NCBI RefSeq assembly: GCF_003428645.1
Contig: NZ_QVQH01000011.1
Location: 1-64,000 of the forward strand
Length of the DNA: 64,000 bases
Direction: 5' to 3'
Origin: Geodermatophilus marinus
GTDB taxonomy: Bacteria > Actinomycetota > Actinomycetes > Mycobacteriales > Geodermatophilaceae
Position numbers and translations under genes: made by a program. The notes beneath the pieces are model-generated. The model was not told the DNA's origin. It worked only from the letters and a program-made list of their open reading frames with translations, and searched no databases. Below are positions 1 through 64,000 of this stretch, piece after piece. The stretch's first letter is position 1. Each line of letters starts with the position of its first letter.

Positions 1-34
1 GGCGGATCTCCGCCCAGTCCTCCACTGCCAGCAC
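1..34 (-). CDS. istA: IS21 transposase IstA, 5' end only (cut by window edge)
   Basis: A GTG at 34-32 opens a reading frame giving VLAVEDWAEIR before the window ends. This resembles the usual first residues of actinobacterial IstA, where a VEDWAEIRRL-type segment leads into the helix-turn-helix. A purine-rich GGGGAGGGA stretch (about 40-48) lies at ribosome-binding distance. The catalytic DDE domain and the istB helper ATPase would be outside the window, so it cannot be said whether the gene is intact. Confidence 0.65.
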   Translation of the reverse strand, partial: MLAVEDWAEIR

Positions 35-72
35 CTCGTCCCTCCCCGGCTCGGCTCGAGCCAGGGTCTCGG

Positions 73-115
73 GAGGGGGTCAACTTTCGACCGTCGCGAG
101 GGGGTCAGTTTTCAG
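73..115. repeat. Pair of IS21-type terminal repeats
   Basis: Two near-identical 17-mers, gagggggtcaactttcg (73-89) and gagggggtcagttttca (98-114), form a direct repeat with 25-bp periodicity just inside the element end. In IS21-type elements such repeats are the binding sites of the IstA transposase. Only this end is visible. Confidence 0.7.
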
Positions 116-127
116 GCGTCGTCGACA

Positions 128-253
128 CCGGCTGCGGTCGCCGGCCCCCATGCCCCTGATCGCCCACGTGCCACCCCCACCCGGGGGTCCGGCCGGTCCC
201 CCCGGCCGGCACGTGCCAACGGAGAGGAGGCAGCCCCGTGGTCACGTCCCCCC
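128..253 (+). promoter_or_regulatory. Upstream region of the csl/glx operon
   Basis: This 126-bp stretch between the IS end and cslA holds two CACGTGCC motifs: CACGTG at 165-170, and GGCACGTGCC, a perfect 10-bp palindrome, at 209-218. An 8-bp inverted repeat ccggccgg lies at 189-196 and 202-209. A strong Shine-Dalgarno (ggagaggagg, 221-230) sits 7 bases before a GTG at 238 that opens a seven-codon mini-ORF (238-261), which overlaps the chosen cslA start at 254. The CACGTG sites are candidate operators; the regulator is unknown. Confidence 0.45.
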
Positions 254-2074
254 GTGACTGAGCGTGCTGCTCGTCCCCACTACCCCTACGACGACTTCAG
301 CGAGCTCGCCGGGCCCCTCGAGGACCCGGCGGAGGAGCCGCGGGTCCGCTTCCGCCCGGTGACCCGCGGCGCGGCCCGCGTCCGGGCGTACCTGCTGGTC
401 GCCGGGGCGCTGACCTTCGAGGCCGTCTTCCTCCTCTGGCTGCTGCAGCCCGAGCACCACCCCGAGTTCGACGGCGGCTGGCGGGCGGCGCTCGCCCTGG
501 GGCTGATCGGCAGCGTCGCGGTCATCGAGCTGCTGCGCCTGGTGAACGTGTTCACCCTCACCGTGGCGACCCTCAACGCCCGCGACCCGCTGCCGATGAC
601 CCCGCTGACGGGCCAGCGGATCGCGTTCCTCACCACCATCGTCCCCGGCAAGGAGCCGCTGGACATGGTGCGGCGGACGCTGGAGGGCGCCCTCCGGATG
701 ACCTACGACGGGGTCCTCGACGTGTGGCTGCTCGACGAGGGCGACGACCCCGACGTCCGGGCCACGTGCGCCGAGCTCGGCGTCCGGCACTTCAGCCGGC
801 ACGGGGTGGCGCGCTGGAACCAGCCGACCGGGCGCAACAAGGCCAGGACCAAGCACGGCAACTACAACGCCTGGCTGGAGGCGCACGGCGACGGCTACGA
901 CTTCTGGCTGTCGGTCGACTCCGACCACGTCCCGCTGCCCAACTTCGCCGAGCGGCTCATGGGCTACTTCCACGACCCGGACGTCGCCTTCGTCGTCGGC
1001 CCGCAGGTCTACGGCAACTACGACAACCTGGTCACCCGCGGCGCGGAGTCGCAGCAGTACCTCTTCCACAGCGTGCTGCAGCGGGCCGCCAACCGGTTCA
1101 CCACCGCGATGTTCGTCGGCACGAACAACGCCGTCCGGCTCTCGGCGCTGCGGGCCATCGGCGGGCTGCAGGACTCCATCACCGAGGACGCCGCGACCAG
1201 CATCGTCTGGCACTCCAGCCGCAACCCGGCGACGGGCCGGCCGTGGGGGTCGGTCTACACCCCCGACGTCCTGGCCGTGGGGGAGGGGCCCTCGACCTGG
1301 CGGGACTACTTCACCCAGCAGGGCCGGTGGGCGCGGGGGACCGACGAGGTCGTCCTGCGGCTGTTCTGGCGGGTCGCCCGGCGCCTGTCGTTCTGGCGGC
1401 GGGCGCACTACGCGCTGCTGATGTCCTTCTACCCGGCGGCCGCGCTCAGCTGGGTCCTGGGCATCACCAACCTGGTCGCCTACCTGCTGACCGGCGTGGC
1501 GGGCCTGCTGGTCTCCGCGCAGCTGTGGGCGATGCTCTACGTCAACGCCGCCGTCCTGCAGGTCGCCGTCTACCTGTGGAACCGCCGGCACAACGTCAGC
1601 CCGCACGAGGAGGAGGGCTCCTCGGGCGTCGGCGGCATGCTGATGTCGGTCTTCTCCACACCGGTGTACGTCAGCGCCCTGTGGGCCGCCGTCCGCAACC
1701 GCGCCATCACCTTCGCCGTCACCCGCAAGGGCGCGGTCGACGGCGACCGGGTGCTCACCTTCTCCCGGCACCTGGTCTGGGCGGCCGTGCTGCTGGTGGC
1801 GCTGGGCCTCTCCCAGGTCCGGGGCCACACCCACGCCGAGATCCGCGGGTGGGCGGTGCTCACCCTGCTCGCCTGCCTGCTGCCCGTGGGGATCTGGCTC
1901 ACCGGGCGGGTGCGTGCCCGGCTGCGCCGGCCCGCCCCCGTGGCGGCTCCGCCGGCCCTCCCCGCCCCGCGGAACGCGCGGGCCGACGGGCTGCCCGCAC
2001 CGGCGGTCGCGTTCGTCGGCAACCGCGCCGCCCTCTCCGCCGCCCTCCCCGTCCCCCAGGAGACCCCCCGATGA
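254..2074 (+). CDS. cslA: CslA-like membrane glycosyltransferase family 2 (cellulose synthase-like)
   Basis: Processive beta-glycosyltransferase that would polymerise a sugar nucleotide and pass the glycan through the membrane. The 606-residue protein has two N-terminal membrane segments, a GT2 domain with D161 (LLDEGDD), D222/D224 of the SVDSDHVP motif, D312 (TED) and QQGRW (355-359), then about four C-terminal membrane segments and a Pro/Ala-rich tail. These are the D,D,D,Q(Q/R)xRW residues of cellulose and chitin synthases. Unlike BcsA there is no PilZ domain after the membrane part, so direct cyclic-di-GMP control is not expected. The start is the GTG at 254; translation may be coupled to a mini-ORF at 238-261. 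It overlaps glxA by ATGA. In Streptomyces the same gene order makes a hyphal-tip glucan. Confidence 0.9.
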   Translation: MTERAARPHYPYDDFSELAGPLEDPAEEPRVRFRPVTRGAARVRAYLLVAGALTFEAVFLLWLLQPEHHPEFDGGWRAALALGLIGSVAVIELLRLVNVFTLTVATLNARDPLPMTPLTGQRIAFLTTIVPGKEPLDMVRRTLEGALRMTYDGVLDVWLLDEGDDPDVRATCAELGVRHFSRHGVARWNQPTGRNKARTKHGNYNAWLEAHGDGYDFWLSVDSDHVPLPNFAERLMGYFHDPDVAFVVGPQVYGNYDNLVTRGAESQQYLFHSVLQRAANRFTTAMFVGTNNAVRLSALRAIGGLQDSITEDAATSIVWHSSRNPATGRPWGSVYTPDVLAVGEGPSTWRDYFTQQGRWARGTDEVVLRLFWRVARRLSFWRRAHYALLMSFYPAAALSWVLGITNLVAYLLTGVAGLLVSAQLWAMLYVNAAVLQVAVYLWNRRHNVSPHEEEGSSGVGGMLMSVFSTPVYVSALWAAVRNRAITFAVTRKGAVDGDRVLTFSRHLVWAAVLLVALGLSQVRGHTHAEIRGWAVLTLLACLLPVGIWLTGRVRARLRRPAPVAAPPALPAPRNARADGLPAPAVAFVGNRAALSAALPVPQETPR

Positions 2075-4092
2075 CCCGCCGCAGGCCCCGGCCGCTGCGC
2101 CGGCTGCGCAACGCCGCCCTCACCACCCTCACGGTGGCCGGCCTCGTCGCCGCCAACGGCCCCGTGGTGACCGACGTCGTCACCGCGGCCTACACCGACT
2201 TCCAGCGCAGCCGGCCCGACTACATGGCGCAGCACGGCTCCTGGGAGACCGTCGAGCTGCCGGAGGAATACCGCGTCCAGGCCATCCACGCCGCGCTGCT
2301 GCACACCGGCAAGGTGCTGCTGATCGCCGGGTCGGGCAACGACGCCCAGGACTTCGAGGCCGGCACCTTCCGCACCGTCGTATGGGACCCGGTCACCGGG
2401 GAGACGAAGGAGGTCCCCACCCCGGAGGACCTGTTCTGCTCCGGGCACGCCTACCTGCCCAACGGCAACCTGCTCGTCGCCGGCGGCACCCGCCGCTACG
2501 AGGTGCTCGCCGGGGACGTCGAGCGCGCCGCCGGCGTGCTCACCGTCAAGAACGAGCGGGACGACGGCACGGTGGCCCTGCCCGCCGGCACCCGCTTCAC
2601 CGCCGACGGCCTGACCTGGCTGTCGACCGAGGACGTCACGGTGCCGCCCGCGCACACCATGCCCGACGGCACCCGCATGGCCGGCGAGCAGACGGTGTGG
2701 GTGGAGGCGGAGGCCGAGGGCGAGGAGTACGTCGTCACCGGCAGCCGGCAGTTCCGCATCCCCGACGTCGAGCCGTCGCGGCGCGACGAGGTCTACGGCC
2801 TGGCCGACAGCCTCACCCTGGACAAGCAGAACTACCGGGGGCTGGACGCCTCGTACGAGTTCGACGTCGCCACGGAGACCTACCGCCGGGCCGGCCGGCT
2901 GGCCGAGTCCCGGTGGTACCCGACGCTGGTCGGGCTGGAGGGCGGGCGCGTGCTGGCCGTCTCCGGCCTCGACGAGCACGGCGTGGTCCTCGACGGGGAG
3001 AACGAGGTCTACGACCCGGCCACCCGCACCTGGTCGGCGGCGCCGGAGCTGGAGCGCTACTTCCCGACCTACCCGGGCCTGCACCGGCTCGCCGACGGGG
3101 ACCGGATCTTCTACAGCGGCGCCAACACCGGCTACGGCTCGCACCTGGAGGGGCGCCGGCCCGGCATCTGGGACCTGCGGGACAACTCCTGGCAGGACGT
3201 CCCGGGCCTGCGCGACCCCGAGTTCAACGAGACCGCGGCCTCCTTCTTCCTCGCCCCCGTGCAGGACCAGCGGGTCGCGATCATCGGCGGCGGGGGCGTC
3301 GGCGACAGCGAGGAGTCCACGGCCCGCTTCGACGTCGTCGACCTCACCGACCCGCGGCCGCGCTTCACGCCGCTGCCCGACCACCCGAGCCCGGCCCGCT
3401 ACCTCAACGCCGTCACGCTGCCCGACGACCGGACCCTCATCACCGGGGGCTCGGTGGGCTACCGCGGCAACTCGCGGAGCGACCTGCACCTGACCACGAT
3501 GTTCGACCCGGGGTCGGGGGAGGTGCTGCCGGCGGCGCCGAACGAGATCGGGCGCAACTACCACGCCACCGCGGTGCTGCTGCCCGACGGGCGGGTCATG
3601 ACCATGGGCTCGGACCCGCTGTTCTCCGACGCGGAGAACACCATCCCGGGGACGTTCGAGACGCGGATCGAGATCTACTCGCCGCCGTACCTGCACGCCG
3701 GGGAGCGCCCCGCGCTCACCGCCGCGCCCACCGAGATCACCCGCGGCAGCACGTTCACCGTCACCGCCGACACCGAGGTCGCCGAGGCCCGGCTGCTGCG
3801 CCCGAGCGCCGTGACCCACCAGACCGACCCGGAGCAGCGCTCGATCGCCCTGGACGTGGCCCCGGCGGGGGAGGAGGCCCCGGCCGGCCAGGAGCACTGC
3901 CCGGACGGCGACCACGCGGCGGCCGGGCACGCGGCCGACTGCCCCGCCGGCGGCTGCTGCGGGTCGGACGCGGGCACCTACGAGCTGAGCGTCCCGGACG
4001 AGGAGGGGATCACCCCCTCCGGCTGGTACATGCTCGTGGTGCTCGACGCCGCGGGGATCCCCTCCCCGGCGCGGTGGGTGCGCGTGGCATGA
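2071..4092 (+). CDS. glxA: GlxA-like mononuclear copper radical oxidase (galactose oxidase family)
   Basis: 673-residue secreted or membrane-anchored oxidase of the galactose/glyoxal oxidase family, which oxidises alcohols or aldehydes to give H2O2. An Arg-rich N-terminus precedes one hydrophobic segment (about 14-38). Kelch-type repeats follow, then an Ig-like C-terminal domain. The likely Cys-Tyr cofactor residues are C123 (FCSGHAY) and Y283 (RWYPT); Y497 and H498 (NYHATAV) and H583 (THQTDPEQR) match the other copper ligands. A segment at about 600-630 carries Cys 610, 624, 629, 630 and His 609, 615, 620. It replaces a short loop just after the H583 strand and is unusual. The start overlaps the cslA stop (ATGA) and the stop overlaps the cslZ start. 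Cofactor positions come from motif matching, not a structure. Confidence 0.9.
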   Translation: MTRRRPRPLRRLRNAALTTLTVAGLVAANGPVVTDVVTAAYTDFQRSRPDYMAQHGSWETVELPEEYRVQAIHAALLHTGKVLLIAGSGNDAQDFEAGTFRTVVWDPVTGETKEVPTPEDLFCSGHAYLPNGNLLVAGGTRRYEVLAGDVERAAGVLTVKNERDDGTVALPAGTRFTADGLTWLSTEDVTVPPAHTMPDGTRMAGEQTVWVEAEAEGEEYVVTGSRQFRIPDVEPSRRDEVYGLADSLTLDKQNYRGLDASYEFDVATETYRRAGRLAESRWYPTLVGLEGGRVLAVSGLDEHGVVLDGENEVYDPATRTWSAAPELERYFPTYPGLHRLADGDRIFYSGANTGYGSHLEGRRPGIWDLRDNSWQDVPGLRDPEFNETAASFFLAPVQDQRVAIIGGGGVGDSEESTARFDVVDLTDPRPRFTPLPDHPSPARYLNAVTLPDDRTLITGGSVGYRGNSRSDLHLTTMFDPGSGEVLPAAPNEIGRNYHATAVLLPDGRVMTMGSDPLFSDAENTIPGTFETRIEIYSPPYLHAGERPALTAAPTEITRGSTFTVTADTEVAEARLLRPSAVTHQTDPEQRSIALDVAPAGEEAPAGQEHCPDGDHAAAGHAADCPAGGCCGSDAGTYELSVPDEEGITPSGWYMLVVLDAAGIPSPARWVRVA

Positions 4093-5144
4093 GGCGCACG
4101 TCCCAGCGCTCCCTGCGGGCGCTCGCGCTGGCCGCCGCGGCGCTCGGGGCCGTGGCCTGCGGTGGCGCCGCGGCGCCCGGCGACGACCGGGGCCGGGTCG
4201 CCCCGGCCGACCCCGCGGCGTCCGCCGTCGAGCGCGACCGCCTGCCGGGGCGGCTGTGGGTGAACCCCGAGGGGCACGGCCCGGCCGCCGTCCGGCAGGC
4301 GATCGAGGAGGGCCGGGACGCGGACGCCGAGCTGCTGGCCCCCTTCGCCGAGCAGCCGACCGCCACCTGGGTGGCGACCCCGGAGAACCCCTACCCGGCG
4401 GTGCTCGAGGTGTCCGAGGCCGCGGCGGCCGTGGACCGGGTGCCGGTCCTCGTCGCCTACCACGTCCCGGGCCGGGACTGCGGCTCCTACTCCGCCGGCG
4501 GCGCCCCCGACGTCGACGCCTACCTCGGCTGGGTCGGCAGCTTCGCCGCCGCGCTCGGGGACCGCCCCGCGGTCGTGGTCCTGGAGCCGGACTCCGTGGC
4601 GCACGCCCTGATCGGCTGCCCGGGGGTCGACCCCGAGGCGCGCTTCGACCTGCTGGCGCAGGCGGTGGCGATCCTCGACCGGCAGCCGAGGACCCGCGTC
4701 TACCTCGACGCCGGCAACGCCGGCTGGATCCAGGACCTGCCGGCCCTCGCCGAGGCGCTGCGGCGCAGCGGCGTCGACCGGGCCGAGGGCTTCGCCCTCA
4801 ACGTCGCCAACTTCGAGACCACCGAGGCCAGCGCCGAGTACGGGCTGGCGCTGTCCCGGCAGCTGGAGGAGGGCGCGCCGCCGGGGACGCCGGCCGCGCA
4901 CTTCGTCATCGACACCAGCCGCAACGGCGCCGGCCCGGTGCCGGACACCGGGTCGGACGAGGACCGCTGGTGCAACCCGGAGGGACGCCTGCTGGGGGAG
5001 GCCCCGACCACCGACCCCGGCCTGGAGCGGGTCGACGCGCTGCTGTGGGTCAAGCAGCCCGGCGACTCCGACGGCACCTGCCGCGGCGGGCCCCCCGCGG
5101 GCCGCTGGTGGCCGGAGGGGGCCGCCGAGCTCGCGGGCGGCTGA
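4089..5144 (+). CDS. cslZ: Secreted GH6 endoglucanase of the csl operon (CslZ-like)
   Basis: Glycoside hydrolase family 6 enzyme expected to cut beta-1,4-glucan made by the upstream synthase. Residues 1-30 form a lipoprotein-type signal peptide (AALGAVACGG, lipobox Cys). The GH6 signature VLVAYHVPGRDCGSYSAGG is clear, as are the VVLEPDSVAH segment with the catalytic-acid Asp and the C-terminal LWVKQPGDSDGTC motif. At 351 residues it is a normal single-domain length without a carbohydrate-binding module. The ATG overlaps the glxA stop, so the three genes form one translationally coupled unit. It probably trims or releases the polymer at the cell surface. Confidence 0.9.
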   Translation: MRRTSQRSLRALALAAAALGAVACGGAAAPGDDRGRVAPADPAASAVERDRLPGRLWVNPEGHGPAAVRQAIEEGRDADAELLAPFAEQPTATWVATPENPYPAVLEVSEAAAAVDRVPVLVAYHVPGRDCGSYSAGGAPDVDAYLGWVGSFAAALGDRPAVVVLEPDSVAHALIGCPGVDPEARFDLLAQAVAILDRQPRTRVYLDAGNAGWIQDLPALAEALRRSGVDRAEGFALNVANFETTEASAEYGLALSRQLEEGAPPGTPAAHFVIDTSRNGAGPVPDTGSDEDRWCNPEGRLLGEAPTTDPGLERVDALLWVKQPGDSDGTCRGGPPAGRWWPEGAAELAGG

Positions 5145-5213
5145 CCGGGCGGGTGGTGCAGATCTCAACGGGACCGCAACCAGGGCGGCGGTGCCGAGCC
5201 GGCGGTGCAGGTC

Positions 5214-5219
5214 TAGCGT
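5214..5219 (+). promoter_or_regulatory. -10 box TAGCGT of the GGDEF-EAL leader transcript
   Basis: TAGCGT in the context gtcTAGCGTgg matches -10 boxes at 27138, 30081 and 53043 in this window. Transcription would begin around 5226, right at the first strand of the structured leader, giving an untranslated region of about 210 nt. Confidence 0.45.
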
Positions 5220-5226
5220 GGGAGGC

Positions 5227-5319
5227 CGGATCGCCGGTCCGAAGCGGCAGGTAAGAACCGGAGCGACGACGCTGGCCGCGCTGGGCGTCTGCAGTGGTCT
5301 CACGGCCGCCGGCGATCCG
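5227..5319 (+). ncRNA. Candidate structured 5' leader RNA (unidentified riboswitch-like element)
   Basis: An 11-bp perfect long-range helix pairs 5227-5237 (CGGATCGCCGG) with 5309-5319 (CCGGCGATCCG), enclosing 71 nt. Inside, AGCG-ACGA-CGCT folds as a small hairpin near 5262-5273 and GGCCG (5274-5278) pairs with CGGCC (5303-5307), so a multi-branch shape is possible. A second hairpin, GTCCGG...CCGGAC (5402-5420), lies immediately before the Shine-Dalgarno of the GGDEF-EAL gene. I could not match it to the GEMM, c-di-AMP or cobalamin consensus from memory. In GC-rich DNA chance helices are common, so this is a candidate only. Confidence 0.35.
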
Positions 5320-5434
5320 CACACCACGGCGTGCGTCCCCCCCGCCGGGGTGACCGGCGCCTGCCCGCTCCTCCAGCCGCCCCCGCCCCGGGCCGATGGC
5401 CGTCCGGAACGTGTCCGGACGGAGGAGGTGGCCC

Positions 5435-8089
5435 GTGGGCGGGAGTGCCCGGCTCGGGACGGCGGACCGGCGGGGTGCCGCGCAGGCCGGCGGCGGGACC
5501 GTCGCCGTCCTCGTCGGCCTGCTGGTGGTCCTCGTCGGCTACCCGGTGCTCGACGGCCTCGTCGCCGACGTGGTCTACCTGGGGGTGGTGTGGGCGGCCG
5601 CCGCGATGGCCTGGTGGGCGGTGCAGCGGCAGGGCACCCCACCGGGGACGGCGCTGGTCGCCGTCGGCGTCAGCCTCAACGCCACCGGGGAGTCCTTCTG
5701 GGTCCTGCAGGACTGGGTCGGCGCGGCGCCCACCGTGTCGGCGGCCGACGGCGCCTACCTCGCCGGCTACGTGGCCCTCGGTGCCGGCATCTGGCGCACG
5801 GCGAGCAGCCGCGGGCGCGGCCGCCCCGAACAGGTGGACGGCTGGCTGGACGGTGCCGCGGTCTTCGTCGCGGCCTTCCTGCTCGCCTGGCAGTTCTCCG
5901 TGGGAGCGCTGGTCGCCGACGACGCGCTGCACCCGTTCACCCGGCTGGTCTGGGCACTGTACCCGGCGCTGGACGCCGCCCTCATCGGGCTGGTGCTCCG
6001 CCTGCTGGCCACCCGCGCCCGCGGTGACCGGGCCGCCCTCGCCCTCACCGCAGGTGCGGCCTGCTGGCTGGCCTCCGACACGGCCTACCTGCTGCTGGCC
6101 GATGCCGACCCGATGAGCACCTGGCTGGACACCGGCTGGCTGTGCGGCGCGCTGCTCATCGCCGCGGCGACCCGGCACCGGGCCCCGGCCGGCACCGACC
6201 CGGCCGATCGGCCCCTCGGGACGGGGCGGCTGGCGATCAGCATGGGCACGCTGCTGGTGCCGGCCGGCCTGCACCTCGTCGACGACCGGGTCGGGGCCGG
6301 GGGCACGCACGCGAGCATGGTCGGCGGCACGCTCCTGCTCACCCTCATCGTGTTCGTCCGCACCACGCGGCTGCTGCGCGCCGAGTCCGCGGCCCGCGCG
6401 CTGGTGGCCTCCCAGCAGCGGTACGGCGCCGCCCTCGCGCGCCATTCCTCCGACGCCGTGGTCGTGCTCGACGAGCGTGGTCGGCCGCTGAGCTGCCCCT
6501 CGTCCCCCGGGGGGCTCGAGCCGGGCGCCGGGACGAGCGCCGAGGAGCTGCTCGGGCTCACCGGCGTCGACCCCGCGCAGGCCCGGGTGGTCTTCGACCG
6601 GGCGCTGGCCGCCGGTGGCTCGGTGGTCGCGGCCGAGCTGCCCTGCCGGCGGGACGGCGTGGACCGCTGGGTGGCCGTCCGGCTGGTCGACCTGCGCACC
6701 GACCCCGACGTCGGGGGCGTCGTCGTCCACGTCACCGACATCACCGACCGCAAGCGCGCCGAGGCGGCCCTGGCCCACCAGGCCTTCCACGACCCCCTCA
6801 CCGGGCTGGCCAACCGGGCGCTGTTCACCGACCGCGTCGAGCAGGCGCTGCGCCGCCGCCGGCGGAGCTCGTCCGCGCCGGCCGTCGTCTTCGTCGACCT
6901 CGACCGGTTCAAGGCGGTCAACGACACCCTCGGTCACGCGGCCGGCGACGCGCTGCTCGTCGAGGTCGCCGGCCGGCTGCGCGGTGCGGTGCGGGCCGGG
7001 GACACCGTCGCCCGCCTGGGCGGGGACGAGTTCGCCGTCCTCGCCGAGCTCACCTCGGGCGCCCCGGGCGAGGCCGAGGCGGCCGCCGGCCGGGTGCTGG
7101 AGGCGCTGCGCCACCCCGCCGTGGTCGCCGGCCACCAGGTGCCGGTGTCGGCGAGCGTCGGGGTCGTCGTGGCCGCCGACGGGGCCGACGCGGACTCCCT
7201 GGTCCGCGACGCGGACACCGCCATGTACGAGGCCAAGGTCGCCGGCCGCGGCCGCCTCGCGCTCTTCGACCCGGCCATGCGCGCGGCCACGGTCGAGCGC
7301 CGGCTGCTGGAGCAGGAGCTGCGCGGGGCGCTGGAGGGCGGCCAGCTCCGGCTGGTGCACCAGCCCGTCGTCGACCTCGCCGACGGCCGGGTCGTGGGGT
7401 TCGAGGCGCTGCTGCGCTGGAACTCCCCGGTGCTCGGCCCCGTGCCACCCGCCCGCTTCGTGCCCGTCGCCGAGGAGCTCGGCCTCATCGGCGCGATCGG
7501 CGAGTGGGTGCTGCACGAGGCCTGCCGGACCGCAGCGGCCTGGCGCCGCGAGCACCCGGCCGCCGCCGGGCTCACCATGGCCGTCAACCTCTCCGCGGTG
7601 CAGCTGACCTCGCCCGGCCTGCTGGGCTCGGTGCGCGCCGCGCTGGCCGGCTCCGGCCTGCCGCCGGAGGCCCTGGTGCTCGAGGTCACCGAGACCGCCC
7701 TGGTGCAGGACGCGGCCCGGGCCGCCGGGTCGCTGGCCGGGCTGCGGGAGCTCGGCGTCCGCCTGGCCCTCGACGACTTCGGCACCGGCTACTCCTCGCT
7801 GCAGCACCTGCAGCGGTTCACCGTCGACGTCCTCAAGATCGACCGGTCCTTCGTCGCCGAGCTGCCCGAGGACGGCGGGCTGCCACCCCTCCTGCGCGGC
7901 CTGCTGGAGCTCGGCCGCGCGCTGGGCCTGGAGGTCCTCGCCGAGGGCGTGGAGACCGAGGCCCAGCGGCGGGCGCTGGCCCGGTCCGGCTGCGACTCCG
8001 CGCAGGGCTACCTCTTCGCCCGGCCGCTGGAGACCACCGACGCCGAGCTGCTCCTGCTCGGCCAGCCGGCGACCGCACCGCGGCTCTGA
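5435..8089 (+). CDS. Membrane-anchored PAS-GGDEF-EAL cyclic-di-GMP enzyme
   Basis: Bifunctional-type protein of 884 residues. About eight to nine membrane segments (residues 22-310) precede a PAS-like region, a GGDEF domain and an EAL domain. The GGDEF motif is intact (RLGGDEFAVL) and an RAGD inhibitory I-site lies five residues before it. The EAL domain keeps FEALLRW, DDFGTGYSS, LKIDRSF and AEGVET, so both synthesis and breakdown of c-di-GMP are plausible. The GTG at 5435 is chosen because GGAGGAGG (5421-5428) sits six bases before it; an in-frame ATG at 5396 lacks this. It follows the glucan operon by 290 bp, behind its own promoter and a structured leader. Confidence 0.9.
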   Translation: MGGSARLGTADRRGAAQAGGGTVAVLVGLLVVLVGYPVLDGLVADVVYLGVVWAAAAMAWWAVQRQGTPPGTALVAVGVSLNATGESFWVLQDWVGAAPTVSAADGAYLAGYVALGAGIWRTASSRGRGRPEQVDGWLDGAAVFVAAFLLAWQFSVGALVADDALHPFTRLVWALYPALDAALIGLVLRLLATRARGDRAALALTAGAACWLASDTAYLLLADADPMSTWLDTGWLCGALLIAAATRHRAPAGTDPADRPLGTGRLAISMGTLLVPAGLHLVDDRVGAGGTHASMVGGTLLLTLIVFVRTTRLLRAESAARALVASQQRYGAALARHSSDAVVVLDERGRPLSCPSSPGGLEPGAGTSAEELLGLTGVDPAQARVVFDRALAAGGSVVAAELPCRRDGVDRWVAVRLVDLRTDPDVGGVVVHVTDITDRKRAEAALAHQAFHDPLTGLANRALFTDRVEQALRRRRRSSSAPAVVFVDLDRFKAVNDTLGHAAGDALLVEVAGRLRGAVRAGDTVARLGGDEFAVLAELTSGAPGEAEAAAGRVLEALRHPAVVAGHQVPVSASVGVVVAADGADADSLVRDADTAMYEAKVAGRGRLALFDPAMRAATVERRLLEQELRGALEGGQLRLVHQPVVDLADGRVVGFEALLRWNSPVLGPVPPARFVPVAEELGLIGAIGEWVLHEACRTAAAWRREHPAAAGLTMAVNLSAVQLTSPGLLGSVRAALAGSGLPPEALVLEVTETALVQDAARAAGSLAGLRELGVRLALDDFGTGYSSLQHLQRFTVDVLKIDRSFVAELPEDGGLPPLLRGLLELGRALGLEVLAEGVETEAQRRALARSGCDSAQGYLFARPLETTDAELLLLGQPATAPRL

Positions 8090-8101
8090 CGCCCGCCGGG
8101 T

Positions 8102-8127
8102 CCGCCGCCGCCCGGGTGCGGCGGCGG
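8102..8127 (+). terminator. Hairpin terminator after the GGDEF-EAL gene
   Basis: A 10-bp perfect stem (8102-8111 with 8118-8127) with a six-base loop begins 12 bp after the stop codon. There is no T-run, as usual for terminators in very GC-rich actinobacteria. Confidence 0.6.
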
Positions 8128-8148
8128 GCGCCGGGGTAGGGCAGGGCC

Positions 8149-9021
8149 GTGCGCACCGGCCCGGGACCCCGCGAGGGGTCCGTCCGCCTCCGCGACGGCC
8201 GCACGCTGGCCTACGCCGAGTGGGGGGACCCGGACGGCCGCCCGGTGCTGGGCTGCCACGGCTCCCCGAGCTCGCGGTTGGAGCACCACGTCGAGGACCC
8301 CGACGCCTACCGCCGCTGGGGGGTGCGGCTGGTCGTCCCCGACCGCCCGGGCTTCGGCCGCTCCGACCCGCAGCCGGGCCGCCGGGTGCTCGACTGGCCG
8401 GACGACGCCGCCCAGCTGCTCGACCACCTCGACGTCGACCGGTGCGCCGTGCTCAGCCTGTCCGGCGGCGCCGCCTACGCCCTCGCCTGCGCGCACGCCC
8501 TCGGCGACCGGGTGCACACCGTCGGCGTGCTCGGTGGGGCGCCGCCGCCGGACGTCCCGTGGCCGTGGCCCGGCTGGGTGCCGCGCCGGCTGCGGGGGGT
8601 CGCCCACCGCCCCTCCCCGGCCGCGGGGCTGCTGCAGCCGGTGTTCGCGCCGCTGGCGGTGCGCCCGGCGCTCATCCCGCGCTACCTGCAGCTGCGGCTG
8701 GCCCCCGCCGACCGCCGGGTGATCGGCCGGCCCGCGGTCCGCCGGGTCCCCGCCCGGACCTTCAGCGAGGGGCTGCGCAACGGCGCGGCCCCCCTCGCCG
8801 GGGACCGCGCGCTGCTGTTCCGCCCGTGGGGCTTCCCGCTGGCCCGGGTGCGGCAGCCGGTGCACCTGTGGCACGGCACCCAGGACTGGGTCGTCCCGGT
8901 GCCGCTCGGCCGGGCCCTGGCCGCGATGCTGCCGCGCTGCTCGGCGCACTGGTTCCCCGGCGAGGGCCACTTCCTCGTGTTCGACCACGCCGAGCGGGTC
9001 TACGCCGCCCTGCGCGGCTGA
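8149..9021 (+). CDS. Alpha/beta-hydrolase fold protein
   Basis: 290-residue soluble hydrolase of unknown substrate. It shows the oxyanion-loop motif GCHGSPSSR, the nucleophile elbow LSLSGGAAYA (Ser in S-L-S-G-G), an Asp in GTQDWVVPV and the catalytic His in GEGHFLVF, so the triad is complete. The GTG start follows TAGGGC at 8137-8142 by six bases, consistent with a leaderless transcript, and there is no Shine-Dalgarno. It stands alone between two hairpin terminators. Confidence 0.8.
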   Translation: MRTGPGPREGSVRLRDGRTLAYAEWGDPDGRPVLGCHGSPSSRLEHHVEDPDAYRRWGVRLVVPDRPGFGRSDPQPGRRVLDWPDDAAQLLDHLDVDRCAVLSLSGGAAYALACAHALGDRVHTVGVLGGAPPPDVPWPWPGWVPRRLRGVAHRPSPAAGLLQPVFAPLAVRPALIPRYLQLRLAPADRRVIGRPAVRRVPARTFSEGLRNGAAPLAGDRALLFRPWGFPLARVRQPVHLWHGTQDWVVPVPLGRALAAMLPRCSAHWFPGEGHFLVFDHAERVYAALRG

Positions 9022-9042
9022 GGGGGCGTGGCCGCCCTGCGC

Positions 9043-9073
9043 GGCCGCCGCGGGCGGGGCACCCGCGGCGGCC
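9043..9073. terminator. Bidirectional hairpin terminator between convergent genes
   Basis: A perfect 12-bp stem, ggccgccgcggg (9043-9054) with cccgcggcggcc (9062-9073), has a seven-base loop. It lies between the plus-strand hydrolase and the convergent minus-strand small gene, so it can serve both. Confidence 0.6.
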
Positions 9074-9096
9074 GGCGACCGGGCCCGCCGGAGGGC

Positions 9097-9333
9097 TCAG
9101 CCGCCCCGCTCGACCTCGGCCTGCACCAGGCCGCGCAGCGCGGTCCGCAGGGCCTCGTCGCCGGTGTCCCCCCGGTCGAGGGCGGCGCGGGCGGCCTCGG
9201 TCAGGGTGCCGGGGTCGACGTCGTCCAGCCAGGCGACGTCCCCGCCGACCCGGCGGCCCACCTTCAGCACCCCGTCCTCGGGCCGGACCACGTACTCCTC
9301 GGCGTCCACTCGGACGCTCATCTCCTCGCTCAT
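9097..9333 (-). CDS. Small acidic protein of unknown function
   Basis: 78-residue protein beginning MSEEMSVRVDAEEYVV, rich in Asp and Glu and without Cys, membrane segment or signal peptide. I recognise no domain with certainty. Regular codon use and its own terminator at 9043-9073 support it as a real gene. The ATG at 9333 is chosen because longer frames upstream would run through the promoter of the divergent cutA gene. It may be read from a shared divergent region with cutA (9334-9393). Confidence 0.6.
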   Translation of the reverse strand: MSEEMSVRVDAEEYVVRPEDGVLKVGRRVGGDVAWLDDVDPGTLTEAARAALDRGDTGDEALRTALRGLVQAEVERGG

Positions 9334-9393
9334 GACCGCAGCCCTACCCCGGGCACGGTCCCGTCCACCCACCCCGGCGGAACGCGGGAGAGG

Positions 9394-9735
9394 ATGGACG
9401 GCGTGGACGAGGACTTCTGCGAGGTGGTGGTGACGGCCGCCGACGCCGACTGGCTGGCCCGCCACACCCGGGCGCTGGTCGAGGAGCGGCTGGCCGCCTG
9501 CGGTCACCACCTGGAGCGGATCCGGTCGGTGTACCGGTGGGAGGGCGCGGTGCACGACGAGGCCGAGGCCCGCGTGGCGCTGCACACCCGCCGCTCGCTG
9601 GTGCCGGCCATCGTCGCCCGCACCGGGGAGGTCCACCCGTACGACGTCCCGTGCGTCATCGCCCTCCCGCTCGTCGGCGGGAACCCCGCCTACCTGGCCT
9701 GGGTCGCCGCCGAGACCCGGGACCCGGACAGCTGA
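9394..9735 (+). CDS. cutA: CutA1-family divalent cation tolerance protein
   Basis: 113-residue trimeric CutA-type protein. Family marks are visible: the CEVVVTAAD first strand, LVEERLAACG, the IRSVYRWEG segment and HPYDVPCVIALPLVGG with the conserved HPY(E/D)VP turn. CutA1 proteins are linked to copper/divalent-metal tolerance, although the exact role is debated. The gene is 14 bp upstream of the next GGDEF-EAL gene and may be co-transcribed with it. The ATG at 9394 is used; there is no good Shine-Dalgarno. Confidence 0.85.
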   Translation: MDGVDEDFCEVVVTAADADWLARHTRALVEERLAACGHHLERIRSVYRWEGAVHDEAEARVALHTRRSLVPAIVARTGEVHPYDVPCVIALPLVGGNPAYLAWVAAETRDPDS

Positions 9736-9749
9736 GCGGGGACGGCGCG

Positions 9750-11534
9750 GTGCGGACCGGTACGGCGGGTGGGGCGGACCTCCCGCTCGACGTGCGGCGC
9801 AGGGGCGGGCGGCCGAGCGCGCCGGCGGTCGTCGTGGAGGCGGTCCTCGACGCGCTGCCGTCCCCGACGCTGCTCATCGACGCCGACGGCCGGGTGCTGC
9901 TGACCAACACCGCCTGGGAGCACGCCGCCGAGCTGCTCGACGACGACCGGGTCCGCGTCGGGGTGGACGGCGACTACTTCGCGATGGCCCACCGCCTGGT
10001 GGCCGACGAGGACACCGGCAACCTCATCGAGCGGCTGCGGGCGCTCTCCCGCGGCGAGTGCGACAGCGTGCAGGCCGACTACGCCCTCGAGCAGCGCGAC
10101 GGCACCCGCTGGTACCACCTGCAGGCCTCGCGGGTCGACCAGGCCGGGCAGGTCGTCGTCACCCACACCGACGTCACCTCCCGGGTCCGCGCCGAGCGCG
10201 CCTCGGACTGGCGGGCCCGGCACGACACGCTGACCGAGCTGCCCAACCGCGCCCACCTGCACGAGCTCATCGACGCCGAGCTGGCCCGGCCCGGGCGGGG
10301 CCCGGTGTCGGTCCTCTTCCTCGACGTCGACGGCTTCAAGGAGGTCAACGACTCCCTCGGCCACGAGGCCGGTGACGACCTGCTCCGCCAGATCGCCGGC
10401 CGGCTGACCGGCTCGACCCGCGTCGGGGACACCGTCGGCCGGCTGGGCGGGGACGAGTTCGTCGTCCTCTGCCGGGACTGCGACACCGCCGGCGCCGAGG
10501 CGCTCGCCGACCGCTGCCGGGCCGGCGTCGACCGGCCCTTCGAGCTGGCCGGCCGGCTCGTGCGGCTCGGCGTGAGCATCGGGATCGCCGGCATCGGCCT
10601 GGCCGGGGCCGACGACGCCGACGCGCCGCCGGTCCGCTCCACCGACCTCGTCCGGGACGCCGACCTGGCCATGTACGCGGCGAAGGCCGCCGGCCGCAAC
10701 CGGGTGCGGCTGTTCACCGCCGACCTGCGCTCGGCCGCGCAGCGGCGGGCGACGGTCGCCGCCGAGCTGCGGGAGGCGCTGCACGGCGACCAGCTGGAGC
10801 TGCACTACCAGCCGGTGCTGCACCTGCCCTCCGACCGCTGCACCGGGGTGGAGGCGCTGGTGCGCTGGCGGCACCCCGAGCGCGGGCTCCTGCCGCCGGC
10901 CGACTTCCTGCCGTCCGCCGCGCAGCACGACCTGATCGGCCCCCTGACCCGCTGGGTGCTGCGCGCCGCCGCCCGCCAGGCGGCCGCCTGGGCGGCGGAC
11001 GGGCTGTGGCTGGTCACCGGGGTCAACGTGGGGGCCGCCTACGTCGCCGGCGGCACGCTGGTCGACGACGTCCTCGCCGCCCTGGGCGAGGCCGGGCTGC
11101 CGCCGGAGCTGCTGCAGGTCGAGGTCGCCGAGAGCGCGGTCAGCGCGGACGCCGAGCACGCCGCCGCCCAGCTCACCGCGCTGCGCCTCGCCGGGGTCGA
11201 GGTGGCCCTCGACGACGTCGGCAGCGGCTTCTCCTCGCTGGTCGAGCTGGCGACGGTGCCCGCCGGGGTGCTCACCGTCGACCGCAGCCTGGTGGCGGTC
11301 GCGGCCGGCCGGCGGCGCCAGGCGGCCGCGGCGATCGCCGCGGTCGTGGCGCTCGGCCGGGTCTGGGGGCTGCGCTGCCAGGCCGAGGGCGTCGAGACCG
11401 CCGACCAGCTCGCCCTCGTCGGCGAGCTCGGCTGCACGCTGGCCCAGGGCTTCCACATCGCCGCCCCCATGCCCGCCGCGGAGGTGCCGGGGTGGATGGC
11501 CGCCCGGCGGGCGCACGCCGCGGGCGGGGCCTGA
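9750..11534 (+). CDS. Soluble PAS-GGDEF-EAL protein with an altered EAL site
   Basis: 594-residue cytoplasmic protein: PAS domain (about 30-150), GGDEF (about 160-320) and EAL (about 330-585). GGDEF is intact (RLGGDEFVVL) with an RVGD I-site, so cyclase activity is likely. The EAL domain keeps VEALVRW, the Asn of GVNVG, D488-D489 and AEGVET. The (V/L)KIDR segment, however, reads LTVDR, placing Thr509 where the conserved Lys of active phosphodiesterases sits, and DFGTGYSS has become DVGSGFSS. The EAL half may therefore bind rather than cleave c-di-GMP. GTG at 9750, 14 bp after cutA. Confidence 0.85.
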   Translation: MRTGTAGGADLPLDVRRRGGRPSAPAVVVEAVLDALPSPTLLIDADGRVLLTNTAWEHAAELLDDDRVRVGVDGDYFAMAHRLVADEDTGNLIERLRALSRGECDSVQADYALEQRDGTRWYHLQASRVDQAGQVVVTHTDVTSRVRAERASDWRARHDTLTELPNRAHLHELIDAELARPGRGPVSVLFLDVDGFKEVNDSLGHEAGDDLLRQIAGRLTGSTRVGDTVGRLGGDEFVVLCRDCDTAGAEALADRCRAGVDRPFELAGRLVRLGVSIGIAGIGLAGADDADAPPVRSTDLVRDADLAMYAAKAAGRNRVRLFTADLRSAAQRRATVAAELREALHGDQLELHYQPVLHLPSDRCTGVEALVRWRHPERGLLPPADFLPSAAQHDLIGPLTRWVLRAAARQAAAWAADGLWLVTGVNVGAAYVAGGTLVDDVLAALGEAGLPPELLQVEVAESAVSADAEHAAAQLTALRLAGVEVALDDVGSGFSSLVELATVPAGVLTVDRSLVAVAAGRRRQAAAAIAAVVALGRVWGLRCQAEGVETADQLALVGELGCTLAQGFHIAAPMPAAEVPGWMAARRAHAAGGA

Positions 11535-11540
11535 GCCGGG

Positions 11541-11828
11541 TCAGCCGGGCTCGCCGCGGGCCTTCCGCCGGGCGATCACGCCGAGGTCGACCAGGGCGAC
11601 CGCGGCGAGCACGAACAGCACGACCGCCGGCCAGGCCGGCAGGTCGGTCGCCAGCCACAGGAAGCCGAGGGCGGTGCAGACCACCAGGCCGAAGGCGGCC
11701 AGCACCATCCGGAGGGTGAGCGCGGACCGGGCGGGGCGGGCCCCGCCGATGCCCGCGGTGGGGTCGTGGTGGTCGGGCAGGCCGCGGGCGTAGTCCTCCC
11801 GGGTCCGGCGCCGGCGCGGTTCGCTCAT
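11541..11828 (-). CDS. Small two-helix membrane protein (DUF6343-like)
   Basis: 95-residue protein with a basic N-terminus, the segment [18 protein letters not shown] and two hydrophobic helices (about 40-60 and 65-85) ending in a charged tail. The RSALTLR entry to the first helix is like actinobacterial DUF6343 proteins, but that family name is from memory. It is convergent with the GGDEF-EAL gene (6 bp between stops) and divergent from prfB. The start ATG at 11828 lies 33 bp from the prfB -10 box, so the promoters abut. Confidence 0.7.
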
Positions 11829-11860
11829 GCCACGCGTGCCTACCCGCGGCCGGGGCGCAC

Positions 11861-11866
11861 TACCCT
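11861..11866 (+). promoter_or_regulatory. -10 box of prfB (leaderless)
   Basis: TACCCT ends eight bases before the prfB GTG at 11875. No Shine-Dalgarno lies between them, so the transcript probably starts at or next to the start codon. Confidence 0.55.
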
Positions 11867-11874
11867 GGGTCGAC

Positions 11875-12990
11875 GTGGCAGCCGCTGACTTCTCCGTCGT
11901 CCTGGACGAGCTCGACACGACCCTCCGGTCGATCGAGGCGGTCCTCGACGTCGACCGACTCCGCCGCGAGGTCGCCGACCTCGAGCAGCAGGCCGCTGCC
12001 CCCGACCTCTGGGACGACGTCGAGGCCGCGCAGGCGCTGACCTCCAGGCTCTCCTACCTCCAGGGCGACCTGCGCCGGGTCGAGGAGCTGCGCCGCCGGC
12101 TCGACGACGCCGGCGTGCTGCACGAGATGGCCGTCGAGGAGGACGACGAGGCCACCGCCGCCGAGGCCGAGCGGGAGCTGGCCGCCCTGCGCGGGGAGAT
12201 CGACGAGCTCGAGGTCCGCACGCTGCTCTCCGGGCCCTACGACGCCCGCGAGGCGCTGGTGACCATCCGGTCGGAGGCCGGCGGGGTGGACGCCGCCGAC
12301 TTCGCCGAGATGCTGCTGCGGATGTACCTGCGCTGGGCCGAGCGGCACGGGTACCCGACGGAGGTCTACGACACCTCCTACGCGGAGGAGGCCGGCATCA
12401 AGTCGGCCACCTTCGCCGTCAAGCAGCCCTACGCCTACGGCACCCTCTCGGTCGAGCAGGGCACGCACCGGCTGGTGCGCATCTCGCCGTTCGACAACCA
12501 GGGCCGCCGCCAGACGTCGTTCGCCGGGGTCGAGGTCATGCCGGTCGTCGAGCAGACCGACCACGTCGAGATCCCGGAGAACGAGATGCGCATCGACGTC
12601 TTCCGCTCCTCGGGGCCCGGCGGGCAGAGCGTGAACACCACCGACTCCGCCGTCCGCATCACCCACCTGCCCACCGGCATCGTGGTGAGCTGCCAGAACG
12701 AGAAGAGCCAGATCCAGAACCGGGCCGCCGCGCTGCGCGTGCTGCAGGCCCGGCTGCTGGCCAAGCGGCAGGAGGAGCAGCGCGCGGAGATGGACGCGCT
12801 GAAGGGGGAGGGCAGCAGCTGGGGCAACCAGATGCGCTCCTACGTGCTGCACCCCTACCAGATGGTCAAGGACCTGCGGACCGAGCAGGAGACCGGCAAC
12901 ACCTCCGCCGTCCTCGACGGGGACATCGACCCCTTCATCGAGGCGGGAATCCGGTGGCGCAAGCAGCAGGAGACGGTGCCCGCCGGGTGA
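11875..12990 (+). CDS. prfB: Peptide chain release factor 2
   Basis: Release factor that recognises UGA/UAA in the ribosomal A site and triggers hydrolysis of peptidyl-tRNA. The 371-residue protein carries the SPF recognition tripeptide ([11 protein letters not shown]) and the GGQ loop ([17 protein letters not shown]), with the helical N-terminal domain ahead of them. The frame is continuous, so the autoregulatory +1 frameshift of E. coli prfB is absent here. The GTG start sits just after a -10 box. Position ahead of ftsEX and smpB is the conserved actinobacterial order. Confidence 0.97.
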
Positions 12991-13180
12991 GCGACGGCGC
13001 GTGGTGCCCACCGGTCGCCCGGCTCAACCGTCCCCTTCGTCACACCGGCACCCCGCGGTCGGCGGGAATAGGCCACGCTGGGTGACGGGGGTCCCGCGAT
13101 CGGCGCGGCCCCGTCACGCTGTGCGAGGCCGGTCCCGGGGCGTCTCCACGCGGAGGGCCCGGATCGCGCCTCGGGGAAGG

Positions 13181-13186
13181 TACCGT
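13181..13186 (+). promoter_or_regulatory. -10 box of ftsEX (leaderless)
   Basis: TACCGT lies eight bases before the ftsE GTG at 13195, with no Shine-Dalgarno between. The 204 bp between prfB and ftsE hold no other gene that I can support. Confidence 0.5.
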
Positions 13187-13194
13187 GGCGCCTC

Positions 13195-13884
13195 GTGATC
13201 GAACTGCAACACGTCACCAAGCTGTACCCGGCCAGTGGGCGGCCGGCGCTCGACGACGTGTCGACCGAGATCGACAAGGGCGAGTTCGTCTTCCTCATCG
13301 GCTCGTCTGGGTCGGGCAAGTCGACCTTCCTGCGGCTGCTGCTCAAGGAGGACGACCCCACCCGCGGGACGGTCACGGTCAACGGCAAGACGCTCAACAC
13401 CATGAGCAAGTGGCAGGTGCCGAAGTTCCGCCGCACGATCGGCTGCGTCTTCCAGGACTTCCGGCTGCTGCGCAACCGCACGGTCGCGCAGAACGTCGCG
13501 TTCGCGCTCGAGGTGATCAACAAGCCGCAGCGGACCATCAAGCGCGTCGTCCCCGAGGTGCTGGAGATGGTCGGCCTGGAGGGCAAGGCCACCCGCCTGC
13601 CCCACGAGCTCTCCGGCGGGGAGCAGCAGCGGGTGGCGATCGCCCGCGCGTTCGTGAACCGGCCGCTGGTGCTGCTGGCCGACGAGCCCACCGGGAACCT
13701 CGACCCGGAGACCAGCGAGGGGATCATGCTGCTGCTGGAGCGGATCAACCGCACCGGCACCACCGTGATCATGGCGACGCACGACTACCACATCGTCGAC
13801 TCCATGCGCCGCCGCGTCATCGAGCTCAACGGGGGAGCCGTCACCCGCGACCAGTCGCGGGGCGTCTACGGCGTGGGCCGCTGA
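13195..13884 (+). CDS. ftsE: Cell-division ABC ATPase FtsE
   Basis: ATPase of the FtsEX complex, which activates peptidoglycan hydrolases (RipC-type in actinobacteria) at the septum. The 229 residues show Walker [10 protein letters not shown], the ABC signature LSGGEQQR, Walker [11 protein letters not shown] and the switch His in MATHDYH. Length is normal. It is read from a leaderless GTG and is followed after 74 bp by its membrane partner ftsX. Confidence 0.97.
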
Positions 13885-13958
13885 GCCGCCCGACCCCGCC
13901 GCGGCCGCCGAGCGCCGCTCGCTGACCCGCGTCCCCCCGCTACCACGACAGGAACTCC

Positions 13959-14843
13959 ATGCGCGTCAACTTCGTGCTCTCCGAGGTCGCCACCGGGCTG
14001 CGTCGCAACCTGACCATGACGGTCGCGATGATCCTGACCACGGCCATCTCGCTCGGCCTCATGGGCACCGGCCTGCTGATCGCCGGGATGATCTCCGACA
14101 TGAAGGAGATCTACTACGACAAGGTCCAGGTCTCCATCTTCCTCAGCGACGACGTCTCCGACGAGCAGCGCAGCGCCATCGAGCAGCAGCTGTCGGACTC
14201 GCCGGAGGTGGCCAGCTACCTCTACGAGTCCAAGGACGAGGCCTACGCGCGCTTCCAGCAGCAGTTCTCCCAGCAGCCGGAGCTGGTGCAGAACACGCCG
14301 GCCGACGCGCTGCCGGAGAGCTTCCGCGTCGAGCTGGTCAACCCGGAGCGCTACGAGGTCATCGCGGCGGAGTTCCCGAACGGGCAGAACGGCGTCGACC
14401 AGGTCCGCGACGAGGGCGACTTCCTCGACCGCCTGTTCAGCCTGCTCAACGGGGCCCGCAACGCGACGATCGCGGTCGCGGTGGTCCAGGCGCTGGCCGC
14501 CCTGCTGCTGATCTCCAACACGATCCAGCTGGCGGCGTTCAACCGGCGCAACGAGACCAACATCATGCGGCTGGTCGGCGCCTCCCGCTGGTACACCCAG
14601 CTGCCCTTCATCCTGGAGGCCGCGGTCGCCGGGCTGATCGGTGCCGCGCTGGCCGTCGGCGGGCTGGTGCTCACCAAGGTGCTGTTCGTCGACCGCACGC
14701 TGGCCGGCCCGATCAAGGCCGGGATCATCCCGCCGGTCGACTGGAGCGCGATCGCGTTCATCAGCCCGATCATCGCCGCCGCCGGCGTGGGGCTGGCCGC
14801 CATCGCCGCCTACGTGACCCTGCGCCTGTACGTCCGGCTGTAG
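13959..14843 (+). CDS. ftsX: Cell-division membrane protein FtsX
   Basis: 294-residue partner of FtsE with one N-terminal membrane helix (about 20-42), a large extracellular domain (about 45-165) that contacts the cell-wall hydrolase, and three C-terminal helices. The intracellular RRNETNIMRLVGAS segment is the FtsE coupling motif of the family. A Shine-Dalgarno-like aggaa (13950-13954) precedes the ATG. Confidence 0.95.
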   Translation: MRVNFVLSEVATGLRRNLTMTVAMILTTAISLGLMGTGLLIAGMISDMKEIYYDKVQVSIFLSDDVSDEQRSAIEQQLSDSPEVASYLYESKDEAYARFQQQFSQQPELVQNTPADALPESFRVELVNPERYEVIAAEFPNGQNGVDQVRDEGDFLDRLFSLLNGARNATIAVAVVQALAALLLISNTIQLAAFNRRNETNIMRLVGASRWYTQLPFILEAAVAGLIGAALAVGGLVLTKVLFVDRTLAGPIKAGIIPPVDWSAIAFISPIIAAAGVGLAAIAAYVTLRLYVRL

Positions 14844-14867
14844 CCCCCGGCCGCACGTCTCCCGCTG

Positions 14868-14907
14868 CTCGCGCCTCCTCGCTCCCCCTCGCGCCTCCTC
14901 GCTCCCC
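14868..14907. repeat. Tandem 20-bp direct repeat
   Basis: ctcgcgcctcctcgctcccc occurs twice back to back (14868-14887 and 14888-14907) after ftsX and directly abuts the following palindromic element. No coding potential is seen in 14844-15007. Confidence 0.7.
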
Positions 14908-14981
14908 GCGATCATGAAGTCGGGGAAGCGGCACGCCGTCCCGTCGCGGCGGGTCGCCTCCCGGACTTCATGATCGCGGGG
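14905..14981. repeat. Long inverted repeat with GATCATGAAGTC arms
   Basis: The left arm cgcgatcatgaagtc (14907-14921) and right arm gacttcatgatcgcg (14965-14979) are perfect complements about 43 bp apart. A related element with CATGATC arms is at 25899-25968 near the tmRNA gene. It could act as a terminator of ftsEX, but arm sequence conservation suggests a dispersed intergenic palindrome family. Confidence 0.65.
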
Positions 14982-15007
14982 GTGGTAGGGGGTCGGTCGG
15001 GTCGCAG

Positions 15008-15013
15008 TAACCT
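15008..15013 (+). promoter_or_regulatory. -10 box of smpB (leaderless)
   Basis: TAACCT ends six bases before the smpB ATG at 15020, with no Shine-Dalgarno. Confidence 0.55.
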
Positions 15014-15019
15014 GTTCCC

Positions 15020-15496
15020 ATGCCGCGGGAGCAGGGGCGCAAGCTGATCGCCCAGAACAAGAAGGCGCGGCACGACTACTCGATCCTCGACACCTACGAG
15101 GTGGGTCTCGTGCTCACCGGCACCGAGGTGAAGAGCCTGCGCGCCGGGCGCGCCTCGCTGGTCGACGGGTTCGCCACCGTGGACGACGGCGAGGTGTGGC
15201 TGCAGCACGTGCACATCCCGGAGTACACGCAGGGCACGTGGACCAACCACGCCCCGCGCCGCAAGCGCAAGGTGCTCATGCACCGCGCCGAGATCGACAA
15301 GCTGATCGGCAAGACCCGCGAGGGCGGGCTGACGCTGGTGCCACTGGACCTGTACTTCAAGGACGGCAAGGTCAAGGCCACCCTGGCGCTGGCCAAGGGC
15401 AAGAAGTCCTACGACAAGCGGCAGGACCTCGCCGAGCGCGACTCGCGGCGGGAGATCCAGCGGGCGTTCGGCCGCTACGTCAAGGGCCGCCGCTGA
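15020..15496 (+). CDS. smpB: SsrA-binding protein SmpB
   Basis: Small basic protein that binds tmRNA and brings it to stalled ribosomes for trans-translation. The 158 residues include [15 protein letters not shown], the TGTEVKSLR segment, [14 protein letters not shown] and the basic C-terminal tail ([17 protein letters not shown]...) that reads the empty mRNA channel. Its RNA partner ssrA lies about 10.6 kb downstream in the same window. Confidence 0.97.
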
Positions 15497-15538
15497 CCGG
15501 GTGAGCCCCGGGCCGGGCCCCGCCCTACGGTGGGTGCC

Positions 15539-16236
15539 ATGCGCGGCATGGCCTACGACCGCTTCGGGGGCGTCGACGTCCTCTCCCTGCGCGAGGACCT
15601 CCCCGACCCGCCGGTCGGCACCGTCGAGGCCGTGGGGCCGGCGGTCGTCGACGTCCGCGCCGGCGACGAGGTGTTCGGGTACGTGCGCCGGGACGACGTC
15701 CAGTGGGGGACGGCGGCCGAGCTCGTCCCCGCCCCGCAGCGCTGCGTGGCGCCCGGGAGGGGGCCGAGGTGACCCGGGCCGTCGGCGGGGTCGGCTTCTT
15801 CGCCGTCCAGATCGCCGCCGCCCTGGGCGCGCACGTCATCGGCACCGCCGGCCCGCGCAACCACGGCTCCCTGTGCGACGCCGGGGCCGCCGAGGTCCTG
15901 GACCACGCGGCCGGGCCGGTCAGCGGGCAGCTGACCGGCCCGGTGGACGCCGTCCTGGACCTGGTCGGGGGCCCGGCGCTGGAGGACCCGCCGAAGCAGG
16001 TCCGCGACGTCGCCCGCATCGCCGGCGTCGTCGACCCGGTGGTCGACGCCATGGGCGGGCGCTACGTGTTCGTCCGGCCCGAGCGGCACGACCTGGAGGA
16101 GCTGGCGCGCATGGCCGACGCCGGCCAGCTGCGGGTGGCGATCGCCCGGGCGTTCCCGCTGGAGCGCACGGCCGAGGCGCACGAGCTGGTCGCGGGCGGG
16201 CACGTCCGCGGCAAGGTCGTGGTCACGCTGCGATGA
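15539..16236 (+). pseudogene. Decayed NADPH:quinone oxidoreductase-like (zinc-less MDR) gene
   Basis: The first frame (ATG 15539 to about 15772) gives MRGMAYDRFGGVDVLSLRE followed by TVEAVGPAVVDVRAGDEVFGYV, lacking the stretch of about 45 residues that normally lies between. The sequence then shifts frame near 15750-15775 and resumes as GGVGFFAVQIAAALGAHVIGTAG, again with the preceding substrate-domain segment missing, and continues to the C-terminal HVRGKVVVTLR. Two internal deletions plus a frameshift make a functional enzyme unlikely. A -10 box TACGGT (15526-15531) still precedes the ATG. A sequencing error could explain the shift but not the missing segments. Confidence 0.8.
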
Positions 16237-17135
16237 CCGGGGGAGACCGGGTCGCACCGCCGGCCGACGACGCCGACGTCCCGCGGTACTGGCGGGAGCT
16301 GGGCCTGCCCGGGCTGGTCGACGTGCACGTGCACTTCCTGCCCGCGCGGGTGCAGGAGAAGGTCTGGGCCTACTTCCGGCAGGCCGAGACGCACTACGGC
16401 TCCGCCTGGCCGATCCGCTACCCGTGGCCGGACGACGAGCGGCTGGCGCACCTGGCCCGGCTCGGCGTCCGGGCCTTCCCGACGCTGCCCTACCCGCACA
16501 AGCCCGGCATGGCGACCTGGCTCAACGACTGGTCGGCAGAGTTCGCCGACGCGAACCCGCAGGTGCTGCGGTCGGCGACGTTCTACCCCGAGCCGGAGGC
16601 GCCGCACTACGTCGCCGAGGCCCTCGACGCCGGGGTGCGGGTGTTCAAGGTGCACGTGCAGGTGGGCGCCTTCGACCCCCGGCACCCGCTGCTCGACCCG
16701 GTCTGGGCGCGCCTGGCAGAGACCGGCACCCCGGTGGTCATCCACTGCGGCTCCGGGCCGCTGGCCGGCGAGCACACCGGCCCCGAGCCGATGACCGGGC
16801 TGCTGGGACGGCACCCGGGGCTGCAGCTGGTCATCGCCCACCTGGGCATGCCGGAGTACCGCGAGTTCCTCGACCTGGCCGAGCGGTACGAGCGGGTGCA
16901 CCTGGACACCACGATGTTCGCCACCGACTTCACCGAGCGGCTCATGCCCTTCGACCCCGCCGACCGGCCCCGCCTGGCCGCGCTGCGGGACAAGGTGCTC
17001 CTCGGCAGCGACTTCCCGTCCATCCCCTACGAGTACGCCCACCAGCTGGCCGCGCTGCACCGGCTCGGGCTGGGGGAGGACTGGCTGCGGGCGGTGCTGC
17101 ACGACAACGGCGCCCGCCTGTTCGGCCTGGTCTAG
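16233..17135 (+). CDS. Amidohydrolase-2 family metal-dependent hydrolase
   Basis: 300-residue TIM-barrel hydrolase of the Amidohydro_2 group (ACMSD/gamma-resorcylate decarboxylase-like). The metal motif VDVHVHFLP, FKVHVQ, the His of VIHCGS, the IAHLGMPE strand and the LLGSDFPS Asp are all present. The substrate is unknown. The ATG overlaps the stop of the decayed oxidoreductase by ATGA, so it may be translated by coupling to that remnant. Its TAG overlaps the stop of the convergent LacI gene (17132-17135). Confidence 0.8.
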   Translation: MTGGDRVAPPADDADVPRYWRELGLPGLVDVHVHFLPARVQEKVWAYFRQAETHYGSAWPIRYPWPDDERLAHLARLGVRAFPTLPYPHKPGMATWLNDWSAEFADANPQVLRSATFYPEPEAPHYVAEALDAGVRVFKVHVQVGAFDPRHPLLDPVWARLAETGTPVVIHCGSGPLAGEHTGPEPMTGLLGRHPGLQLVIAHLGMPEYREFLDLAERYERVHLDTTMFATDFTERLMPFDPADRPRLAALRDKVLLGSDFPSIPYEYAHQLAALHRLGLGEDWLRAVLHDNGARLFGLV

Positions 17136-18199
17136 CGCGCGGCCGGCGCCGGGCCGGTCGTGGTGCCGACGCGCAGCTCGACGGGCAGGACCAGGTCGTC
17201 GGGGCGGCGGCCCTCGATCAGCGCGGCCGCCGCCCGCCCGGCGGCGCGGCCCTTCTCCTGCGTCGGCTGCACCGCCGTGGTGAGCACGGCGGGCGCCAGC
17301 CAGGGCAGGTCGACGCCGTCGAAGCCCACCACGCTGAGGTCGCCGGGCACGGCCAGGCCGAGCGCCGCGGCGGCACGCAGCACGCCCGCGGCCAGCAGGT
17401 CGCTCTGCGCGACCACCGCGGTGGGCCGGGTGGCCGCGGGCCGGTCGAGCAGCGCGCGGGCGGCGCGCTCGCCCTCCTCGACGGCGTTGGCCGCGGCCTC
17501 GACGGCCGGCACCGAGCCGAGCACCTGCTCGACGCCGAGCAGCCGCTCGCGCACGTCGCGGTAGTGGACCAGCGACCGGCGGGCGGCGTCGACCGGGCCG
17601 CGGGTGCCGTCCAGGCGCAGCGGCATCGCCACCACCGCCACCCGCCGGTGCCCCAGGTCCCGCAGGTGCTCGGCCAGCGCGGCGCTGCCGGCGCGGTCCT
17701 CGATGCCGACCAGCACCAGGTCGTCGGCCACCGGTCCCTCGACGGCGACGACGGGCACGCCGCGCCGCCGGAGGTGCTCCAGGGCCGGGTCGTCCTCGAG
17801 GCCGCAGGTGGCGTAGACGGCCGCGTCGAGCGGCACCCTCGACAGCTGCGCGACCGACGGGCCGCTGCGTTCCCGGTCCCCGGGCAGCAGGAGCAGGCCC
17901 ACGCCGAGCGGGCCGAGCACCTCGGTGATGCCGTCGAGCAGGAGCACGGCCACCGGGTCGCGGAAGGCGTACATGAGCCGCTCGCCGACGACCGCGCCGA
18001 CGATGCCGCTGCGCCGCGAGCGCAGCGACCGGGCCACCGGGTCGGGGCCGCCGTAGCCGAGCTCGGCGGCGGCGCCGAGCACCCGCTCCCGGGTGCCCGG
18101 GGCCACCCGCTCGGAGCCGGAGTAGACCAGCGACGCCGTGGACAGGGCCACGCCGGCGCGGGCCGCCACCGCGGCCAGGGTCGGGCGCGGTCGGCTCAC
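17132..18199 (-). CDS. LacI-family transcriptional regulator
   Basis: 355-residue repressor with an N-terminal LacI helix-turn-helix (TLAAVAARAGVALSTASLVYSG, hinge near 50-60) and a periplasmic-binding-like effector domain ending in VVGFDGVDLPWLAPAVLTT. The GTG at 18199 is preceded by GAGGAGG. It is divergent from an MFS gene, and a 14-bp palindrome with a central CG lies between them, so local control of that transporter and probably self-control are expected. The effector is unknown, plausibly a sugar or polyol. Confidence 0.88.
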   Translation of the reverse strand: MSRPRPTLAAVAARAGVALSTASLVYSGSERVAPGTRERVLGAAAELGYGGPDPVARSLRSRRSGIVGAVVGERLMYAFRDPVAVLLLDGITEVLGPLGVGLLLLPGDRERSGPSVAQLSRVPLDAAVYATCGLEDDPALEHLRRRGVPVVAVEGPVADDLVLVGIEDRAGSAALAEHLRDLGHRRVAVVAMPLRLDGTRGPVDAARRSLVHYRDVRERLLGVEQVLGSVPAVEAAANAVEEGERAARALLDRPAATRPTAVVAQSDLLAAGVLRAAAALGLAVPGDLSVVGFDGVDLPWLAPAVLTTAVQPTQEKGRAAGRAAAALIEGRRPDDLVLPVELRVGTTTGPAPAAR

Positions 18200-18232
18200 G
18201 GGCCTCCTCGGCGGGCGGGGTCGGATCTCGGC

Positions 18233-18263
18233 TTGACCGTACGGGAACACGGGGGGCTATCCT
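18233..18263 (+). promoter_or_regulatory. Promoter of the MFS/VOC operon
   Basis: TTGACC (18233-18238) and TATCCT (18258-18263) form a -35/-10 pair with a 19-bp spacer. The predicted start near 18270 is just upstream of the palindromic operator, a repressing arrangement. Confidence 0.55.
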
Positions 18264-18275
18264 CGTCCTCGGCCG

Positions 18276-18289
18276 TCGAATCGATTCGA
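18276..18289. promoter_or_regulatory. LacI-type operator TCGAATCGATTCGA
   Basis: A perfect 14-bp palindrome with the central CG step typical of LacI-family operators. It lies 76 bp from the regulator start and 33 bp from the MFS start, overlapping the first transcribed bases of the MFS transcript. AT-content is far above its surroundings. Confidence 0.7.
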
Positions 18290-18321
18290 TAGGTTGACCC
18301 GCTCCCTTCCCGGAGGTATCC

Positions 18322-19560
18322 GTGCGCCCGCTGCCGGCCGCCGTGCCCGACACCGCGCGCATCGAACGGGCGCGCGTCGCGGTGACGGTCGTCTTCGTCC
18401 TCAACGGGCTCGCCTTCGCCTCCTGGATCGCCCGGGTGCCGGCCGCCCGCGACCGGCTGGACCTCACCCCCGCCGGTCTCGGGCTGCTGCTGCTGTGCAT
18501 GGCGATCGGCTCGGTGCTCGCCCTGCCCGCCGCCGGGCCCCTGGTGCACCGGCTGGCCCCGGCGCGCAGCGTGCTCTCCGCCGGGGCGCTGGCCGTCGCC
18601 GGCCTGCTCGTGCTGAGCGCCGGCCTGACCTGGCCCTCGGCCGCGCTCGCCGGCCTCGGGCTGTTCCTCACCGGCGCGGGCGTCGGCGTCTGGGACGTGT
18701 CGATGAACGTCGAGGGTGCGGACGTCGAGCAGCGGCTGGGCCGCTCGGTCATGCCGCGGCTGCACGCCGGCTTCAGCCTGGGCACGGTCGCCGGCGCCCT
18801 GGCCGGCGCGGGGGCCGCGGCCCTGCGGGTGCCCCTGGCCGCGCAGCTGGTGCTCACCGGCGTGCTCGTGCTGGCCGCGCTGGCCGTCGCGGTCCGCTGG
18901 TTCCTGCCGGTGCCCGCCGCCGCGGGGGACGCGGGGCCGCGACCGTCCGGGGTGGGGGAGGCGTGGCGGGACCCGCGCACCCTGCTCGTCGGCCTGCTCG
19001 TGCTGGCCTTCGCGTTCACCGAGGGCACGGCCAACGACTGGCTGGCGGTGGCGCTGGTCGACGGCTACGGGGTCAGCGGGGCCGTGGCCGCCGCCGGGTT
19101 CGCCGTGTTCGTCGCCGCCATGACGGTGGTGCGCCTGGTCGGCGGCGCGCTGCTCGACCGCTTCGGCCGGGTGCCGGTGCTGCGCGTGGGCGCGGCGACC
19201 GCGCTGGCCGGCGTGCTGCTGTTCGTGCTGGCCCCGGCGGCACCGTGGGCGGCCGCGGGCGCAGTGCTCTGGGGGGCCGGGGCGGCGCTCGGCTTCCCGG
19301 TCGGCATGAGCGCGGCCGCCGACGACCCCCGGCGCGCGGCGGCCCGGGTCTCGGTGGTCAGCGCCGTCGGGTACACCGCCTTCCTCGCGGGCCCGCCGCT
19401 GATCGGCTTCCTCGCGGAGGGGGCCGGCGTCCTGCGCGCGCTGCTCGTCGTGCCGGCCGTGCTCGCCCTGGGGGCGCTGGCCGCCGGGGCCACCCGCCCG
19501 CTGCCCGTGGTCGCGACCGCCGACCCCGACCGGAGGGACGACCCGTGCCGCTCCGCCTGA
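18322..19560 (+). CDS. MFS transporter (YbjJ-like 12-helix)
   Basis: 412-residue major facilitator with about twelve membrane helices. The start LNGLAFASWIARVPAARDRL and GLLLLCMAIGSVLALP are like the YbjJ/fucose-permease-related branch. The substrate is unknown. GTG at 18322 follows cggagg (18310-18315). The divergent LacI-type regulator suggests import of a small sugar-like compound or export induced by it. The last 16 bp overlap the next gene. Confidence 0.8.
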   Translation: MRPLPAAVPDTARIERARVAVTVVFVLNGLAFASWIARVPAARDRLDLTPAGLGLLLLCMAIGSVLALPAAGPLVHRLAPARSVLSAGALAVAGLLVLSAGLTWPSAALAGLGLFLTGAGVGVWDVSMNVEGADVEQRLGRSVMPRLHAGFSLGTVAGALAGAGAAALRVPLAAQLVLTGVLVLAALAVAVRWFLPVPAAAGDAGPRPSGVGEAWRDPRTLLVGLLVLAFAFTEGTANDWLAVALVDGYGVSGAVAAAGFAVFVAAMTVVRLVGGALLDRFGRVPVLRVGAATALAGVLLFVLAPAAPWAAAGAVLWGAGAALGFPVGMSAAADDPRRAAARVSVVSAVGYTAFLAGPPLIGFLAEGAGVLRALLVVPAVLALGALAAGATRPLPVVATADPDRRDDPCRSA

Positions 19561-19916
19561 CCGCCACCGTGCTCGACACCCCGGACCCGCAGGGCCTGGC
19601 GCGCTTCTACGCCCGGCTGCTCGGCTTCCGCGTCGACGAGGACAGCCCCGAGTGGGTCACCCTGCGCGCGCCGGACGGCGGCGCGGGGCTGTCCTTCCAG
19701 CGGGAGGAGCGGCACGTCCGCCCCGTGTGGCCGGCGGGGGACGGCGACCCGCGGATGCAGGCGCACCTGGACATCGCCGTCGACGACCTCGACGGGGCCC
19801 TGGCCCTGGCCGTCGCGGCCGGCGCGACCGTGGCGGGGCACCAGCCGCAGGAGCACGTGCGGGTCTGCCTCGACCCGGCCGGTCACCCGTTCTGCCTCTA
19901 CCTGCCGGAGGGCTGA
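19545..19916 (+). CDS. VOC/glyoxalase-like protein
   Basis: 123-residue vicinal-oxygen-chelate fold protein: TATVLDTPDPQGLARFYARLLGF at the start, then HLDIAVDDLDGALALAVAAGA and a C-terminal CLDPAGHPFCLYLPEG. Metal-ligand-type His/Glu positions are only partly preserved, so the activity is open. GTG at 19545 overlaps the MFS gene and has GGAGGG (19532-19537) ahead of it, so the two are coupled. Its TGA directly abuts the stop of the convergent GYD gene. Confidence 0.8.
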   Translation: MPLRLTATVLDTPDPQGLARFYARLLGFRVDEDSPEWVTLRAPDGGAGLSFQREERHVRPVWPAGDGDPRMQAHLDIAVDDLDGALALAVAAGATVAGHQPQEHVRVCLDPAGHPFCLYLPEG

Positions 19917-20234
19917 TCAGCCCGCGCCGGGGTAGTGCGGGTGCAGCTGCGCCGCGCGGTCGACGTCCTCCGGGCTGAGCAGGACGACGGTGCGGACCGA
20001 CGCCACCCCGCCGCCGCTGATGGTGAGCGACAGCGCGGCCGCGGCGGCCGCGTCGGGCAGCTCCACCAGGGCGTACACGTCGGCCTCGCCGAGGGCGAAG
20101 TCGAAGGTCTCCAGCCGGCCGTGCAGGTCGAGGACGGCGTGCTCGAACACGCTCCGGCGGGCCGACCCGCCCCCGGCCATCACCGCCCGGGCGCCCTGCG
20201 GTGAGTAGGCGGCGATGACCAGGAAGCGGGGCAC
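19917..20234 (-). CDS. GYD-domain protein
   Basis: 105-residue dimeric alpha/beta-barrel type protein of the GYD family: a first strand RFLVIAAYSPQGARAV, then GRLETFDFALGEADVYALVELPD and a final strand VRTVVLLSPEDVD. The family is common in bacteria and has no settled function. The GTG at 20234 is used (GAGAGGAGGG just upstream on the minus strand). It ends back to back with the VOC gene with no intergenic base. Confidence 0.75.
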   Translation of the reverse strand: MPRFLVIAAYSPQGARAVMAGGGSARRSVFEHAVLDLHGRLETFDFALGEADVYALVELPDAAAAAALSLTISGGGVASVRTVVLLSPEDVDRAAQLHPHYPGAG

Positions 20235-20319
20235 GGGCCCTCCTCTCGGCGGCGTGCGCCGATGCTCGCGGCCGGTCGTGCCGGGCCGCAACCCGGTCGA
20301 CGCACCGGGCGGGCGTCCC

Positions 20320-20325
20320 TACGCT
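20320..20325 (+). promoter_or_regulatory. -10 box of the GNAT gene (leaderless)
   Basis: TACGCT ends six bases before the GTG at 20332; no Shine-Dalgarno between. Confidence 0.5.
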
Positions 20326-20331
20326 GCGCCC

Positions 20332-21321
20332 GTGCTGGACCTGCCCGGGGACCTCGCCGCCCGCCCCCTCGCCCCCGCCGACGTCGAGGCCGTGGCCGCC
20401 CTGCTGGCCGACGCCGAGCCGGTCGACGACACCGGGGAGAACCTCGACGCGGCCGACCTGACCGAGTGGTGGGCCGACGACCTGGTCGACCTGGCCGCCG
20501 ACGGCCGGGCGGTGTGCACCGCCGAGGGGGCCCTCGTCGCGTGGGCGGTCGCGGTCGGGTCCCGCGGCGTCCGGGACGCCTACCGGGTGGGGCTCGAGGG
20601 CCGCGTCCACCCGGCCTGGCGTGGCCGCGGGATCGGCCGGGAGCTGCTCGCCTGGCTGCTCGAGCGCGGCGGCGAGCAGCACCGGCAGGTGCACCCCGAG
20701 GTGCCGGCCCGGCTGGTCGTCGGCGTCCACCCGGGCATGCCCGGGCTGGAGCCGCTGGTGCGCCGGGCCGGGCTGGCACCGGAGCGCTGGTACTCCGACA
20801 TGGCCCGGCCGCTGACCGACCTGCCCCCGGTGCCCCCCGTCCCGGGCATCGAGCTGGTGCCCTACGCCGCGGACCGGGACGACGAGGTCCGCCGGGTGCA
20901 CAACCAGGCCTTCACCGACCACCACGGCTCCTCGGAGCGCGACGAGGCGACCTGGCGGGCGTGGTTCACCGGGCAGCGCGCCTTCCGGCCGGACCTGTCG
21001 GTGCTCACCCTCGCCGACGGCGCCGTCGTGGGCTACGTGCTCGCCTACGTCTTCGAGGCCGACACCCGGGCGACCGGCGTGCAGCAGACCCACTTCGGCC
21101 AGATCGGGGTGCTGCGGTCGGCCCGCGGGCGGGGCATCGCCTCGGCCGCCGTGTCCGCCGCCCTGCACGCCGGCGCCGCGGCCGGGTGCGCGACCGCGGG
21201 CCTGCAGGTCGACACCGAGAACCCGACCGGCGCCCTGGGGCTCTACCGGCGGCTCGGGTTCACCCCGGTGCGTACCCGCACCGACTGGGCCCGCGTCCTG
21301 CCGCCGGTGGCCACGTCCTAG
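20332..21321 (+). CDS. Tandem GNAT N-acetyltransferase (mycothiol synthase-like fold)
   Basis: 329-residue protein with two GNAT domains. The N-terminal one has VHPAWRGRGIGRELLAWLLE and the C-terminal one GVLRSARGRGIASAAVSAAL, both with the acetyl-CoA pyrophosphate loop R/Q-x-x-G-x-G/A. Mycothiol synthase MshD has this two-domain layout, but the overall sequence here is not clearly MshD and tandem GNATs are many in actinobacteria. A leaderless promoter precedes it. Confidence 0.7.
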   Translation: MLDLPGDLAARPLAPADVEAVAALLADAEPVDDTGENLDAADLTEWWADDLVDLAADGRAVCTAEGALVAWAVAVGSRGVRDAYRVGLEGRVHPAWRGRGIGRELLAWLLERGGEQHRQVHPEVPARLVVGVHPGMPGLEPLVRRAGLAPERWYSDMARPLTDLPPVPPVPGIELVPYAADRDDEVRRVHNQAFTDHHGSSERDEATWRAWFTGQRAFRPDLSVLTLADGAVVGYVLAYVFEADTRATGVQQTHFGQIGVLRSARGRGIASAAVSAALHAGAAAGCATAGLQVDTENPTGALGLYRRLGFTPVRTRTDWARVLPPVATS

Positions 21322-21324
21322 GGT
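21319..21324 (+). promoter_or_regulatory. -10 box of the SCO6745-family gene (leaderless)
   Basis: TAGGGT overlaps the stop codon of the preceding GNAT gene and ends seven bases before the ATG at 21332. Confidence 0.5.
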
Positions 21325-21331
21325 GCCGCGC

Positions 21332-22210
21332 ATGGTCAGCGTCGATCAGCCCGCCCTGGACCCCCGTGCCGTCGCCCGCGCCCACCGCGCCGTCGACCCC
21401 CTGCACAACCACGTCTACTTCTCGCCCGAGCAGGACGAGTACCTCACCGCGGTCGGGCTGCGCCCCGGTCGCATGTGCTACTTCGCCGGCCGGGCGGCCG
21501 CGATGGGTGCGGTCGGTCCCGGCGTGGTCACGGCCACCTTCTCCAACTTCGCCCCCCGGCTGGTCGCCCGGCACGTCCCCCGGGCCTGGGCCCTCGCCGG
21601 CCCCGAGCAGGTCGTCGCCGCCCGGCTCGAGGGGGCCCGCGCCTCGCTGACCCGGCTGCTCGGCGGGGCCGAGGCCGCCGCGGCCCCGGAGGTCGCCGAG
21701 CTCGGCGACCTGGTGGCCGAGGCGTGCACCGCGCTCGCCGTCGAGGGCCGGCCGCTCTACGCCGGGCACGCCGACCTGCCCTGGCCGGAGGACCCGGTCG
21801 GCCGGCTCTGGCACGGCGCCACGCTGCTGCGCGAGCACCGCGGCGACGGGCACGTGGCGGTGCTGGTCCGGCACGGGCTGTCGGGCCTGGAGTCGCTCAT
21901 CACCCACAGCGCCACCGGCCGCGGCTTCACCCCGGCCGCCGCCCGCGCCACCCGCGGCTGGTCGGAGGAGGAGTGGGACGCCGCGGTCGCCGGGCTGGTC
22001 GCCCGCGGCCTGATGGCCGGCGAGGGGGAGCTCACCCCGGCCGGGCAGCAGCTGCGGGAGGCGATCGAGGCCGAGACCGACGCGCTGTCGGCCGCGCCGT
22101 GGCAGCACCTCGGCCCCGAGCGCACGGCCCGGGTGGTGGAGCTGGGCAAGGGGCTGTCGGCCCGGCTGGTGGCCGCGGGCGCCTACCCGGCGGAGACCTT
22201 CGGCCGGTGA
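21332..22210 (+). CDS. SCO6745-family protein (HTH-containing, unknown function)
   Basis: 292-residue actinobacterial protein beginning with ARAHRAVDPLHNHVYFSPEQDE and FAGRAAAMGAVGPGVVTATFSNF, which I recognise as the SCO6745 family. The C-terminal part (about 190-260) reads like a winged helix: GWSEEEWDAAVAGLVARGLMAGEGELTPAGQ. The biochemical role is unknown. Its stop overlaps the start of the next gene by GTGA, so the pair is co-translated. Confidence 0.75.
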   Translation: MVSVDQPALDPRAVARAHRAVDPLHNHVYFSPEQDEYLTAVGLRPGRMCYFAGRAAAMGAVGPGVVTATFSNFAPRLVARHVPRAWALAGPEQVVAARLEGARASLTRLLGGAEAAAAPEVAELGDLVAEACTALAVEGRPLYAGHADLPWPEDPVGRLWHGATLLREHRGDGHVAVLVRHGLSGLESLITHSATGRGFTPAAARATRGWSEEEWDAAVAGLVARGLMAGEGELTPAGQQLREAIEAETDALSAAPWQHLGPERTARVVELGKGLSARLVAAGAYPAETFGR

Positions 22211-22743
22211 GCGCGCCGCGCCTGCCGGAGGCGGCCGCCGAGGGCCCGACCGCGGAGCTGCTCGCCGCCCGCCGCGGGGGCCGGCTGTCCACCCTGGACC
22301 GGCTGCTGCTGCACAGCCCGGCGGTCGCCGAGGGGTGGAACGCGATGCTGGGCGCCCTGCGGTCGGGGACGACGCTGCCCGCGGACCTGCGCGAGCTGGT
22401 CGTCCTGCGGGTGGCGGTGCTCAACCGCGCGGAGTTCGAGTGGGCGGCGCACGAGCCGATCGCCCGCCGCGCCGGCCTGGACGACGCCCGGCTGGCGCTG
22501 CTGCGCCGCCCGGACGCCCTCGCCGGGCCGGGCTGGACGCCCGCGCAGTCCGCCGTCCTCGCCTTCGCCGACGCCTCGACGCGGGAGGTCGAGGTCCCCG
22601 ACGAGGTGTTCGCCGCCGTCCGGGGGCACCTGTCCGATCGCCAGGTGGTCGAGCTGGCCGTGCTCGTCGGCGGCTACGCGATGGTCTCCCGCTTCCTCGT
22701 CGCGCTCCGGGTGCCCCCGCCCGACGGTGAGGTCGCCGGGTAG
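22207..22743 (+). CDS. Carboxymuconolactone decarboxylase/AhpD-like protein
   Basis: 178-residue alpha-helical protein of the CMD superfamily: LRELVVLRVAVLNRAEFEWAAHEPIAR is the core helix pair, with VVELAVLVGGYAMVSRFL near the end. The CxxC of AhpD is absent; an EW-x-x-H arrangement replaces it, as in many actinobacterial members. Function is unknown, and it is translationally coupled to the SCO6745-family gene. Confidence 0.75.
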   Translation: MSAPRLPEAAAEGPTAELLAARRGGRLSTLDRLLLHSPAVAEGWNAMLGALRSGTTLPADLRELVVLRVAVLNRAEFEWAAHEPIARRAGLDDARLALLRRPDALAGPGWTPAQSAVLAFADASTREVEVPDEVFAAVRGHLSDRQVVELAVLVGGYAMVSRFLVALRVPPPDGEVAG

Positions 22744-22789
22744 CGCCGACCTCTCTATGGTCTGCCTCACAGTCCTCAGGGGAGCGGCC

Positions 22790-24403
22790 ATGGCCACCAC
22801 CGAGCACCGACCCGGGTCCGGACGACGCACCGACGTCGACGCGGCGTTCCGCGGTCACGCCACCTACCGCAGCCTGGGGGAGCAGACCCTCAGCCCGGCC
22901 GAGGAGCGGTTCGAGAAGGGCCGCCGCACCGTCGGGCTGTTCCTCGCCCCGGTGGTGGCCGTCGTCTTCGCGCTGCTGCCGCTCGACCTGCCGGACGACC
23001 AGCAGCTGCTGGCGGCGATCCTGCTCGGTGTCATCGTCCTGTGGATCACCGAGCCGGTGCCCATCCCGGTCGGCGGTCTCATCGGGGTGGGGGCGATCGT
23101 CGTCCTCGGCGTCGTCCCGGCCGACGACGCGCTCACCCCGTTCGGCTCGACGACCGTGTTCACCTTCATCGGGGCGTTCATCCTCGCCGCGGCGATGCTC
23201 AAGCACGGCGTCGCCCGCCGCTTCGCCATGTTCATCCTGTCGCTGCGCTGGGTCGGCGGCTCGACCGCGCGGCTGGTGATCGCCTTCGGCCTGATCACCG
23301 CGCTGCTCTCGGCGTTCGTGTCGAACACCGCCACCGTCGCCATGCTGCTGCCGACGGCGATCGGCATCCTCTCGGTGATCGCCAAGCTGCTCCAGGACAA
23401 GGAACTGGTCGCGCCGGACTTCGACCCGCTGCGGCTGCGGGTCGGCGTCGCGATCATGCTCATGCTCGCCTACGGCGCCAGCGTCGGCGGGCTGCTCACC
23501 CCCGTCGGCACCCCGCCCAACCTCATCGGCCGCGGGCTGATCGAGGAGGCCACGGGGGAGCGCATCGGCTTCCTGCAGTGGATGCTCATGGCCGCGCCGA
23601 TCTGCGCGCTGATGTTCGTCGCGCTGGCCCTGGTCCTGCTGCTGCTCAACCGGCCGGAGATCCGGCGGATCGAGGGCGTGCACGAGTACGTGCAGCACGA
23701 GCGGGCCGAGCTCGGCCCGATCTCGCGGGCGGAGAAGAACACGCTGGTCGCCTTCGGCGCCACCGTGGCGCTGTGGATCTTCCCCGGCATCATCGCGCTG
23801 ACCGCCGGCACCGAGTCCGACCTCTACACCACGGTCAGCGACCGCCTCGACGAGGGCATCGTCGCCGTCCTCGGCGCCTCGTTGCTGTTCCTGCTGCCCA
23901 CCGACTGGAAGAGCCGGGAGTTCACCCTCAACTGGTCGGACGCGGCGCGGATCGACTGGGGCACCATCCTGCTGTTCGGCACCGGCATCATCTTCGGCTC
24001 GCTGCTGGCCGACACCGGGCTGGCCGAGACGATCGGCACCAGCTCGGCCGACTGGCTGGGGCTGACCAGCACGCTCGCGATCACCGTCTTCGCGGTGATC
24101 CTCGCGATCATCATCAGCGAGACGACGAGCAACACCGCCTCCGCCGCGGTCGTCGTGCCGATCGTCATCCCGGTGGCCGTGGCGGCGGGCATCAACCCGT
24201 TCGTGCCGGCGCTGGCGGCCACGTTCGCCGCGTCGTTCGGGTTCATGCTGCCGGTGTCGACCCCGCAGAACGCGATCGTCTACGGCTCCGGCGTCGTGCC
24301 GATCACCAAGATGATCCGGTCGGGGATCAGCTTCGACGTGCTCGGCGCGCTGCTGATCGTCGTCCTGCTGCCGGTGATGATCGGCCTGGTCCTCGAGGTC
24401 TGA
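22790..24403 (+). CDS. SLC13/DASS-family sodium-coupled anion transporter
   Basis: 537-residue transporter with about 11-12 membrane helices. Two hairpin signatures of the family are visible: VSNTATVAMLLPTAIG and SETTSNTASAAVVVPIV, with PVGTPPNLIGRG between. Substrates are usually dicarboxylates, citrate or sulfate; the sequence does not say which. A -10 box TATGGT (22756-22761) and an AGGGGAG Shine-Dalgarno precede the ATG at 22790. The stop is followed by about 150 bp before the corA leader. Confidence 0.85.
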   Translation: MATTEHRPGSGRRTDVDAAFRGHATYRSLGEQTLSPAEERFEKGRRTVGLFLAPVVAVVFALLPLDLPDDQQLLAAILLGVIVLWITEPVPIPVGGLIGVGAIVVLGVVPADDALTPFGSTTVFTFIGAFILAAAMLKHGVARRFAMFILSLRWVGGSTARLVIAFGLITALLSAFVSNTATVAMLLPTAIGILSVIAKLLQDKELVAPDFDPLRLRVGVAIMLMLAYGASVGGLLTPVGTPPNLIGRGLIEEATGERIGFLQWMLMAAPICALMFVALALVLLLLNRPEIRRIEGVHEYVQHERAELGPISRAEKNTLVAFGATVALWIFPGIIALTAGTESDLYTTVSDRLDEGIVAVLGASLLFLLPTDWKSREFTLNWSDAARIDWGTILLFGTGIIFGSLLADTGLAETIGTSSADWLGLTSTLAITVFAVILAIIISETTSNTASAAVVVPIVIPVAVAAGINPFVPALAATFAASFGFMLPVSTPQNAIVYGSGVVPITKMIRSGISFDVLGALLIVVLLPVMIGLVLEV

Positions 24404-24554
24404 CGCCGCGGCGGCCGGCCGGCGCCGTGTGATGTTCACCGCCCGGAGGGATGGCGTTCGCCGTCCGGGCGGGCGCGGGGTCGCCCCGCCGTGCCACGAT
24501 GGTCGACGGCCACCGCGGGCCGTCGCGACCGGGTACGGGAGGGGAGTGGAGCGC

Positions 24555-24605
24555 ATGCGCAGCGAACCGCCCAGTACCGGCACCGGGCTCCGCACCGCCC
24601 GCTGA
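24555..24605 (+). CDS. Possible 16-codon leader peptide upstream of corA
   Basis: ATG at 24555 opens MRSEPPSTGTGLRTAR and stops at 24605, with ggaggggag at ribosome-binding distance. It contains a Pro-Pro pair. It ends 109 bp before the CorA start. Short leader ORFs control Mg-transporter genes in enterobacteria (mgtL, corL); whether this one does so is inference. No other gene is seen between 24404 and 24714. Confidence 0.3.
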   Translation: MRSEPPSTGTGLRTAR

Positions 24606-24714
24606 CCGACCCGTCCTCCTCCTCGCACACGCGGGGTGGGACCGGGACGCCGGCCGCGCGCGGTGCCGGGCCCTGACGCGTCCCCCGCCCCCGCGTCCCC
24701 CCGGGAGTCCCGTC

Positions 24715-25854
24715 GTGGCCGACCGCCGCCGTGCGCCCCTCACCGCCCTGTCCAGCCTGACCCGCCGCCCGCGGCCCGCGCTCACCCTGGCCGCGCCCGC
24801 CCCGGCGCCCGCCCCCGCGCCGGACCGGCGGCCGTCCCGCATCGTCGACAACGCCGTGTACTCCTCGGGCCGCCGCGTGGCCACGCCGGACTCCGTGGCC
24901 GAGAGCCACGAGTGGCTGGCCGAGGACGACGAGCGCCTGGTCTGGCTCGGGCTCTACCGCCCGGAGCCGCGGGAGCTCGGGGAGCTGGCCGAGCTGTTCG
25001 ACCTGCCCGAGCTCGCCGTCGAGGACGCCATCACCGCGCACCAGCGGCCCAAGTTCGAGCGCTACGGCGACACGCTGTTCGTCGTCCTCAAGGCCGCCCG
25101 CTACCTCGACGCGACCGAGGAGGTCGAGTTCGGGGAGCTGCACCTGTTCCTGGGTGCCAACTTCGCCATCTCGGTCCGGCACAGCGAGTCGCCGGACCTC
25201 GCCCGGGTGCGCCGGCGGCTGGAGAGCCAGCCGGACCTGCTCGACAAGGGCAGCGAGGCGGTGCTGTACGCGGTCCTGGACGCCGTCGTCGACGGGTACT
25301 CGCCCGTGGTCGCGGGCCTGGCCAACGACATCGACGAGATCGAGACCCAGGTCTTCGGCGGTGACCCGCGGGTGTCGCGGCGCATCTACGAGCTGTCGCA
25401 GGAGGTGCTGGAGTTCCAGCGCGCCGCGCAGCCGCTGACCGGGATCCTCGCCGCCATCTCGGCCGGATTCGACAAGTACGGCGTCGACGAGGAGCTGCGC
25501 AGCTACCTCCGGGACGTCGCCGACCACGTCGCCAGCGTCACCGAGCGGGTGGAGGCCTTCCGGCTGCAGCTGCGCGACATCCTCACCGTCAACGCCACCC
25601 TGGTCGCCCAGCGGCAGAACGAGGAGATCCGGGAGCTGACCGAGGCCTCGATCGCCCAGGGCGAGGAGGTCAAGAAGATCTCGGCCTGGGCGGCCATCCT
25701 GTTCGCCCCGACGCTGGTGGGCACCGTGTACGGGATGAACTTCGAGGACATGCCCGAGCTGGCGTGGCACCTGGGCTACCCGTTCGCGGTGGTGCTCATG
25801 ATCGGGGTCAGCCTCACGCTGTACGCCGTCTTCAAGCGCCGCGACTGGATCTGA
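24715..25854 (+). CDS. corA: CorA-family magnesium/cobalt channel
   Basis: 379-residue pentameric-type channel with a long cytosolic domain, a stalk helix and two C-terminal membrane helices. The selectivity motif YGMNF lies at the end of the first helix, followed by an EDMPEL loop and a second helix ending KRRDWI. An N-terminal Ala/Pro-rich stretch (about 24-45) precedes the conserved VDNAVYSSGRR segment. The GTG at 24715 is taken; longer in-frame starts upstream would cross the probable leader region. Confidence 0.9.
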   Translation: MADRRRAPLTALSSLTRRPRPALTLAAPAPAPAPAPDRRPSRIVDNAVYSSGRRVATPDSVAESHEWLAEDDERLVWLGLYRPEPRELGELAELFDLPELAVEDAITAHQRPKFERYGDTLFVVLKAARYLDATEEVEFGELHLFLGANFAISVRHSESPDLARVRRRLESQPDLLDKGSEAVLYAVLDAVVDGYSPVVAGLANDIDEIETQVFGGDPRVSRRIYELSQEVLEFQRAAQPLTGILAAISAGFDKYGVDEELRSYLRDVADHVASVTERVEAFRLQLRDILTVNATLVAQRQNEEIRELTEASIAQGEEVKKISAWAAILFAPTLVGTVYGMNFEDMPELAWHLGYPFAVVLMIGVSLTLYAVFKRRDWI

Positions 25855-25898
25855 CGCCGCCGTCCCGGTCCCCTCCGCCGTGACCGGCCCCCTCCGCC

Positions 25899-25968
25899 GT
25901 GATCATGGGGTTCTTGCCGGGTGGCGCACCGTCGTCGGCGTGTCGGCGGGCGAGATGCCCATGATCAC
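25899..25968. repeat. Inverted repeat with GTGATCATGGG arms
   Basis: gtgatcatgggg (25899-25910) pairs with gcccatgatcac (25957-25968) over 11 bases. It shares the GATCATG/CATGATC core with the element at 14905-14981. A direct repeat ccctccgccgtga lies just before it (25870-25882 and, near-identically, 25890-25902). No coding potential is seen in 25855-26008. Confidence 0.6.
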
Positions 25969-26008
25969 CCGAAAGGGCGGGGAAGCGGGGCGGTCGCGCG
26001 GCGCGCGG

Positions 26009-26034
26009 GGAACAACCCGGTGGCCGGCCCGGTT
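26009..26034 (+). promoter_or_regulatory. SigR/SigH-type ECF promoter of ssrA
   Basis: GGAAC (26009-26013) and GTT (26032-26034) are separated by exactly 18 bases, matching the GGAA(T/C)-N18-GTT promoter used by actinobacterial thiol-stress sigma factors. TATCCT at 26034-26039 may double as a housekeeping -10 box. The mature tmRNA begins about 23 bp further on. Confidence 0.55.
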
Positions 26035-26056
26035 ATCCTGGGTGCACAACTACACA

Positions 26057-26430
26057 GGGGGTGAATGGTCTCGACTTCGGTCGTTCGACCAGGGGAAGCG
26101 AGCCGAGGAAGGCAACGATGACCTCGTTAACCATGCGTTGCGACACAACAAGTGCCGCTGATAAGCGCACTGACTACGCTCTCGCTGCCTGATCGCAGCT
26201 AGGCGTGTCTGTCAGCCCGGGTTCGTCATCGGCCCGGAATCTGGCATCAGCTAGATGACTCACCGTGCGTGCCGGTCGCGGGTACGTGCGGGACACCTCA
26301 CAGCGACTGGGCCCGTCACACCGACCCGTCCGTGGGATCGGTGGGGCCGAGCAGAGACACAGCGGACTGCGCTCGGAGAAGCCCTGGTTCTGCGTCGAAG
26401 GACGCGGGTTCGATTCCCGCCACCTCCACC
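26057..26430 (+). ncRNA. ssrA: tmRNA (transfer-messenger RNA)
   Basis: The 5' end GGGGGTGAATGG pairs with the 3' end CACCTCC-A as a tRNA-Ala-like acceptor stem, and GGGTTCGATTCCC forms the T-arm. The tag frame begins at GCT 26157 and reads ADKRTDYALAA before TGA at 26190-26192; GCC at 26154 could add one more Ala. The terminal CCA is not encoded (ACC then C). It works with SmpB to rescue stalled ribosomes and mark the peptide for proteolysis through the LAA end. Confidence 0.95.
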
Positions 26431-26474
26431 CCGGGGTCTCGGCGAGATGCCGGGACCGCAGCTGGCGACACAGG

Positions 26475-26510
26475 GGCCGGCGGCCACTGCTCACGCGGTG
26501 GCCGCCGGCC
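26475..26510 (+). terminator. Strong hairpin terminator of ssrA
   Basis: A perfect 13-bp stem (26475-26487 with 26498-26510) with a ten-base loop is followed by TCTTCG, 44 bp after the tmRNA 3' end. Confidence 0.8.
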
Positions 26511-26513
26511 TCT

Positions 26514-27062
26514 TCGCATGCCGGGGCTTCTCGTCGCGTCAACGGGCGCCGCAGCCGCCTGGCGTATCGACCCGACGATGGAGCCGCACGGGTCAGGCGT
26601 CTGCCGTCTGCGGGGGCGCTGACAGCCTTGTGCCGAGCAGCTGGGCATGTCTCGGCGTAGTGGATGTCTGCGACGTCGACCATGCCCGTCCTCCAGGCGG
26701 CGAGACCGACTGTCGAGCACGTGCCGTAGGGCCGCTGTGCGGACGGCTCCACCCGGGCGTTCCCGGGGTGCTGGCGCAAAGGCGGCACCTTCGTTCGCGA
26801 GACGGGCCCGGGGCCACCGCACACGGAGGTAGGCCCGGTCCTCGCCAGGTCCGCTGTGCGTGCGGCGGTGCACGGCGCCGCGGCGGCGGAGTTGTGGGTC
26901 ATGTCCCCGGCGGGGGTACGGCGCGCTGACCTCGTGCTGCCCCTCCCGATCGGCCTGGGCGCCATGTGTGTTGGCTGCGTTCCGGCGGAACAACCGGTCG
27001 TGGCGGCGGGCGCTGACCTACGCGCCGCGCGCGCCGCTGCCGCCGCAACGGCCGCACCGGTA
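26514..27062. other. Intergenic stretch without an intact gene
   Basis: About 550 bp downstream of the tmRNA terminator. I see no convincing full gene. On the minus strand an ATG at 26684 with GGAGGA six bases upstream gives MVDVADIHYAETC, which resembles the start of an adenylate-cyclase/hydrolase-type protein, but it runs into low-quality sequence and is at most a remnant. No copy of the tmRNA 3' end that would mark an integrated island was found. Confidence 0.5.
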
Positions 27063-27143
27063 CGTGGTCCGATCCGACCACGCCGCGGCCGCCGGTGGTT
27101 GGTCGCTTCGGGCGATGAGGCGCCGCGCCCGCATTCCTAGCGT
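27063..27143 (+). promoter_or_regulatory. Operator-promoter cassette A (inverted repeat plus TAGCGT)
   Basis: A 20-bp inverted repeat with arms CGTGGTC/GACCACG and a six-base centre lies at 27063-27082. TTGGTCG follows at 27099, CGATG at 27113, and the -10 box TAGCGT at 27138-27143. The same parts in the same order occur at 30006-30086, with the repeat-to-TAGCGT distance exactly 75 bases in both. A regulator-binding site is inferred, probably of the TPR-LuxR protein encoded between the two copies. Confidence 0.6.
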
Positions 27144-27186
27144 CGGAGGGCGTCAGGAACATCAGTGGAACCCGGGGAGGCACCCC

Positions 27187-27468
27187 ATGTCCGTCATCAT
27201 GATGATCGACAACCCCCACGGCTCACAGGAGATCTACGAGCGGGTCGCGGCCGGCCGGACCCTGCCGATCGGCGGCAGCGTGCACCTGGCCGGGCCGGGC
27301 CCGCACGGCGGCTGGCGCGTGATCGACGTGTTCGACAGCGAGGAGGAGGGGCGCCGGTTCGTCCGCGACGAGCTGGCCCCCGCGCTGCGCGCCGCCGGGG
27401 CGCAGGGTCCGCCGCCGCCCGTGGAGTTCTGGCCGGTGTACCGCTGCGTGACGGGGGTGCCGGCGTGA
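27187..27468 (+). CDS. Small dimeric alpha/beta-barrel-like protein, unknown function
   Basis: 93-residue protein MSVIMMIDNPHGSQEIYERV... with the segment GGWRVIDVFDSEEEGRRFVRDELAPALRAAG, which has the strand-helix pattern of ABM/GYD-type small barrels. No catalytic residues can be assigned. A ggggagg Shine-Dalgarno (27175-27181) precedes the ATG. It is the first gene behind operator cassette A and overlaps the next gene by GTGA. Confidence 0.7.
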   Translation: MSVIMMIDNPHGSQEIYERVAAGRTLPIGGSVHLAGPGPHGGWRVIDVFDSEEEGRRFVRDELAPALRAAGAQGPPPPVEFWPVYRCVTGVPA

Positions 27469-28205
27469 CCGCGACCACGTCCCCGGGACGGCCGAGCCAC
27501 ACCGCCCGGCCGTCGCCGTCGATGCGCTCGGCGGGGTACGCCCGGGGCCCCGGGCCGGGCTCGTGGAGCCGCCCGCGGCGGCTGCTGGGCGCGGCGATCG
27601 TGGCCGTGGCGCCGCTCGTGCTGCTCGGCGGCATCCTCTACCACCCGTTCATCGCCGACCTGCGGCACAAGCACGACGTGGCGGCCGCGCTGACCGCGTC
27701 GACGACCCGGTGGTCCATCGCGCACCTCGTCGCGGCCGTCGGCTCGGCGCTGGTCGCGCTCGCGTTCCTCGCGGTCGCCACGGCGCTGCGGCAGCGGGGC
27801 GAGTGGCGGTGGAGCGGCCGCGCGGTGCCGTTCGTCGTCGTCGGCAGCACGCTGTTCGCGCTGCTGCCCGCGATGGAGATCGGGGTGCTGGCGGCCTCCC
27901 TCGCCGGCGCCGACGCCGAGGCGGTGCTGATCGAGCTCGAGCCCTGGTTCCGGCCGGTGCTGCTCGGTTCGGCGGCGGTCTTCGCCGTCGGTGTGGCCTG
28001 CGCGGCCAGGGCCGTCGTGCGCGCCAAGGTGCTCGGGCGGGCGCTGACCGCGGTCGTCGTCGGCGCCTTGGCGGTCACCGCGGTGTCCCGCTTCCTCCCG
28101 TTCGGGGCGGCGCTGGTCGTGGGCGCGGCCGCGCTGGTGGTCGGCCTGCTGCCGCTCGCGGGCACGGTGGCGGCACGGCCACCGGTCCCGGCCGGGCCGG
28201 GCTGA
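27465..28205 (+). CDS. Multi-spanning membrane protein of unknown function
   Basis: 246-residue protein with a Ser/Pro-rich cytoplasmic start (1-40) and about six hydrophobic helices, including LLGAAIVAVAPLVLLGGIL and WSIAHLVAAVGSALVALAF. Its general look is that of DUF4386-like actinobacterial membrane proteins, but I cannot assign a family with confidence. The GTG overlaps the stop of the small barrel gene, so the two are made together. A large hairpin ends the unit. Confidence 0.65.
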   Translation: MTATTSPGRPSHTARPSPSMRSAGYARGPGPGSWSRPRRLLGAAIVAVAPLVLLGGILYHPFIADLRHKHDVAAALTASTTRWSIAHLVAAVGSALVALAFLAVATALRQRGEWRWSGRAVPFVVVGSTLFALLPAMEIGVLAASLAGADAEAVLIELEPWFRPVLLGSAAVFAVGVACAARAVVRAKVLGRALTAVVVGALAVTAVSRFLPFGAALVVGAAALVVGLLPLAGTVAARPPVPAGPG

Positions 28206-28217
28206 CGGCGGGACTCC

Positions 28218-28262
28218 GGGCCAGGCTCCGGCGGATCGGCCCGATCCACCGGAGCCTGGCCC
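28218..28262 (+). terminator. Long hairpin terminator
   Basis: gggccaggctccgg (28218-28231) pairs perfectly with ccggagcctggccc (28249-28262), and an inner ggatcg/cgatcc stem extends it. It lies 13 bp after the membrane-protein stop and separates this unit from the LuxR gene. Confidence 0.7.
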
Positions 28263-28314
28263 ACACCCCTGGACCGGCCGGTCCGGTCGGCGGTTTCATG
28301 GGGTGGGGAGACGG

Positions 28315-29955
28315 ATGACGCTCGCGGAGAAGCTCACGACGGCGCGGGAGGCGGTGGCCGCCCGGGAGTGGGCGCGGGCCTACGACGCGCTGCGCGCCGC
28401 CGACCGGGACGGCGAACTGGGTGCCGACGACCTGGAACGGCTGGCGCTGGCGGCCTACCTGAGCGGGCACGACGAGGCCCACGAGGACGCGATGGAGCGC
28501 CTCGTGCACCGGCTGGACGAGGCGGGTGAGGCCCGCCGCGCGGCGAGGAGCGCGTTCTGGCTGGCCCTCGCCCTGCTCCTGCGCGGCGAGCCGGCCCGCG
28601 GCGGCGGCTGGCTGGCCCGCGCCCAGCGCACCCTGGCCGAGGCGGGGAACCCTCCGTGCCCGGAGCAGGGCCTGCTGATGGCGGCGATGGCCCTCCACCA
28701 CCTGGGCGTCGGGGAGAGCGAGGTCGCGTCGGACGTGTTCGACCAGGTGGTCGCCATCGGCCGGCGCTTCCGTGATCCCGACGTCACCGCCTTCGGCTTC
28801 TGCGGCCGCGGGCAGGCGATGATCGCGGGGGGCCGGCGTGACACCGGGCTGCGCCTCCTCGACGAGGCGATGGTCGCCGTGACGGCGGACGACGTCTCGC
28901 CGGTCACCGTCGGCATCGTGTACTGCGCGGTCGTGGTGACCTGCCACCAGGCCTTCGACCTGCACCGGGCGCGCGAGTGGACGGGCGTGCTCAGCCGCTG
29001 GTGCGCCGCCCAGCCGGAGCTCGTGCCCTACCGGGGACAGTGCCTCGTGCACCGCGCGCAGGTGCTCGCGATGGAGGGCCGCTGGCCCGAGGCCATGGAG
29101 GAGATGGCCCGGGCACGGCAGCGGCTGGCCGATCCGCCCGGCCAGCCGGCGGTCGGGATGGCCTGGTACGAGACCGGGGAGCTGCTCCGGCGACTGGGCC
29201 GGCACCCCGACGCTGAGGACTGCTACCGGCGGGCGAGCCAGCACGGCCACTCGCCGCAGCCCGGCATGCTCCTGCTGCGGCTGGCCCAGGGCCGCGGCGC
29301 GGAGGCCCGCTCCGCCGTCGACGCCGTGTTGGCGACCGCGACGACCGCGGCCGACCGCTGGGCGTTGCTCGTCGCGGCGATCGAGGTCTGCTGCGCCACC
29401 GGCGACGCGGCGGCCGCCCGCGCGGCCGCCGACGAGCTGGAGGCGCTCGCCCGGGAGCAGCCGGGCGAATGGCTGGGGGCGATCGCCACGACCGCGGCGG
29501 GCACCGTGCTGCTGGCGGAGGGGGCTCCCCGGGAGGCAGGGGCGGTGCTCGCCCGCGCCCGGGACGCCTGGCACGAGCTGCGCGTGCCCTACGAGGCGGC
29601 GCGGGTGCGGATCCTGCTGGGCGAGGTCTGGTCGGCCCTCGGCGACGCCGACGGGGCGCTGCTGGAGTGGGACGCCGCCCGCTACACCTTCGAGCAGCTC
29701 GGCGCGGTCGACGACCTCGCCCGGGTCGCCGCGCGGCTGGCGCCGGAGGCGACCGAGCGGCCCAGCGGGCTGACCGACCGGGAGCTGGAGGTGCTCCGGC
29801 TGGTGGCACAGGGGCAGACGAACCGCGAGATCGCCGCCACCCTGGTGCTCAGCGAGCACACGGTCCGGCGGCACCTGCAGAATGTGTTCGCCCGGCTCGG
29901 GGTCTCCTCCCGCGCGGCCGCGGTCGCCTTCGCCGTGCAGCACGACCTCGTCTGA
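28315..29955 (+). CDS. TPR-repeat LuxR-type transcriptional regulator (no ATPase domain)
   Basis: 546-residue protein. Residues 1-475 are helical TPR-like repeats (for example WARAYDALRAADRDGELG and RRLGRHPDAEDCYRRAS); residues 486-546 form a LuxR/FixJ helix-turn-helix (LTDRELEVLRLVAQGQTNREIAATL, VRRHLQNVFARLGVSSRAA). There is no Walker A motif, so this is not a full LAL/MalT ATPase regulator. ATG at 28315 follows ggtgggga. The gene sits between two identical operator-promoter cassettes, which makes it the natural candidate to bind them. The TPR part may take a protein or small-molecule input. Confidence 0.8.
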   Translation: MTLAEKLTTAREAVAAREWARAYDALRAADRDGELGADDLERLALAAYLSGHDEAHEDAMERLVHRLDEAGEARRAARSAFWLALALLLRGEPARGGGWLARAQRTLAEAGNPPCPEQGLLMAAMALHHLGVGESEVASDVFDQVVAIGRRFRDPDVTAFGFCGRGQAMIAGGRRDTGLRLLDEAMVAVTADDVSPVTVGIVYCAVVVTCHQAFDLHRAREWTGVLSRWCAAQPELVPYRGQCLVHRAQVLAMEGRWPEAMEEMARARQRLADPPGQPAVGMAWYETGELLRRLGRHPDAEDCYRRASQHGHSPQPGMLLLRLAQGRGAEARSAVDAVLATATTAADRWALLVAAIEVCCATGDAAAARAAADELEALAREQPGEWLGAIATTAAGTVLLAEGAPREAGAVLARARDAWHELRVPYEAARVRILLGEVWSALGDADGALLEWDAARYTFEQLGAVDDLARVAARLAPEATERPSGLTDRELEVLRLVAQGQTNREIAATLVLSEHTVRRHLQNVFARLGVSSRAAAVAFAVQHDLV

Positions 29956-30005
29956 CCTATTCCCTTTCCGCGCGGCACGGTTCCGCCGCGCCCCGGTGCG
30001 GGGCG

Positions 30006-30086
30006 CGTGGCCCGTTCGGACCACGGCCGGGCCGGCAGAGTTGGTCGTCCCGGTCGATGCCCGCACCGGGTCGCGCTCCCTAGCGT
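30006..30086 (+). promoter_or_regulatory. Operator-promoter cassette B (inverted repeat plus TAGCGT)
   Basis: The inverted repeat CGTGGCCCGTTCGGACCACG lies at 30006-30025, TTGGTCG at 30041, CGATG at 30055 and the -10 box TAGCGT at 30081-30086. Both arms and spacing match cassette A (27063-27143), while the bases between differ, so selection on the protein-binding parts is likely. Confidence 0.6.
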
Positions 30087-30131
30087 CGACGGCGTCCGAG
30101 AGAGGCACGAGCACAACCGGAGGAGGCCGTC

Positions 30132-31067
30132 ATGCGCGCCACCGACACCACCGGCCGGACGGGCCCCCGCGGCGACGCCGCGGGAGCGGGCACGATCGCC
30201 GGCATCCGCGCGAGCACGATCCACGACCTGCCGCTGACCGAGCGGCGGCTCGAGGCCGCCGGCATCCCGACCGCTGTCCTGGAGGGCGGCGAGGGCCCGC
30301 CGGTCGTGCTGCTGCACGGCCCTGGCGAGTTCGCCGCCCTGTGGGGCCGCGTCGTCCCCCCGCTCACCGCGACCCACCGGGTCGTGGTCCCCGACCTGCC
30401 CGGCCACGGCGCCTCGGGGCTGCCCGGCGACGGGCCGCTGGATGCCGAGCGCTTCTTGTCCTGGCTGCGGGACCTGATCGGGCAGACCTGCCCGGGGCCG
30501 CCCGCGCTCGTCGGCCACCTGGCCGGCGGTGCCCTCGCGCTGCGCCACGCGATCGACGGCGGACCGGTGGAGCGCGTGGTCCTGGTCGACTCGAGCGGGC
30601 TGGCCATGAGCCGGCCGGCGGTGTCGTTCGCCGCGGCACTCGCCGGCTACATCGCTCACCCGACGGTCCGCAGCCTGGACCGCTTCGTCGGCCGGTGCAT
30701 GTACGACTTCGACGGCGTGCGGCGCGACCTCGGGCCGCGCTGGGACCCGCTCGCGGACTACGCGCTCGCGGGCGTGCGGCAGCGCGGCTCCCGCTCGGCG
30801 GTGCTGGCCTTCGCGACCGCCTTCGGCATGTTCCCGCTCCGCCGACGCGACCTGGCCCGGATCCCGGTGCCGGTGTCGATGATCTGGGGACGTCACGACC
30901 TGCAGAACCGGCTGCAGATCGCCGAGGCGGCGGCCGCGCGGTTCGGCTGGCCGCTCGAGGTCATCGAGGACGTGCGCGACGACCCCTGCTTCGAGCGGCC
31001 CGACGCCGCCGTCCCGGCGCTGCGAGCCGCCCTGGCCCGGCCGCTGCGCCGCCACGTGCCGGCCTGA
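30132..31067 (+). CDS. Alpha/beta-hydrolase fold protein lacking the catalytic Ser and His
   Basis: 311 residues with a clear alpha/beta-hydrolase fold: VVLLHGPGE (oxyanion loop), VVVPDLPGHGASG and IPVPVSMIWGRHDLQN with the acid-strand Asp. The nucleophile elbow reads VGHLAGG, with Leu130 where GHSxGG has Ser, and the C-terminal DxGHxPxxExP motif reads VRDDPCFERP, with no His. Both changes argue for a non-catalytic protein such as a ligand binder or scaffold. A ggaggagg Shine-Dalgarno precedes the ATG, and cassette B lies upstream. No frameshift is seen, so the fold is being kept. Confidence 0.8.
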   Translation: MRATDTTGRTGPRGDAAGAGTIAGIRASTIHDLPLTERRLEAAGIPTAVLEGGEGPPVVLLHGPGEFAALWGRVVPPLTATHRVVVPDLPGHGASGLPGDGPLDAERFLSWLRDLIGQTCPGPPALVGHLAGGALALRHAIDGGPVERVVLVDSSGLAMSRPAVSFAAALAGYIAHPTVRSLDRFVGRCMYDFDGVRRDLGPRWDPLADYALAGVRQRGSRSAVLAFATAFGMFPLRRRDLARIPVPVSMIWGRHDLQNRLQIAEAAAARFGWPLEVIEDVRDDPCFERPDAAVPALRAALARPLRRHVPA

Positions 31068-31316
31068 TGGTCCCGGCGCGAACGCAGCTCGCGGACGTCC
31101 GGGTGACGGTCGGAGCGGGCGTTCGGCGGATCCGAACCGCCCCGGCCTCCCGGGCCCGGGGCGGTCTCGTCCCGCAGGCGGGCGCGGCCGCCCACCCGGT
31201 CCCGGACGCTCCGGCAGCCGAGGGGCCGCGATCCTGACATCCTCTCCTCGACGGCATGACGTCGGCCGGTGCCGCAGTGCCGCGCAGGCGCGGCGGACCA
31301 CCACACAGGAGGGCGC

Positions 31317-32951
31317 ATGAGCACGACGGAGGGGAGAGCCCCGGGGCAGGCCGACGAGGCGCGCCGGCGCGGCGCGTTCAGCTCCCGGCGCGTCTTCATC
31401 CTGGCGGCGATCGGCTCCGCCGTCGGGCTCGGCAACATCTGGCGGTTCCCGTACGTCGCCTACGAGAACGGCGGCGGCGCCTTCGTGGTGCCCTACCTGG
31501 TCGCGTTGCTGACCGCCGGCATCCCGTTCCTGCTCCTGGACTACGCGATCGGCCACCGCCACCGCGGCTCCGCGCCGCTCTCCTTCGCCCGGCTGCGCCG
31601 CGGCACCGAGGGCCTGGGCTGGTGGCAGGTGGGCATCTGCTTCGTCATCGCCGTCTACTACGCCGCGGTCATCGCCTGGGCGCTGCGCTACACCTTCTTC
31701 TCGCTCGACGAGGCCTGGGGTGCCGACCCCGAGGGGTTCTTCTTCGGCGAGTTCCTCCAGGCCGGGGACGTCGAGGTCACCGCCGACATCGTGCCCGGGG
31801 TGCTGGTGCCGCTCCTGCTGGTCTGGCTGGCCGTCCTCGTGATCATGGCCCTGGGCGTCCAGCGCGGCATCGGTGCGACCTCGCTGGTCTTCATCCCGGT
31901 GCTGGTGCTCGCCTTCGCCGTCCTCGTGGTGCAGGCGCTGTTCCTGGAGGGCGCTGCCGCCGGGCTCGACGCGCTGTTCACGCCCGACTGGTCGGCGCTC
32001 GCCTCGGCTCCCGTCTGGGCCGCCGCGTTCGGCCAGATCTTCTTCTCGCTGTCGATCGGCTTCGGCATCATGATCACGTACGCCTCGTACGTCGGCCGTC
32101 GCGAGGACATGATCGGCTCCGGCCTCGTCGTCGGCTTCTCCAATTCCGGCTTCGAGCTGCTCGCCGGCATCGGCGTGTTCGCCGCCCTCGGGTTCATGGC
32201 CCAGGCCGGTGGGGTCGCGGTCGGCGAGGTCGCCAGCGACGGGATCGGGCTGGCCTTCATCGCCTTCCCCACGATCATCAGCGAGGCCCCGGCCGGCGCC
32301 CTCCTCGGCGTCCTGTTCTTCGGCTCGCTGGTCATCGCCGGCGTCACCTCGCTGGTCAGCGTGATCGAGGTCGTGATCTCCGCCGTCCGCGACAAGCTCG
32401 ACACCGGCCGCCTCACCGCGACGCTTCTGGTGGGCGTCCCCGCCGCGGTGCTGAGCCTGGTGCTCTTCAGCACGACGAGCGGCATCTACGTCCTCGACGT
32501 CGTCGACCACTTCGTCAACCAGTACGGCATCCTCGTGGTCGCGCTGGTCAGCATGCTCATCGTCGCCTGGGTGCTCAGAGCCCTGACCGGGCTCGGCGAT
32601 CACCTCAACGTCCACGGCCGTCCCCGGGTCGGCGCGGGCTGGCGGGTGCTGGTCAGCCTGGTCGCCCCCGTGGGGCTGGCTCTCGTGCTCGTGTTCGCGC
32701 TGCGGGACGACCTCGCCGCGCCCTACGAGGACTACCCGACCTGGCTGCTGGTGGTCTGCGGCTGGGCACTGGTCCTGGCGCTGCCGCTGGTCGGCTTCCT
32801 CCTCGCCCGGCTGCCGTGGCACGCCGGGACCCACCTGGACGGGCCGCCACCCGGATCGGATCCGGCGACGCCCCTGCACGCGACCACTGCGACGGACCCG
32901 GCCCCCCGCGACCGCCCGGGGACCGGGCACGACGAGGGAGGACACCGGTGA
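31317..32951 (+). CDS. Sodium-dependent NSS/SLC6-family amino-acid transporter (MetP-like)
   Basis: 544-residue neurotransmitter:sodium symporter with 11-12 helices and a charged tail. The family hallmark AIGSAVGLGNIWRFPYVAYENGGG-type start of helix 1 is present, together with IFFSLSIGFGIMITYASYV for helix 6. The short gene that follows is a MetS-type subunit, as in the Corynebacterium methionine/alanine importer MetPS, so methionine or alanine uptake is a fair guess. acaggaggg precedes the ATG. The 250 bp upstream (31068-31316) show no gene. Confidence 0.85.
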   Translation: MSTTEGRAPGQADEARRRGAFSSRRVFILAAIGSAVGLGNIWRFPYVAYENGGGAFVVPYLVALLTAGIPFLLLDYAIGHRHRGSAPLSFARLRRGTEGLGWWQVGICFVIAVYYAAVIAWALRYTFFSLDEAWGADPEGFFFGEFLQAGDVEVTADIVPGVLVPLLLVWLAVLVIMALGVQRGIGATSLVFIPVLVLAFAVLVVQALFLEGAAAGLDALFTPDWSALASAPVWAAAFGQIFFSLSIGFGIMITYASYVGRREDMIGSGLVVGFSNSGFELLAGIGVFAALGFMAQAGGVAVGEVASDGIGLAFIAFPTIISEAPAGALLGVLFFGSLVIAGVTSLVSVIEVVISAVRDKLDTGRLTATLLVGVPAAVLSLVLFSTTSGIYVLDVVDHFVNQYGILVVALVSMLIVAWVLRALTGLGDHLNVHGRPRVGAGWRVLVSLVAPVGLALVLVFALRDDLAAPYEDYPTWLLVVCGWALVLALPLVGFLLARLPWHAGTHLDGPPPGSDPATPLHATTATDPAPRDRPGTGHDEGGHR

Positions 32952-33082
32952 GCGCGGCCGCGATCGTGATGATGGTGGTGGCGATGGTCGTGATCTGGGG
33001 CGGGCTCGCCCTGGCGATCACCAGCCTGCTGCGCCACGGCGCCGTCGAGGACCGCGCCGAGAACCGGCACCGCGACCGCTGA
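32948..33082 (+). CDS. Small subunit of the NSS transporter (MetS-like)
   Basis: 44-residue single-helix protein: SAAAIVMMVVAMVVIWGGLALAI forms one membrane span with a basic C-terminus. The IVMMVVAMVVIWGGLALA pattern is that of the methionine/alanine import small subunit family. GTG at 32948 overlaps the transporter stop (GTGA), so the two are translated together. Confidence 0.8.
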   Translation: MSAAAIVMMVVAMVVIWGGLALAITSLLRHGAVEDRAENRHRDR

Positions 33083-33338
33083 CCTCGGGAGGGCGCTCGG
33101 AGGTCGGCGTCACAGGGCGACGTCCCTGATGACGACGAGCCACGGCGCGCGCGGAGGTGCTTGACGCCGAGTTGCGGCCGGCGCTTCGATCGCCCACGGA
33201 CCCGAGCAGCTCCCCCTCTGACGGAGCGTCGATCACCGGCCGAGCCGCTGAGTCCACCTCACCCACGCACGCGACCGGGCATCCCGAGCGACGAGGCGGC
33301 GGGATCCCCCTCGCGACGTCTGAGTCGAGGAGACGCAG
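33083..33338. other. Intergenic region before the epoxide hydrolase cluster
   Basis: 256 bp with no gene that I can support. It probably carries the promoter for the epoxide-hydrolase genes. gaggagacg (33327-33335) is the Shine-Dalgarno of the next gene. Confidence 0.4.
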
Positions 33339-34595
33339 ATGTCCGCACCGACCGACCCCACGTCCCGCACCACCGGCACCACGGCCACCGCCGTCCCGGG
33401 TCCCCGCACCGAGGCCGACCCCACCGCGCTGCGCCCGTTCGAGGTCCACGTCCCGGAGGAGGACCTGGCCGACCTGCGCCGGCGCCTCGCCGCCACCCGC
33501 TGGCCGTCCCGGGAGCTGGTGGCCGACCGCTCCCAGGGGGTGCAGCTCGCGGCGGTCCAGGAGCTGTGCCGCTACTGGGCGACCGACCACGACTGGCGGG
33601 CCTGCGAGGCGCGCCTGAACGCCCTGCCCCAGTTCCTGACCGAGATCGACGGGGTGGACGTCCACTTCCTCCACGTGCGCTCCCGGCACCCCGACGCGCT
33701 GCCGCTGGTCATGACCCACGGCTGGCCCGGCTCGGTGGTCGAGCTGCTCGACTCGGTCGGCCCGCTCACCGACCCCACCGCCCACGGCGGCCGGGCCGAG
33801 GACGCGTTCCACCTCGTGCTGCCCTCGCTGCCCGGGTACGGCTTCTCCGCCGAGCCCGCCGAGCTCGGCTGGGACTCGGGCCGGGTGGCGCGCGCCTGGG
33901 CGGAGCTGATGGACCGCCTCGGCTACACCCGCTACGTCGCCCAGGGGGGCGACGTGGGCGCCGCGGTCACCGATCTGATGGGCCGGCAGGCGCCCGAGGG
34001 CCTGCTCGGCATCCACGTCAACCTGCTCGTGACGGTGCTGGGCGGGCCCCCGCCGGGGGACACGGAGCAGGAGCGCGCGGCGCTGGAGCAGCTGGCCACC
34101 TTCCAGCAGAGCGGCTTCGGCTACTTCCTGGAGATGGCCACCCGGCCGCAGACGATCGGCTACGCCCTGCTGGACTCCCCGGCCGCCCTGGCGGCCTGGA
34201 TGTGCGACCACGACACCGACAGCTACCACAAGATCGCGCGCGCGTTCGTCGACGGGCAGCCCGCGGGCAACCTCACCCGCGACCACGTCCTCGACAACAT
34301 CACGCTGTACTGGCTGACCGGCACCGGGGCCTCGGCGGCCCGGTCCTACTGGGAGGACGGCGGGGCCCGGGCGGCCGCGGCGGCCTCCGGGCAGCCCCCG
34401 CCGCCGGTCGCGGTCCCGGTCGGCTTCACCACGTTCCCCGGCGAGATCTGGCGGACGCCGCGCAGCTGGGCCGAGCAGTCCTACCCCACGCTGAGCTACT
34501 TCCACGAGGTCGACCGGGGCGGCCACTTCGCCGCGTGGGAGGAGCCCGAGCTGTTCGCCGCCGAGGTCCGGGCGGCCTTCCGGCCGCTGCGCTGA
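33339..34595 (+). CDS. Epoxide hydrolase (EHN/alpha-beta hydrolase), copy 1
   Basis: 418-residue epoxide hydrolase with the N-terminal EHN segment (FEVHVPEEDLADLRRRLAATRWP) and an alpha/beta-hydrolase core. MTHGWPGSVVE carries the HGxP oxyanion motif, VAQGGDVGAAV the nucleophile Asp, and GGHFAAWEEPELF the catalytic His with its Glu. The two lid Tyr cannot be fixed by eye. It would open epoxides to diols. A paralogue lies at 35728-36969 with a redoxin-like gene between. Confidence 0.88.
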   Translation: MSAPTDPTSRTTGTTATAVPGPRTEADPTALRPFEVHVPEEDLADLRRRLAATRWPSRELVADRSQGVQLAAVQELCRYWATDHDWRACEARLNALPQFLTEIDGVDVHFLHVRSRHPDALPLVMTHGWPGSVVELLDSVGPLTDPTAHGGRAEDAFHLVLPSLPGYGFSAEPAELGWDSGRVARAWAELMDRLGYTRYVAQGGDVGAAVTDLMGRQAPEGLLGIHVNLLVTVLGGPPPGDTEQERAALEQLATFQQSGFGYFLEMATRPQTIGYALLDSPAALAAWMCDHDTDSYHKIARAFVDGQPAGNLTRDHVLDNITLYWLTGTGASAARSYWEDGGARAAAAASGQPPPPVAVPVGFTTFPGEIWRTPRSWAEQSYPTLSYFHEVDRGGHFAAWEEPELFAAEVRAAFRPLR

Positions 34596-34612
34596 CCGGA
34601 CCGGGGCGCACC

Positions 34613-35662
34613 GTGGAACCGAGGCAGTCGCTGCTCGCCGCCCTCCGCGAGGCGATCCGCGGCCCGGGCTGGGCGCCCGGCCGCCACCTCGTCGAGGGGG
34701 GCATGCCCTCCCTCGACGGCGCCACCGGGTGGCTGAACTCCCCGCCGCTGACGACCGAGGGGCTGCGCGGCCGGGTGGTCGCGGTCGACTTCTGGACCTA
34801 CACCTGCATCAACTGGCTGCGCACCGCGCCGTACCGGCGTGCCTGGCACGAGTCGTACCGGGACTCCGGCCTGGTCGTGCTCGGCGTCCACACCCCGGAG
34901 TTCGCGTTCGAGCGGGACGTCGGCAACGTCCGCCGGGCGGTCGAGGACCTGAGGATCCGCCACCCGGTCGCCGTCGACAGCGACTACGCGGTGTGGACCG
35001 CCTTCGCCAACATGTACTGGCCCGCCCTCTACCTCGTCGACGCGCAGGGGAAGATCCGGTTCACGCACGCCGGTGAGGGCGCCTACGAGGAGTCCGAGGG
35101 CGTCATCCGGCAGCTGCTCTCCGAGGTGGGTGCCGACGGCACGCTCCCCGGGCCGGTCGGCGACGAGCGGGACGTCGAGGGGCGGGGCGTCGAGGCGGCC
35201 GCCGACCGGGCCCACCTGGCCTCGGGGGAGACCTACCTCGGGGCCGACCGCACCGAGCACTTCGCCTCCCCGGAGCGCCTGGCGGTCGGCAGCTCGCGCC
35301 GCTACACCGCACCCTCCCGGCTGCCCGCGGAGCACTGGGCCCTGACCGGCGGGTGGACGGTGCAGCCGGACGCCGTGCTGCTGGACGAGCCGGGCGGGCG
35401 GATCCGCGTCCGCTTCACCGCCCGGGACCTGCACCTGGTCATGGCACCCGCCGTGACCGTCCCGGTGCCGTTCCGCGTGCTGCTCGACGGCCGGCCGCCG
35501 GGGGCCGACCACGGCGAGGACGTGGACGACGACGGCGCCGGCACGCTCACCGAGCCGCGGCTGCACCAGCTCGTCCGCCAGCGCCGCCCGGTCGTCGAGC
35601 GCACGTTCGAGATCGGCTTCGCCGACCCCGGCGTGCGGGCCTTCGCCGTCACCTTCGGCTGA
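34613..35662 (+). CDS. Redoxin-domain protein with a CINW active-site variant
   Basis: 349-residue cytoplasmic protein. Residues 25-180 form a thioredoxin-like domain resembling the DipZ C-terminal part (VVAVDFWTYTCINWLRTAP, VVLGVHTPEFAFERDVGNV, YWPALYLVDAQGKIRF). The usual CxxC is C65-I-N-W68, so the resolving Cys is missing. Residues 200-345 are a beta-rich domain (GWTVQPDAVLLDEPGGRIRVRF). Sensing or single-Cys chemistry is possible. GTG at 34613 lies 17 bp after the first epoxide hydrolase, so the genes are likely co-transcribed. Confidence 0.7.
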   Translation: MEPRQSLLAALREAIRGPGWAPGRHLVEGGMPSLDGATGWLNSPPLTTEGLRGRVVAVDFWTYTCINWLRTAPYRRAWHESYRDSGLVVLGVHTPEFAFERDVGNVRRAVEDLRIRHPVAVDSDYAVWTAFANMYWPALYLVDAQGKIRFTHAGEGAYEESEGVIRQLLSEVGADGTLPGPVGDERDVEGRGVEAAADRAHLASGETYLGADRTEHFASPERLAVGSSRRYTAPSRLPAEHWALTGGWTVQPDAVLLDEPGGRIRVRFTARDLHLVMAPAVTVPVPFRVLLDGRPPGADHGEDVDDDGAGTLTEPRLHQLVRQRRPVVERTFEIGFADPGVRAFAVTFG

Positions 35663-35727
35663 CTGCCCCCGGCCGACCCGCCGGGCGGTCGACCACCGCT
35701 ATCGCGAGACCGAGGGGAACCCCCGCC

Positions 35728-36969
35728 ATGACAGCAGTCGAACACGACACCGGACGGGCGATCCGCCCGTTCCACGTGGACGTGCCGGACGAGGTGCTGG
35801 CCGAGATGCGCAGGCGGATCGCCGGGACCGTCTGGCCCGAGCGCGAGACGGTGCCCGACGCGTCGCAGGGCGTGCCGCTGGCCACCATGCAGGAGCTCGC
35901 GCACCACTGGGCCACCGGCTACGACTGGCGTGCCTGCGAGGCGCGGCTGAACGCCCTGCCGCAGTTCGTCACCGAGATCGACGGGCTCGACATCCACTTC
36001 GTCCACGTCCGGTCGCCGCACGACGGGGCCTTGCCGCTCGTCGTGAACCACGGATGGCCCGGATCGGTCATCGAGCAGCTCAAGATCGTCGAGCCGCTCA
36101 CCGATCCCACGGCCCACGGCGGGAGCGCGTCCGACGCCTTCCACGTGGTGATCCCGTCGATGCCCGGGTACGGCTTCTCGGGCAAGCCGACCAGCCCTGG
36201 CTGGGGTCCCGAGCGCATGGCCCGCGCCTGGGCGGCGCTGATGGAGCGTCTCGGCTACACCCGGTACGTCGCGCAGGGCGGCGACTGGGGCGCGTTCGTC
36301 GTCGACCAGATGGGGCTGCAGGAGCCTGCCGGCCTGCTCGGCATCCACACCAACATGCCGGCGACCGTGCCGGCCGACGTCGACCGGGTCCTCCTGGCCG
36401 GCGGCCCGCCGCCGCCCGGTCTCCCGGCGGAGGAGCACCGGGCCTGCGAGCAGCTGCTCAGGACCTACCGGCAGGTCGAGTACGCCCGGTACATGGCCGC
36501 GCGGCCGCAGACCCTCTACGGCATCGCCGACTCACCGGTCGGCCTGGCCGCCTGGCTCCTGGACCACAACGACGCCGACGGCCAGCCGGCCGCGGCGGTC
36601 GCCTCGGCCCTGCACCGGACCACGAGCGCTTCGGGGCAGCTGACCCGGGACGAGGTCCTCGACAACATCACGCTCTACTGGCTGACGAACACCGGCGTCT
36701 CGGCGTCCCGCCTGTACTGGGAGTACCGGGGTGGCTTCTTCGACGCCAAGGGCGTCGCCGTCCCCGTTGCGGTCAGCGTCTTCCCCGGGGAGCAGTACCA
36801 GGCCCCGCGCAGCTGGGCGGAGCAGGCCTACCCCCGCCTCGTCCACTACGGACAGGTCGAGAGAGGGGGGCACTTCGCGGCGTGGGAGGAGCCGCAGCTG
36901 CTCTCCCAGGAGATCCGGGCGGGCTTCCGATCGCTGCGCGAACCCCGCGTCCCCGAGCCGCGTGGCTGA
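35728..36969 (+). CDS. Epoxide hydrolase (EHN/alpha-beta hydrolase), copy 2
   Basis: 413-residue paralogue of the protein at 33339. Shared blocks include DWRACEARLNALPQF, HGWPGSVIE, GGDWGAFVVDQ (nucleophile Asp) and GGHFAAWEEPQLL (His). Many aligned blocks are identical, which points to duplication within the lineage followed by divergence, since lid regions differ. A weak ribosome-binding site (gaggggaa) precedes the ATG at 35728. Confidence 0.88.
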   Translation: MTAVEHDTGRAIRPFHVDVPDEVLAEMRRRIAGTVWPERETVPDASQGVPLATMQELAHHWATGYDWRACEARLNALPQFVTEIDGLDIHFVHVRSPHDGALPLVVNHGWPGSVIEQLKIVEPLTDPTAHGGSASDAFHVVIPSMPGYGFSGKPTSPGWGPERMARAWAALMERLGYTRYVAQGGDWGAFVVDQMGLQEPAGLLGIHTNMPATVPADVDRVLLAGGPPPPGLPAEEHRACEQLLRTYRQVEYARYMAARPQTLYGIADSPVGLAAWLLDHNDADGQPAAAVASALHRTTSASGQLTRDEVLDNITLYWLTNTGVSASRLYWEYRGGFFDAKGVAVPVAVSVFPGEQYQAPRSWAEQAYPRLVHYGQVERGGHFAAWEEPQLLSQEIRAGFRSLREPRVPEPRG

Positions 36970-37000
36970 CCAGCGGCCGCCAGGAGGAACGGAGCCGACG

Positions 37001-37603
37001 ATGTCGATCATCACGCGTGGCTTCCGGGGACGCCGCGAGGCGGCCTCCGCCGACCGGGTGCCACCGGGCCAGTACGTGACGCGGGACTTCCCGGTCCTCT
37101 CCGCGGGTCCGACGCCGCACACCCCGCTGGACCGGTGGGACTTCTCGATCGACGGGGAGGTGGACGAGCCGCGCCGGTGGACGTGGGAGGAGTTCCGCGC
37201 GCTGCCCAGCGAGGAGGTCACCCGCGACATCCACTGCGTGACCAAGTGGACCAAGCTGGACACCGTGTGGCGGGGGGTGTCGGTGGACACGCTGCTCGAC
37301 GGGGTGGAGACCTCGGCCGACCACGTCGTCCAGTACAGCGACGGCGGCTACACCACGAACCTGCCGCTCGAGGACCTGCTCGACGGCAAGGCCTGGATCG
37401 CGTTCGAGTACGAGGGGGAGCCCCTCGAGCCGGCGCACGGCGGCCCGGCGCGCGTGCTGGTGCCGCACCTCTACTTCTGGAAGAGCGCCAAGTGGGTGCG
37501 CGGCCTGCGGCTCCTCGACCACGACGAGCCGGGCTTCTGGGAGGTCAACGGCTACCACCACTACGGAGACCCATGGCGGGAACAGCGGTACTGGGGCGAC
37601 TGA
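37001..37603 (+). CDS. Sulfite oxidase-like molybdopterin oxidoreductase (small, cytoplasmic)
   Basis: 200-residue single-domain protein of the sulfite-oxidase/YedY fold. It has no Tat signal, so it should stay in the cytosol. C79 in RDIHCVTKWTKLDTVW is the expected molybdenum ligand, and GGYTTNLPLEDLLDGKAWIAFEYEGEPL and LYFWKSAKWVRGLRLLD match the rest of the domain. The substrate is unknown. caggaggaac precedes the ATG. Its 3' end overlaps the reductase gene by 31 bp, which suggests an electron-transfer pair. Confidence 0.85.
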   Translation: MSIITRGFRGRREAASADRVPPGQYVTRDFPVLSAGPTPHTPLDRWDFSIDGEVDEPRRWTWEEFRALPSEEVTRDIHCVTKWTKLDTVWRGVSVDTLLDGVETSADHVVQYSDGGYTTNLPLEDLLDGKAWIAFEYEGEPLEPAHGGPARVLVPHLYFWKSAKWVRGLRLLDHDEPGFWEVNGYHHYGDPWREQRYWGD

Positions 37604-38319
37604 CCTGGCGGGTGGCGGACGTCGTCGACGTCCGCGCGGAGACGCCGCGGGCGAGGACGCTCGTCCTCGACGTCCCGGGCTGGGCAGGTCACCGGGCCGG
37701 GCAGCACGTCGACCTCCGGCTCACGGCCGAGGACGGCTACCAGGCCCAGCGCAGCTACTCGATCGCCTCCGCACCGGACGGGACGCGCATCGAGCTGACC
37801 GTGGTGCGCGTCGAGGACGGCGAGGTCTCCCCCTACCTGACCGGGGAGATCGGTCCCGGCGACCGGATCGAGCTGCGGGGACCCGTCGGGGGCTACTTCG
37901 TGTGGGAGCCGGCGCACGGCGGACCGCTGCTGCTGGTGGGCGGCGGCTCGGGGCTCGCGCCGCTGATGGCGATGGTCCGGCTGCGGGCCGCGGTCGGCAG
38001 CCCGGCGGAGACCCGGCTGCTCGTGTCGTCGCGCAGCGAGGAGGACGTCCTCTACCGAGCCGAGCTCGGGCGGCTCGCCGGGGGAGGGCTGACCGTGGTG
38101 CACACGCTGACGGCGTCCCGGCCGGCCGGTTGGAGCGGGTACGCGCGCCGGGTGGACGCCGACATGCTGGCCGAGGTCGGCCCCGGCCCGGCCGCGCGGC
38201 CGCACGCCTTCGTCTGCGGTCCGACGCCGTTCGTCGAGGCGGTGGCGGAGGCGCTGGTGGCCCTCGGGCACGAGCCGCAGCGCATCAGGACCGAACGTTT
38301 CGGACCGACGGGAGGGTGA
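37573..38319 (+). CDS. FAD/NAD(P)-binding ferredoxin-reductase-type oxidoreductase
   Basis: 248-residue flavoprotein of the FNR family. RSYSIAS binds FAD, GGGSGLAPLMAM binds the nicotinamide nucleotide and FVCGPTPFVEAV is the C-terminal pocket. No iron-sulfur domain is fused. Overlap with the molybdenum enzyme upstream and one base from the zinc-ribbon gene downstream suggests that it passes electrons between NAD(P)H and that enzyme. Confidence 0.88.
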   Translation: MAGTAVLGRLTWRVADVVDVRAETPRARTLVLDVPGWAGHRAGQHVDLRLTAEDGYQAQRSYSIASAPDGTRIELTVVRVEDGEVSPYLTGEIGPGDRIELRGPVGGYFVWEPAHGGPLLLVGGGSGLAPLMAMVRLRAAVGSPAETRLLVSSRSEEDVLYRAELGRLAGGGLTVVHTLTASRPAGWSGYARRVDADMLAEVGPGPAARPHAFVCGPTPFVEAVAEALVALGHEPQRIRTERFGPTGG

Positions 38320-38320
38320 G

Positions 38321-38587
38321 ATGGACGAGGCGATGCTCGACGGCAACGCCGTCGCCGGACTGCTCCAGGACGTCTTCGCGGTGGAGACGACCACCACGAT
38401 CGCGACGTGCGCCGGCTGCGGCGCACCCTCGCCGATGGGGGCGACGCAGGTCTACCGGGGCGCCGGGTTCGTGCTCCGCTGCCCGCGCTGCGAGCAGGCC
38501 ATGGTGACGCTCGTCCCGGCCGACGGGCGCCTGTGGATCGGCTTCCCGGGGATCCGGACGTTGCAGGTCCCGGTCGACGACTCCTGA
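38321..38587 (+). CDS. Zinc-ribbon protein (DUF6510-like)
   Basis: 88-residue protein starting MDEAMLDGNAVAGLLQDVFAVE with two Cys pairs, CAGC and CPRC, spaced like a zinc ribbon, and a C-terminal WIGFPGIRTLQV strand. Such proteins, as far as I recall DUF6510, often accompany this molybdenum enzyme/reductase pair. Role unknown. ATG one base after the reductase stop. Confidence 0.75.
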   Translation: MDEAMLDGNAVAGLLQDVFAVETTTTIATCAGCGAPSPMGATQVYRGAGFVLRCPRCEQAMVTLVPADGRLWIGFPGIRTLQVPVDDS

Positions 38588-38621
38588 CCGACGCCCCGGC
38601 GGGTCGACCGCGCGCCCGCTG

Positions 38622-38807
38622 TCAGAAGCCGCCCCCGCCGCCCCCGCCGCCGAGGCCCATCCCCGGCACGTTGCCGAACGGGACGTCGGTGTGCTTCCCG
38701 CACCGCCGGCAGATCCGGTGGTCCGGCCCCGCGGGTCGCTCGCCGTCCGGGTGCCGCTGGACGTAGGAGTGCAGCCCGAACCGGCACCGCAGCGGCTTCC
38801 TGGTCAT
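38622..38807 (-). CDS. Small CxxC protein with a poly-glycine tail
   Basis: 61-residue protein: a basic start with KPLRCRFGLHSYVQRHPD, then CRRCGKH and a tail GMGLGGGGGGGGF with eight Gly in a row. Cys and His are spaced as a small metal knuckle (C-x5-H ... CxxC). The Gly tract is encoded by a ccgccc-rich repeat (38632-38655) and may vary between strains. It is convergent with the zinc-ribbon gene and just ahead of the AraC gene end. Confidence 0.6.
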   Translation of the reverse strand: MTRKPLRCRFGLHSYVQRHPDGERPAGPDHRICRRCGKHTDVPFGNVPGMGLGGGGGGGGF

Positions 38808-38816
38808 GGACCGACG

Positions 38817-39827
38817 CTAGGAGCCGGCGGGCCCGCCGGGCAGGGGCGGACGGCCCTGCACCGGGCCGGCGCCGCTCCCTCCCCGGTGCTGCCGCTGCCA
38901 CTCCCGCGGCGTCATTCCGTAGGCCTCCCGGAAGCGGCGGGTGAAGTGGCTCGGGCTGCCGAACCCGCAGGAGCGCGCGGTCGCCTCGACCGGGCGGCGC
39001 ATCCCCGCCGGCGACACCAGCGCCGAGCGCGCCGCCTCCAGCCGCTGGCCGATGACCCACTGCTCCAGGCTGAGCCCGGCCTCGGCGAAGGCCTGGTACA
39101 GCCGGCGCACCGACACGTTGTGCGCCGATGCGATCACCTCGGGGGTCAGCCCGGGCTCGGCGAGGTGCCGGCCGACGTAGGCCCGCAGCCGGGTGAGCAG
39201 CGTCTCCTCCCGCACCGTGCGGGCGAGGTCGCCGTGCCCGGCGGCGGACACCAGCAGCGCGCGCACCAGGTCGACCGTCGCCGACCCGAGCACCGCCGCA
39301 CCGGGGTCGGCGGAGAGCTCCTCCGGGCGGGCGGCCAGCCGTTCGAGGTGGTCGCGCACCAGGTCGTGCAGCGGGCTCGCACGCAGCCGCGGCGCACCGG
39401 CGCGGACGACGTCGACCGGCAGACCGAGGCGCTCGTAGGGGATCTGGAAGGCCCGGGACCCGCCGCTGCCGAGCCAGGAGAACTCGTACGGGCCGGTCAG
39501 GTCGCTGAGCATGAGCGCACCGGTGGGGACCACGGCGTCCGTGCCGAACTGGCGGAACCGGCCGACCCCGCCGGTCTGCAGGGCCAGGGCGACGACCGCC
39601 GGGCTCTCCACGCGCACGTGCCGCGCCGTGCGCACGAGGCGGAACCCCGAGGCGTCGGTGGTGAAGAGGCTGGCCGCGCCGAAGTGCCACAGGTGCATGC
39701 GCGAGCGGACCCGGTCGGCCGGGTCGAGGTGCTCGATGCGGCAGGGCACCGACGCCTGGTCGAAGGCGGCCCGGAAGGCGCTCACCCGGTCCTCCGGCGC
39801 GACCGTCGCCGTGTCCAGCAGCAGCAT
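38817..39827 (-). CDS. AraC-family transcriptional regulator
   Basis: 336-residue regulator of the AraC-binding-like (cupin-type) plus HTH_18 layout. The N-terminal domain includes HLWHFGAASLFTTDASGFRLVRT, and the C-terminal helix-turn-helix pair includes VIASAHNVSVRRLYQAFAEAGLSLEQW and ARSCGFGSPSHFTRRFREAYGMTPREW. It is divergent from the hydrolase/metallo-hydrolase pair at 40089-41742, with a 261-bp space. Activation of that pair is the likely job. Confidence 0.88.
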   Translation of the reverse strand: MLLLDTATVAPEDRVSAFRAAFDQASVPCRIEHLDPADRVRSRMHLWHFGAASLFTTDASGFRLVRTARHVRVESPAVVALALQTGGVGRFRQFGTDAVVPTGALMLSDLTGPYEFSWLGSGGSRAFQIPYERLGLPVDVVRAGAPRLRASPLHDLVRDHLERLAARPEELSADPGAAVLGSATVDLVRALLVSAAGHGDLARTVREETLLTRLRAYVGRHLAEPGLTPEVIASAHNVSVRRLYQAFAEAGLSLEQWVIGQRLEAARSALVSPAGMRRPVEATARSCGFGSPSHFTRRFREAYGMTPREWQRQHRGGSGAGPVQGRPPLPGGPAGS

Positions 39828-40088
39828 CGCGGGCCTCCCGCCGGAGCGGCACGGAACGGTCGGTGCGCCTCCTCGCGCCGCGCCAGCCTGGCAGAGCGGC
39901 GGGGACGGCGGAAGCGCTCCCACGCCGAGCCGGCGCCCCCTCCGCGGCCCCGGAGCGGCGTGCACCCACGGGCCAGAACCGTGCACGCACGGACCATCCC
40001 GGGCGCGCCCGCCCTGCCAGGGTCTCCTCCCGGGGAGACCGTTCCGTCCTGCTCGCCCGCGCGCGGGCCCGACCGAGGGAGACCCACC
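39828..40088. promoter_or_regulatory. Divergent control region of the AraC regulator and hydrolase
   Basis: 261 bp with no gene. Two GTGCAC hexamers (about 39960-39965 and 39980-39985) about 20 bp apart lie in the middle and are candidate AraC sites; the spacing of two helical turns fits, but this is inference. cgagggagac (40074-40083) serves as the hydrolase Shine-Dalgarno. Confidence 0.35.
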
Positions 40089-40949
40089 ATGACCGACGCC
40101 GTCCCCGCCCCGCGCCCAGGCCCCCGCCCCGGGGGGCCGGACACGATCGTGCTCGTCCACGGCTTCTGGGTGACGCCCCGCAGCTGGGAGGGGTGGAAGG
40201 CCCGCTACGAGGCCCAGGGCTACCGCGTCCTCACCCCGGGCTACCCGGGGTTCGAGGTCGAGGTCGAGGCGCTCAACGCCGATCCGGCGCCGATCGCCGA
40301 GCTGACCCTGCCGACGATCGTCGACCACCTCGCGTCGGTGGTCGGGGCGCTGGAGCAGCCGCCGATCCTCATCGGGCACTCGGCCGGCGGCACGCTCGTG
40401 CAGCTCCTGCTCGACCGCGGCCACGGGGCCGTGGGCGTCGCGCTGAACTCCGCGCCGACCGAGGGCGTCCGGGTGCTGCCGCTGTCGCAGCTGCGCTCGA
40501 CGTTCGTGGCCTTCAGGAACCCGGCCAACCGGCACCGGGCGGTGGGCCTGAGCCCGGAGCAGTGGCACTACGCCTTCACCAACACGTTCAGCGAGGAGGA
40601 GTCGCTGCGGCTCTACCGGCGCTACCACGTGCCGGCCTCCGGCCGGATCCTGTGGAGCTCGGTGCTGGCCAACTTCATGCCCGGCCCGCAGGACGCCGCG
40701 GTCGACTACGCGAACCCGGACCGCCCACCGCTGCTGTTCGTCTCCGGCGGCGAGGACCACATCATGCCGCCGAGCGTGCAGCGCTCGAACGCCAGGCACT
40801 ACACCACCGGCGTCGTCGAGATCGAGGAGCACCCGGGCTACGCGCACCTGCTGCCGGCGCAGGAGGGGTGGGAGCAGATCGCCGACCACGTCCTCGACTG
40901 GGCGGTGCGGCACGCCCGCCCGCGGGCCGGGGTCACCGGCGCGCCCTGA
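40089..40949 (+). CDS. Alpha/beta hydrolase with complete triad
   Basis: 286-residue soluble hydrolase. VLVHGFWVTPRSWEGW is the oxyanion loop, LIGHSAGGTLVQ the nucleophile elbow, SGGEDHIMPP carries the Asp and HPGYAHLLP the His. Substrate unknown. It is the first gene of a pair controlled from the divergent AraC region. The stop is one base from the next start. Confidence 0.82.
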   Translation: MTDAVPAPRPGPRPGGPDTIVLVHGFWVTPRSWEGWKARYEAQGYRVLTPGYPGFEVEVEALNADPAPIAELTLPTIVDHLASVVGALEQPPILIGHSAGGTLVQLLLDRGHGAVGVALNSAPTEGVRVLPLSQLRSTFVAFRNPANRHRAVGLSPEQWHYAFTNTFSEEESLRLYRRYHVPASGRILWSSVLANFMPGPQDAAVDYANPDRPPLLFVSGGEDHIMPPSVQRSNARHYTTGVVEIEEHPGYAHLLPAQEGWEQIADHVLDWAVRHARPRAGVTGAP

Positions 40950-40950
40950 G

Positions 40951-41742
40951 GTGGACGGCGTCCGGCTGACCCACGTCGGCGGCCCGACCGTCCTGGTCGA
41001 GGTGGCCGGCCGGCGGCTGCTCACCGACCCCACGTTCGACCCGCCGGGGCGGCGGTGGTCGTTCGGCTGGGGCAGCTCGTCGCGGAAGCTGACCGGGCCG
41101 GCGGTCGCCGCCGCCGACCTCGGCCCGGTCGACGCCGTGCTGCTCACCCACGACCAGCACGCCGACAACCTGGACGAGGCCGGCCGGGCGCTGCTGGCGT
41201 CGGTGGGCACGGTGGTCACCACGCCGTCGGCGGCGTCCCGGCTCGGCCCGAACGCCCGGGGCCTGCGCCGGTGGGGGACGACGGAGCTGACGGCACCCGG
41301 CCGGCCGGCGATCGAGGTGACCGCGACGCCGGCCCGGCACGGCCCCCCGCTGAGCGGGCCGGTCGTGGGGGAGGTCACCGGCTTCGCGCTGCGCTGGGCC
41401 GGCCAGGACGACGGCGTGCTGTGGATCAGCGGCGACACCGTGCTGTTCCGCGGTCTGCGCGAGGTGGCGCGCCGGCTGCGGGTCGACACCGCGCTGCTGC
41501 ACCTGGGCCGGGTGCGGTTCGGCACCACCGGGCCGGTGGGCTACACGATGACCGCCCGCGACGCCGTGCGGCTGTGCCGCGAGCTGCGGCCGCGCACCGT
41601 GGTGCCGGTGCACTACGAGGGGTGGTCGCACTTCACCGAGGGGAGGGAGGCCGCGGAGCGGGAGTTCGCCAGGGCGCCGGACGACGTCCGCCGGGCGGTC
41701 CGCTGGCTGCCGCTGGGCGAGGCGGTCGGGGCGGTGACCTGA
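40951..41742 (+). CDS. MBL-fold metal-dependent hydrolase (UlaG-like)
   Basis: 263-residue metallo-beta-lactamase-fold enzyme. LTHVGGPTVLVEVAGRRLLTDP opens the fold, LLTHDQHADNLD is the HxHxD-type metal site (H-D-x-H-x-D), and SGDTVLF and VVPVHYEGWSHF supply later ligands. This N-acyl-ethanolamine/UlaG-like group acts on varied esters and phosphoesters. GTG start one base after the preceding stop gives tight coupling. Confidence 0.8.
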   Translation: MDGVRLTHVGGPTVLVEVAGRRLLTDPTFDPPGRRWSFGWGSSSRKLTGPAVAAADLGPVDAVLLTHDQHADNLDEAGRALLASVGTVVTTPSAASRLGPNARGLRRWGTTELTAPGRPAIEVTATPARHGPPLSGPVVGEVTGFALRWAGQDDGVLWISGDTVLFRGLREVARRLRVDTALLHLGRVRFGTTGPVGYTMTARDAVRLCRELRPRTVVPVHYEGWSHFTEGREAAEREFARAPDDVRRAVRWLPLGEAVGAVT

Positions 41743-41769
41743 CGGCGTCCCGCCGTCCGCCGGGGCCGG

Positions 41770-42723
41770 TCAGCGGATCCGGACGACGACCTTCCCGCGG
41801 GCCCGGCCCGCACCGACGTGGGTCAGCGCCTCGCGGACGTCGTCCAGCCCGAAGGTGCGGTCCACGTGGATGCCGACCTCCCCGGCCAGGACGAGCCGGG
41901 CCAGCGGCTCGAAGTGCGCCGGCCCCTCCCGCACGGCGAGCACCCCCAGGTGGCGGCCGGTGAGCCGGCCGGCCACCCAGCCGATCGTCAGGACGCGCAG
42001 CAGCGCGGGCACCGATCCGCCGACGCAGCGGTACCGGCCACCGGGCGCGAGGGCGCGCCGGTAGGCGAGCACCGAGCGGTGGGCGACCAGGTCGAGGACC
42101 AGGTCGTAGGGCCCGCAGCGGGTGAAGTCCTGACGCCGGTGGTCCAGGACCTCGTCGGCGCCCAGGGCCCGCACGTGGTCGAGCTTGCCGGCGTTGTCCA
42201 CGCCGGTGACGTGCGCGCCGGCCCGCTTCGCGAGCTGGACGGCGAAGGAGCCCGAGCCCCCACCGGCGCCGTTGACCAGCACCCGGCGCCCGGGCCCGGC
42301 ACCGGCGGTCCCCTGCAGGGCGATCGCCCCGGCCTGGGGGATGGTCGAGGCCTGCACGAAGCTCAGTCCCCCGGGCTTGTGCGCGAGCGCGGACTCGGCG
42401 GCGACGGCGTACTCGGCGAACCCGCCCGTGAGCGCCAGGTTGTCGCCGTAGACCTCGTCGCCCGGCCGGAACCGGGTGACGCCCGCGCCGACGGCGGTGA
42501 CCCGCCCCGCGATGTCCGATCCCGGGGTCCGGCGGGCCGGGGAGCGCAGCCCGCCGATGCGGGCGTAGAGCGGGGAACCCCGCAGGGTCTCCCAGTCGCT
42601 CAGGTTGACCGACGTGGCGGCGACCTCGACCAGCACCTGGCCGGCCGCGGGGGAGGGGACGGGGACCTCCTCGACCCGCAGCACGGAGGGGGGCCCGTAC
42701 CGGTCGCGGACGGCCGCTCTCAC
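41770..42723 (-). CDS. Zinc-independent MDR oxidoreductase (quinone oxidoreductase-like)
   Basis: 317-residue medium-chain reductase: GroES-like start (MRAAVRDRYGPPSVLRVEEVPVP), GSDIAGRVTAVGAGVTRFRPGDEVYG, then a Rossmann core VLVNGAGGGSGSFAVQLAKRAGAHVTG that binds NADPH, ending RGKVVVRIR. Structural-zinc Cys are absent. The GTG at 42723 is 19 bp after the MFS stop, so the two share a transcript. Unlike the decayed relative at 15539-16236 it is full length. Confidence 0.82.
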   Translation of the reverse strand: MRAAVRDRYGPPSVLRVEEVPVPSPAAGQVLVEVAATSVNLSDWETLRGSPLYARIGGLRSPARRTPGSDIAGRVTAVGAGVTRFRPGDEVYGDNLALTGGFAEYAVAAESALAHKPGGLSFVQASTIPQAGAIALQGTAGAGPGRRVLVNGAGGGSGSFAVQLAKRAGAHVTGVDNAGKLDHVRALGADEVLDHRRQDFTRCGPYDLVLDLVAHRSVLAYRRALAPGGRYRCVGGSVPALLRVLTIGWVAGRLTGRHLGVLAVREGPAHFEPLARLVLAGEVGIHVDRTFGLDDVREALTHVGAGRARGKVVVRIR

Positions 42724-42742
42724 GCCGCAGCACCGCCCACCG

Positions 42743-44155
42743 TCACGTCGGGAGCCGGCTGCGGCCGGGGCGACCGCTCGCCGCCGCGGCGCGGAGCCGT
42801 CGCGCCGCGGCGACGAGCGTGACGACCCCGGCCACGAGCAGCACCGCGGCGAGGACGCCCAGGACGAGCTCGATGCCGTCGGTCGTGGCCCGGCCGCCGC
42901 CGACCGCCTCCACGACCGCCGTGGCGGCCACCACGCCGACGCCGCCGACGCTGATCAGGACCGTGAGGAGCACGCTGGTGACCTCCGCGGAGCGCGCGGG
43001 CGGGAGGACGTTCTGCACGGCGACCTGGCCGAGGGAGTACCCCATGCCGGTCGTGAGGCCGCAGAGCGTGAGCGCGACGACGTAGACCGGCAGCGGGCCG
43101 GCCACGGCCAGCAGCGCCAGCGCCGGCGCGGCCAGCAGCACCGCCACCCCCATGACGATGCCGGCCGGGAAGTGCACGGACAGCGGCCCGGACAGCGGTC
43201 CGCACAGCGCCAGCCCGAGCGAGGAGGCGAAGAAGACCAGCCCCGCGGCGGCCGCGGAGTACCCCCGGACGTCCTGCAGCTCGAGGGTCGCGAGGACGAT
43301 GTACACGCAGGTCCCGATGTTGGCGATGGTGCCCGCGACCGCGAGCACCAGGAACACCCGGTCGCGCACGAGCGACGGCCGGACCAGCGGTGCCGCGGTC
43401 CGCGTCTCCACCACCGCGAACGCCGCGAGCAGCGCGAGGCCGGCGACCAGCGGGACGACGGTGACCGGGCTCGTCCAGCCCTCGACGCCGACGTCGTCGA
43501 TCGCGACGCTGACCAGCGCCAGCCCCGCGACCACCGAGACCACACCCCACCAGTCCAGCTGCCGGAGCGTGCGGGGCCCGGACTCGTCCCGGGACCCCGG
43601 CAGCCGCAGGACCCCCCAGAAGGCCAGCGCGGCGATGGGGACGTTGAGCAGGAACACCCACCGCCAGCTGACCTCCGAGGCCAGCACCCCGCCGACGACC
43701 GGGCCCAGCGCCGTCCCGACACCCGCCAGGCCGAGCAGGGCGCCGGTGATCCGCGGCCGCACGTCCTCGGTCGTCGCGTTCGTCACGAGCGCCAGCGCCG
43801 TCGGCATGATCATCGCGGCGCCCAGGCCCTGCACGACGCGGGCGCCGATCAGCACCGGGACCGCCGAGGCCAGCCCGCACACCAGCGACGTCGCCCCGAA
43901 CACCGTGGTGCCGAGGAGCAGCACGCGGCGCCGGCCCAGCACGTCGCCGGAACGCGCGGCCGGGATCAGCAGCGACCCCAGCGCGATCATGTAGCCGCTC
44001 AGCAGCCACTGCAGGTCCGTCGTGGTCGACCCGAGGTCGGTCGCGATGGTCGGGAGCGCGAGCGCGAGGGAGAAGAAGTCGAGCTGGATGCAGAACAGCG
44101 CCCCGGCCACCGGCAGGAAGGGCAGCGTGAGGCGCAGGCTCCCGGGTGTCGTCAT
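42743..44155 (-). CDS. MFS transporter, DHA2 (14-helix) drug/metabolite exporter family
   Basis: 470-residue exporter with about 14 helices: FCIQLDFFSLALALPTIA in helix 1, DVLGRRRVLLLGTTVFG in the first cytoplasmic loop (motif A) and VVQGLGAAMIMPTALALV for helix 4. Proton-driven export of lipophilic compounds is typical. It lies 80 bp downstream of zwf in the same direction and could export a product of the P450 operon. Confidence 0.85.
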   Translation of the reverse strand: MTTPGSLRLTLPFLPVAGALFCIQLDFFSLALALPTIATDLGSTTTDLQWLLSGYMIALGSLLIPAARSGDVLGRRRVLLLGTTVFGATSLVCGLASAVPVLIGARVVQGLGAAMIMPTALALVTNATTEDVRPRITGALLGLAGVGTALGPVVGGVLASEVSWRWVFLLNVPIAALAFWGVLRLPGSRDESGPRTLRQLDWWGVVSVVAGLALVSVAIDDVGVEGWTSPVTVVPLVAGLALLAAFAVVETRTAAPLVRPSLVRDRVFLVLAVAGTIANIGTCVYIVLATLELQDVRGYSAAAAGLVFFASSLGLALCGPLSGPLSVHFPAGIVMGVAVLLAAPALALLAVAGPLPVYVVALTLCGLTTGMGYSLGQVAVQNVLPPARSAEVTSVLLTVLISVGGVGVVAATAVVEAVGGGRATTDGIELVLGVLAAVLLVAGVVTLVAAARRLRAAAASGRPGRSRLPT

Positions 44156-44235
44156 GACCGACCGCCCCCTCGCCGCGCCCGACCAGTGTGGCAGCGCCCG
44201 GGCCGGGGGAGAACGGGTCCGGGCACGCCCGCGGG

Positions 44236-45723
44236 TCAGGACGGCGTGCGCCAGCGCCGGCCGTCGCGGGCGATGAGGGCCGCGGCCTCCGGGGGGCCCC
44301 ACGTGGCCGCCTGGTAGAGCGGGATCGACCCGGGGTCCTCGGACCAGTGCTCCAGCACCGGGTCGACGATGCGCCAGGAACGGCCCACCTCGTCGGCGCG
44401 GATGAACAGCGTCGGGTCCCCGATCAGGGCGTCGAGGATCACCCGCTCGTAGGCGTCGGGGGCCTGCTCCTCGAAGCTCTCGTAGGAGAAGTCCATGGAG
44501 GCCTTCTGCACCCGGAACGCGTGGCCGGGCACCTTCGCGCCGAACCGGAGGCTGAGCCCCTCGTCCGGCTGCACCCGGACGACCAGCGCGTCGGGCTCGA
44601 GGTCGCCCGCGGGGCCGGGGAAGAGCGGCAGCTGGGGCGGCCGGTGGAACTCCATCGCGACCTCGGTGACCCGGCAGGGGAGGCGCTTGCCCGTGCGCAC
44701 GTACACGGGCACGCCGGTCCACCGCCAGTTGTCGATGTCGAGGCGCAGCGCCACGAAGGTCTCGGTGGAGCTCAGCGGGTCGACGCCCGGCTCGTCCCGG
44801 TAGCCGGTCATGAGGTCCTCGCGCGTGCCGCCGCGGGTGTACTGGCCGCGGACGGCGTTGGCGGTGACGTCCGCCGCCTCGTCCAGCGGCCGGATGGCGC
44901 GCAGCAGCTTCACCTTCTCGTCCCGGATCGCCTCCGGGTGGAAGGACGTCGGCGGCTCCATGAGGAACAGGGAGAGCACCTGCAGCACGTGGTTCTGCAC
45001 GATGTCGCGCATCGCGCCGGTCGTCTCGTAGAAGCCGCCGCGGTCGCCGACCCCGAGCGTCTCGGCGACGGTGATCTGCACGTTGTCCACCCAGGTGCGG
45101 TTCCAGATCGGCTCGAAGATGGAGTTGGCGAAGCGCAGGGCCAGCAGGTTCTGCACCGTCTCCTTGGCCAGGTAGTGGTCGATCCGGAAGATCTGCTCCT
45201 CGGCGAACGCCGAGGACAGGTCGGCGTACAGGTCGCGCGCGCTGGCCTCGTCCCAGCCGAACGGTTTCTCGATCACCGCCCGGACGAACCCGCCGAGCGG
45301 GGACCGGCCGAGACCGGCCTCGGCCAGGTGGACCGCGATGGGGCCGAAGAGCCGGGGCGGGGTGGCGAAGTAGTACACCCGGTTCCCGGCGGTCCCGGCG
45401 TCGCGGTCGCACTCGTCGAGGACCTCGGCCAGGCGCCGGTGGGTGGCAGGGTCGTCGTACCCGCCGGCGACGTACCGGGCGGAGGCCGTGAGCGCGGTCC
45501 AGCCGGGGCCGGCCGTGCCGGGCACCCGCTCGCGGCAGTAGTCCCGGAACTCGCCGTCGGACATCGGGGTGCGGGCCACGCCGATCAGGGTCACCTGGGG
45601 CGGCAGCGCCCCGTAGGTGGCCAGGCGCTCCAGGGCCGGCAGCAGCTTGCGCGCGGTGAGGTCACCGGAGGCGCCGAAGATGACCAGCGCGCACGGCGGT
45701 GAACGGCGGTCCGGGTCGGTCAT
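44236..45723 (-). CDS. zwf: Glucose-6-phosphate 1-dehydrogenase
   Basis: 495-residue first enzyme of the oxidative pentose phosphate path, making NADPH. The nucleotide motif VIFGASGDLTARKLLPAL, VIEKPFG and the catalytic RIDHYLAKE (with its His) are present, as is the C-terminal YERVILDALIGDPTLFIRADE. Length is normal. The ATG at 45723 is taken. A broken second copy of the gene start lies at 47199-47333, next to the P450. The setting suggests service to that NADPH-consuming enzyme rather than, or besides, central metabolism. Confidence 0.95.
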   Translation of the reverse strand: MTDPDRRSPPCALVIFGASGDLTARKLLPALERLATYGALPPQVTLIGVARTPMSDGEFRDYCRERVPGTAGPGWTALTASARYVAGGYDDPATHRRLAEVLDECDRDAGTAGNRVYYFATPPRLFGPIAVHLAEAGLGRSPLGGFVRAVIEKPFGWDEASARDLYADLSSAFAEEQIFRIDHYLAKETVQNLLALRFANSIFEPIWNRTWVDNVQITVAETLGVGDRGGFYETTGAMRDIVQNHVLQVLSLFLMEPPTSFHPEAIRDEKVKLLRAIRPLDEAADVTANAVRGQYTRGGTREDLMTGYRDEPGVDPLSSTETFVALRLDIDNWRWTGVPVYVRTGKRLPCRVTEVAMEFHRPPQLPLFPGPAGDLEPDALVVRVQPDEGLSLRFGAKVPGHAFRVQKASMDFSYESFEEQAPDAYERVILDALIGDPTLFIRADEVGRSWRIVDPVLEHWSEDPGSIPLYQAATWGPPEAAALIARDGRRWRTPS

Positions 45724-45894
45724 CGGCGTGCCCTGCCAGCTCTCCGCGTCCGTGCAGCCGCGGGTAGCCGGGCCTCCGGCGCCGGTCGGCCTGGGCCCCG
45801 CCGCAGCTGGGGACATCCTGGCGCAGAACCCGCCCCTCCGGCGGTGGTCGGCACCCGGCACGGCGCCGGACGGGGACCCGCCGTCCCCGCCGCC

Positions 45895-46992
45895 CTACTC
45901 CCACGGCCAGTCCTCCTGCGGCCGCAGCAGCGCCTGCACGAAGGCCCCGGCGACCGCCAGGTCCCGGACGAGCGGGCCGAGGCCGTCGTCCGTGCTCAGG
46001 TCCACGTGCTCGAAGGAGCCCAGCGTCGCCACCCGCGCCCCGGGGAAGGCCCGCTGCAGCCGCAGCAGCTCCGCGACCGGCACGGCGGGGTCGTCGAGGG
46101 CGTGCGCGGCCAGCACGTCGGCCTCGACCTCCCCCGCCACGTCGACGGGGGAGAAGGTCTCGACGAGGGCGTCCCCGGGCGGCGGCAGGCGCCCGGCCAG
46201 CTCGGCCACCAGCGCCGGGTCGTCGGTGGTCACCATGCGGTAGACCAGCCGCGCGGCAGCGGGCAGCCCGCCGGGGTCCTGCTGCTCGAGCGCGCGGCGC
46301 AGCGGTGCCCGCTCCTCCTCGGGGACCAGCCTCGCCGCGGCGTCCCGGACCACCCTGCGGACGACGGACCCGTCGGCGGCCTCCCACGGGTGGACCTCGC
46401 CGTCCACCACGGACACCCCGGTCACCGCCGCCTGGATCACGCCCACCAGGTCGCCGTACGCGCCGAAGGTGGCGACCAGGTCGATGCAGCCGGCCACGCG
46501 GTCGTCCGCGGCGGCGACCAGGGCGAGCGACCCGCCGTAGGAGAACCCGAGCAGCACCAGCCCGCCGCCACCGCGGCAGAGGTGCGCGGCCACCCGGACC
46601 ACCCGGTCGACGTCGTCGACGTCCAGCTCCGCCGCGTAGAGGCGCAGCTCCGGGACCACCACCTCCCGTCCCGCGGCGGCCAGGGACGACGCCAGGGACA
46701 CGACGCGCTCGTCGTCCCGGCCGGCGGGGGCCGCCCCGGGGACCAGGAGGACCGGCGGGGCGCCGCCGGGAGGGGCGTAGCGGTCGACGACGACGCCCGC
46801 CACGGCGCGCTCGCTGCGCTCGACCGCCGGCGCCCACGGCCGGGGCAGCGGACCGCCGAACGCGCCGTCGAGCACGAACGCGGACTTCGCGGTGGCGGTC
46901 ACGGCCGGGTGCAGCGCGAACACCGCGACGGCGAGCACGGCGGTGACGACCGCCACCGCCACCGCGGCCCGGGGGGCCGGACGGCGTGGCAT
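45895..46992 (-). CDS. Membrane-anchored alpha/beta hydrolase
   Basis: 365-residue protein with an N-terminal hydrophobic segment (about 8-30, AVAVAVVTAVLAVAVFALHP) that anchors or exports it. The core has VLLVPGAAPAGRDDERV and the nucleophile elbow LLGFSYGGSLALVAAA; late His candidates are in LAAHALDDPAVP and FEHVDLS. The substrate is unknown. It lies between the zwf fragment and the intact zwf, all read in the same direction. Confidence 0.75.
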   Translation of the reverse strand: MPRRPAPRAAVAVAVVTAVLAVAVFALHPAVTATAKSAFVLDGAFGGPLPRPWAPAVERSERAVAGVVVDRYAPPGGAPPVLLVPGAAPAGRDDERVVSLASSLAAAGREVVVPELRLYAAELDVDDVDRVVRVAAHLCRGGGGLVLLGFSYGGSLALVAAADDRVAGCIDLVATFGAYGDLVGVIQAAVTGVSVVDGEVHPWEAADGSVVRRVVRDAAARLVPEEERAPLRRALEQQDPGGLPAAARLVYRMVTTDDPALVAELAGRLPPPGDALVETFSPVDVAGEVEADVLAAHALDDPAVPVAELLRLQRAFPGARVATLGSFEHVDLSTDDGLGPLVRDLAVAGAFVQALLRPQEDWPWE

Positions 46993-47198
46993 ACCGCGAT
47001 GATGCCCGCCTCCCGGTCGCCCGGCCCCGCACCCGGAGCGGCGCCGACCGCCGGACGCGCGCATGCTGCCTCCACGGCCCCGCGTCGGCGCGCAGGCGCG
47101 CGCGGCCGAGGCCCGGCAGTCCACCAGCGGGCTGCCGGGCCGCCTGCAGCCCGGCCGGACCGCCGGTGCCGCGCCGCCGGGGGCCCCTCGGTCGACCG

Positions 47199-47333
47199 GT
47201 CGGTGGTGGCCGAGCCGAGGACCGCCAGCCGCGGGGGCAGCTCACCGGCGTCGGCGAGCGCGGCGACCGCCGGCATGAGCAGCCGGCGGGTGAGGTCGCC
47301 GGAGGCGCCGAGGACCACCACCCGCTCGATCAC
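47199..47333 (-). pseudogene. zwf: 5' remnant of a second zwf (glucose-6-phosphate dehydrogenase)
   Basis: ATG at 47333, 18 bp after the P450 stop, gives MIERVVVLGASGDLTRRLLMP and then AVAALADAGELPPRLAVLGSATTD, a clear G6PD N-terminus with the dinucleotide-binding GASGDL. After about 45 residues the similarity ends and the frame runs into unrelated sequence up to the start of the hydrolase at 46992. About 450 residues are missing, so this is a truncation rather than a point mutation. Confidence 0.85.
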
Positions 47334-47351
47334 GCCGCCACCTCCCCGCCG

Positions 47352-50300
47352 TCAGCCGCCCCAGATGTCCTCGACGAACCGGCCGGCCGTGCGCAGCCCG
47401 GCCAGCCAGGCCTCGGCGTCCGCGTCGGTCGTCGAGGTGCGCTCGCGGAAGATGTGCAGCAGAGACCTGCGCACCCCGGGGGCGATCGTGGCGGCGTTGC
47501 CGCACACGAGGACGACAGCGCCCTGCTGCAGCAGGCCCCACACCTCGTCGGCGCAGTCGAGCATGGCCTCCTGCACGTAGCGCCCGGGCCGGCCCGGCTC
47601 CTTCGAGTACGCGCGCTCCACCCGGACGACGTCCCGCTGCTCGTAGTCGCGCAGCTCGTCGGCGTAGAGCTCGTCGGTCAGCGAGGTGCGGCAGCCGAAG
47701 AACAGCAGCGACCTCGCTGTCGGCAGGCCCTGGTCCCGCTGGGCTGCGCGCTCCTGGAGGAAGCCGCGGAAGGGAGCCAGCCCGGTGCCGGCGCCGACCA
47801 TGATCATCGGCACGGAGGTGTCCTGCGGCGGCCGGAACGGGATCGTGGGCTCGCGCACGAAGACGAACACGGTGCCGGCCTCCGGCAGCTGCGCGAGGTG
47901 TCCGGAGGTGACTCCGGTGAACGTCCCGGTGCCCGAGCGCGCCGGCCCGCGCACCACGCCGGCGGTGATGCTGCAGACCCCGCCGTCGGCCATGGGGGAG
48001 GAGGAGATCGAGTAGTAGCGCGGGCGCAGCGGCGGCAGCACGTCGAGGTACTCCTCGAACGGCAGCCGGCAGGCGGGGAACTGCTCGAGCAGATCGAGCA
48101 CCGACCGGTTGGTCGCGAACACCTGTTCGCGGTAGCGGGCCTGGGACTCCTCATCGGCGCCGGCGAGGGAATCCAGCGCGGCCTTCTGCTCGGGGTCGTC
48201 GGTGTAGCGGGCGAGGACCTCGATGTCGTCGCGGCGGGCGACGTCCTGCAGTTCGACGCAGCTGGCCAGCACACCGAGCAGGGGCGTGGGCTCGTCGATC
48301 GGCAGGTGGGTGTGCGTGCCGCTGTTCGGGATGATGGTGAGGTACTGCCCCGCGTCGAGCCCGAACCGGGCGATCACCCGGCGGATGAGGTCGATGCTGT
48401 TGCGCGGGAGCACGCCGAGGTGGTCACCCGCCCGGTAGGGCATGTCCTCGGGCAGGGCGATCTCGATGTGCCGGGTGGACCGGTCGGGCATGCCCCCGGG
48501 CCCTGCGGCGAGCAGCTCGCGGTTGGTCCGGATCCGGGCGGGCCGGGCCCGGTAGGACGTGATCACCGGGTTGCTGGCCTGCCGGTTGGTCAGCGTGATC
48601 GACAGCCGCGGGCCGGCGGGCGCGGGGGCGGCCACGTCGGCCGGCAGACCCAGCGCAGCGGCCACCTGCGTCCACAGCTCGCCGTGCCAGGAGCGGTAGG
48701 CCGCGTCGAAGTCGCCGGCCACGTTGCCCTCGCCGCGCGGCTGCAGCCGCCGGCCGCCGTGCGCCGCCAGCTGCTCGTCGAGCATGGTCGGCACTGCCTG
48801 GTAGGTGCTCGTCCACTCGGTGTTGCCGCAGCCGAACACCGTGTAGGACACCCTGCGGGCGGCATCCGGGGGCGCGTCGGTGATCCACCGGCAGAAGTCC
48901 GTGGCATTGTCCGGCGGCGTCCCGTTGTAGGAGGAGCAGACGATCATCGTCGCGCCATCCCGGGGCAGGTCGTCGACGTGCTCGTCCAGCGCGCCGAGCG
49001 TGACGTCGAAGCCGCGTTCGGTGCCCTCCTGGGCGAGCCGGGCCGCGAGCGCCTCCGCGGTCCCCAGGTTCGACCCGAACAGCACGCTCAGCCGGCTCCC
49101 GTGCGGGACCACCGACGGCACCGGCTCGGTGCGGGGTGCGGGGACGGCCGCCTCGGCCTCCGGCGCGGCGACCGGGGGCTGGATGATCACGTCCGGCCGC
49201 GGCCGGACCTGGATGACGAAGTCGTCGGGTTTGATCGTGAGCGCGCTCCTGATGCGCAGCTGGTAGTCCAGGTGATCCACGAGTTCGAACCGCTGCACCA
49301 GCATGCCGAGGACGAGGGTGGCCTCCTGCAGCGCGAACTGGCGGCCGATGCAGGCCCGTTGCCCGCTGCCGAACGGCTTGTACGCGTTCGGCGGGATGGC
49401 GGCGAGCCGCTCCGCGGCCACGTGGTCGGGGTTGAACTCGTCGGCGTCGTCCCCCCAGATGGACTGCGTCCGGTGCAGGGCGGGGGTCAGGACGGTGATC
49501 ACGGTGCCGGCCGGGATGCCGTAGCGGCCGCCGAGGACGGTGTCCTCGTAGGGGTAGCGGGTGAAGGCGGGCGCGGTCGGCCACAGCCGGAGGGTCTCGT
49601 CGAGGACCTGCCGCACGTACCGCAACCGGATGACCTGCTCGAACGTCGGCCATGCCGCGGTACCGAGCACCTGCCCCACCTCGGCCCGCGCCCGCGCGAG
49701 GACGTCGGGGTGCTTCACCAGGTAGTAGATCGCGAACGACAGGAGGCCCGACGTCGTCTCGTGACCGGCGATGAGGAAGGTGATGCACTGCGCCCGGATG
49801 TTCTCGTCCGGCAGACGCTCGCCGGTCTGCTTGTCGACGCCGGTGAGCATCCGGCCGAGCAGGTCGGTGGCGTCGCCGGCGTCCCCCTGGGCCCGCCGGT
49901 CGGCGATGAGCCCGTCGACCAGGTCGTTCATGAACGCCTGGTCCTCGTCCAGCTGCCGCTGTGCGCGGATCCGGAGCCGCGCCTGGACCTTGAGCTGGCG
50001 GCCCCGGGCCTGCCCCTCCGCGAGGGTCCGCATCATCGCCTCGACGAACGGGTGCGGCGTGTCGCGGTAGAAGGAGTTGAACCGGTAGCCGAACCCGCAG
50101 AGGGCGATCGTGTCGAGCGTGAGCCGGGTCATGTCGGCCGGCACGTCGACCTCGTCGCCGGGGTTGAGCCGGGCCCACTTCTCGATGAGCTGATCGGCGA
50201 TGTCGAGCATCCTCGGCGTGTAGTCCCGCATCGCCTGCATGCTGAACGGCGCCATCAGGATGTTGTGCGCCCGGCGCCACATGGGGTCCTGGGTGTCGGA

Positions 50301-50582
50301 GGTGAAGAGGCCGGACGTCCCCATCTCACCGCGGAGGGCCGCCTGGCCGCCGCTGACCTTCTTGTCGAACCGCGCGTCGTCGCAGAGCTCGTCCACCAGC
50401 TCGGGACCGGAGACGATGAGCCGCGTCCCCCCGGGGATGACCAGCTTGTAGATGGGCCCGTACTCGTCGGCCAGCCGCATCAGGCTCTCGATGGGCGCGT
50501 CGGCGTCCACGTCACGGATGTTGCCGAGCAGCGGCAGGCCGTGCGGGCCGGGGATCTCGTCGACGGGGATGGTCGCGGTCAT
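47352..50582 (-). CDS. CYP102-type self-sufficient cytochrome P450/NADPH-P450 reductase fusion
   Basis: 1076-residue natural fusion like P450 BM3, for NADPH-driven hydroxylation of fatty acids or similar. Haem domain: IPGPHGLPLLGNI at the start, AGHETTSG (oxygen-activation Thr), DETLRLWP (ExxR) and FGSGQRACIGRQ with the haem-ligand C411. FMN domain: LFGSNLGTAEALAARLA from about 495. FAD/NADPH domains: PRYYSISSSPM, MIMVGAGTGLAPFRGFLQER and the C-terminal LRTAGRFVEDIWGG. Every expected part is intact. The ATG overlaps the stop of the upstream membrane-protein gene (ATGA), so they are coupled. Confidence 0.95.
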   Translation of the reverse strand: MTATIPVDEIPGPHGLPLLGNIRDVDADAPIESLMRLADEYGPIYKLVIPGGTRLIVSGPELVDELCDDARFDKKVSGGQAALRGEMGTSGLFTSDTQDPMWRRAHNILMAPFSMQAMRDYTPRMLDIADQLIEKWARLNPGDEVDVPADMTRLTLDTIALCGFGYRFNSFYRDTPHPFVEAMMRTLAEGQARGRQLKVQARLRIRAQRQLDEDQAFMNDLVDGLIADRRAQGDAGDATDLLGRMLTGVDKQTGERLPDENIRAQCITFLIAGHETTSGLLSFAIYYLVKHPDVLARARAEVGQVLGTAAWPTFEQVIRLRYVRQVLDETLRLWPTAPAFTRYPYEDTVLGGRYGIPAGTVITVLTPALHRTQSIWGDDADEFNPDHVAAERLAAIPPNAYKPFGSGQRACIGRQFALQEATLVLGMLVQRFELVDHLDYQLRIRSALTIKPDDFVIQVRPRPDVIIQPPVAAPEAEAAVPAPRTEPVPSVVPHGSRLSVLFGSNLGTAEALAARLAQEGTERGFDVTLGALDEHVDDLPRDGATMIVCSSYNGTPPDNATDFCRWITDAPPDAARRVSYTVFGCGNTEWTSTYQAVPTMLDEQLAAHGGRRLQPRGEGNVAGDFDAAYRSWHGELWTQVAAALGLPADVAAPAPAGPRLSITLTNRQASNPVITSYRARPARIRTNRELLAAGPGGMPDRSTRHIEIALPEDMPYRAGDHLGVLPRNSIDLIRRVIARFGLDAGQYLTIIPNSGTHTHLPIDEPTPLLGVLASCVELQDVARRDDIEVLARYTDDPEQKAALDSLAGADEESQARYREQVFATNRSVLDLLEQFPACRLPFEEYLDVLPPLRPRYYSISSSPMADGGVCSITAGVVRGPARSGTGTFTGVTSGHLAQLPEAGTVFVFVREPTIPFRPPQDTSVPMIMVGAGTGLAPFRGFLQERAAQRDQGLPTARSLLFFGCRTSLTDELYADELRDYEQRDVVRVERAYSKEPGRPGRYVQEAMLDCADEVWGLLQQGAVVLVCGNAATIAPGVRRSLLHIFRERTSTTDADAEAWLAGLRTAGRFVEDIWGG

Positions 50583-51304
50583 GGCGTCGCTCCAGTCGGC
50601 CGGCGCACCAGCTGCCGGGTGCTGACCACCAGCACCCAGACGGGGAACACCAGCAGGACGGCGGGGTGGAAGGTGGTGCTCACGAGCAGGAACCCGGCGG
50701 CCAGGAAGCTGAGGAGGGCCAGCCACCGGGGCACCGCGCCGGCGGCGCGGGCGAGGGCGGTCGTGGTGATCATGTACATCCCGGCGGCGCGCACCCCGTA
50801 GACGAACACCAGCGTGTAGCCGGCGGCCGCCATGCCGCGGGCCACCTCCGGGTCCAGCGCGGCCGCGTCGGAGAACTGGACCACCAGGGCGGGGGAGCCC
50901 GCGGCGGCGGCGCCGGCGAAGAGCATGGCGACGAAGAGCACGCACGCGGCCAGGTGCAGCCAGTGGGTGACGTCGGTCCACCAGTCCGGCCGCCGGGCCT
51001 GCAGGAGCATCCGCGTGGCGGTCATGTGCCACAGCGCCGCGATCCCCGCGAACGGGACGAGGTAGAGCCCGACCGCCACCATCTCGTCGCCGCCGCCGGC
51101 GTAGAAGTCCGCGTACTCCCGGTCGGAGGCGGTCAGCCCCGGGACCCGGCTCACCAGCACCACCGACGCCACGAGCAGCAGGGCGAACACGACGCCCGAC
51201 CAGCCGGCCTTGGCGGCGTAGGAGCGCTGCGGCGCGCCGGTGCGCGCGCCGCCGTCGCCGTCCGCTGTCGGTGCTGCACCCCGTGGTCGGGCGTGGACCC
51301 GCAT
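50579..51304 (-). CDS. Membrane protein of unknown function coupled to the P450
   Basis: 241-residue protein with about six hydrophobic helices (GVVFALLLVASVVLVSRVPG, VAVGLYLVPFAGIAALWHMT, LHLAACVLFVAMLFAGAAAA and three more) and a charged 30-residue start. The pattern is like DUF4386-type proteins, but I cannot be sure. ATG at 51304 is chosen. Its stop overlaps the P450 start, so it is the first gene of the P450 operon; substrate delivery or uptake is speculation. Confidence 0.65.
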   Translation of the reverse strand: MRVHARPRGAAPTADGDGGARTGAPQRSYAAKAGWSGVVFALLLVASVVLVSRVPGLTASDREYADFYAGGGDEMVAVGLYLVPFAGIAALWHMTATRMLLQARRPDWWTDVTHWLHLAACVLFVAMLFAGAAAAGSPALVVQFSDAAALDPEVARGMAAAGYTLVFVYGVRAAGMYMITTTALARAAGAVPRWLALLSFLAAGFLLVSTTFHPAVLLVFPVWVLVVSTRQLVRRPTGATP

Positions 51305-51514
51305 CGTCGCCTCCCGGCGGCCGCGGCTGCTGCCGGTCGACGGTGCGCCGCCGGCAGGGGAGGGCCGCGGACCGCCCGTGCCTACACCCGGCGGCGCGCC
51401 CCCGGGCGGGTCCTTGTGCCCTGTCCGGGGCATGCGGCCCGGGATCGTCCCGCCTGTCGTCACACGGGGGTGCGAGGGGTTTCGGCGCGGGGAGCCGGGG
51501 CAGGTCCGTCCCGT

Positions 51515-51538
51515 GACGGAGACGGAGACGGAGACGGA
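51515..51538. repeat. GACGGA hexanucleotide tandem repeat (four units)
   Basis: Four perfect GACGGA units end nine bases before the GTG of the Rieske gene, so the purine-rich repeat doubles as its ribosome-binding region. Repeat-number change would alter spacing and ribosome binding without touching the protein. Confidence 0.7.
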
Positions 51539-51547
51539 GCGGGCCCG

Positions 51548-52486
51548 GTGACCGTGCACGGCCTGCTGGAGCGGGCGCTGGGGGCGGTCGAGCGCTGGCA
51601 GGTGCTGGACGCGCCCGGCTACCAGGTCGAGCACGGCGTCTCCCTGACGTTCCTGCTGGCCGGCCGGTACGCCCGGCCGCTGCAGGACCTGCTGCACGGC
51701 GTCTGGCTGGGCCACCCGCTGCACCCGGCGCTGGTCACCGTGCCGGTCGGGGCGTGGGCCGCCGCGCTGGTGCTCGACGGGCTGGACGCCGCCGGCCGCG
51801 GCGGGCCCGGCACCGGGCAGGCCGCCCGCACCGTGGTCGGCATCGGCGTGGCCGGCGCGGTGGCCTCCGCGGCGACCGGGTTCACCGACTGGCAGCACGC
51901 CCACGACGGCGCCCGCCGCGTCGGCCTGGCGCACGCCGCGCTGAACAGCACCGCGCTGGCGCTGTACGCCTGGTCGCTGCGGGACAGGGGGCGCGGGCGG
52001 GCCCGCCGAGCCCGGCTCAGCGGGGCCGCCGGCTTCGCGGTCACGCTGGCCAGCAGCTGGTTGGGTGGCGCGCTGGCCTACCGGCACGGCCTCGGCACCG
52101 ACCACGCCGACCGCAGCCCGGAGCCCCGCCGGTTCACCGCCGTGGCCGACGAGTCCGACCTGGTCGAGGGGGAGGCCGTCGGCGTCGAGGTGGACGGCCG
52201 CCCCCTCGTGCTCGTGGCGCAGGCGGGCACGGTGCGCGCCGTCGGCGGCCGCTGCCCGCACCTGGGTGCCCCGCTCGGCGAGGGCTGGCTGCACCGGGGC
52301 GAGCTGGTCTGCCCCTGGCACGGGTCGCGCTTCGACCTGGACAGCGGGGAACCCGCGCAGGGCCCGTCGACGGCACCCCTCCCGTGCTACGACACCCGGC
52401 TCCGGGACGGCCGGGTCGAGGTCCGCCGCCGGGCGCACTGGCGTACCCCGACGGCGGTCACGACCGTCGAGGAGGCGTCGCGGTGA
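51548..52486 (+). CDS. DUF2231 membrane domain fused to a Rieske iron-sulfur domain
   Basis: 312-residue protein. Residues 40-185 are a DUF2231-type four-helix membrane domain (GVWLGHPLHPALVTVPVGAW, HAALNSTALALYAWSLRD) with conserved His; residues 200-300 are a Rieske domain with CPHLGAPLGEG and CPWHGSRFDLDSG binding a 2Fe-2S cluster. A haem- or quinone-linked redox role is likely. The GTG overlaps nothing upstream and has the GACGGA repeat as its ribosome-binding site. Its stop overlaps the hemerythrin gene start. Confidence 0.85.
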   Translation: MTVHGLLERALGAVERWQVLDAPGYQVEHGVSLTFLLAGRYARPLQDLLHGVWLGHPLHPALVTVPVGAWAAALVLDGLDAAGRGGPGTGQAARTVVGIGVAGAVASAATGFTDWQHAHDGARRVGLAHAALNSTALALYAWSLRDRGRGRARRARLSGAAGFAVTLASSWLGGALAYRHGLGTDHADRSPEPRRFTAVADESDLVEGEAVGVEVDGRPLVLVAQAGTVRAVGGRCPHLGAPLGEGWLHRGELVCPWHGSRFDLDSGEPAQGPSTAPLPCYDTRLRDGRVEVRRRAHWRTPTAVTTVEEASR

Positions 52487-52965
52487 GGGCCGACGAGGTG
52501 CTGGTGGCCCACCACGACGTGCTGCGCGGCCTCCTGCGCGAGCTCGCGGGGACCACCGACGCCCAGACCGGGCAGCGCCGGCGGCTGCGCGCGGAGTTCC
52601 TGCGGGAGCTCGAGGTGCACGCCCAGATCGAGGACGAGCTGTTCTACCCCGCCGTCGCCGACGTCTCCCCGCTGCTGTCGGTCGCGCACGCCGAGCACCG
52701 GCAGATCGACGACCAGCTGGCCACCGTCATGCGCACCGCCCCGGACGACCCGGAGTTCGCCACCGAGGTCCGCATGCTCGAGGCGACGCTGCACCACCAC
52801 ACCGTCGAGGAGGAGCAGCGGATGTTCCCGCAGTCGCACGCGCTGGGGGAGGAACGCCTCCAGGAGCTGGGCCGGCGGCTGCAGGAGCGGCAGCGCGAGC
52901 TGACCCGGTCCGGGGCCATGCGGCTCATCGTGCGGCTGAAGCGGACGGTGCTGCGCCTGGTGTGA
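52483..52965 (+). CDS. Hemerythrin-like HHE-domain protein
   Basis: 160-residue four-helix protein. Metal ligands of the HHE type are seen as AHHDVLRGLL, HAQIEDELFYP, HAEHRQID and LHHHTVEEEQRMFP. A diiron site for binding O2 or NO, or iron handling, is expected. GTGA overlap with the Rieske gene makes them one unit, an unusual and informative pairing. Confidence 0.85.
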   Translation: MRADEVLVAHHDVLRGLLRELAGTTDAQTGQRRRLRAEFLRELEVHAQIEDELFYPAVADVSPLLSVAHAEHRQIDDQLATVMRTAPDDPEFATEVRMLEATLHHHTVEEEQRMFPQSHALGEERLQELGRRLQERQRELTRSGAMRLIVRLKRTVLRLV

Positions 52966-53042
52966 GTCCTGGCCGGTGCCGGGGCTCCTCCGAGCGGTCC
53001 ACCGGCGGGCAGTGGCCCGGTCCGGCGGGCGGCGCGGTCGCC

Positions 53043-53048
53043 TAGCGT
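53043..53048 (+). promoter_or_regulatory. -10 box of the PhzF gene
   Basis: TAGCGT 36 bp before the PhzF ATG, in the same ctTAGCGTcg-type setting as at 27138 and 30081. Confidence 0.45.
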
Positions 53049-53083
53049 CGGGCGGTCACCACCCTCCCGGACAGGAGCCCCGC

Positions 53084-53920
53084 ATGCCCGCGCGCCCGTT
53101 CGCCCAGGTCGACGTCTTCGGCCGCACCGCCTACCGGGGCAACCCGGTGGCCGTCGTCCTCGACGGCGACGGGCTGCCCGACGAGGCGATGGCCCGCTTC
53201 GCGCACTGGACCAACCTGTCCGAGACGACCTTCGTGCTCCCGCCGACCGTGCCGGAGGCCGACTACCGGCTGCGCATCTTCACCCCCGGTGGCGAGCTGC
53301 CCTTCGCCGGCCACCCGACGCTCGGTTCGGCGCACGCCTGGCTCCAGGCCGGCGGGCGACCGCGGCGGGCGGACGCCGTCGTCCAGGAGTGCGGCGCGGA
53401 CCTGGTGGAGATCGCCCGGGACGGCGGGGCGCTGGCCTTCCAGGCGCCGCCGCTGGTGCGCTCCGGCCCGGTCGACGAGGCGGACCTGCAGCGCATCGTC
53501 CGCGGGCTGGGCGTCGACCGGGCGGACGTCGTCGCCGCGCAGTGGGTGGACAACGGGCCCGGCTGGGTCGCCGTCCAGCTCGCCTCGGCGCAGGCCGTCC
53601 TCGACCTCGACCCGCGCGGCCCGGAGATGGACGAGTACGACGTCGGCGTGGTCGGCGCCTACCCCGGGGGCGCGCCGCTGCAGTTCGAGCTGCGCGCCTT
53701 CTGCCTGCCCGTCGGCATCCGCGAGGACCCGGTCACGGGCAGCCTGAACGCCGGCGTCGCCCAGTGGCTGATCGGCGCCGGCGCCGCGCCGCCGTCCTAC
53801 CGGGCCGGGCAGGGCTCGCGGGTCGGCCGGGACGGCGTCGTGCAGATCGACTCGCGGGACGGCGCGGTGTGGGTCGGCGGCGCCACGGTCACCTGCATCC
53901 GGGGTTCGGTCGACCTGTGA
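53084..53920 (+). CDS. PhzF-family isomerase
   Basis: 278-residue protein of the PhzF/diaminopimelate-epimerase fold. FAQVDVFGRTAYRGNPVAVVL opens it, LSETTFVL contains the catalytic Glu, PFAGHPTLGSAHAWL and EDPVTGSLNAGV are the second and third signatures. Outside phenazine clusters the family has no fixed substrate, and no other phenazine gene is near. ggacaggag precedes the ATG. Confidence 0.88.
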   Translation: MPARPFAQVDVFGRTAYRGNPVAVVLDGDGLPDEAMARFAHWTNLSETTFVLPPTVPEADYRLRIFTPGGELPFAGHPTLGSAHAWLQAGGRPRRADAVVQECGADLVEIARDGGALAFQAPPLVRSGPVDEADLQRIVRGLGVDRADVVAAQWVDNGPGWVAVQLASAQAVLDLDPRGPEMDEYDVGVVGAYPGGAPLQFELRAFCLPVGIREDPVTGSLNAGVAQWLIGAGAAPPSYRAGQGSRVGRDGVVQIDSRDGAVWVGGATVTCIRGSVDL

Positions 53921-53993
53921 CGTCTGCCTCCCTGGTGTGACGTCCGCGTGTCCCCGCTGCAGCCGCGCGCCCCGGCTGCCGAGAGCAAGGGGC

Positions 53994-54158
53994 ATGAGGA
54001 CGATCGCATGCCGCGCCGTCGCCCAGGCCGGGCTCGTGGCGGCCACCGCGTCGCTGGACGACGAGCAGCCCTGGCCGCTGCTGCTGGTGGCCGGCTGGCT
54101 CACCACCGCGGCCGACCTGGTGCTCCAGGCCGACGCGGCCGCCGCGGTGGGGGTCTGA
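53994..54158 (+). CDS. Short hydrophobic hypothetical protein
   Basis: 54-residue frame MRTIACRAVAQAGLVAATASL... with one hydrophobic stretch (WPLLLVAGWLTTAADLVLQA). AAGGGG lies six bases before the ATG. No family is recognised, and the evidence for translation is only the ribosome-binding site and fit into the gap between phzF and the SRPBCC gene. Confidence 0.35.
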   Translation: MRTIACRAVAQAGLVAATASLDDEQPWPLLLVAGWLTTAADLVLQADAAAAVGV

Positions 54159-54216
54159 ACCCTGGACCGCCCACCGCCGCGGCGGGACCATGGGCGCACC
54201 CGTGGGAGGTGGCGCC

Positions 54217-54663
54217 GTGGCCCGGGACGTCGACGTCGTGACCGAGACGGTCGTCGCCCGCCCGGTCGACGAGGTGGCCGCCTACGCCGGTGACCCGGCG
54301 CACGCCCCCGACTGGTACGCCAACATCTCCTCGGTCGAGGAGCGCTCCCCACGGCCGCTGGCCGTGGGGTCGCGCGTGGACTTCGTCGCCCGCTTCCTCG
54401 GCCGCCGGCTGGCCTACACCTACGAGGTGGTCGACCTCGAGCCCGGCCGGCGCCTGGTCATGCGGACGGCCGACGGCCCGTTCCCGATGGAGACCACCTA
54501 CACCTGGGAGCCGGTGGACCCGGGGCGCACCCGCATGACCCTGCGCAACCGCGGCCGGCCCACCGGGTTCTCCCGGCTCGCGGCCCCGGTGGTGGCCGTG
54601 GCGGTCCGGCGGGCCAACCGCGCGGACCTGGCCCGCCTGCGCCAGGTGCTCGAGCGCACCTGA
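54217..54663 (+). CDS. SRPBCC/START-like lipid-binding protein
   Basis: 148-residue protein with the helix-grip fold: a first strand DVDVVTETVVARPVDEVAAYAGDPAHAPDWY, the VDFVARFLGRRLAYTYEVVDLEPGRRLVMRT strand set and a C-terminal helix RRANRADLARLRQVLERT. It would bind a hydrophobic ligand. GTG at 54217 is preferred over an ATG at 54190 because gggagg (54204-54209) is well spaced from it. Confidence 0.75.
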   Translation: MARDVDVVTETVVARPVDEVAAYAGDPAHAPDWYANISSVEERSPRPLAVGSRVDFVARFLGRRLAYTYEVVDLEPGRRLVMRTADGPFPMETTYTWEPVDPGRTRMTLRNRGRPTGFSRLAAPVVAVAVRRANRADLARLRQVLERT

Positions 54664-54717
54664 GCAGCCGGACCGGTCACCGGTCGCCCCGGGTCCCCGA
54701 GGTCCGGCCTGCGAGCT

Positions 54718-55350
54718 CTACGTCCCGAGGTCGACCTCCTCGTCCCCGGTTCCTCCCTGGTCCTCGGTGGGCGTCTCGTCCTGCGCGGCCGTGAACGCCG
54801 CGCAGGCCAGGCCGGAACCGGGGCCCCCGCCGTCCGACGGGCCGACCACGACCGAGAAGCCGTCGTCGTCCATCAGGTCGCCGATCTCCGCCGTGCCCAC
54901 CGCCGAGCTGTACTCGCTGGTGCCCTTCTCGGTCACGACCAGGGCGGGCAGGTCGCGGTACTCCTCCCCGTCCAGCACCGGGCCGGTGGCGGCGAACACC
55001 TCCCCGGCCGTGGTGCCGTCCGAGGCCGTGCAGTCGCCCACCGCGTGCAGCGTGACCGGGTGGCTGCCCGCGGCCAGGCCGCTGGCGTCCACGACCAGCA
55101 CGGCCCCCGTGCCGCCCTCGGTGAGCTGCGCACCGCCGGCGGTGCTGCCCTCGGGGTCGACCAGCGTGGCCTCCGGGCTGACCGGGACCTCCAACGGCTC
55201 GCCGGCCTCGTCGGTGCCGTTCTCGGGAGCCTCGGTGAAGCCCGTCCCGGCCTCCTGCCCGGCCGAGCCCTCGGTGACGTCCGCGTCGCTGCAGCCGGTC
55301 AGACCGAGCAGCACGGCAGCGCCGGTGCCGACGAGTAGCTGATGCCTCAC
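54718..55350 (-). CDS. SodC-fold lipoprotein without metal ligands
   Basis: 210-residue lipoprotein: signal peptide with lipobox LTGC, an acidic linker (25-75), then a Cu/Zn-superoxide-dismutase-like fold. LTEGGTGAVLVVDASGLAAGSHPVTLHAVGDC aligns with the G-x-HGFHIHE-x-GDC region, and the second Cys is in LACAAF, keeping the disulfide. Only three His are present in the whole precursor, and the FHIHE, PHF and D-(x)n-H ligands are lost, so SOD activity is not expected. GTG at 55350 has AGGAGGG upstream. It is divergent from the adenylate cyclase. Confidence 0.75.
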   Translation of the reverse strand: MRHQLLVGTGAAVLLGLTGCSDADVTEGSAGQEAGTGFTEAPENGTDEAGEPLEVPVSPEATLVDPEGSTAGGAQLTEGGTGAVLVVDASGLAAGSHPVTLHAVGDCTASDGTTAGEVFAATGPVLDGEEYRDLPALVVTEKGTSEYSSAVGTAEIGDLMDDDGFSVVVGPSDGGGPGSGLACAAFTAAQDETPTEDQGGTGDEEVDLGT

Positions 55351-55479
55351 GGGCCCTCCTGTCGTCCGCTGTCGTCGTCCCCGGGATTCCCCCCACCGGC
55401 TGCACGCGCACGCCACCCGGCGGGCCGACACGAAACCGTCACGGGCGGTCGCGCGCGCCGCGTCGGTGACCATGGGGGC

Positions 55480-56991
55480 GTGACGAGCGGAGCGCCGGGG
55501 CGGTTCGACGCCGCGCCGGCGTGGGCGCCGAGCGGCCGCCGTGCCGTCCCGGCGATCCTGCTGCTCGTCGTCGCGGCCAACCTCGTCGCGGCCGGCACCG
55601 TCGCGCTGCTGCTGGTCGGGCTGTCCGCCGGCGCGCAGGACCACGGCGGCGGGCGCGCGGTCATCGTGCTCACCGCCCTGACCTACGTCGTCCTCGCCCT
55701 CCCCGCCGGCGTCCTGGCGGGCCTGCGGCGGCAGCGGGCCACGGCGACCTGGCTGCTGGCCGGCCGCGACCCCACCCCGCAGGAGGCCGCGCAGGCGCTG
55801 CGGCTGCCGGTGGACGCCGCGCTCCTCACCGCGGTCGGGTGGCTCGCCGGCGCCCTCCTGGTGGGCGTGGTGGGAGCCGTCGTCTCGCCCTTCCCCCTCG
55901 TCGGCCTGCGGCTGGGCCTGGCCGCCCTGCTCGGCGGGGTGGTGAGCGCCGGTGTCACCTACCTGCTGGCGCTGCGCACCGCGCGCGGGGTGACCACCCG
56001 GGCCCTGGCGGCCCACCCACCCGACGGCGCGCCCGGCCTGGGGGTGCGCCCGCGGCTGCTGCTGACCTGGGCGGTGACCAGCGGCGTGCCGCTGCTCGGC
56101 CTGGTGCTGCTCTTCCTCGACCCGAGCAACCCCGGCGGCCCCCGCCGCGGGCCGGTGGTGCTGCTGCTCGTCGCCGCGCTCCTCCTCGGCCTGCTGGCCA
56201 CCGCGACCACCGCCCGCTCGGTCGGTGAGCCGCTGCGCGGGCTGCGCCGGGCGGTGCAGCGGATCGGCCGCGGCGACCACGACGTGCGCGTGCGGCTGGA
56301 CGACGCCGGCGAGATCGGCCTGCTGCAGGAGGGGGTCAACACCATGGCCGGCGGGCTGGCCGAGCGGGAGCGGCTGCGCGACCTCTTCGGCCGGCACGTC
56401 GGGACGCCGGTGGCCGCCCGGGCGCTGACCGCGGGCGCCGCCCTGCACGGCGAGGTCCGCCCGGTGGCCGCGCTGTTCGTCGACGTCGCCGGCTCCACGG
56501 CGCTGGTCCGGCGGACCGGGCCGGAGCGGATGGTGGGCCTGCTCAACCGGTTCTTCGCCGTCGTCGTCGACGCGGTGGAGGAGGAGGGCGGGCTGGTGAA
56601 CAAGTTCCAGGGCGACGCCGCGCTGTGCGTCTTCGGCGCACCGGCCGAGCACCCCGCGGCGGCCGCGGCGGCGCTGCGCGCGGCCCGCCGGATCTGCGCG
56701 GCGGTCCGGGCCGCCGGCGAGCTGGACGTGGGCGTGGGGGTCGCCGCCGGGCCGGTCTGGGCCGGCCAGGTCGGCGCGGCGCGCCGGCTGGAGTACACGG
56801 TGATCGGCGACGCGGTCAACGAGGCCGCGCGGCTGGCCGAGCTGGCCAAGGCCGTACCCGGCCGCGCGGTGGCCAGCGACGCCGCGGCGGCGGCGGCCGG
56901 CGAGGAGCGGCGTGCCTGGCTGCCCGGCGCGGTGGTGGAGCTGCGCGGCCGCGGCGAGCCCACCCCCACCTGGGTGCGCCGCACCGACTGA
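55480..56991 (+). CDS. Membrane-bound class III adenylate cyclase
   Basis: 503-residue protein: about six membrane helices (20-240), a HAMP domain (about 250-300, RAVQRIGRGDHDVRVRLDD) and a cyclase domain. FVDVAGSTALVRR carries the first metal Asp, NKFQGDAALCVFGAP the substrate Lys and second Asp, and RLEYTVIGDAVNEAARL the transition-state segment, so it should make cAMP. The layout matches mycobacterial Rv1318c-type cyclases. GTG at 55480 is chosen. Confidence 0.88.
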   Translation: MTSGAPGRFDAAPAWAPSGRRAVPAILLLVVAANLVAAGTVALLLVGLSAGAQDHGGGRAVIVLTALTYVVLALPAGVLAGLRRQRATATWLLAGRDPTPQEAAQALRLPVDAALLTAVGWLAGALLVGVVGAVVSPFPLVGLRLGLAALLGGVVSAGVTYLLALRTARGVTTRALAAHPPDGAPGLGVRPRLLLTWAVTSGVPLLGLVLLFLDPSNPGGPRRGPVVLLLVAALLLGLLATATTARSVGEPLRGLRRAVQRIGRGDHDVRVRLDDAGEIGLLQEGVNTMAGGLAERERLRDLFGRHVGTPVAARALTAGAALHGEVRPVAALFVDVAGSTALVRRTGPERMVGLLNRFFAVVVDAVEEEGGLVNKFQGDAALCVFGAPAEHPAAAAAALRAARRICAAVRAAGELDVGVGVAAGPVWAGQVGAARRLEYTVIGDAVNEAARLAELAKAVPGRAVASDAAAAAAGEERRAWLPGAVVELRGRGEPTPTWVRRTD

Positions 56992-57012
56992 CGGTGCCCG
57001 GCCCCGTCCTCG

Positions 57013-58086
57013 TCAGACGGCGGCGGCGCGGCCCTCGGCGCCGCCGCTGGGCTGCCCGGTGTTCGGGTGCGACTTGACCACCACGAGGACGTCGTCGGCC
57101 TGCAGGGTGCCGATCAGCGGGTCGTCGAAGCGCAGCGTGCGCCCGCCCCGGGTCACGGACAGCACGATGTCGCGCAGCTGCCGGGGGCCGAGGCCGACCT
57201 CCCCGGCGGTGACCCGCCGCTGCTTGAGGTCCAGGCCCTGCCCGCCGGTCACGAGGTCCTCGACGACGGCGACCACCCGCGGGGCGTCGGTGGACAGCCC
57301 GAGCAGCCGCCCGGAGGTCGCCGAGGTGGTGATGACCGTGTCGGCGCCCGACTGGCGCAGCAGGTTGGCGTTCTCCTCCTCGCGCACGCTGGTGGTGATC
57401 GGCACGCTGGGGTTGAGCTGCCGGACGGTGAGGGTGATCAGCACCGAGGCGTCGTCCCGGTTGGCCGCCACGATGACCGCGCGGGCCCGCTCGATCGAGG
57501 CCCGCCGCAGCACCTCGGTGCGCCCGGCGTCGCCGACGATGCCGGTCAACCCGACCGAGTTCGCCTCGTCGATGGCGCGCGGTTCCGGGTCGACCACGAC
57601 GATCTGGTCCAGGGGTGTGCCGTTGGCCTGCAGGGAACGGATGGCGCTGCGGCCCTTGGTGCCGTAGCCGCACACGATGACGTGCTGGCGCACGCGAGAC
57701 CTCCAGCGGCGGATGCGGAACTCCTCCCGGGAGCGCGCGGTGAGCGCCTCGAGGGTGGTCCCGATGAGGACGATGAGGAACATCACGCGCAGCGGCGTGA
57801 TGACGGCGAAGTTGAACAGGCGGGCGCCGTCGGTCACGGGCACGATGTCGCCGTAGCCGGTGGTCGAGAGCGACACCGTGGAGTAGTAGGCGGCGTCGAG
57901 CAGCGTGACGTCGTTGTCCGCGTTGTCCCGGTACCCGTCCCGGTCCAGCCACACCAGCAGGATGGTGAGCAGCAGGATGGCCGCCGCGATGACCAGGCGG
58001 CGCGTCACCTGCCGGATCGGCGAGTCCTCGACGTGCGCGATCTGCACGCCGGTGTGCTCGGTGCCTGTCTCGGTCTCGCTCGCCAC
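57013..58086 (-). CDS. Potassium channel with RCK/TrkA domains
   Basis: 357-residue channel subunit: two membrane helices around the selectivity filter STTGYGDIVP, then an RCK domain starting HVIVCGYGTKGRSAIRSL (nucleotide-binding Rossmann fold) and a TrkA-C part near residues 270-345. The protein resembles MthK/Kch-type channels gated by ions or nucleotides. GTG at 58086. It is convergent with the adenylate cyclase (21 bp between). Confidence 0.9.
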   Translation of the reverse strand: MASETETGTEHTGVQIAHVEDSPIRQVTRRLVIAAAILLLTILLVWLDRDGYRDNADNDVTLLDAAYYSTVSLSTTGYGDIVPVTDGARLFNFAVITPLRVMFLIVLIGTTLEALTARSREEFRIRRWRSRVRQHVIVCGYGTKGRSAIRSLQANGTPLDQIVVVDPEPRAIDEANSVGLTGIVGDAGRTEVLRRASIERARAVIVAANRDDASVLITLTVRQLNPSVPITTSVREEENANLLRQSGADTVITTSATSGRLLGLSTDAPRVVAVVEDLVTGGQGLDLKQRRVTAGEVGLGPRQLRDIVLSVTRGGRTLRFDDPLIGTLQADDVLVVVKSHPNTGQPSGGAEGRAAAV

Positions 58087-58120
58087 CCGCCGGACGATAG
58101 TGAGCCCGAGCGCCTCGTGC

Positions 58121-58164
58121 CGCCCCGCCGCCCCGCCCGGGTGAGCCGGGCGGGGCGGCGGGGC
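58121..58164 (-). terminator. Strong hairpin terminator of the acyl-CoA synthetase
   Basis: A 19-bp perfect stem of nearly pure G and C (58122-58140 with 58146-58164) with a five-base loop lies 36 bp beyond the synthetase stop. Three direct copies of ggtcagcc (58177-58205) precede it. Confidence 0.6.
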
Positions 58165-58200
58165 CGGTCGGCCGCCGGTCAGCCCCCGGTCAGCCCCCGG

Positions 58201-59943
58201 TCAGCCGCCGGTGGCGGCCGCGCGCTCCCGCGCGGCGAGCTCCCGCTTGAGCACCTTGCCCGCGGCCGAGACCGGGATCGCGTCGATGAAGACCGCGTCC
58301 CGCAGCCGCTTGTAGGGGGTCACCCGGTCGTTGACGGCGGCCATGACCGACTCCGCGGTGAGCGCCGCGCCCGCAGCGTCGTCCTTGCGGACGACGTAGG
58401 CCACCGGCAGCTCGCCGGCCTCCTCGTCCGGCCGGCCGACCACCGCGGCGCCGGCCACGCCCGGGACGCCGAAGAGGACCTCCTCGAGCTCGCGCGGGAA
58501 GACGTTGTAGCCCTTGTAGAGCAGCATGTCCTTGGTGCGGTCGACGATCGCCAGGTAGCCGTCCTCGTCGAGCACCCCGACGTCCCCGGTGTGGAACCAG
58601 CCGTCGGCGTCGATGGCCTCGGCCGTGGCCCCCGGGCGGTGCGCGTAGCCGCGCATGACCTGCGGGCCCCGGATGCAGACCTCGCCGCGCTCCCCGGGGG
58701 GCAGCGGGGCGCCCCCGCCGAGCGGCTGGATGCTGATCTCGGTGTCGAACACCGGCACCCCGACCGTGCCGGCCTTGCGGGTGCCCGACCGGAACGACGG
58801 GTTGCCCGTGGCCTGCATGGTCACCTCGGTGAGGCCGTAGCCCTCGCCGATCACCGCCTCCGGCAGGAGGGCGGTCAGCCGCTCGATGAGCGGTACCGGC
58901 AGCGGGGCGGCGCCGCTGGAGACGCCCCGCACCCGCGAGAGGTCCGCGCTCCCGATGCCGGGCACCTGCAGGAGCGCCACGAACACCGGAGGGGCGCCGC
59001 CGATGCTGGTCACCCGGTACCGGACGGCGTCCTCCACGTAGCGCGCGGGGTCGAAGCGCATGTGGATGACCACGGTCGTCCCGCTCAGGACCATGCCGTT
59101 GAGGTAGCCGATCGCCCCCATGGCGTGGAACCAGGGGGTCAGGTTGACCAGCACCCCCTCGCCCAGCCGGGTCGGGATCTCCTCGGGCGCGAGCACCTGC
59201 CGCAGCGTGACGTCGCCGTGCTCGTCGAGCTCCGGCAGCGAGCCCGAGGTCCAGCAGGCCGACTGCAGCACGTTGGTGACGACGTTGCGGTGCGGCAGCT
59301 CGACGCCCTTGCTGACGCCGGTGGTGCCGCCGGTGTAGGCCAGGTGCGCCAGGTCGGCCACCGGGTCGACCGCGGCGTCGTGGCGCCGGTCGGTCGGGTC
59401 GCCGCCCAGCAGCTCGGCGAGGTCGGTCTCGCCCGCCTCGTGCGCCACGGTCGCCGCGAAGTCGGTGATGTGCGCCTCGCCGGTGACGACCACCGTGCGC
59501 ACCGGGGTCTGCGCCAGTGCCGGGCGGGCGAAGGGCAGCACCTGGTCCCAGGTGACCAGCACGGTCGCGCCCGCGTCGGTCAGCTGGGCGGCGAGGTCGG
59601 CGGCCGGCAGCAGCGGGTTGGTGGGCGAGAACGTCGCACCGGCCAGCAGGACCCCGTAGTAGACCGGCGGGTACTGCCGGCAGTTGGGGATGTGCACCGC
59701 GACGACGTCGCCCCGGCCGACGCCGTGGTCGACCAGCCAGTTGGCCACCGCGTGCGCCCGCTCGGCGAGCTCGGTGAAGGTCAGCGGGACGTCGTGGTCG
59801 ACGAACGCGGGCCGCTCACCCCACCGGCGGGCCGCCGCCCGCAGGATGGAGCCGACCGCGACCTCCGGGTAGTCGAGCGAGCGCGGCAGGCCGGGCGGCC
59901 AGCTGTTCGCGGTGGGGGTCGGCGCGTCCTGCGTGGCGGTCAT
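58201..59943 (-). CDS. AMP-dependent acyl-CoA synthetase/ligase
   Basis: 580-residue ANL-family enzyme activating a carboxylic acid through acyl-AMP to acyl-CoA. LAYTGGTTGVSKGVELPHRN is the ATP-binding P-loop-like motif, GEGYGLTEVT the adenine pocket, DGWFHTGDVGVLDEDGYLAIVDRTKDM the hinge, and GKVLKRELA carries the catalytic Lys. Chain-length preference cannot be read from the sequence. The 4-coumarate-CoA-ligase-like look hints at medium, long or aromatic acids. Confidence 0.9.
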   Translation of the reverse strand: MTATQDAPTPTANSWPPGLPRSLDYPEVAVGSILRAAARRWGERPAFVDHDVPLTFTELAERAHAVANWLVDHGVGRGDVVAVHIPNCRQYPPVYYGVLLAGATFSPTNPLLPAADLAAQLTDAGATVLVTWDQVLPFARPALAQTPVRTVVVTGEAHITDFAATVAHEAGETDLAELLGGDPTDRRHDAAVDPVADLAHLAYTGGTTGVSKGVELPHRNVVTNVLQSACWTSGSLPELDEHGDVTLRQVLAPEEIPTRLGEGVLVNLTPWFHAMGAIGYLNGMVLSGTTVVIHMRFDPARYVEDAVRYRVTSIGGAPPVFVALLQVPGIGSADLSRVRGVSSGAAPLPVPLIERLTALLPEAVIGEGYGLTEVTMQATGNPSFRSGTRKAGTVGVPVFDTEISIQPLGGGAPLPPGERGEVCIRGPQVMRGYAHRPGATAEAIDADGWFHTGDVGVLDEDGYLAIVDRTKDMLLYKGYNVFPRELEEVLFGVPGVAGAAVVGRPDEEAGELPVAYVVRKDDAAGAALTAESVMAAVNDRVTPYKRLRDAVFIDAIPVSAAGKVLKRELAARERAAATGG

Positions 59944-60025
59944 GCGGATCCTCTCTCTGCGGGTGCCCCAGCGTGGCTCACGTCACAGCGGGTGTCGAGA
60001 GGTCACCGCAGGTCAGGATGGGGGC

Positions 60026-60877
60026 ATGAGCGACCAGCGCACGGCCCTCGTCCTCGGGGGCGGCGGGATCACCGGCATCGCGTGGGAGATCGGCGTCCTC
60101 GCCGGCCTGGCCGGCGCGGGGGTGGACCTCACCGGTGCCGACCTCGTCGTCGGCACCTCGGCCGGCTCGGTGGTGGGGGCGCAGGTCACCTGCGGCGCCG
60201 ACCTGGAGGCCGCCTACGCCCGCCAGCTCCAGCCCCCGGTGGGGGAGCGGGCGGCGCACCTGCGCCGCTCCTCGCTGGCCTGGTTCGCCTGGGCCGCGCT
60301 GCGCAGCCGGGGCCGGGACGCGGAGTTCCGCCGGCGCATCGGGCAGGTCGCGCTGGCCGCCGAGCGGGCCGGGCGGACGCCGTCCGAGCAGGAGCGGCTC
60401 GACGTCATCGGCTCCCGGCTGGTGAGCACCGAGTGGCCCGACCGGCCGCTGACGATCACCGCGGTCGACGCCGGCAGCGGCGAGTTCACCCCGTTCGACC
60501 GGGGCTCCGGGGTCCCCCTGGTGCAGGCGGTGGCCGCCAGCTGCGCGGTGCCCGGGGTCTACCCGCCGGTGACCATCGGCGGGCGGCGCTACGTCGACGG
60601 CGGGATGCGCTCGGCGGCCAACGCCGACCTGGCCGCGGGCTTCGAGCGGGTCGTCGTCCTCGCGCCCCTGCCGCGCGGGTTCGGGCCCATGGCGAGCGTG
60701 GACGCCCAGGTCGGCGCGATGGTCGCGCGGGTGGCCGTGGTCTCGCCCGACGCCGCAGCCCGGCGGGCCATCGGCCGCAACGTGCTCGACCCCGCCGCCC
60801 GGGCCGCCGCCGCCCGCGCGGGCCGGGCGCAGGCGGCCGCCGTGCTCGCCGAGGTCGCCGAGGTCTGGCAGGGCTGA
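60026..60877 (+). CDS. Patatin-like phospholipase
   Basis: 283-residue esterase with the Ser-Asp dyad: GGGGITGIAWEIG oxyanion loop, VVGTSAGSVVGA with the nucleophile Ser, and YVDGGMRSAANAD with the Asp (DGG). No signal peptide, so it acts inside the cell or at the membrane face. The ATG follows CAGGAT by six bases, a possible leaderless -10. It is divergent from the acyl-CoA synthetase, which could re-activate the acids it frees. Confidence 0.85.
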   Translation: MSDQRTALVLGGGGITGIAWEIGVLAGLAGAGVDLTGADLVVGTSAGSVVGAQVTCGADLEAAYARQLQPPVGERAAHLRRSSLAWFAWAALRSRGRDAEFRRRIGQVALAAERAGRTPSEQERLDVIGSRLVSTEWPDRPLTITAVDAGSGEFTPFDRGSGVPLVQAVAASCAVPGVYPPVTIGGRRYVDGGMRSAANADLAAGFERVVVLAPLPRGFGPMASVDAQVGAMVARVAVVSPDAAARRAIGRNVLDPAARAAAARAGRAQAAAVLAEVAEVWQG

Positions 60878-61293
60878 GTACGGCCGCAAGGTGTGATCTG
60901 GGTGGGAAGTCGGCGCGCTCCGGTGCGGGTCGAGCCGCGCGGCCCAACGTGGAGCCGCCCTGTGACCCGGCCCCACGTCCGACGACGCGGGTCAACCCTG
61001 GTGAGCCGCATGGAATGGCCGCCGATGGGGCTGAGCCGGAGCAGGCCAGCGCGCCCCTGCGGGCGCAGGTCGGGTGTTCTGCCGCCACCCCGTCCGGTGA
61101 GCAGGACCAGGCGGGATGACGCACATCTGTCACACCCTGCTGCCGAACTCGGGCAGGACTGACCGCGGCCGCACCGGCCGGTTGGCGAGCCGTCGCCGGG
61201 CGTTCGCCGGGCGGCCGGGCCGCGGACACCGGGGGCCCCTGGGATCAGCGGGGGCCGGCGGCGAAGGGCGTCGCCGGAGCCCTTGGAGGCCTC
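60878..61293. other. Intergenic region before the glycerophosphodiesterase
   Basis: 416 bp with no gene that I can support. A small inverted repeat cctgctgccgaactcgggcagg (61136-61157) is the only obvious structure. The cttggagg Shine-Dalgarno of the next gene is at 61281-61288. Confidence 0.45.
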
Positions 61294-62442
61294 GTGCGAC
61301 GCACCCACCGCCGGACCGCCGTCCTGACCGCCTCGGCGCTCGCCGTCCCGCTGCTGGTGACTGCGCCGGCCGCGGCCGCCCCGCCGCACGAGGTGCCGCG
61401 CGGCGGCGAGACCGCCGGCGAGCTGCTGGTCATCGGTCACCGCGGCGCCTCGGGCTACCGGCCCGAGCACACCCTGGCTTCCTACGAGCTGGCCGCCCGG
61501 ATGGGTGCCGACTACATCGAGCCAGACGTCGTGAGCACCAGCGACGGTGTGCTCGTGGCCCGGCACGAGAACGAGATCTCCGGGACGACGGACGTCGCGG
61601 AGCGCCCCGAGTTCGCCGACCGGCGCACCACCCGGACCATCGACGGCGTCGAGCTCACCGGCTGGTTCACGGAGGACTTCACCCTCGAGGAGCTGCGCAG
61701 CCTGCGGGCCGTCGAGCGGCTGCCCGAGATCCGGGAGGAGAACACCCTCTACGACGGCCTCTACCAGGTGCCCACCCTCGACGAGGTGCTGGAGCTGCGG
61801 GCCGAGCTGTCCCGCGAGCTGGGCCGGGAGATCGGCGTCTACGTCGAGACCAAGCACCCGACCTACTTCGACGGCATCGATCTCTCCCTCGAGGAGCTCC
61901 TGCTGGCCGACCTCCGGGAGGCGGGCCTGGACCACCACCGCTCCCCGGTGTTCATCCAGTCCTTCGAGACGGCGAACCTGCAGGAGCTCGACCAGGCCGG
62001 CGTCCGCGTGCCGCTGGTGCAGCTGCTGTCGGCGTCGGGGGCGCCCTACGACCTGGTCGCCACCGGTGACGACCGCACCTACGCCGACCTCTCCACCGCC
62101 GAGGGGCTGGCGGACGTCGCCGGGTACGCCGACGGCGTCGGCCCCGAGAAGGCCCAGGTGATCCCGCGGGAGGACGACGGCACGCTGGGCGAGCCGACCG
62201 GCTTCGTCGACGACGCGCACGCCGCCGGCCTGCTGGTGCACCCGTACACGTTCCGCAACGAGAACACCTTCCTGCCGGCCGACCTGCGCGATGGCGGGGC
62301 CGAGGACGACTACGGGCGGGCCATCGAGGAGCAGCTCGCCTTCTGGGAGGCCGGGGTGGACGGCCTGTTCACCGACAACCCGGACACCGGCGTGGTCTCG
62401 CGGGAGCTGTTCGAGGAGGGCGCCGAACGGCCGGCGGCCTGA
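61294..62442 (+). CDS. glpQ: Secreted glycerophosphodiester phosphodiesterase
   Basis: 382-residue exported GDPD. The signal peptide (1-29, ending TAPAAAAPP) is followed by VIGHRGASGYRPEHTLASYELA (catalytic His), GADYIEPDVVSTSDGVLVARHE (Glu, Asp, second His) and VYVETKHP. The long periplasmic GlpQ form is indicated. It would hydrolyse deacylated phospholipids to glycerol-3-phosphate and an alcohol. GTG start with a good Shine-Dalgarno. Confidence 0.92.
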   Translation: MRRTHRRTAVLTASALAVPLLVTAPAAAAPPHEVPRGGETAGELLVIGHRGASGYRPEHTLASYELAARMGADYIEPDVVSTSDGVLVARHENEISGTTDVAERPEFADRRTTRTIDGVELTGWFTEDFTLEELRSLRAVERLPEIREENTLYDGLYQVPTLDEVLELRAELSRELGREIGVYVETKHPTYFDGIDLSLEELLLADLREAGLDHHRSPVFIQSFETANLQELDQAGVRVPLVQLLSASGAPYDLVATGDDRTYADLSTAEGLADVAGYADGVGPEKAQVIPREDDGTLGEPTGFVDDAHAAGLLVHPYTFRNENTFLPADLRDGGAEDDYGRAIEEQLAFWEAGVDGLFTDNPDTGVVSRELFEEGAERPAA

Positions 62443-62445
62443 GCC

Positions 62446-62495
62446 CCCGGTGGGGTGACACGGGCGCATTCCGCGCGCTGTGGCGCCCCACCGGG
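62446..62495 (+). terminator. Hairpin after glpQ
   Basis: cccggtgggg (62446-62455) pairs perfectly with ccccaccggg (62486-62495), with a 30-base loop that can fold further. It starts three bases after the stop codon. Confidence 0.55.
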
Positions 62496-63219
62496 AAGTC
62501 CGGGCGGCGGGGGCGCGTTGCGCCGGTCGTGGAGGTCGAGATCTGGTCCGACGTCGTCTGCCCGTGGTGCGCGATCGGCAAGCGCCGGTTCGAGGAGGCG
62601 CTGTCCCGGTTCCCGCACCGGGAGGACGTCGAGGTCGTGTGGCGGGCCTTCGAGCTCGACCCCGCGGCGGGCTCCGAACCCGCCGGGCAGCCGGCCGGGG
62701 CGACCGGGTACGCCGAACGGCTGGCGGCCAAGTACGGCACCGACGTCGCCTCGGCTCAGCGGATGGTCGACTCGATGACCGAGGCCGCGGCCGCGGAGGG
62801 CCTGGAGTTCCGCTTCGACCGGGCGGTGCGGGCCAACACGTTCCAGGCCCACCAGGTGATCCACCTGGCGGGCGAGCGCGGGGTGCAGGACGCCGTGAAG
62901 GCGCGCCTGCTGCGGGCCTACTTCGCCGAGGGGGAGGCGGTCGGCGACCGGGAGACGCTGGTGCGGCTGGCCGGGGAGGCCGGGCTGGACGCCGAGGAGG
63001 TCCGGGCGGTGCTCGCCGACCAGCGGCACGCCGACGCCGTGCGGGCCGACGAGGCGGAGGCGCAGGCGCTGGGCATCCGGGGCGTGCCGTTCTTCGTGCT
63101 CGACCGCAGGTACGGGGTCTCCGGGGCCCAGCCGGCCGACGTCCTGCTGCAGGCGCTGGAGCGGGCCTGGGCCGAGCGCCCCCCCGCTGGTCCCGGCCGA
63201 CTGATCGGCGCGGGCGGCC

Positions 63220-64000
<781 letters not shown>

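Follow-up and report, generated by a model that had tools for sequence, protein, structure and literature searches.

Two putative operator-promoter cassettes flank a gene for a TPR-LuxR regulator in the window, i.e. the 64-kb stretch of Geodermatophilus marinus DNA analysed here, and the locus raises the question of whether this protein controls the genes on both of its sides and by what kind of promoter it would do so. The cassette elements, the regulator gene, its putative target genes and the hairpin described below lie on the forward strand.

Anatomy of the two cassettes

In the left cassette, the putative distal operator is CGTGGTCCGATCCGACCACG (27063..27082), a near-perfect palindrome that is unchanged in the related loci L019 and L052; in the right cassette, it is CGTGGCCCGTTCGGACCACG (30006..30025), recognized by alignment and genome search. 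The hexamer TAGCGT, a predicted –10 element of the TANNNT type, starts at 27138 on the left (27138..27143), where it is invariant in orthologs and at the same place in relatives, and at 30081 on the right (30081..30086), also on the basis of orthologs and relatives. Both starts are 75 bases downstream of the start of the respective palindrome, so the two palindromes at this fixed distance from TAGCGT on either side of the TPR-LuxR gene are present as the preliminary description claimed. The motifs TTGGTCG and CGATG, which it listed as shared inner elements, are also there, but their register differs by one base from one cassette to the other (36 and 50 bases from the palindrome start on the left, 35 and 49 on the right). 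Rather than separate elements, they are best read from the alignments as one second, promoter-proximal copy of the operator over the –35 position, with the palindrome as the distal copy. The putative proximal operator of the left cassette is TTGGTCGCTTCGGGCGATGAGG (27099..27120), which overlaps the –35 position and aligns with TGCACNGTTCNNCCGAYGCGG of the relatives, and the cassette scan and ortholog alignment place that of the right cassette, TTGGTCGTCCCGGTCGATGCCC, at 30041..30062. Paralogs and relatives have a common plan, in which a distal site of 19–20 bp is followed 31–37 bp on by the proximal copy, with the pattern T-G-N-N-...-CGAYGCGG, and then by 13–14 bp and YTCCTAGCGT. The copies in the relatives are TGCACAGTTCTACCCATGCC (distal) and TGCACNGTTCNNCCGACGCGG (proximal), and those in the window are TGGYCCGWTCSGACCACG and TGGTCGNNNNGGNCGATG, respectively. 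Counted from the predicted –10, the centres are near –42 for the proximal and near –77 for the distal copy. A proximal site that overlaps –35 in such a rigid geometry fits a class II activator promoter, with the transcription start itself predicted. Furthermore, a scan of the region found no canonical sigma-70 promoter of the TTGACA/TATAAT type, which suits an activator-dependent promoter, and no T-tailed terminators.

The exact cassette pattern has no further copy in the window, and the whole-cassette scan gave exactly two matches where 0.3 were expected per 64 kb. The motif search proposed at the outset had a divided outcome. The bare palindrome occurs close to chance in the genome (140 sites per strand at one mismatch vs 94 for the reversed control, 11 sites when exact) because CGTGG..CCACG palindromes are frequent at high G+C, and it was rejected as evidence. 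The full 20-mer with at most two mismatches, on the other hand, is found in the 5.2 Mb genome at these two places only, and at three mismatches it reaches background (13 vs 11). The same counts also led to the rejection of any wider regulon for the window regulator. The core CGATG-N17..23-TAGCGT occurs five times in the genome, and three of these copies adjoin TPR-LuxR genes.

The regulator, its neighbours and their conservation

The gene between the cassettes (28315..29955) encodes a protein of 546 aa, for which Pfam assignments and a confident AlphaFold model (pLDDT 91.6) are available. The model is an all-helical superhelix of about 25 helices (residues 3–475) followed by a GerE/LuxR helix-turn-helix (HTH) domain at residues 485–540, where PF00196 scores 66.2 bits vs a curated cut-off of 23.5. 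MalT domain III (1hz4) is among its structural matches (TMt 0.71), and the NCBIfam MalT model covers only the HTH with a score far below cut-off. Pfam gives TPR and HTH matches only, with no NTPase (NB-ARC/AAA) module and no autoinducer-binding N-terminal domain, and the superhelix is modelled from residue 3. The choice of this protein as the likely regulator holds up on the comparative evidence given below, and we infer that both sites in each cassette are its operators.

The left cassette precedes a gene for a small protein of 93 aa (27187..27468) without a Pfam or NCBIfam match. The barrel fold proposed for it is weakly supported, since the model is of low confidence (pLDDT 65) and its weak fold matches do no more than suggest a ferredoxin-like or dimeric barrel fold. 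The GTG start of the next gene (27465..28205) overlaps the TGA stop of the small gene. Its hydrophobic product of 246 aa, probably a membrane protein, likewise has no match in Pfam or NCBIfam, and a search of 299 genomes of the order detected it in the three that carry this cluster and in no other. The left operon likely ends at a long hairpin without a T run (28218..28262; region MFE –75 kcal/mol, z –4.6), which is kept with changed letters in L019 and replaced by a different hairpin in L052. As a strong hairpin is thus kept at this place, read-through from the left operon into the regulator gene is probably limited. A tmRNA gene (Rfam RF00023, window 26057–26431) lies just upstream of the left cassette.

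The right cassette precedes a gene for a protein of the alpha/beta-hydrolase fold according to Pfam (30132..31067). Its designation as a pseudo-hydrolase is borne out, because the catalytic Ser (GHLAG) and His (DDP) are both lost, and these losses (GHLAG/GRVIG, DDP) are common to the window, L052, L053 and L055. The last of these, with GRVIG, is a relative at 50% identity that likewise adjoins a family regulator. At that locus (L042/L055), a regulator relative (48%) is followed by the pseudo-hydrolase relative, and a promoter –10 is not recognizable. The pairing of regulator and dead hydrolase thus also exists outside the twin-cassette lineage. A gene for a sodium:neurotransmitter symporter family protein (PF00209, window 31317–32951) lies downstream of the pseudo-hydrolase gene, and no cassette was found before it.

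Two further genomes of the Geodermatophilaceae, namely L019/L053 and L052, retain both cassettes together with all four genes. The closest named relative of the window genome is Geodermatophilus sp. YIM 151500 (L019), with a regulator identity of 93%, and it was the one useful locus from the search of genome contigs for related loci. L052 belongs to another genus and has a regulator identity of 72%. As cassettes and genes are retained down to this identity, the pair is not a plain recent duplication, in agreement with the preliminary description. The six-way alignment shows nearly invariant copies of the palindrome, TTGGTCG, CGATG and CTAGCGTC, set among spacers that differ. Sequence conservation is highest at these elements and breaks off immediately 5′ of the palindrome, beyond which the DNA has diverged. 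The left and right cassettes differ consistently (GTCCGATCC vs GCCCGTTCG), which indicates that the two cassettes already existed before these lineages separated.

Promoter plan and recognition helix across the family

A match to the promoter, counted as strong at a score of at least 14, was found within about 300 bases 3′ of the gene for 52% of 93 non-identical family regulators, and about half of these 93 have no such promoter within that distance. The controls gave 2.4% for shuffles and 2.6% for 818 ordinary genomic tiles, and among regulators sampled later (n = 23) the proportion was 74%. The distal copy lies 31–37 bp upstream of the proximal one in nearly all loci where it is recognizable; a clear distal site was not recognized in L041, L163 and L133. 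An independent pattern scan of 395 genomes of the class found the promoter core in 41, and in 8 of 30 promoter-core loci examined a LuxR-type gene ends 34–129 bases upstream on the same strand. Many family targets are FAD-dependent oxidoreductases and 13 of 52 are methyltransferases, and they further include alpha/beta hydrolases, SCO4226-like proteins and small membrane proteins. These targets are not related among themselves, so the promoter they have in common accompanies the regulator. The lack of a described counterpart, noted in the preliminary description, therefore needs to be narrowed: among the related TPR-LuxR genes that were sampled from Actinomycetes, most have a two-operator promoter behind them, and it is the second cassette that is special. 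The window lineage is the sole lineage seen with a second cassette, placed on the upstream barrel-membrane operon.

Several further arrangements were observed in the family. One GNAT acetyltransferase gene, in L029, stands behind a cassette-like promoter (near 7537, minus strand) and is convergent with the regulator gene; a target thus need not follow its regulator immediately and in the same orientation. Several targets, in L108, L109, L111, L114, L050, L141 and others, begin only 6–7 bases past the predicted –10, which points to leaderless mRNAs for some family members. In the genome of the window, the family has at least five more regulators or regulator fragments, on contigs C51, C30 (two, about 13 kb apart), C21 and C34, the copies on C21 and C34 being cut by contig ends.

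The recognition-helix stretch of the window regulator is SEHTVRRH (29851..29874), and its position was aligned with the NarL and VraR structures. The family pattern is S-x-[H/K/R]-T-V-x-R-H, and His at position 3 co-varies with TGGT in the operator. TGGT in the proximal copy accompanies His3 in 9 of 12 loci vs 2 of 41 without it (p = 2.4e-6), and TGGT or TGGC in the distal copy in 10 of 10 vs 1 of 28 (p = 2.3e-8). This link was first noticed in few loci and then held in new ones, where the later sample alone gave 2/2 vs 1/14 (p about 0.025, calculated from the rows of that sample). In a tree built without the HTH, SxHTV with TGGT appears in at least three separate clades; the tree-controlled pair test had 3 and 8 pairs, too few for significance. 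The exceptions are L115, L164, L172 and L210, with TGGT and no His3, and L161, which is below the promoter threshold and combines His3 with TGGG. An association of non-Ala at helix position 6 with TGGG was strong in the first sample and reached 4/7 in the later one, the three exceptions being close relatives. A rule connecting Ala6 with TGCA was dropped, as it held for 22 of 30 in the first sample and was weak in the later one. In the His3 group, the right half of the distal copy becomes the mirror image (GACCA), whereas that of the proximal copy remains CGAYG, presumably under the constraint of a role at –35. The letters of the site change with the DNA-reading residue, so the wiring should be predictable.

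Mode of control and relation to known systems

Read at the level of genomes, the comparisons establish the anatomy of the sites, their rigid geometry, the family linkage, the co-variation of operator and helix and the conservation of both cassettes. In our view, both units in the window are probably under local activation by the TPR-LuxR protein, a one-component regulator that would act via the distal and proximal operators. Binding of the operators, activation rather than repression and the signal sensed by the superhelix are what we infer beyond these comparisons. A regulator dimer would occupy the palindrome of the distal site (centre about –77), with additional protomers on the proximal copy (about –42), whose invariant right half CGAYGCGG would replace a canonical –35. 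Contact with RNA polymerase through sigma region 4 and the alpha CTD would then open the promoter with its TAGCGT –10. The left output would be the small protein and the membrane protein, closed off by the hairpin before the regulator gene, and the right output the pseudo-hydrolase. Sensing of a ligand or partner likely falls to the long superhelix. For the family as a whole, the best reading is that the regulators are local activators of a MalT-like kind, each acting on its neighbouring gene, which usually encodes a flavoprotein or a methyltransferase.

Alternatively, the regulator could sit on the same sites as a repressor until a ligand releases it; close pairing of operator and promoter is usual for local repressors too, and the proximal site does overlap the –35 region. 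We regard this as unlikely, because sites at about –42 and –77 leave the –10 free, the missing canonical –35 suits an activator, and LuxR/NarL/MalT relatives with sites at such positions mostly activate. Slightly less likely still is that an alternative sigma factor uses CGAYGCGG-N14-TTCCTAGCGT as its promoter and that the palindromes alone are operators. The –35-like and –10-like parts are indeed more constant than the left half-sites, but the pattern is sparse in the genome of the window, its best matches follow TPR-LuxR genes, and the proximal site has a left half that changes along with the regulator helix, so this site would be at least partly a regulator site. That the cassettes reflect chance, shared ancestry of functionless DNA or marks of a mobile block is very improbable and was already disfavoured: the high G+C does make such palindromes frequent, but the peaks of conservation at the elements, ending upstream of the palindrome, and the recurrence before unrelated target genes across the family speak against it.

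Local activation by the adjacent regulator, as preferred here, bears on the solo LuxR proteins with TPR-like sensors, which are numerous in actinobacteria and mostly without known targets. Genome sequences disclose the target, the operators and a helix-to-site correlation for a whole family. This gives direct predictions for the bench, assigns putative regulators to many flavoprotein and methyltransferase genes and provides regulator/operator pairs that are naturally related yet distinct. More tentatively, and with somewhat less than even confidence, we hypothesize that these are widespread actinobacterial self-contained switches, each with a superhelical sensor, a LuxR HTH, a fixed two-operator promoter and an adjacent small-molecule enzyme, kept apart by a readable helix-to-operator code; the window lineage would have gained a second output, and the dead hydrolase may be the ligand-binding partner of the sensor.

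MalT and the LAL regulators have multiple operator copies upstream of the promoter, and they resemble the window regulator both in this and in the order of a helical superhelix and a LuxR-type HTH. In contrast to them, the window regulator is without the NTPase module and is a superhelix from its start, and its operators, unlike MalT boxes, are palindrome-like sites of 19–20 bp in a fixed pair. LuxR binds the lux box with a site centre near –42, and the class II activators of the NarL/FixJ and LuxR types share with the window system the GerE/LuxR HTH and a site that is predicted to lie at this position in the window. Unlike them, the window regulator has no receiver or autoinducer domain, and a second site about 35 bp upstream belongs to the plan. 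AfsR of Streptomyces (SARP-NOD-TPR), outlined as an actinobacterial activator in PMC10936776, is also TPR-containing, but it has a SARP DNA-binding domain and an additional NOD domain. The TPR and LuxR combination was counted as a small sub-family in an actinobacterial census (PMC3466318), the searched text of which does not mention operators, promoters or binding sites, in contrast to the operator plan given here. A search of the open-access literature yielded no description of the motif, of TPR-LuxR operators or of a link from helix to site. The system is akin to known local LuxR-type activators.
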